Positions 1 through 12,633 of a stretch of 12,633 nucleotides of DNA are shown here, in pieces (the first letter of the stretch is position 1; the number at the start of each line of letters is the position of its first letter). Origin of the DNA: Bacillota bacterium (lineage in GTDB: Bacteria > Bacillota_A > Clostridia > Peptostreptococcales > Anaerovoracaceae). The notes beneath the pieces are model-generated. The model saw only the letters and a program-made list of their open reading frames with translations. It was not told the DNA's origin and made no database searches. Where the stretch lies: the NCBI GenBank assembly GCA_017556895.1, contig JAFYLX010000002.1, forward strand, positions 1 through 12,633, given 5' to 3'. The translations under genes and the position numbers were made by a program.

Positions 1-771
1 CAATTTAATGGAAGTTCCGGATATGAAGAGGCGGCTGCTCAGGGTTTAATGGCTGGTATTAATGCTTCTCTTAAGATTTCTGGCAAAAAACCACTAGTTC
101 TAGGAAGAGACGAGGCTTATATTGGCGTTCTAATCGACGATTTAGTGACTAAAGGTACTAATGAGCCTTACAGAATAATGACGTCCAGAGCGGAATATAG
201 ACTGGTTTTAAGACAAGACAACGCAGATTTGCGTTTAACAGACAAGGGATATGAGGTTGGACTGGCTTCTGAAGAGAGATATCAGCGTTATTTAACTAAA
301 AAAGAGAATGTTGCTAAGGAATTTGAAAGATTAACAGAAAAGTCATTCACTCCTGCAGAAGTTAACGCATTCTTAGAAGCTCATGGTACTTCTCCTGTTC
401 AGTCTAGAATTTCAATGGCAGAAATGTTAAAGAGACCTCAGATTACTTATGATGACTTAGCCGAAATCGATGATGAAACTAGACCTGGTCTATCTTATCA
501 CGAAATTACTCAGCTTGAAGTACAGATTAAGTACGAAGGATATATCCAGAAGCAGATTAACCAGATTGAAAGATTCAAGAAGCTTGAAGATAAGAAGTTA
601 AGCCAAGATATCGAATACAAAGAAATCGAAGGTTTAAGAATCGAAGCAGCTCAGAAGCTTGATCAGATTAAGCCAGAATCAGTTGGCCAGGCTTCAAGAA
701 TTTCAGGTGTTTCACCTGCAGATATTAACGTACTTTTAGTTTATTTAGAAAAGAAGAGAAGGGCAAAATAG
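1..771 (+). CDS. mnmG: tRNA uridine-5-carboxymethylaminomethyl modification enzyme MnmG (GidA), 3' part
   Basis: The 5' end is cut by the window edge. The reading frame is open from base 1 and begins [19 protein letters not shown], which corresponds to the conserved [10 protein letters not shown](M/V)AGINA segment of MnmG, so the methionine at base 49 is internal. The visible 256 residues hold the end of the FAD-binding body, the [19 protein letters not shown] segment and the helical C-terminal domain (YEGYIQKQ...IERFKKLE...LRIEAAQKL...[15 protein letters not shown]) that docks MnmE and tRNA. With MnmE, the enzyme installs the (carboxymethyl)aminomethyl group on wobble U34 of certain tRNAs in the cytoplasm. 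The TAG stop shares its last base with the GTG start of rsmG, which implies translational coupling. Identification is very secure; only the C-terminal portion, roughly 40% of a usual ~625-residue protein, is visible. Confidence 0.97.
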
Positions 772-1481
772 TGAAACAGCTTATTGATTACCTTGAAAAA
801 AATAAGATTCCATACAGCGAAGAAACAATTAGAAAATTTGACGCATATAGAGGTGGAATCTTGCAGTGGAACGAATTCGTCAATTTAACTGCAATTAGAG
901 ATCCCGAAGAATTTACAATGAAGCATTTTGTGGACTCCGTTACTTGTTTCAATCTTCCTGAATATCAGGATGCCGAAACAGTATTAGACTTAGGTACGGG
1001 AGCGGGATTCCCTGGAGTTCCTCTTGCAATCCTATCTCCGGAAAAGGAATTCGTGCTTGTAGACTCACTAAACAAACGTCTAAAAATTATTGATGAACTG
1101 TGTGAAACCATTGGAATTACTAATGTTAAGACGGTTCACGGTAGAGCGGAAGACCTTGCGAAGAACAAGGAGCATAGAGAAAGATATCATATCTGTGTAT
1201 CAAGAGCAGTAGCTAATTTATCAACATTAAGCGAATATTGTCTACCTTTTGTGAGAATGGGCGGATATATGATGGCATATAAAGGTGCCGATGCTGCTAA
1301 GGAAGCTGACGAAGCAAAGAAGGCAATTAAACTTTTAGGAGGAAGCCTTCACAAGACTTTTGATACTCCAATCGATGCTTCCGCAGAAGAACATAAGATT
1401 TTATTGATTAAAAAGGTGTCCCAGACACCATCGAAATATCCAAGAAAAGCCGGAAGTCCGGCGAAAGAACCCCTAAAGTAA
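771..1481 (+). CDS. rsmG: 16S rRNA (guanine-527-N7)-methyltransferase RsmG (GidB)
   Basis: This 236-residue SAM-dependent methyltransferase modifies G527 of 16S rRNA; in other bacteria its loss gives low-level streptomycin resistance. The glycine-rich SAM motif VLDLGTGAGFPGVPLAIL begins at residue 71, followed by the LVDSLNKRLKIIDEL acidic-loop strand and a later SRAVANL segment typical of RsmG. The C-terminus KYPRKAGSPAKEPL is a family hallmark. It starts with GTG, whose first base is the last base of the mnmG stop codon, so it probably depends on translation of mnmG. The length is normal for the family. The final codons contain the left arm of the downstream terminator and, just before it, a GCCGG-AAGT-CCGGC dyad (1449-1462), so the 3' end of the gene is constrained by RNA structure as well as by protein sequence. 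Confidence 0.97.
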   Translation: MKQLIDYLEKNKIPYSEETIRKFDAYRGGILQWNEFVNLTAIRDPEEFTMKHFVDSVTCFNLPEYQDAETVLDLGTGAGFPGVPLAILSPEKEFVLVDSLNKRLKIIDELCETIGITNVKTVHGRAEDLAKNKEHRERYHICVSRAVANLSTLSEYCLPFVRMGGYMMAYKGADAAKEADEAKKAIKLLGGSLHKTFDTPIDASAEEHKILLIKKVSQTPSKYPRKAGSPAKEPLK

Positions 1482-1500
1482 GAAATTTAGGGGTTTTTTT
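1468..1500 (+). terminator. Intrinsic terminator ending the mnmG-rsmG unit
   Basis: A 10-bp perfect stem, AACCCCTAAA (1468-1477) with TTTAGGGGTT (1486-1495), closes an 8-base loop and runs into seven T residues (1494-1500). The left arm and the loop cover the last rsmG codons and its TAA stop (1479-1481). This separates the tRNA/rRNA modification genes from noc. Confidence 0.9.
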
Positions 1501-1517
1501 GTGCATAAAACTTGTAA

Positions 1518-1546
1518 TTGACCCATTCGGGAAATGTTATTATTTT
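1518..1546 (+). promoter_or_regulatory. Candidate promoter of noc with a GGGAAA/TTTCCC dyad
   Basis: The gap between the rsmG terminator and noc must contain the noc promoter. The best sigma-A-like reading is TTGACC (1518-1523), a 17-base spacer, then TATTTT (1541-1546). TTGTAA (1512-1517) with TGTTAT (1535-1540), also 17 bases apart, is an alternative. With the first reading the transcript would start close to the Shine-Dalgarno run AAGGGGGGAT (about 1550-1559), which weakens it. GGGAAA (1529-1534) and TTTCCC (1544-1549) form an inverted repeat across the core promoter and resemble half-sites of the Noc-binding sequence. Confidence 0.35.
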
Positions 1547-1564
1547 CCCAAGGGGGGATAAGAA

Positions 1565-2398
1565 ATGGAACGAAAGAAAAGGGGAATATTTGGGTTTGCA
1601 ACTAGCGATAATAACTTAGAAGTTACATATGTTTCAATTGATAAGATATTTGCGAACCCATCTCAGCCAAGAAAATATTTCAAAGATGAAGCCATAGAAG
1701 AACTATGCGGGTCAATTAAGGAGTACGGAGTGTTACAACCCATACTTCTTCGTGATGATGGAAAGGGCTATACTATAATTGCGGGTGAAAGAAGATTTAA
1801 AGCGGCTAAAATGGCCGGACTTAACAAGATACCCGCAATAATAAAGTCTATGGAGAATAGGGAAGTGGCCTTAATAGCGTTGGTTGAAAATGTTCAAAGG
1901 GAAGATTTGAATTTTCTTGAAGAAGCAAGAGGCTATAAGAAGTTAATGGATGATTTCGGCCTTACTCAGACTGAAATCGCAGAGAAAATGAATAAAAAAC
2001 AATCCACTATTTCAAATAAAATTAGGCTTCTAACTTTGCCGGAGGAAATACAAAAAAGCATACTCGAAAATGATCTTACGGAAAGACATGCAAGGGCACT
2101 GCTTAAACTTGGCGATGAAGATGACCGCAAACAGGTGATAAAGAGGATAGTTAATAATAATTTAAACGTAAAGCAGACAGAACGGTTAATAGAAGAAATA
2201 CAAAGTAAAAAAGAAGAGGCTCTTCGAAAGAAAAATAAAATAAATTATATAAGCTATAAGATATATTTAAATACACTCCGCAAGGCTTTCAATCAGATTA
2301 AAGAAATGGAAAAAAATGCCATTTTTGAGCAAGAGGACAAGGGAGAGTATTTAGAAGTCAAGATTATTCTTCCTAAAAAAGATAGATGTTTCACGTGA
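1565..2398 (+). CDS. noc: Nucleoid occlusion protein Noc (ParB/Spo0J family, CTP-binding clamp)
   Basis: Noc is a ParB paralogue that binds dispersed chromosomal sites, spreads as a CTP-dependent clamp and attaches to the membrane to keep FtsZ from dividing over the nucleoid. The 277-residue product has a short N-terminal segment MERKKRGIFGF that matches the position and style of the Noc membrane-targeting amphipathic helix. The CTP-binding boxes follow (QPRKYF at 34-39, IIAGERRF at 71-78, ENVQREDLN at 108-116), then a helix-turn-helix (KKQSTISNKIRLLTLP, 144-159). TERHARALL (172-180) and NLNVKQTERLIEEI are typical of Noc rather than ParB. Residues aligned with the four known specificity positions are Q146, K152, T157 and R174, close to the Noc set (Q,K,K,R). 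It has a purine-rich AAGGGGGG SD. Its stop codon lies inside the parS site, and the gene sits at the canonical place between rsmG and parA. Confidence 0.9.
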   Translation: MERKKRGIFGFATSDNNLEVTYVSIDKIFANPSQPRKYFKDEAIEELCGSIKEYGVLQPILLRDDGKGYTIIAGERRFKAAKMAGLNKIPAIIKSMENREVALIALVENVQREDLNFLEEARGYKKLMDDFGLTQTEIAEKMNKKQSTISNKIRLLTLPEEIQKSILENDLTERHARALLKLGDEDDRKQVIKRIVNNNLNVKQTERLIEEIQSKKEEALRKKNKINYISYKIYLNTLRKAFNQIKEMEKNAIFEQEDKGEYLEVKIILPKKDRCFT

Positions 2399-2414
2399 AA
2401 CATCTATCTTTTTT
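2375..2414. terminator. 40-bp perfect palindrome: terminator-like hairpin with parS at its centre
   Basis: Bases 2375-2394 are the exact reverse complement of 2395-2414. Six A residues, then a 12-bp stem (GATAGATGTTTC with GAAACATCTATC) around an ACGT loop, then a run of seven T (2409-2415), give a classic intrinsic terminator for noc. Because the palindrome has A- and T-tracts on both sides, it could in principle work in either direction. The centre is the parS centromere. The noc stop TGA (2396-2398) is within it, so the last noc codons, the terminator and parS all share the same bases. Confidence 0.8.
2387..2402. promoter_or_regulatory. parS: parS centromere site (ParB loading site)
   Basis: TGTTTCACGTGAAACA is a perfect 16-bp palindrome and matches the widely conserved bacterial parS consensus TGTTNCACGTGAAACA at every defined position. 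ParB loads here, binds CTP, closes as a clamp and slides to build the partition complex that ParA/Soj and SMC act on. Its location between noc and parA, next to the genes for its own binding proteins, is typical. It overlaps the 3' end of noc. Confidence 0.95.
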
Positions 2415-2425
2415 TATAATAAATA

Positions 2426-2454
2426 TAGCAATGAATAAAAAAATATTATATAAT
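2426..2454 (+). promoter_or_regulatory. Candidate parA-parB promoter
   Basis: After the palindrome, an AT-rich stretch holds a perfect TATAAT (2449-2454) 31 bases before the TTG start of parA. The hexamer 17 bases upstream, TAGCAA (2426-2431), is a poor -35 match. A second perfect TATAAT (2415-2420) directly abuts the palindrome, but its -35 would fall in parS. Any promoter here lies within about 50 bp of parS, so ParB spreading could repress it. This is inferred from sequence match only. Confidence 0.4.
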
Positions 2455-2484
2455 AACACCATACGTAAAAAAGGAGGAACTATT

Positions 2485-3255
2485 TTGGGAAAGGCAATAG
2501 CGATATTCAACCAGAAGGGCGGAGTTGGTAAGACAACTACAAATATCAACTTAGCGGCATGTCTGGCTTTAAGAGGAAAAAAAGTATTAGTTTTAGATAT
2601 AGATCCACAGGGTAATACAACAAGTGGTCTTGGCATTGCCAAGAAGGAACTTGAAGACACTGTGTATAATATTTTAGTAGATAATGATTATGATCCTAGA
2701 AATGCAATTATCGAAACGGGTGTTGAAAATCTTGACTTAATCCCTGCAAGCGTTGATTTAGCAGGTGCAGAGGTTGAATTAGTTCAGGTTGAAGGAAGAG
2801 AAAAGGCATTAAAGATAGGAATTGAAAAGATTAAGGATAACTATGACTATATCTTTATCGACTGTCCACCATCACTAGGATTACTTACAATTAACTCATT
2901 AGCAGCAGTGGATAGCGTTCTTATTCCTATTCAGTGTGAGTTCTACGCGCTGGAAGGGGTTAGCCAGCTTGTGAGCACAATTGAGTTAGTAAAGAAGAGT
3001 TTGAATCCTGCACTAGAAGTTCAGGGTGTTATTCTAAGCATGTTCGATGGCAGAACAAATTTATCTGCACAGGTTGTTCAGGAAGTAAAGAGATACTTCG
3101 GAGGAAAAGTATATTCAACTGTTATTCCACGTAACGTAAGACTCGCAGAAGCACCAAGCTATGGATTACCGATTACATTATACGATCCAAAGTCTAAAGG
3201 GGCAGAAGCATATATGGAATTCTCAGAAGAATTTATCGAACTGGAGGAAGAATAA
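2485..3255 (+). CDS. parA: Chromosome partitioning ATPase ParA (Soj)
   Basis: This is a deviant Walker-type ATPase that cycles on the nucleoid, moves or orders ParB-parS complexes and, in Bacillus, also regulates DnaA. I choose the TTG at 2485: it has a strong AAGGAGG SD (2471-2477) seven bases upstream and gives MGKAIAIFNQKGGVGKTT, the normal family N-terminus. An in-frame ATG at 2386 lies inside parS and would overlap noc and the hairpin, so it is not credible. The product is 256 residues. Motifs are Walker A KGGVGKTT (11-18), DIDPQGN (38-44), Walker B-like FIDCPPS (around D126) and the LSMFDGRTNLS and PRNVRLAEAPSYGLP segments typical of Soj. The C-terminus IELEEE encodes the GGAGG SD of parB, which starts two bases after the stop. 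Confidence 0.96.
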   Translation: MGKAIAIFNQKGGVGKTTTNINLAACLALRGKKVLVLDIDPQGNTTSGLGIAKKELEDTVYNILVDNDYDPRNAIIETGVENLDLIPASVDLAGAEVELVQVEGREKALKIGIEKIKDNYDYIFIDCPPSLGLLTINSLAAVDSVLIPIQCEFYALEGVSQLVSTIELVKKSLNPALEVQGVILSMFDGRTNLSAQVVQEVKRYFGGKVYSTVIPRNVRLAEAPSYGLPITLYDPKSKGAEAYMEFSEEFIELEEE

Positions 3256-3256
3256 T

Positions 3257-4174
3257 ATGGCGGCACCAAAAAAAGGTGGTTTAGGTAGAGGACTTGATGC
3301 TCTTTTCGCTGATGTTCCCGTTAAAGAACCGGTAAAAGATGAAAAGAAAGTGAAGAAGTCAAAGGAATCCGCAAGCGAAAATGTTAATGATGCAGATTCT
3401 GTAAAATATATAAAGATTCACGATATAATGCCGAATGTTAACCAGCCAAGAAAAACATTCAATGAAGAAAAGATAGAAGAACTGGCTGCATCAATCAAGG
3501 AACACGGCATTATTCAGCCAATCGTAGTAAGAAAGCATGATAAGGGATATGAAATCGTAGCAGGTGAAAGAAGATGGCGTGCTGCAATGAAAGCAGAGTT
3601 ATCTCAAGTTCCTTGTTTGATTAGAGAACTTGATGATGAGCAGAACATGCTTATAGCTATCATCGAAAACATGCAGAGAGAAGATCTTAACCCTATTGAA
3701 GAAGCCGAAGGTTTAAGACAGATGACTGATACTTTCGGAATGACTCAGGAACAGGTTTCAAAGAGTGTAGGTAAGAGTAGACCATACATTACTAACTGCA
3801 TGAGACTACTTAAGCTTCCTGAATATGTCAAAGACAGTATTGCAGACGGAAGACTATCAGCAGGACACGGAAGAACTCTTATTACCTTAAAGAATGAAGA
3901 AGAAAGAAAAGCTCTTTGGGAAAGAATTCTAAACGAAGGACTATCCGTACGTGAGGCAGAAAAGTTAGCGGCACAGGAAGACAAACCAAAGAAACGTAAG
4001 CCTGCGACAAAGAGAAAAGATCCGAACACTGCTAGAGTAGAGGAGGAGCTAAAGGCTGCTCTAGGAACAAAGGTAGTCATAAACAATACAGGAAATAAAG
4101 GCAAAATTGAGATAGAATATTACTCAAAAGATGAACTGGAGAGATTAATAGAACTATTGAAATCACTTGCTTAA
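3257..4174 (+). CDS. parB: Chromosome partitioning protein ParB (Spo0J)
   Basis: ParB is a CTP-dependent DNA clamp that loads at parS and recruits SMC. The start is ATG 3257, with GGAGG (3243-3247) nine bases upstream; an earlier in-frame ATG within parA has no such support. The 305-residue protein begins with the conserved KKGGLGRGLDALF motif used to stimulate ParA. It continues with a charged linker, the CTPase domain (QPRKTF from 63, VAGERRWRAA 101-110, ENMQREDLNPIEEAEG 137-152), the helix-turn-helix (VGKSRPYITNCMRLLKLP, 171-188), SAGHGRTL and a C-terminal dimerisation domain (IEIEYYSKDELERLIELLKSL). Residues at the four ParB/Noc specificity positions are R175, C181, K186 and G203; R and G are the parS-reading choices. 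It forms an operon with parA. Confidence 0.96.
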   Translation: MAAPKKGGLGRGLDALFADVPVKEPVKDEKKVKKSKESASENVNDADSVKYIKIHDIMPNVNQPRKTFNEEKIEELAASIKEHGIIQPIVVRKHDKGYEIVAGERRWRAAMKAELSQVPCLIRELDDEQNMLIAIIENMQREDLNPIEEAEGLRQMTDTFGMTQEQVSKSVGKSRPYITNCMRLLKLPEYVKDSIADGRLSAGHGRTLITLKNEEERKALWERILNEGLSVREAEKLAAQEDKPKKRKPATKRKDPNTARVEEELKAALGTKVVINNTGNKGKIEIEYYSKDELERLIELLKSLA

Positions 4175-4181
4175 AGGAGGA

Positions 4182-4197
4182 TGTTTCACATGAAACT
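4182..4197. promoter_or_regulatory. Degenerate parS-like site at the DUF1294 start codon
   Basis: TGTTTCACATGAAACT matches the parS consensus except at positions 9 (G to A) and 16 (A to T). It lies eight bases after the parB stop codon, between the AAAGGAGG SD and the start codon of the next gene, whose ATG (4190-4192) is within the site. Weak ParB binding here is possible but unproven. Confidence 0.45.
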
Positions 4198-4462
4198 ATT
4201 GTTTCTTTTAATGCTTACATGGAACGTTATTACGTTCATCATCATGGGTATCGACAAGTTTAAGGCTAAGCATGACAAAATGAGAATCAGTGAAAAGAAT
4301 CTTCTGTTATGCTCATTATTTATGGGTGCAGTTGGCATCGGTTTAGGCATGATGGCATTTAGACACAAGACTAGAAAAATCAAATTCCAGGTTCTTGTGC
4401 CTATAACATTAATAATAAATGCAGCGGTTATATACGGACTGTTTTATTACAACATAGTTTAG
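4190..4462 (+). CDS. DUF1294 family small membrane protein
   Basis: This 90-residue protein of unknown function is predicted to be an integral membrane protein with about three hydrophobic helices. The DUF1294 pattern is clear: an N-terminal helix ending WNVITFIIMGIDKFKAK, a polar loop with RISE, a second glycine-rich helix and then the diagnostic FRHKTRKIKF, followed by a last hydrophobic helix. I start at ATG 4190, not ATG 4181: the SD AAAGGAGG (4173-4180) directly abuts 4181 but is nine bases from 4190. It follows parB by 15 bases and may be read with it. A hairpin closes the gene. The family has no firmly established role, so none is assigned. Confidence 0.88.
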   Translation: MKLLFLLMLTWNVITFIIMGIDKFKAKHDKMRISEKNLLLCSLFMGAVGIGLGMMAFRHKTRKIKFQVLVPITLIINAAVIYGLFYYNIV

Positions 4463-4466
4463 GAGG

Positions 4467-4491
4467 AAGTCCCTCGTTTAGAGGGACTTTT
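4467..4491 (+). terminator. Hairpin between DUF1294 and sprT-like gene (weak terminator or structured SD spacer)
   Basis: A 9-bp perfect stem (AAGTCCCTC 4467-4475 with GAGGGACTT 4481-4489) with a five-base loop is followed by only four T (4488-4491) and then TATTATT. It could be a modest intrinsic terminator. Alternatively, AGGAGG (4461-4466) lies immediately before the stem and the next ATG lies eight bases after it, so the folded hairpin would bring the SD to normal distance from the sprT-like start. Confidence 0.6.
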
Positions 4492-4497
4492 ATTATT

Positions 4498-5010
4498 ATG
4501 AAAAAACAAGAACTAAAAGCTTTTACAAATCAATTGGCTAGGGAACTTATAAGCATTGGAATCCCAATATCTACAAGCATCGAAGATATCGTTATAAATA
4601 CAAGGGCAAAGTCAAGATTTGGGGCGTGTAAGGCTAAGAAAAGCAAACTAGGAATAAAGAAGTTCACTATCGAAATATCTGAAGAGGTACTAGAGTGTGA
4701 AACAAAAGATCTAGCCGCAATTATAATTCATGAATTACTCCACACTTGCAAAGGATGTTTTAATCATGGAAATAAATGGAAATTATACTGCGACCAAGTA
4801 GAACAAAAGCTTGGCTACAAGATAACTAGAACAACAAAGTACGAAGATTTAGGACTAGAAAGACCAAAAGAAAAAGAAGAAATAAAATATTTGGTTAAAT
4901 GTTCCGGGTGCGGGGCAGAATTCCCAAGGAAAAGAATGTGTAATCTAGTCAAAACTCCAGAGCGTTATAGATGTGGCAAATGCGGGAATATCTTGTATTT
5001 ATCAAGGTAA
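4498..5010 (+). CDS. SprT-like zinc metalloprotein
   Basis: This 170-residue protein has the SprT-like fold signature. A predicted zinc-binding HELLH motif (H78, E79, H82) lies in AAIIIHELLHTCKGC, with a third likely ligand at H90 in NHGNKWK. A C-terminal zinc ribbon follows, with C135/C138 (CSGCGAEF) and C159/C162 (CGKCG). SprT-domain proteins include the DNA-protein crosslink protease Spartan and the uncharacterised bacterial SprT; the substrate here is unknown. The ATG at 4498 comes straight after a hairpin, and no conventional SD lies between them. The nearest SD candidates are AGGAGG before the hairpin or GAGGG inside its right arm. Codon use is richer in ATA and AAA than parB or dnaB, suggesting weaker expression. 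Family assignment is confident; protease activity is an inference. Confidence 0.87.
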   Translation: MKKQELKAFTNQLARELISIGIPISTSIEDIVINTRAKSRFGACKAKKSKLGIKKFTIEISEEVLECETKDLAAIIIHELLHTCKGCFNHGNKWKLYCDQVEQKLGYKITRTTKYEDLGLERPKEKEEIKYLVKCSGCGAEFPRKRMCNLVKTPERYRCGKCGNILYLSR

Positions 5011-5028
5011 AATCCCTACATCTTGTAG

Positions 5029-5057
5029 ATGAAAAATGTTTTTAAATGTGCTATAAT
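5029..5057 (+). promoter_or_regulatory. Extended -10 promoter of the gdpP-rplI-dnaB operon
   Basis: A perfect TATAAT (5052-5057) is preceded by TGC, giving the extended -10 form TGnTATAAT. A partial -35 box, ATGAAA (5029-5034, four of six matches), lies 17 bases upstream. Transcription would begin near 5064 and give a leader of about 58 bases before the gdpP start, with a small TGCCC-ATA-GGGCA hairpin at 5080-5092. It lies right after the sprT-like gene. Confidence 0.75.
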
Positions 5058-5121
5058 ATACGGATAATATGCCGAACTATGCCCATAGGGCAGAATATCA
5101 CAAAACAAACACGGAGAAGCC

Positions 5122-6879
5122 ATGGAAGCAACTAATTTTGAAAATATAATATCATCATATATACCTATGCCTGTTTGTATGATCAACAGCAACGGTAAGA
5201 TTACGAGCGCCAATGATAAAATCGGCGAAGTATTTATTTATGATGCAATCATAGATGCAGATATTTTCGCGTTGACAGGTGTTAAAACGGCAGATCTTTT
5301 TGAGGCGGCAAAAGATAGTACACGTCATATTATCATTAGGAGAAACGACAGAATCTTTAAATTGATATGCCAAACAACATCGGATGCAGAAGATAGTCAT
5401 TTGACTATTGTTTTCAGTGATGTAACAGGATTTGAAGAACTTAAAGAAATGTACAATAATGAAAAATTGTGCATAGGTAAGATTCAGATCGATAATTACG
5501 ATGAACTCATAGCAAACACACCTGCAGATGCGAGAGTCGCTGTTTCTAATGAAATTGATAGAATAGTTAGAAAATGGGCCGAAAAAATAAGCGGTGCTAT
5601 CAATAGAATGAAAGACGATGCTTACGTAATCAACTTTGCACAGGTACAAGTAGAAAAGATTATAGCATCTAAGTTTGATGTATTAGACGAAGTAAGACAG
5701 ATCGAAACAGGAACTGATTTCCCGGTTAGCCTTAGTATCGGTATAGGTGTAGGAGGTAAGACTCCTATCCAGACAGAAGAATATGCTGATGCTGCCCTAG
5801 ACCTAGCTCTTGGCCGCGGTGGCGACCAGGCGGTTTTAAAGAGAAACAGCAAGATTGAATACTTCGGAGGCAAACTTCAGACAGTAGAAAAGAGAAACAA
5901 GGGTAAGTCAAGAATCGTTGGCCACGCCCTTAGACAGCTTATAGATCAGTCAAAGAAGATTTTTGTTATGGGTCATGTGAACCCGGATATGGACTGCTTT
6001 GGTGCGGCACTTGGTGTTATGAAACTGTGCAGCCTAAGAGAGAAGGAACCATATTTAATCATCGATAATTACAAAGACGCTTTAAGCACAGTCTTCAAGG
6101 AAGCGAAGTCCACTGACGAGTATAAATTCATAACTAGCGAAAAAGCTAAGACTTTAGCAGACAAAGAAAGTTTGCTTATCATCTTGGATACACATAGACC
6201 TAGTATGGTACAGTGTCCGGATCTTCTTGAAATTTGCGAGAGAATTGTAATAATCGACCATCACAGAAGAATGGAAGACTTTATCGAAAATCCGGTTCTT
6301 GCATATATGGAATCTTACGCATCATCAACTTCAGAGCTTGTTGCGGAGATTTTACAGTATATGACAAACAAGAAGGCTTTAACTAAGTTTGAAGCGGAGG
6401 TTCTTCTTGCCGGTATGACAATTGATACTAACGGCTTCACTGTAAAGAGCGGCGTTAGAACATTTGAGGCTGCGGCTTGGCTTAGACGTCAGGGGGCAGA
6501 TCCAACAGAAGTAAGAAGATTTTTCCAGGAAGATAGGGAAAGTTTCACAATAAAAAGTAGAGCTTTAGCGGATGCAGTTTTCCATGAAAACGGAGTTATG
6601 ACTTCCATATGCAAGACGGTTCATGCCGATGAGCAGGTTATATGTGCTCAGGTTGCAGACGAATTGCTTACAGTAAGGGGAGTCAAAGCTAGCTTCGTAG
6701 CTGGAGTTAATACTGAAGGCAAGACCGTTATCAGTGCACGTTCCCTCGGAGAGGTAAACGTTCAGGTAATAATGGAAAAATTTAACGGTGGCGGGCATTT
6801 AACTACAGCTGCTGCTCAAGTAGATATCAGTCCTGAAGAATCAATAGAAAAAATATTAGAATATATGGAGGAAGAATAA
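5122..6879 (+). CDS. gdpP: GdpP/YybT-type cyclic-di-AMP phosphodiesterase lacking transmembrane segments
   Basis: GdpP enzymes hydrolyse c-di-AMP to pApA and so set osmolyte and potassium balance. The 585 residues show a PAS-like domain (about 10-105), a degenerate GGDEF domain (about 115-250, with RMKDDAYVINF where the GGDEF loop would be), a DHH phosphoesterase domain and DHHA1. Catalytic motifs are intact: GHVNPDMDCFG (H285, D289, D291), LDTHRP (D356), IIDHHRR (D379-H381), TIDTNGF (D435) and NGGGHLTTAAA (556-559 for GGGH). The usual two N-terminal membrane helices are absent: the first residues run straight into the PAS domain. An in-frame stop (TAG 5086-5088) rules out a longer start. GGAG (5113-5116) is the SD. 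Its C-terminal MEEE encodes the rplI SD and its stop overlaps the rplI start. Gene order gdpP-rplI-dnaB is conserved in Firmicutes. Confidence 0.93.
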   Translation: MEATNFENIISSYIPMPVCMINSNGKITSANDKIGEVFIYDAIIDADIFALTGVKTADLFEAAKDSTRHIIIRRNDRIFKLICQTTSDAEDSHLTIVFSDVTGFEELKEMYNNEKLCIGKIQIDNYDELIANTPADARVAVSNEIDRIVRKWAEKISGAINRMKDDAYVINFAQVQVEKIIASKFDVLDEVRQIETGTDFPVSLSIGIGVGGKTPIQTEEYADAALDLALGRGGDQAVLKRNSKIEYFGGKLQTVEKRNKGKSRIVGHALRQLIDQSKKIFVMGHVNPDMDCFGAALGVMKLCSLREKEPYLIIDNYKDALSTVFKEAKSTDEYKFITSEKAKTLADKESLLIILDTHRPSMVQCPDLLEICERIVIIDHHRRMEDFIENPVLAYMESYASSTSELVAEILQYMTNKKALTKFEAEVLLAGMTIDTNGFTVKSGVRTFEAAAWLRRQGADPTEVRRFFQEDRESFTIKSRALADAVFHENGVMTSICKTVHADEQVICAQVADELLTVRGVKASFVAGVNTEGKTVISARSLGEVNVQVIMEKFNGGGHLTTAAAQVDISPEESIEKILEYMEEE

Positions 6880-7325
6880 TGATTGTTATTTTAAATAAAG
6901 ACGTAAAAGGTACAGGTAAAGCAGGCGATGTAGTAAAGGTTAATGACGGTTTCGCAAGAAACATGTTACTTCCAAAGGGCCTAGCTACAGAAGCAACAAA
7001 GGGTAACGTTAGACACCTAGAAAAGCAGAAGGAAATCGCTGCTGAAAAGAAGGCTGCAGAAAAAGCTGCTGCAGTAGCTCAGGCAGAAAAGATTAAAGAA
7101 CTTGCAGTTGTTATTAAGACAAAGGCAGGCGACGGTGGCAAGATCTTCGGTTCCATCACATCTAAAGATATCGCTGACGCACTAAAGGAACAGCACAAGA
7201 TTGATGTGGATAAGAAGAAGATTCAGCTTGGAACGCCAATCAAGAACATCGGCGAAATGAACGTTGATATCAAGCTTTACACAGAAGTAACTGCAAACCT
7301 AAAGGTTGTTGTTGAAGCAAAATAA
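6879..7325 (+). CDS. rplI: 50S ribosomal protein bL9
   Basis: bL9 binds the base of the L1 stalk on 23S rRNA and limits frameshifting between neighbouring ribosomes. The 148 residues have the usual two-domain form: the N-terminal RNA-binding lobe (MIVILNKDVKGTGKAGDVVK, then DGFARNMLLPKGLA), a long alanine/lysine/glutamate-rich connecting helix (about 48-78) and the C-terminal lobe with GGKIFGSITSKDI and VDIKLYTEVTANLKVVV. The ATG shares its A with the gdpP stop (TAATG), with GGAGG (6867-6871) seven bases upstream. Codons are strongly biased (AAG, GCA, GTT), as expected for a highly expressed gene. Confidence 0.97.
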   Translation: MIVILNKDVKGTGKAGDVVKVNDGFARNMLLPKGLATEATKGNVRHLEKQKEIAAEKKAAEKAAAVAQAEKIKELAVVIKTKAGDGGKIFGSITSKDIADALKEQHKIDVDKKKIQLGTPIKNIGEMNVDIKLYTEVTANLKVVVEAK

Positions 7326-7373
7326 TAATTTGTAAGATTTGGAATTAATATAGACTAAAGTAGGGAGAAAAAG

Positions 7374-8687
7374 ATGGAAAGAATACCTCCACATAATCTG
7401 GAAGCAGAGAGATCTACCATCGGGGCTGCGATGCTGAGCAAGGAAGCTCTAATGGACGTTTCCGAAGAAGTGAGAGCTGAGGACTTCTATAACGAAGCCC
7501 ACAGAGAAATCTTCGGTGCGATTATGGATTTATATCGTGACAATGTTGCGGTAGATATGCTTACAGTATGCGAAGAACTTAATAAGAAAAAAGCTCTAGA
7601 CATGGTAGGGGGAAGAGCATACATTGCTACACTTACATCCGAAGTACCTTCTACTGCCAACGCCGGTGAATATGCGAAAATCGTAGCAGAAAAAGCTATG
7701 ATGCGTCAGCTGATTTCTGTTTCAGAAGAAATCGCTGCGAAAGGGTATGACGACAAGGTGGCGGCAACAGAGCTTATCGACCGTGCAGAAGCTGATATTT
7801 TCCGCGTTGCACAGAAGCGACAGAAGAACGATTATGCCAAGATTCAGGACGTTCTTCTAAAGAACTTAAAACAGATTGACGAAGCACAGAAGACTAGCGG
7901 AAGCGTAGTAGGTCTTCCAACTGGCTTCAAGACTTTAGATGAAAAGACTTCAGGTTTACATAAATCTGACCTTATCATCCTAGCAGCTCGTCCGGGTATG
8001 GGTAAGACTGCCTTTGCACTTAATATTGCAGAGCAGAGTGCCATCAAGGCGGGCGCATCTGTCCTAATCTTCAGCTTGGAAATGTCTCAGGAACAGCTTG
8101 GCCAGAGACTTATCGCTATGCAGGCTAGAGTAGAATCCGAAAAGATCAAGAAGGGTGAACTGGATCGTAAGGATTGGGACAGAATCAATATGGCTCTAAA
8201 CGAGCTAAACGGCACAAAGATCGTAATTGATGACACACCTGGTGTATCAATTATGGAAATGCGTAACAAGTGTAGAAGACTTAAGGCTGAACAGGGTCTG
8301 GATTTAATCGTTGTAGACTACCTTCAGCTAATGACATTCGACGGAAGAGCAGACTCCAGACAGCAGGAAATTTCTGCCCTTTCAAGACACCTAAAGCTTC
8401 TTGCAAGAGAAATGGATTGTCCGGTAATCGTATTATCACAGCTTTCTAGAGCGCCTGAACTTAGACAGGATAAGAGACCTATGCTTTCCGACTTAAGAGA
8501 ATCAGGTTCCATCGAGCAGGATGCTGACATTGTAATTTTCCTATATAGAGACGACTACTATAACGAAAATACAGAAAAGCCGGGGGTATGTGAAGTACAC
8601 CTAGCAAAACACAGAAGTGGTTCCACGGATAGAGTTGAACTTACTTGGGTTGGCAGATACACTAAGTTTAGTGATAAAGCACTATAA
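7374..8687 (+). CDS. dnaB: Replicative DNA helicase DnaB (called DnaC in Bacillus)
   Basis: This hexameric 5'-3' helicase unwinds the fork and binds primase. The 437 residues comprise the N-terminal helical domain (PPHNLEAERSTIGAAML at the start), a linker, and the RecA-like motor domain. Walker A is ARPGMGKT (205-212) and Walker B is LIVVDYLQLM (D315). SQLSRAPELRQDKRPMLSDLRESGSIEQDAD and the C-terminal KHRSGSTD are diagnostic DnaB motifs. The length is normal and no intein interrupts the motor. A GGGAG SD lies nine or so bases before the ATG. It follows rplI by 48 bases and is followed by a DUF1858 gene and a DnaD-family gene, so helicase and primosome factors are likely made together. Confidence 0.97.
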   Translation: MERIPPHNLEAERSTIGAAMLSKEALMDVSEEVRAEDFYNEAHREIFGAIMDLYRDNVAVDMLTVCEELNKKKALDMVGGRAYIATLTSEVPSTANAGEYAKIVAEKAMMRQLISVSEEIAAKGYDDKVAATELIDRAEADIFRVAQKRQKNDYAKIQDVLLKNLKQIDEAQKTSGSVVGLPTGFKTLDEKTSGLHKSDLIILAARPGMGKTAFALNIAEQSAIKAGASVLIFSLEMSQEQLGQRLIAMQARVESEKIKKGELDRKDWDRINMALNELNGTKIVIDDTPGVSIMEMRNKCRRLKAEQGLDLIVVDYLQLMTFDGRADSRQQEISALSRHLKLLAREMDCPVIVLSQLSRAPELRQDKRPMLSDLRESGSIEQDADIVIFLYRDDYYNENTEKPGVCEVHLAKHRSGSTDRVELTWVGRYTKFSDKAL

Positions 8688-8704
8688 TTATGCAGGAGGT
8701 ATTT

Positions 8705-8893
8705 ATGATAACTAAGGATATGACTGTTTCCGAAGTATTGGAAAAGGATGACAAGTACGAGGCTATTTTTGAGAAAAACTTCCTGTCATGTGCAGGATGC
8801 CCCGGAGCTCAGATGGAAACGTTAGAGCAGGCGGCAGAAGGTCACGGAATTAGTCTTGAAAAACTTTTAGCAGATTTAAACGGAGCTGAATAA
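8705..8893 (+). CDS. Small DUF1858 domain CxxC protein
   Basis: This 62-residue protein matches the DUF1858 / hybrid-cluster-associated redox disulfide family: MITKDMTVSEVLEKDDKYEAI, then a conserved CAGCPGAQMETLEQAAEGHGI with a CxxC pair, and an ISLEKLLADLN tail. Members are thought to use the cysteine pair in redox or metal chemistry, but no reaction is established. I start at ATG 8705, five bases after AGGAGG (8694-8699); the in-frame ATG at 8690 is upstream of that SD. It lies 17 bases after dnaB, and its stop overlaps the dnaD start by one base, so it is part of the replication operon. Confidence 0.88.
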   Translation: MITKDMTVSEVLEKDDKYEAIFEKNFLSCAGCPGAQMETLEQAAEGHGISLEKLLADLNGAE

Positions 8894-10167
8894 TGGGCTT
8901 TAGCAGTGAAAAAATCAAAGATTTTTATCTACTGTCTACTGACGTAGAGAATATCTTTATAAACGAATATATGCCTACAGCCCCAGGAGACTATGTCAAA
9001 GTATTTCTCTACGGGCTACTGTATAGCAAGAACCAGAGTGAAATCACAAGCAAACAGTTTGCCGGCCAGCTTCAGATGACTGAAAAACAAGTTGAAGAAG
9101 CTTGGAACTACTGGGAACAGCTAGGCATTGTTTCAAAAAGATACATAATAAATACTAATGATTATGACATTGAATTTAAGAATTTGAGAGCTATGATGTA
9201 CTCAGGACTTTTAGATACTTCAAAGCCTGAACCGAGCATTGTGGTGGCAGAAGAGGATACGCCTCTTGTGAACGAAATTCTTAGAGACTTAATCCATAGC
9301 GTTGAGCAGGCTCTAGGCAGAGTAATGTCCCCAAAAGAAAGCATGGAAGTCGCCTCCTGGTATGAAGATCTTGGAGCGACAACTGAGGTTATAATGGGTG
9401 CCGTAGAATATTGCATCGAAAAGGGCAAGCGCGGCATAAACTATATGGCCAAAGTCGTACTGCAGTGGACTAAGGACGGTTTTAAGACAGCAGAGGATGT
9501 ACAGAATCACATCAGTTCTCTTGAAGCACGTTACGGAAACTATAAGAGAATCTTACAGGCCCTTGGCCTTAACAGAGCTGCCACTGAAGCCGAAAGGGAT
9601 ATGATCGACAGCTGGTTCGACGAGATGGATTATAATATGGATAGGGTTATGGATGCATGTGTCAAAGCATCATTTATTTCCAGCCCTAACATTAGATATG
9701 TAAACAAGGTTCTTGAGAACTGGGCCGAAGAGGCAAAGATCGACGGCAGAAATGTAAACAATAAGCTAGCAATCAGCAAGGCTGATTTGAATAGATACTA
9801 CGAACATCTTAGAAAAGAAGCAGAAGCTCAGGCCGAAGCTAGAAAGATGGAAGTATATGACGAATTACCAAGAATTGAGGAAGTTGACAAGGAACTCCTT
9901 AGCCTTGGTATGAAGCTTTCCAGAACATTGCTTGGAGGCAATGCTTCTGAGGTTGAAAAGACAAAGAAATTTATTGAACATTTAGAAGAAGAAAGAGCGG
10001 TATTGTTAACTGAAAACAATTATCCAGAAGACTATACTGACGTAAAGTATCTTTGCGACAAATGTAGCGACACTGGAGTAACCGACGACGGCGGACGTTG
10101 CTCATGTGTGAAGGAAAGAATGGGAGAAGCAGAATTATGGCTAAATTCAAGTTCATCGAAAAGTTAA
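8893..10167 (+). CDS. DnaD-family primosome protein with C-terminal DnaI/DnaC helicase-loader N-domain (no AAA+ domain)
   Basis: The 424-residue protein combines DnaD-type and helicase-loader-type segments. Residues about 1-110 resemble the winged-helix DDBH1 domain (YVKVFLYGLLYSKN...LQMTEKQVEEAWNYWEQLGIV). Two DDBH2 copies follow, about 125-205 and 208-280, each with the YxxxhhxxW signature (YMAKVVLQW 184-192; YVNKVLENW 269-277). From about 295 it changes to a pattern typical of the N-terminal domain of DnaI/DnaC-type loaders: YYEHLRKEAEAQAEARK, DELPRIEEVDKELLSLG (323-339), NNYPEDY and YLCDKCSDTGV, with a cysteine set C388, C391, C403, C405 (CX2C-X11-CXC). In loaders an AAA+ ATPase domain follows; here the protein stops 19 residues after the last cysteine. 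It starts by TAATG overlap, with GGAG (8882-8885) as SD, and overlaps the next gene by 31 bases. DnaD membership is sure; the loader-domain assignment is from remembered family patterns. Confidence 0.88.
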   Translation: MGFSSEKIKDFYLLSTDVENIFINEYMPTAPGDYVKVFLYGLLYSKNQSEITSKQFAGQLQMTEKQVEEAWNYWEQLGIVSKRYIINTNDYDIEFKNLRAMMYSGLLDTSKPEPSIVVAEEDTPLVNEILRDLIHSVEQALGRVMSPKESMEVASWYEDLGATTEVIMGAVEYCIEKGKRGINYMAKVVLQWTKDGFKTAEDVQNHISSLEARYGNYKRILQALGLNRAATEAERDMIDSWFDEMDYNMDRVMDACVKASFISSPNIRYVNKVLENWAEEAKIDGRNVNNKLAISKADLNRYYEHLRKEAEAQAEARKMEVYDELPRIEEVDKELLSLGMKLSRTLLGGNASEVEKTKKFIEHLEEERAVLLTENNYPEDYTDVKYLCDKCSDTGVTDDGGRCSCVKERMGEAELWLNSSSSKS

Positions 10168-11783
10168 TAAAGAAGGATGCCACGGAAGAAAAGCCTGTAA
10201 AGACTAAAGAAGAAAGCAAAAAAGAAAAGATGGATCTTCTTTTTACGGTCGGTGCGGAAGCGGTTAATCTAGTAGATGAAAGTTTAATCGAAGCGGGAGA
10301 AATTGCAGAAGCAGGCGTTCAGGGCGCTTTTAGCGTATGTGGTTCACTAGTGGACTTTGTTGACCAAACTATAGCAATTGCTGAGTGGGCGGTTACTAAG
10401 GTACTAGTATATATCGGTCGTAAGGTACACGATGCTCACGTACTAATTGATAAACACAGAAAAATTATCCTAAAGAATCTACTTGTTCTTGGCGCGGGTG
10501 CCTTAGCACTGGTAATGATCTTTTCATGGGCAACAGACTACGAATATTCATACCATGGTAGACCTTTAGGTATTGTTGAGGAACAAAGAGACGTAATTGA
10601 AATTCTAGAGCTTGCCAGCGAAGAATTATCAAAGGAATATGGCTCTAGCATTAACATCGACCCTGAGACTGATATTACATTTAGAGCTGTAGTATCAAGT
10701 GACAGAGAAATCGATGATCAGGATACAGTACTAAAGAGATTAACTTATATGGGTGAAATCAATGCCGAAGTGGCAGCGATTATGGTAGATGGTAAGCCGC
10801 TGGTTATCGTAGAGAGCCAAAAGGTTGCAGAAGAAGTATTACAGAAAATAAAGAATACTTTCGTTAAGGACGCACATAAGGTTGAATATGAATACATCGG
10901 CTTTGCAGAAGACGTTAAGGTTGAACCATATACTACAACTCTAAAGAATGTATCCGGTAAGAATGCTGCAATCCAGAAGTTATTAAGCGGTGGACAGGCT
11001 GCAGTTGTATACACTGTTAAATCAGGTGATACACTATATGATATCTGCATAGATAACGATTTAACTATGGAGGACCTAGAAACTTTAAACCCTGGAATTT
11101 CAACGGAATTGATCCGTCCGGGAGATAAGATTAATCTAAGCAAGGTAATTCCATTACTTACTATTGAGACTATCGAAGTTTCAACTTATGCAGAAAAGGT
11201 ACCATTCAAGACAGAATACAAGGATTCAGATTTCTACTACGAAGGGGAAACTGTATTAGACAGATCCGGTGTAGATGGTAAGGATAGTGTAACTGCTAGA
11301 ATTACTAAGAGAAATGGCGAAGTAATCGATAAGAAGGAACTTAAGAGAGAAAGAATCGTTGAACCGGTAAGCGAAATCTTGCTTAAAGGTACTAAGAAGG
11401 CACCACCTAAGAAGGGTACTGGAACATTCATAATGCCAACACATGGTGTTCTAACTTCCGAATTCGGTTATAGATGGGGTAAGAACCACGACGGTATCGA
11501 TATCGGTGCTTCAACAGGTACAGCTATCAGAGCGGCAGACGGTGGTACTGTAACTCTTTCTGAGTACTACTACGGTTACGGTCTAACAATCATCATCGAC
11601 CACGGTGGCGGTTACAAGACTTTATACGGACATAACAATGCTAACTACGTAACAGTAGGACAGCAAGTATTCCAGGGACAGACAATCGGTGAAGTAGGTA
11701 ACACTGGTTACTCAACAGGACCTCACTTACACTTCGAAATCATGTACCACGGTACTCCGGTTAATCCGTATAACTACTTCTAG
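10137..11783 (+). CDS. Membrane-anchored LysM-G5-M23 peptidoglycan endopeptidase
   Basis: This 548-residue cell-wall hydrolase has a predicted cytoplasmic N-terminal segment (1-108), one membrane helix (about 110-132: NLLVLGAGALALVMIFSW) and an external C-terminal part. Outside are an uncharacterised region (about 135-285), a LysM domain (VYTVKSGDTLYDICIDN..., 292-338), a G5 domain (about 342-425) and an M23/LytM domain (about 435-540). All metal and catalytic residues are present: H451 and D455 in HDGID, H499 in LYGHN, H530 and H532 in PHLHFE. It should cleave peptide cross-bridges, unlike degenerate M23 proteins such as EnvC or many SpoIIQ proteins. I start at ATG 10137 with GGGAG (10122-10126) ten bases upstream, inside the dnaD 3' end; an in-frame ATG at 10098 lacks an SD. 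A terminator follows. Confidence 0.92.
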   Translation: MAKFKFIEKLIKKDATEEKPVKTKEESKKEKMDLLFTVGAEAVNLVDESLIEAGEIAEAGVQGAFSVCGSLVDFVDQTIAIAEWAVTKVLVYIGRKVHDAHVLIDKHRKIILKNLLVLGAGALALVMIFSWATDYEYSYHGRPLGIVEEQRDVIEILELASEELSKEYGSSINIDPETDITFRAVVSSDREIDDQDTVLKRLTYMGEINAEVAAIMVDGKPLVIVESQKVAEEVLQKIKNTFVKDAHKVEYEYIGFAEDVKVEPYTTTLKNVSGKNAAIQKLLSGGQAAVVYTVKSGDTLYDICIDNDLTMEDLETLNPGISTELIRPGDKINLSKVIPLLTIETIEVSTYAEKVPFKTEYKDSDFYYEGETVLDRSGVDGKDSVTARITKRNGEVIDKKELKRERIVEPVSEILLKGTKKAPPKKGTGTFIMPTHGVLTSEFGYRWGKNHDGIDIGASTGTAIRAADGGTVTLSEYYYGYGLTIIIDHGGGYKTLYGHNNANYVTVGQQVFQGQTIGEVGNTGYSTGPHLHFEIMYHGTPVNPYNYF

Positions 11784-11860
11784 TTAACTTAATATTTCTG
11801 GAGTGCGTCGGAAAAGTGAGACACGAAAAGTAAAGAATTGTGCTAACATATGTATAGCTG

Positions 11861-11893
11861 GAGGATGTGATTTTTCACATCCTCTTGTTTTTT
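11861..11893 (+). terminator. Intrinsic terminator of the gdpP-to-M23 operon
   Basis: A perfect 10-bp stem, GAGGATGTGA (11861-11870) with TCACATCCTC (11875-11884), encloses a TTTT loop and is followed by TTGTTTTTT. It lies 77 bases after the M23 stop codon and is the only strong terminator since the promoter before gdpP. Confidence 0.92.
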
Positions 11894-11942
11894 GTTATTT
11901 TAAGGGAGTAACCCTTGGCGAATTTATATTTGCAGAACGAAG

Positions 11943-11971
11943 TGATAAAGAATGATGTTGCCACATATATT
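11943..11971 (+). promoter_or_regulatory. Candidate sigma-E-type sporulation promoter for yabP-yabQ
   Basis: TGATAAA (11943-11949), a 14-base spacer and CATATATT (11964-11971) match the general form of mother-cell sigma-E promoters (ATA-centred -35, 14 or so bases, CATAnnnT -10). The start would be near 11978, giving a leader of about 35 bases that contains the GGAGG SD of yabP (12001-12005). In Bacillus subtilis, yabP and yabQ belong to the sigma-E regulon. The call is by pattern only. Confidence 0.5.
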
Positions 11972-12013
11972 ACAACAATATCTAAAATACGGTGGATATC
12001 GGAGGTCTTATAC

Positions 12014-12274
12014 ATGGAGAACCATTATTTATCACTGGAAAACCGCGAAAAGCTGACGCTAAATCAGGTGGTGGACGTGGACGCGTTTGATGAGAACAAT
12101 CTTTGGGCTAACATCAAAGAGGGGGCTGTTGAGATTAGCGGAGAAAATTTAAGCGTTGAGAAGCTGGATCTTGACGAGGGCCTGCTAGTTGTTAAGGGAA
12201 AGATTAAGACTTTCACATATATCGATGAAAAACTTCATGCTAAAAGCAGATTGGCAAGGCTTTTAAAGAAATGA
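12014..12274 (+). CDS. yabP: Sporulation protein YabP
   Basis: YabP is a small mother-cell protein needed for efficient sporulation in Bacillus; it acts with YabQ at the forespore surface. The family core is visible: HYLSLENREKLTLNQVVDVDAFDENNL, then GAVEISGENLSVEKLDLDEGLLVVKGKI and a final TFTYIDE with a basic tail. I start at ATG 12014, eight bases after GGAGG (12001-12005), giving 86 residues, a normal family length. A longer in-frame reading from TTG 11915, itself preceded by GGGAG (11904-11908), would add 33 residues outside the family core and would run through the candidate sigma-E promoter; it is less likely. The stop overlaps the yabQ start (ATGA). Confidence 0.85.
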   Translation: MENHYLSLENREKLTLNQVVDVDAFDENNLWANIKEGAVEISGENLSVEKLDLDEGLLVVKGKIKTFTYIDEKLHAKSRLARLLKK

Positions 12275-12597
12275 CGGTTTTAATATCAAAACAGCTTACA
12301 ATAATCTTCTATATGTGTGCTTGCGGGCTTTGCGCTGGACTTGTTTTAGACATTTTTAAGATTTTCGTAAGAAGATTTTTTGATAAAAACACAATAGCTA
12401 CAATTATCATAGGTATAATAGCTGCAGTAGTAATAGCGTACCTAATAGAAGAGTACTCTTTTTTCTGCCAAAACGGGAAGCTGAGTATGACTGGGGCCGT
12501 ATCATTCTTTGTCGGCCTTTGGTTGTGGTGCAAAAACTTTTGTGATATAATCTCACTGGGAGAAAATAATGAGCAAAAAAGGGAAAAGGCTCCGTGA
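12271..12597 (+). CDS. yabQ: Spore cortex/coat morphogenesis membrane protein YabQ
   Basis: This 108-residue protein has three likely membrane helices (about 8-29, 42-59 and 72-88). The N-terminal QLTIIFYMCACGLCAGLVLDIFKIFVRRF is the typical YabQ opening, a small-residue-rich helix ending in a (Y/L)D-x-(F/Y)(R/K) motif. In Bacillus, YabQ is a forespore outer-membrane protein needed for cortex formation; that protein is longer, about 210 residues, while short forms are common in Clostridia. The start overlaps the yabP stop by four bases and has only a weak AAAGAA upstream, so translation is probably coupled to yabP. Synteny with yabP and a divIC-like gene supports the call. Confidence 0.82.
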   Translation: MTVLISKQLTIIFYMCACGLCAGLVLDIFKIFVRRFFDKNTIATIIIGIIAAVVIAYLIEEYSFFCQNGKLSMTGAVSFFVGLWLWCKNFCDIISLGENNEQKREKAP

Positions 12598-12633
12598 GTT
12601 TGAGAAAAATAACAGAACCTATAACTTTGCTGA
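12569..12633 (+). CDS. 5' end of a probable DivIC/FtsB-type septum formation initiator
   Basis: An open frame starts at ATG 12569, six bases after GGGAG (12558-12562), and runs off the window after 21 codons (MSKKGKRLREFEKNNRTYNF). It overlaps the 3' end of yabQ by 29 bases. The short, basic, polar N-terminus would suit the cytoplasmic tail of a single-pass division protein, and divIC follows yabQ in Bacillus and many Clostridia. The transmembrane and coiled-coil parts are outside the window, so the identity rests on synteny and the good SD. Confidence 0.5.
   Translation, partial: MSKKGKRLREFEKNNRTYNFA

What the first reader, a model, noticed from the sequence alone, without database searches (positions are those of the whole stretch)
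9775..10167. DnaD protein carries the N-terminal domain of a DnaI/DnaC helicase loader but no AAA+ motor
From about residue 295 the DnaD-family protein switches to a pattern I know from the N-terminal domain of clostridial DnaC/DnaI loaders: a charged helix, ELPRIEEVDKELLSLG, a NNYPEDY turn and YLCDKCSDTGV...CSC with four cysteines. In DnaI this domain contacts the DnaB-type helicase and holds zinc. In ordinary loaders an AAA+ domain follows; here the frame stops at once and a peptidoglycan hydrolase gene begins inside it. No AAA+ loader occurs elsewhere in the window, although dnaB is two genes upstream. The fusion would tether DnaD directly to the helicase. Either helicase loading here uses an ATPase-free adaptor, or the AAA+ part was lost by deletion and is supplied elsewhere.
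Basis: partly seen in the sequence, partly recalled or inferred. Interest (0 to 1): 0.75.

Follow-up and report, generated by a model that had tools for sequence, protein, structure and literature searches.

The report
DnaD fused to motorless helicase loader
In one family of gut-type Clostridia the protein that normally places the DNA-unwinding ring on the chromosome appears to have lost its ATP-burning motor, and its remaining part is welded onto a neighbouring replication protein, which suggests that these bacteria start copying their DNA without the usual loading engine.

Summary
Residues 296-410 of the 424-aa DnaD protein (8893-10167) match the N-terminal domain of the clostridial DnaC-type helicase loader (NF005304, E 9e-27; profile-profile probability 100). 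No AAA+ motor follows. It is no artefact: the 80 best genome loci kept (of 132 with a relative) all carry the tail, including Emergencia, Anaerovorax, Sinanaerobacter and Eubacterium minutum. In 50 of 50 outgroup loci examined, dnaD and a complete loader are separate adjacent genes. A complete loader is over the family cut-off in 0 of 148 genomes of the fused family, 143 of 198 in the order and 121 of 148 in the class; DciA is found in 0 of 148. The fused proteins also lack the C-terminal peptide of unfused DnaDs (0 of 81; 25 of 25 held-out unfused have it), the positional counterpart of the B. subtilis DnaB tail that binds DnaI's AAA+ domain. Best reading: a fusion replaced docking by a covalent link, leaving an ATPase-free, DnaD-tethered loader. 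Helicase binding, metal binding and loading are inferred. The link to the Bacillus DnaI N-domain is not supported by profiles.

The parts
7374..8687 (+). dnaB-type replicative helicase (437 aa), the presumed cargo
   Evidence: Pfam DnaB_C E 6.5e-110 and DnaB N-domain E 1.3e-33; a dnaB homologue lies upstream of the fusion in 77 of 77 loci analysed
8690..8893 (+). DUF1858 small protein between dnaB and dnaD; role unknown
   Evidence: Pfam DUF1858 E 3.1e-17; tblastn match in 29 of 77 loci
8893..10167 (+). dnaD fused to the N-domain of a helicase loader, 424 aa
   Evidence: conserved full length in protein clusters and genome loci
8941..9201 (+). DDBH1-like N-terminal part (residues ~17-103)
   Evidence: secondary structure of the full-length AlphaFold2 model, pLDDT 79.4, pTM 0.37, with residues 6-20 under 50; name by analogy with CD3653 (PMC5204125 passages)
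9298..9510 (+). first DnaB_2/DDBH2 domain (residues 136-206)
   Evidence: Pfam DnaB_2, best of two stretches; PDB chains 8ojj and 2zc2 (DnaD proteins) match here
9535..9744 (+). second DnaB_2/DDBH2 domain (residues ~215-284, approximate)
   Evidence: second stretch of DnaB_2 (limits not printed); helices 200-284 in the model
9778..10122 (+). N-terminal domain of a clostridial DnaC-type helicase loader (residues 296-410), presumed helicase-binding
   Evidence: NF005304 positions 6-122 of 330, E 8.9e-27; hhalign probability 100; AlphaFold2 of residues 285-424 pLDDT 92.7, pTM 0.79
10054..10107 (+). four-cysteine motif C388-x2-C391 ... C403-x-C405, presumed metal site
   Evidence: all four invariant in 29 full-length fusions, 58 tails and 94 tails plus loader N-domains
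10137..11783 (+). M23 peptidase gene with LysM and G5 domains, starts inside dnaD (31-base overlap); next gene, not part of the machine
   Evidence: M23 homologue downstream in 64 of 77 loci

Best explanation
An ancestor of Anaerovoracaceae-type Clostridia had dnaD and a DnaC-type loader as neighbouring genes. A fusion joined DnaD, minus its linker and C-terminal peptide, to the loader's N-terminal domain, and the AAA+ domain was lost. SHOWN (within the samples): the fusion and its family-wide presence, clustering of fused rows on one side of a branch, absence of a complete loader and of DciA, and co-loss of the DnaD C-terminal peptide. INFERRED: the tail still binds the DnaB-type helicase, as loader N-domains do; DnaD, brought to the origin by DnaA, carries such domains and so recruits and opens or holds the helicase ring over single-stranded DNA without ATP hydrolysis by a loader. 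The covalent link does the job that docking of the DnaD-type C-terminal peptide on the loader's AAA+ domain does elsewhere, which is why both halves of that docking pair vanished together.
For: Tail equals loader N-domain. Separate adjacent dnaD-loader genes in 50 of 50 outgroup loci (the loci the tool gave, i.e. the best-scoring 30 matches of the order and 20 of the class, some near-duplicates). Complete loader over cut-off: 0 of 148 family genomes, 143 of 198 order, 121 of 148 class; order and class samples include family members. In the order sample 42 of 198 genomes have a DnaD match running through the tail and none of the 42 is among the 143 with a loader (hand count). DciA 0 of 148, controls ring in 7 of 14. 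Fused rows lie on one side of a branch, support 99, in quick tail and DnaD-body trees of 41 fused (40 of 80 loci plus the window) and 50 separate rows. Median identity to the window 48.9% for the tail, 43.8% for the DnaD body, 80 loci. DnaD C-terminal peptide: HMM trained on 25 unfused scores 5.9-52.1 bits in 25 of 25 held-out unfused and at most 0.4 in 81 fused. Precedents: the helicase-binding domain of E. coli DnaC alone loads DnaB at about half the wild-type efficiency and stimulates unwinding (PMC8213410, passages); the B. subtilis DnaB C-terminal tail binds the DnaI AAA+ domain (PMC13326638, section 32); C. difficile loader CD3654, whose gene lies beside the DnaD-like CD3653, binds the helicase (PMC5204125, passages).
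Against: No tool here tests helicase binding, metal or loading. The clostridial N-domain is not detectably related to the Bacillus DnaI N-domain or to a solved fold, and the paper passages seen do not say which domain of CD3654 binds the helicase. The C. difficile helicase-loader interaction is ATP-dependent. E. coli DnaC's HBD loads less well than the whole protein, and DnaI's N-domain is stated not to be homologous to it (PMC3791466), so the precedent is by analogy. DnaC-like AAA+ proteins of phage or ICE type exist in some family genomes and were not excluded as helpers there. The window's own genome is not held and no completeness was given for the others. Ten of 198 order genomes show neither loader over cut-off nor an A1 match, unexplained.
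Confidence: 0.68

Rival explanations
1. Split loader: the AAA+ function is supplied in trans by another ATPase, either DnaA (brought close by DnaD) or DnaC-like AAA+ proteins of resident mobile elements, so loading still uses loader-type ATP turnover.
For: PF01695-type AAA+ matches occur in 101 of 148 family genomes (DnaA and IS21 IstB included), and some genomes hold ~280-aa DnaC-like proteins. DnaA is a relative of DnaC and rings with the loader profile.
Against: In the 11 non-DnaA loci read, neighbours look mobile by eye: serine recombinase, conjugation-type, terminase, tail sheath, IS21 transposase; for L101 and L102 PHROGs confirm terminase and tail sheath; for L121 and L126 only phage-type replication genes support this. 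In E. minutum the matches are DnaA, the fusion, ClpB and a Clp-like protein; in E. timonensis DnaA and the fusion. The DnaD peptide expected to dock a loader AAA+ domain is gone. DnaA as a helper is not excluded.
Confidence: 0.15
2. The tail is a retained helicase tether or recruiter only; the ring loads by itself or through an unknown loader, so the protein is an adaptor rather than a loader.
For: [quoted passage not shown] that some replicative helicases self-load is recalled.
Against: A domain as conserved as the DnaD body, with four invariant cysteines, in a lineage without a detected loader, suggests an essential step. Loaders beyond NF005304, PF01695 and DciA were not searched for.
Confidence: 0.14
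3. Artefact: frameshift, misassembly or truncated gene whose correction would give a normal loader.
Against: Same architecture in the 80 loci kept, from many assemblies including a 1.9-Mb E. minutum record; no AAA+ remnant in the 80 loci and the window (best E 0.092, 35 of 50 loader AAA+ halves as queries).
Confidence: 0.01

Closest known systems
Clostridial DnaC-type helicase loader, NF005304/PRK06835 (C. difficile CD3654 is the studied counterpart by gene order)
   Same: N-terminal domain with CxxC-DTG-CxC; beside DnaD and, in C. difficile, near the helicase gene
   Different: Fusion lacks the whole AAA+ domain (94 of 215 bits) and is the C-terminal part of DnaD
Clostridial DnaD-like protein with DDBH1-DDBH2-DDBH2 (C. 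difficile CD3653; DnaB_2 family)
   Same: Domain order of residues 1-284
   Different: Lacks the 47-67 aa linker and C-terminal peptide of the 50 unfused proteins examined; carries the loader N-domain instead
Bacillus subtilis DnaB-DnaI pair
   Same: DDBH-type protein physically coupled to a loader; DnaB C-terminal tail binds the DnaI AAA+ domain (PMC13326638)
   Different: Two proteins, non-covalent, loader keeps AAA+; its N-domain (PF07319) is not detectably related to the tail here
DciA (PF05258), ATP-independent helicase operator
   Same: Loading without a loader ATPase (as proposed here)
   Different: Different family; no match in any of 148 family genomes searched
Isolated helicase-binding domain of E. 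coli DnaC
   Same: Laboratory demonstration that a loader without its AAA+ part can still load DnaB
   Different: Engineered fragment of another N-domain type; here the state is natural and fused to an initiation protein

Membership tests
NF005304/PRK06835 clostridial loader | N-terminal domain (profile 1-122) | tested here: met
   E 8.9e-27, profile 6-122; hhalign probability 100
NF005304/PRK06835 clostridial loader | AAA+ domain with Walker A (profile ~123-330) and score over 215 bits | tested here: not met
   94 bits, no match beyond 122; frame stops at 10167
DnaD / DnaB_2 family (PF07261, TIGR01446) | DnaB_2 domain over cut-off | tested here: met
   101.6 bits against 22; TIGR01446 75.9 against 24.95
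DnaD of related Clostridia | linker plus conserved C-terminal peptide | tested here: not met
   HMM at most 0.4 bits in 81 fused proteins, 5.9-52.1 in 25 held-out unfused
Bacillus DnaI | DnaI_N domain (PF07319) | tested here: not met
   absent from hits of the window protein at E <= 1 and its tail at E <= 10; not among the 25 families printed of 83 for 58 tails and of 110 for 41 loader N-domains; hhalign probability 0.5 and 0.3 against 60 of 120 DnaI proteins, AAA+ halves 98.3
Bacillus DnaI | fold of the solved DnaI N-domain | tested here: inconclusive
DciA (PF05258) | PF05258 domain in the protein or genome | tested here: not met
   no hit in the protein; 0 of 148 family genomes
Helicase loader (function) | binds DnaB-type helicase and loads it on ssDNA | not testable with these tools
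Zinc-binding loader N-domain | metal bound by four cysteines | not testable with these tools
   cysteines invariant in 94 sequences; metal not shown

The most novel reading that the evidence does not exclude
A whole bacterial family has naturally evolved an ATPase-free helicase loader by stripping the AAA+ motor from a DnaC-type loader and welding the remaining helicase-binding domain to the DnaA-recruited protein DnaD. That would be a distinct, third kind of chromosomal loading strategy beside AAA+ DnaC/DnaI and DciA.
Probability: 0.6. Interest if true: 0.85.

Novelty: new variant of a known kind. Interest (0 to 1): 0.72.

Why it matters
[quoted passage not shown] Here a family inside a loader-bearing order appears to have lost the motor while keeping the N-domain, joined to DnaD. 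It is a natural test of what the AAA+ domain is for, and suggests that its indispensable role in this lineage was docking to the DnaD-type protein, which a covalent link can replace.

Tried and rejected
Artefact or frameshift: rejected by conservation and no AAA+ remnant (only 35 of 50 loader frames passed the motif filter and served as queries; 15 of 81 sequences had hits at E <= 1, best 0.092). Possible full-length DnaD-loader fusions in outgroups, suggested by 672-730 aa 'open frames': the loci read show two separate frames with a stop between. AAA+ hits of ~250-300 aa in family genomes as hidden loaders: 11 loci read, mobile-looking; the further PF01695 loci L180-L199 were not read. Weak E. 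minutum hits: one is ClpB over its cut-off, the other is Clp-like. Fold search of the tail: no usable PDB match; phmmer and profile searches of the PDB with the tail found nothing credible. The C-terminal peptide of unfused DnaD did not find the B. subtilis DnaB entry by profile; the parallel is by position. Literature: searches listed no paper on this fusion (titles and abstract starts seen); PMC3670212 is not held. The own genome could not be searched or laid.

Full report
WHAT IS THERE. The ORF at 8893-10167 encodes 424 residues. Residues 136-206 and a second stretch match DnaB_2. AlphaFold2 of the whole protein suggests an N-part, two helical DDBH2-like parts and a C-terminal domain (pLDDT 79.4, pTM 0.37, so only the outline is used). 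Residues 296-410 match NCBIfam NF005304, the clostridial DnaC-type loader, over positions 6-122 of 330 with E 8.9e-27, at 94 bits against a cut-off of 215. The frame ends soon after, and the M23 peptidase gene starts inside it, overlapping by 31 bases.

IT IS A CONSERVED FAMILY TRAIT. A protein search returned 703 relatives; the 120 listed are 418-455 aa except one of 398, 47-99% identical, and cover 92-100% of the query. A search scored on residues 290-424 alone found 195 proteins; the 120 listed all carry the DnaD Pfam domain. In genome contigs 132 stretches encode a relative and the best 80 were kept. All 80 carry the tail: 77 with CxxC..CxC, 3 with CxxC..CPVC. These 80 are not an unbiased sample, because one of the two search peptides lies in the tail. 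Named members include Emergencia timonensis, Anaerovorax odorimutans, Sinanaerobacter chloroacetimidivorans and Eubacterium minutum. A dnaB homologue lies upstream in 77 of 77 loci analysed and an M23 homologue downstream in 64 (the three CPVC loci were not in that count). The four cysteines are invariant in 29 full-length fusions and 58 tails. Median identity to the window is 48.9% for the tail and 43.8% for the DnaD body over 80 loci.

WHERE IT CAME FROM. For complete loaders the tool gave loci for the best 30 matches in the order and 20 in the class. In all 50 a DnaD gene lies directly upstream of the loader gene on the same strand, in a separate frame. The distance from the DnaD stop to the loader's first methionine is -14 to +22 bases in 42 of 50; in eight it is 124-233, probably because the real start is not ATG. 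The fused tails align with those loader N-domains with hhalign probability 100. In quick trees of 41 fused and 50 separate rows the fused rows form one side of a branch with support 99, for the tail (few columns) and for the DnaD body (with a long-branch warning). This is consistent with one fusion event but does not prove it.

THE MOTOR IS NOT FOUND IN THE FAMILY. Complete loaders over the cut-off: 0 of 148 genomes of the family of E. timonensis, 143 of 198 of its order, 121 of 148 of its class (129 of 148 at E <= 1e-40). The family sample includes G005, the genome of L002, which is 65% identical to the window protein. Of the 148, at least 123 show the N-domain match in the printed, truncated list, nearly all in frames of 400-511 aa and four in shorter frames (hand count; the DnaD part was not tested in that call); five had no match. 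In the order sample 42 of 198 genomes have a DnaD match running through the tail, and none of these 42 is among the 143 with a loader (hand count). Of the remaining 13, G071 and G132 carry DnaD and tail in one frame with split matches, G053 shows a DnaD near a contig end, and ten show neither; those ten are unexplained. DciA: 0 of 148, with 7 of 14 controls ringing. PF01695-type AAA+ matches occur in 101 of 148 family genomes: by frame size mostly DnaA, plus IS21 IstB and ~280-aa DnaC-like proteins. DnaA was confirmed for E. minutum and E. timonensis, and the two weak E. minutum matches are ClpB and a Clp-like protein. Eleven other AAA+ loci were read: neighbours are recombinases, conjugation-type genes, terminase, tail sheath or an IS21 transposase by eye. 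PHROGs confirm terminase and tail sheath in L101 and L102, call four of the AAA+ proteins tested DnaC-like phage loaders, and for L121 and L126 give only phage-type replication genes as context. Genome completeness was not given, so the absence claim rests on numbers and on the contrast with the sister groups.

A SECOND LOSS AT THE SAME PLACE. The 50 unfused DnaDs carry 47-67 residues after the second DnaB_2 domain, ending in a conserved peptide with consensus K-F-H-N-F-x-x-R...Y-x-x-x-E-L-E (28 sequences). A regular expression found it in 40 of 50 unfused and 0 of 81 fused. An HMM trained on 25 found it in 25 of 25 held-out proteins (5.9-52.1 bits) and gave at most 0.4 bits in 81 fused proteins. 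In B. subtilis the C-terminal tail of the DDBH-type protein DnaB binds the AAA+ domain of DnaI (PMC13326638, section 32). The clostridial peptide is not recognisably the same sequence, but by position it is the counterpart. The fused lineage thus lost a probable docking peptide and the docking surface together, as expected if a covalent link replaced them. This is an inference from co-loss.

HOW IT PROBABLY WORKS. In DnaC and DnaI the N-domain binds the helicase and the AAA+ part handles ATP and ssDNA (PMC8213410, PMC3791466, PMC13326638; passages and section 32). C. difficile CD3654, whose gene lies beside the DnaD-like CD3653, binds the helicase in an ATP-dependent manner (PMC5204125, passages). 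The helicase-binding domain of E. coli DnaC alone loads DnaB at about half efficiency and stimulates unwinding (PMC8213410, passages). The fusion would bring such domains to the origin on DnaD, which in the B. subtilis model is recruited by DnaA (PMC13326638, section 36). Oligomerisation of the fusion, helicase binding, ring opening, metal binding and the role of DnaA are not shown here.

LIMITS AND CORRECTIONS. The clostridial N-domain is not detectably related to Bacillus DnaI's: PF07319 is not hit by the window protein or its tail and is not among the families printed for 58 tails and 41 loader N-domains. hhalign probability is under 1, with 60 of the 120 DnaI proteins listed, although the AAA+ halves align at 98.3. 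The well-predicted tail model (pLDDT 92.7) has no notable PDB match. Five literature searches listed no report of this fusion in the library held, which lacks most subscription journals. The 2016 survey mentions 49 species with neither DciA nor dnaC/dnaI (PMC5109545, passages); its species list could not be read.

VERDICT. The architecture and the lack of a complete loader across the family sample are firm. The functional reading, an ATPase-free DnaD-tethered loader, is the best supported but untested.

Noticed in passing
L130-L179, last ~34 residues of the unfused DnaD frames: Conserved C-terminal peptide after a variable linker in clostridial DnaD proteins, a candidate docking motif for the loader AAA+ domain; not found in 81 fused proteins.
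   Followed up: yes
G192, G198, G200, G214, G238, G295, G299, G304, G306, G316 (order sample): Ten genomes of the order show neither a complete loader over cut-off nor a DnaD match; could be incomplete genomes or another unusual loading arrangement.
   Followed up: partly
G374:C433:10534-11400 and G400:C20:6553-7212: Clostridia genomes whose loader match lies in unusually long frames (558 and 506 aa); possible other fusions.
   Followed up: no
window 8690-8893: DUF1858 gene between dnaB and dnaD, overlapping dnaD by one base; matched in 29 of 77 related loci.
   Followed up: partly
window 1565-2398 and 3161-4174: Two ParB-like genes flank a ParA-like gene; the first may be a Noc-type protein (names for the second and for ParA recalled from the reading frames, not tested).
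   Followed up: no
L043, L053, L059: Three loci replace the tail's CxC by CPVC, a CxxC-type spacing of the second cysteine pair.
   Followed up: no
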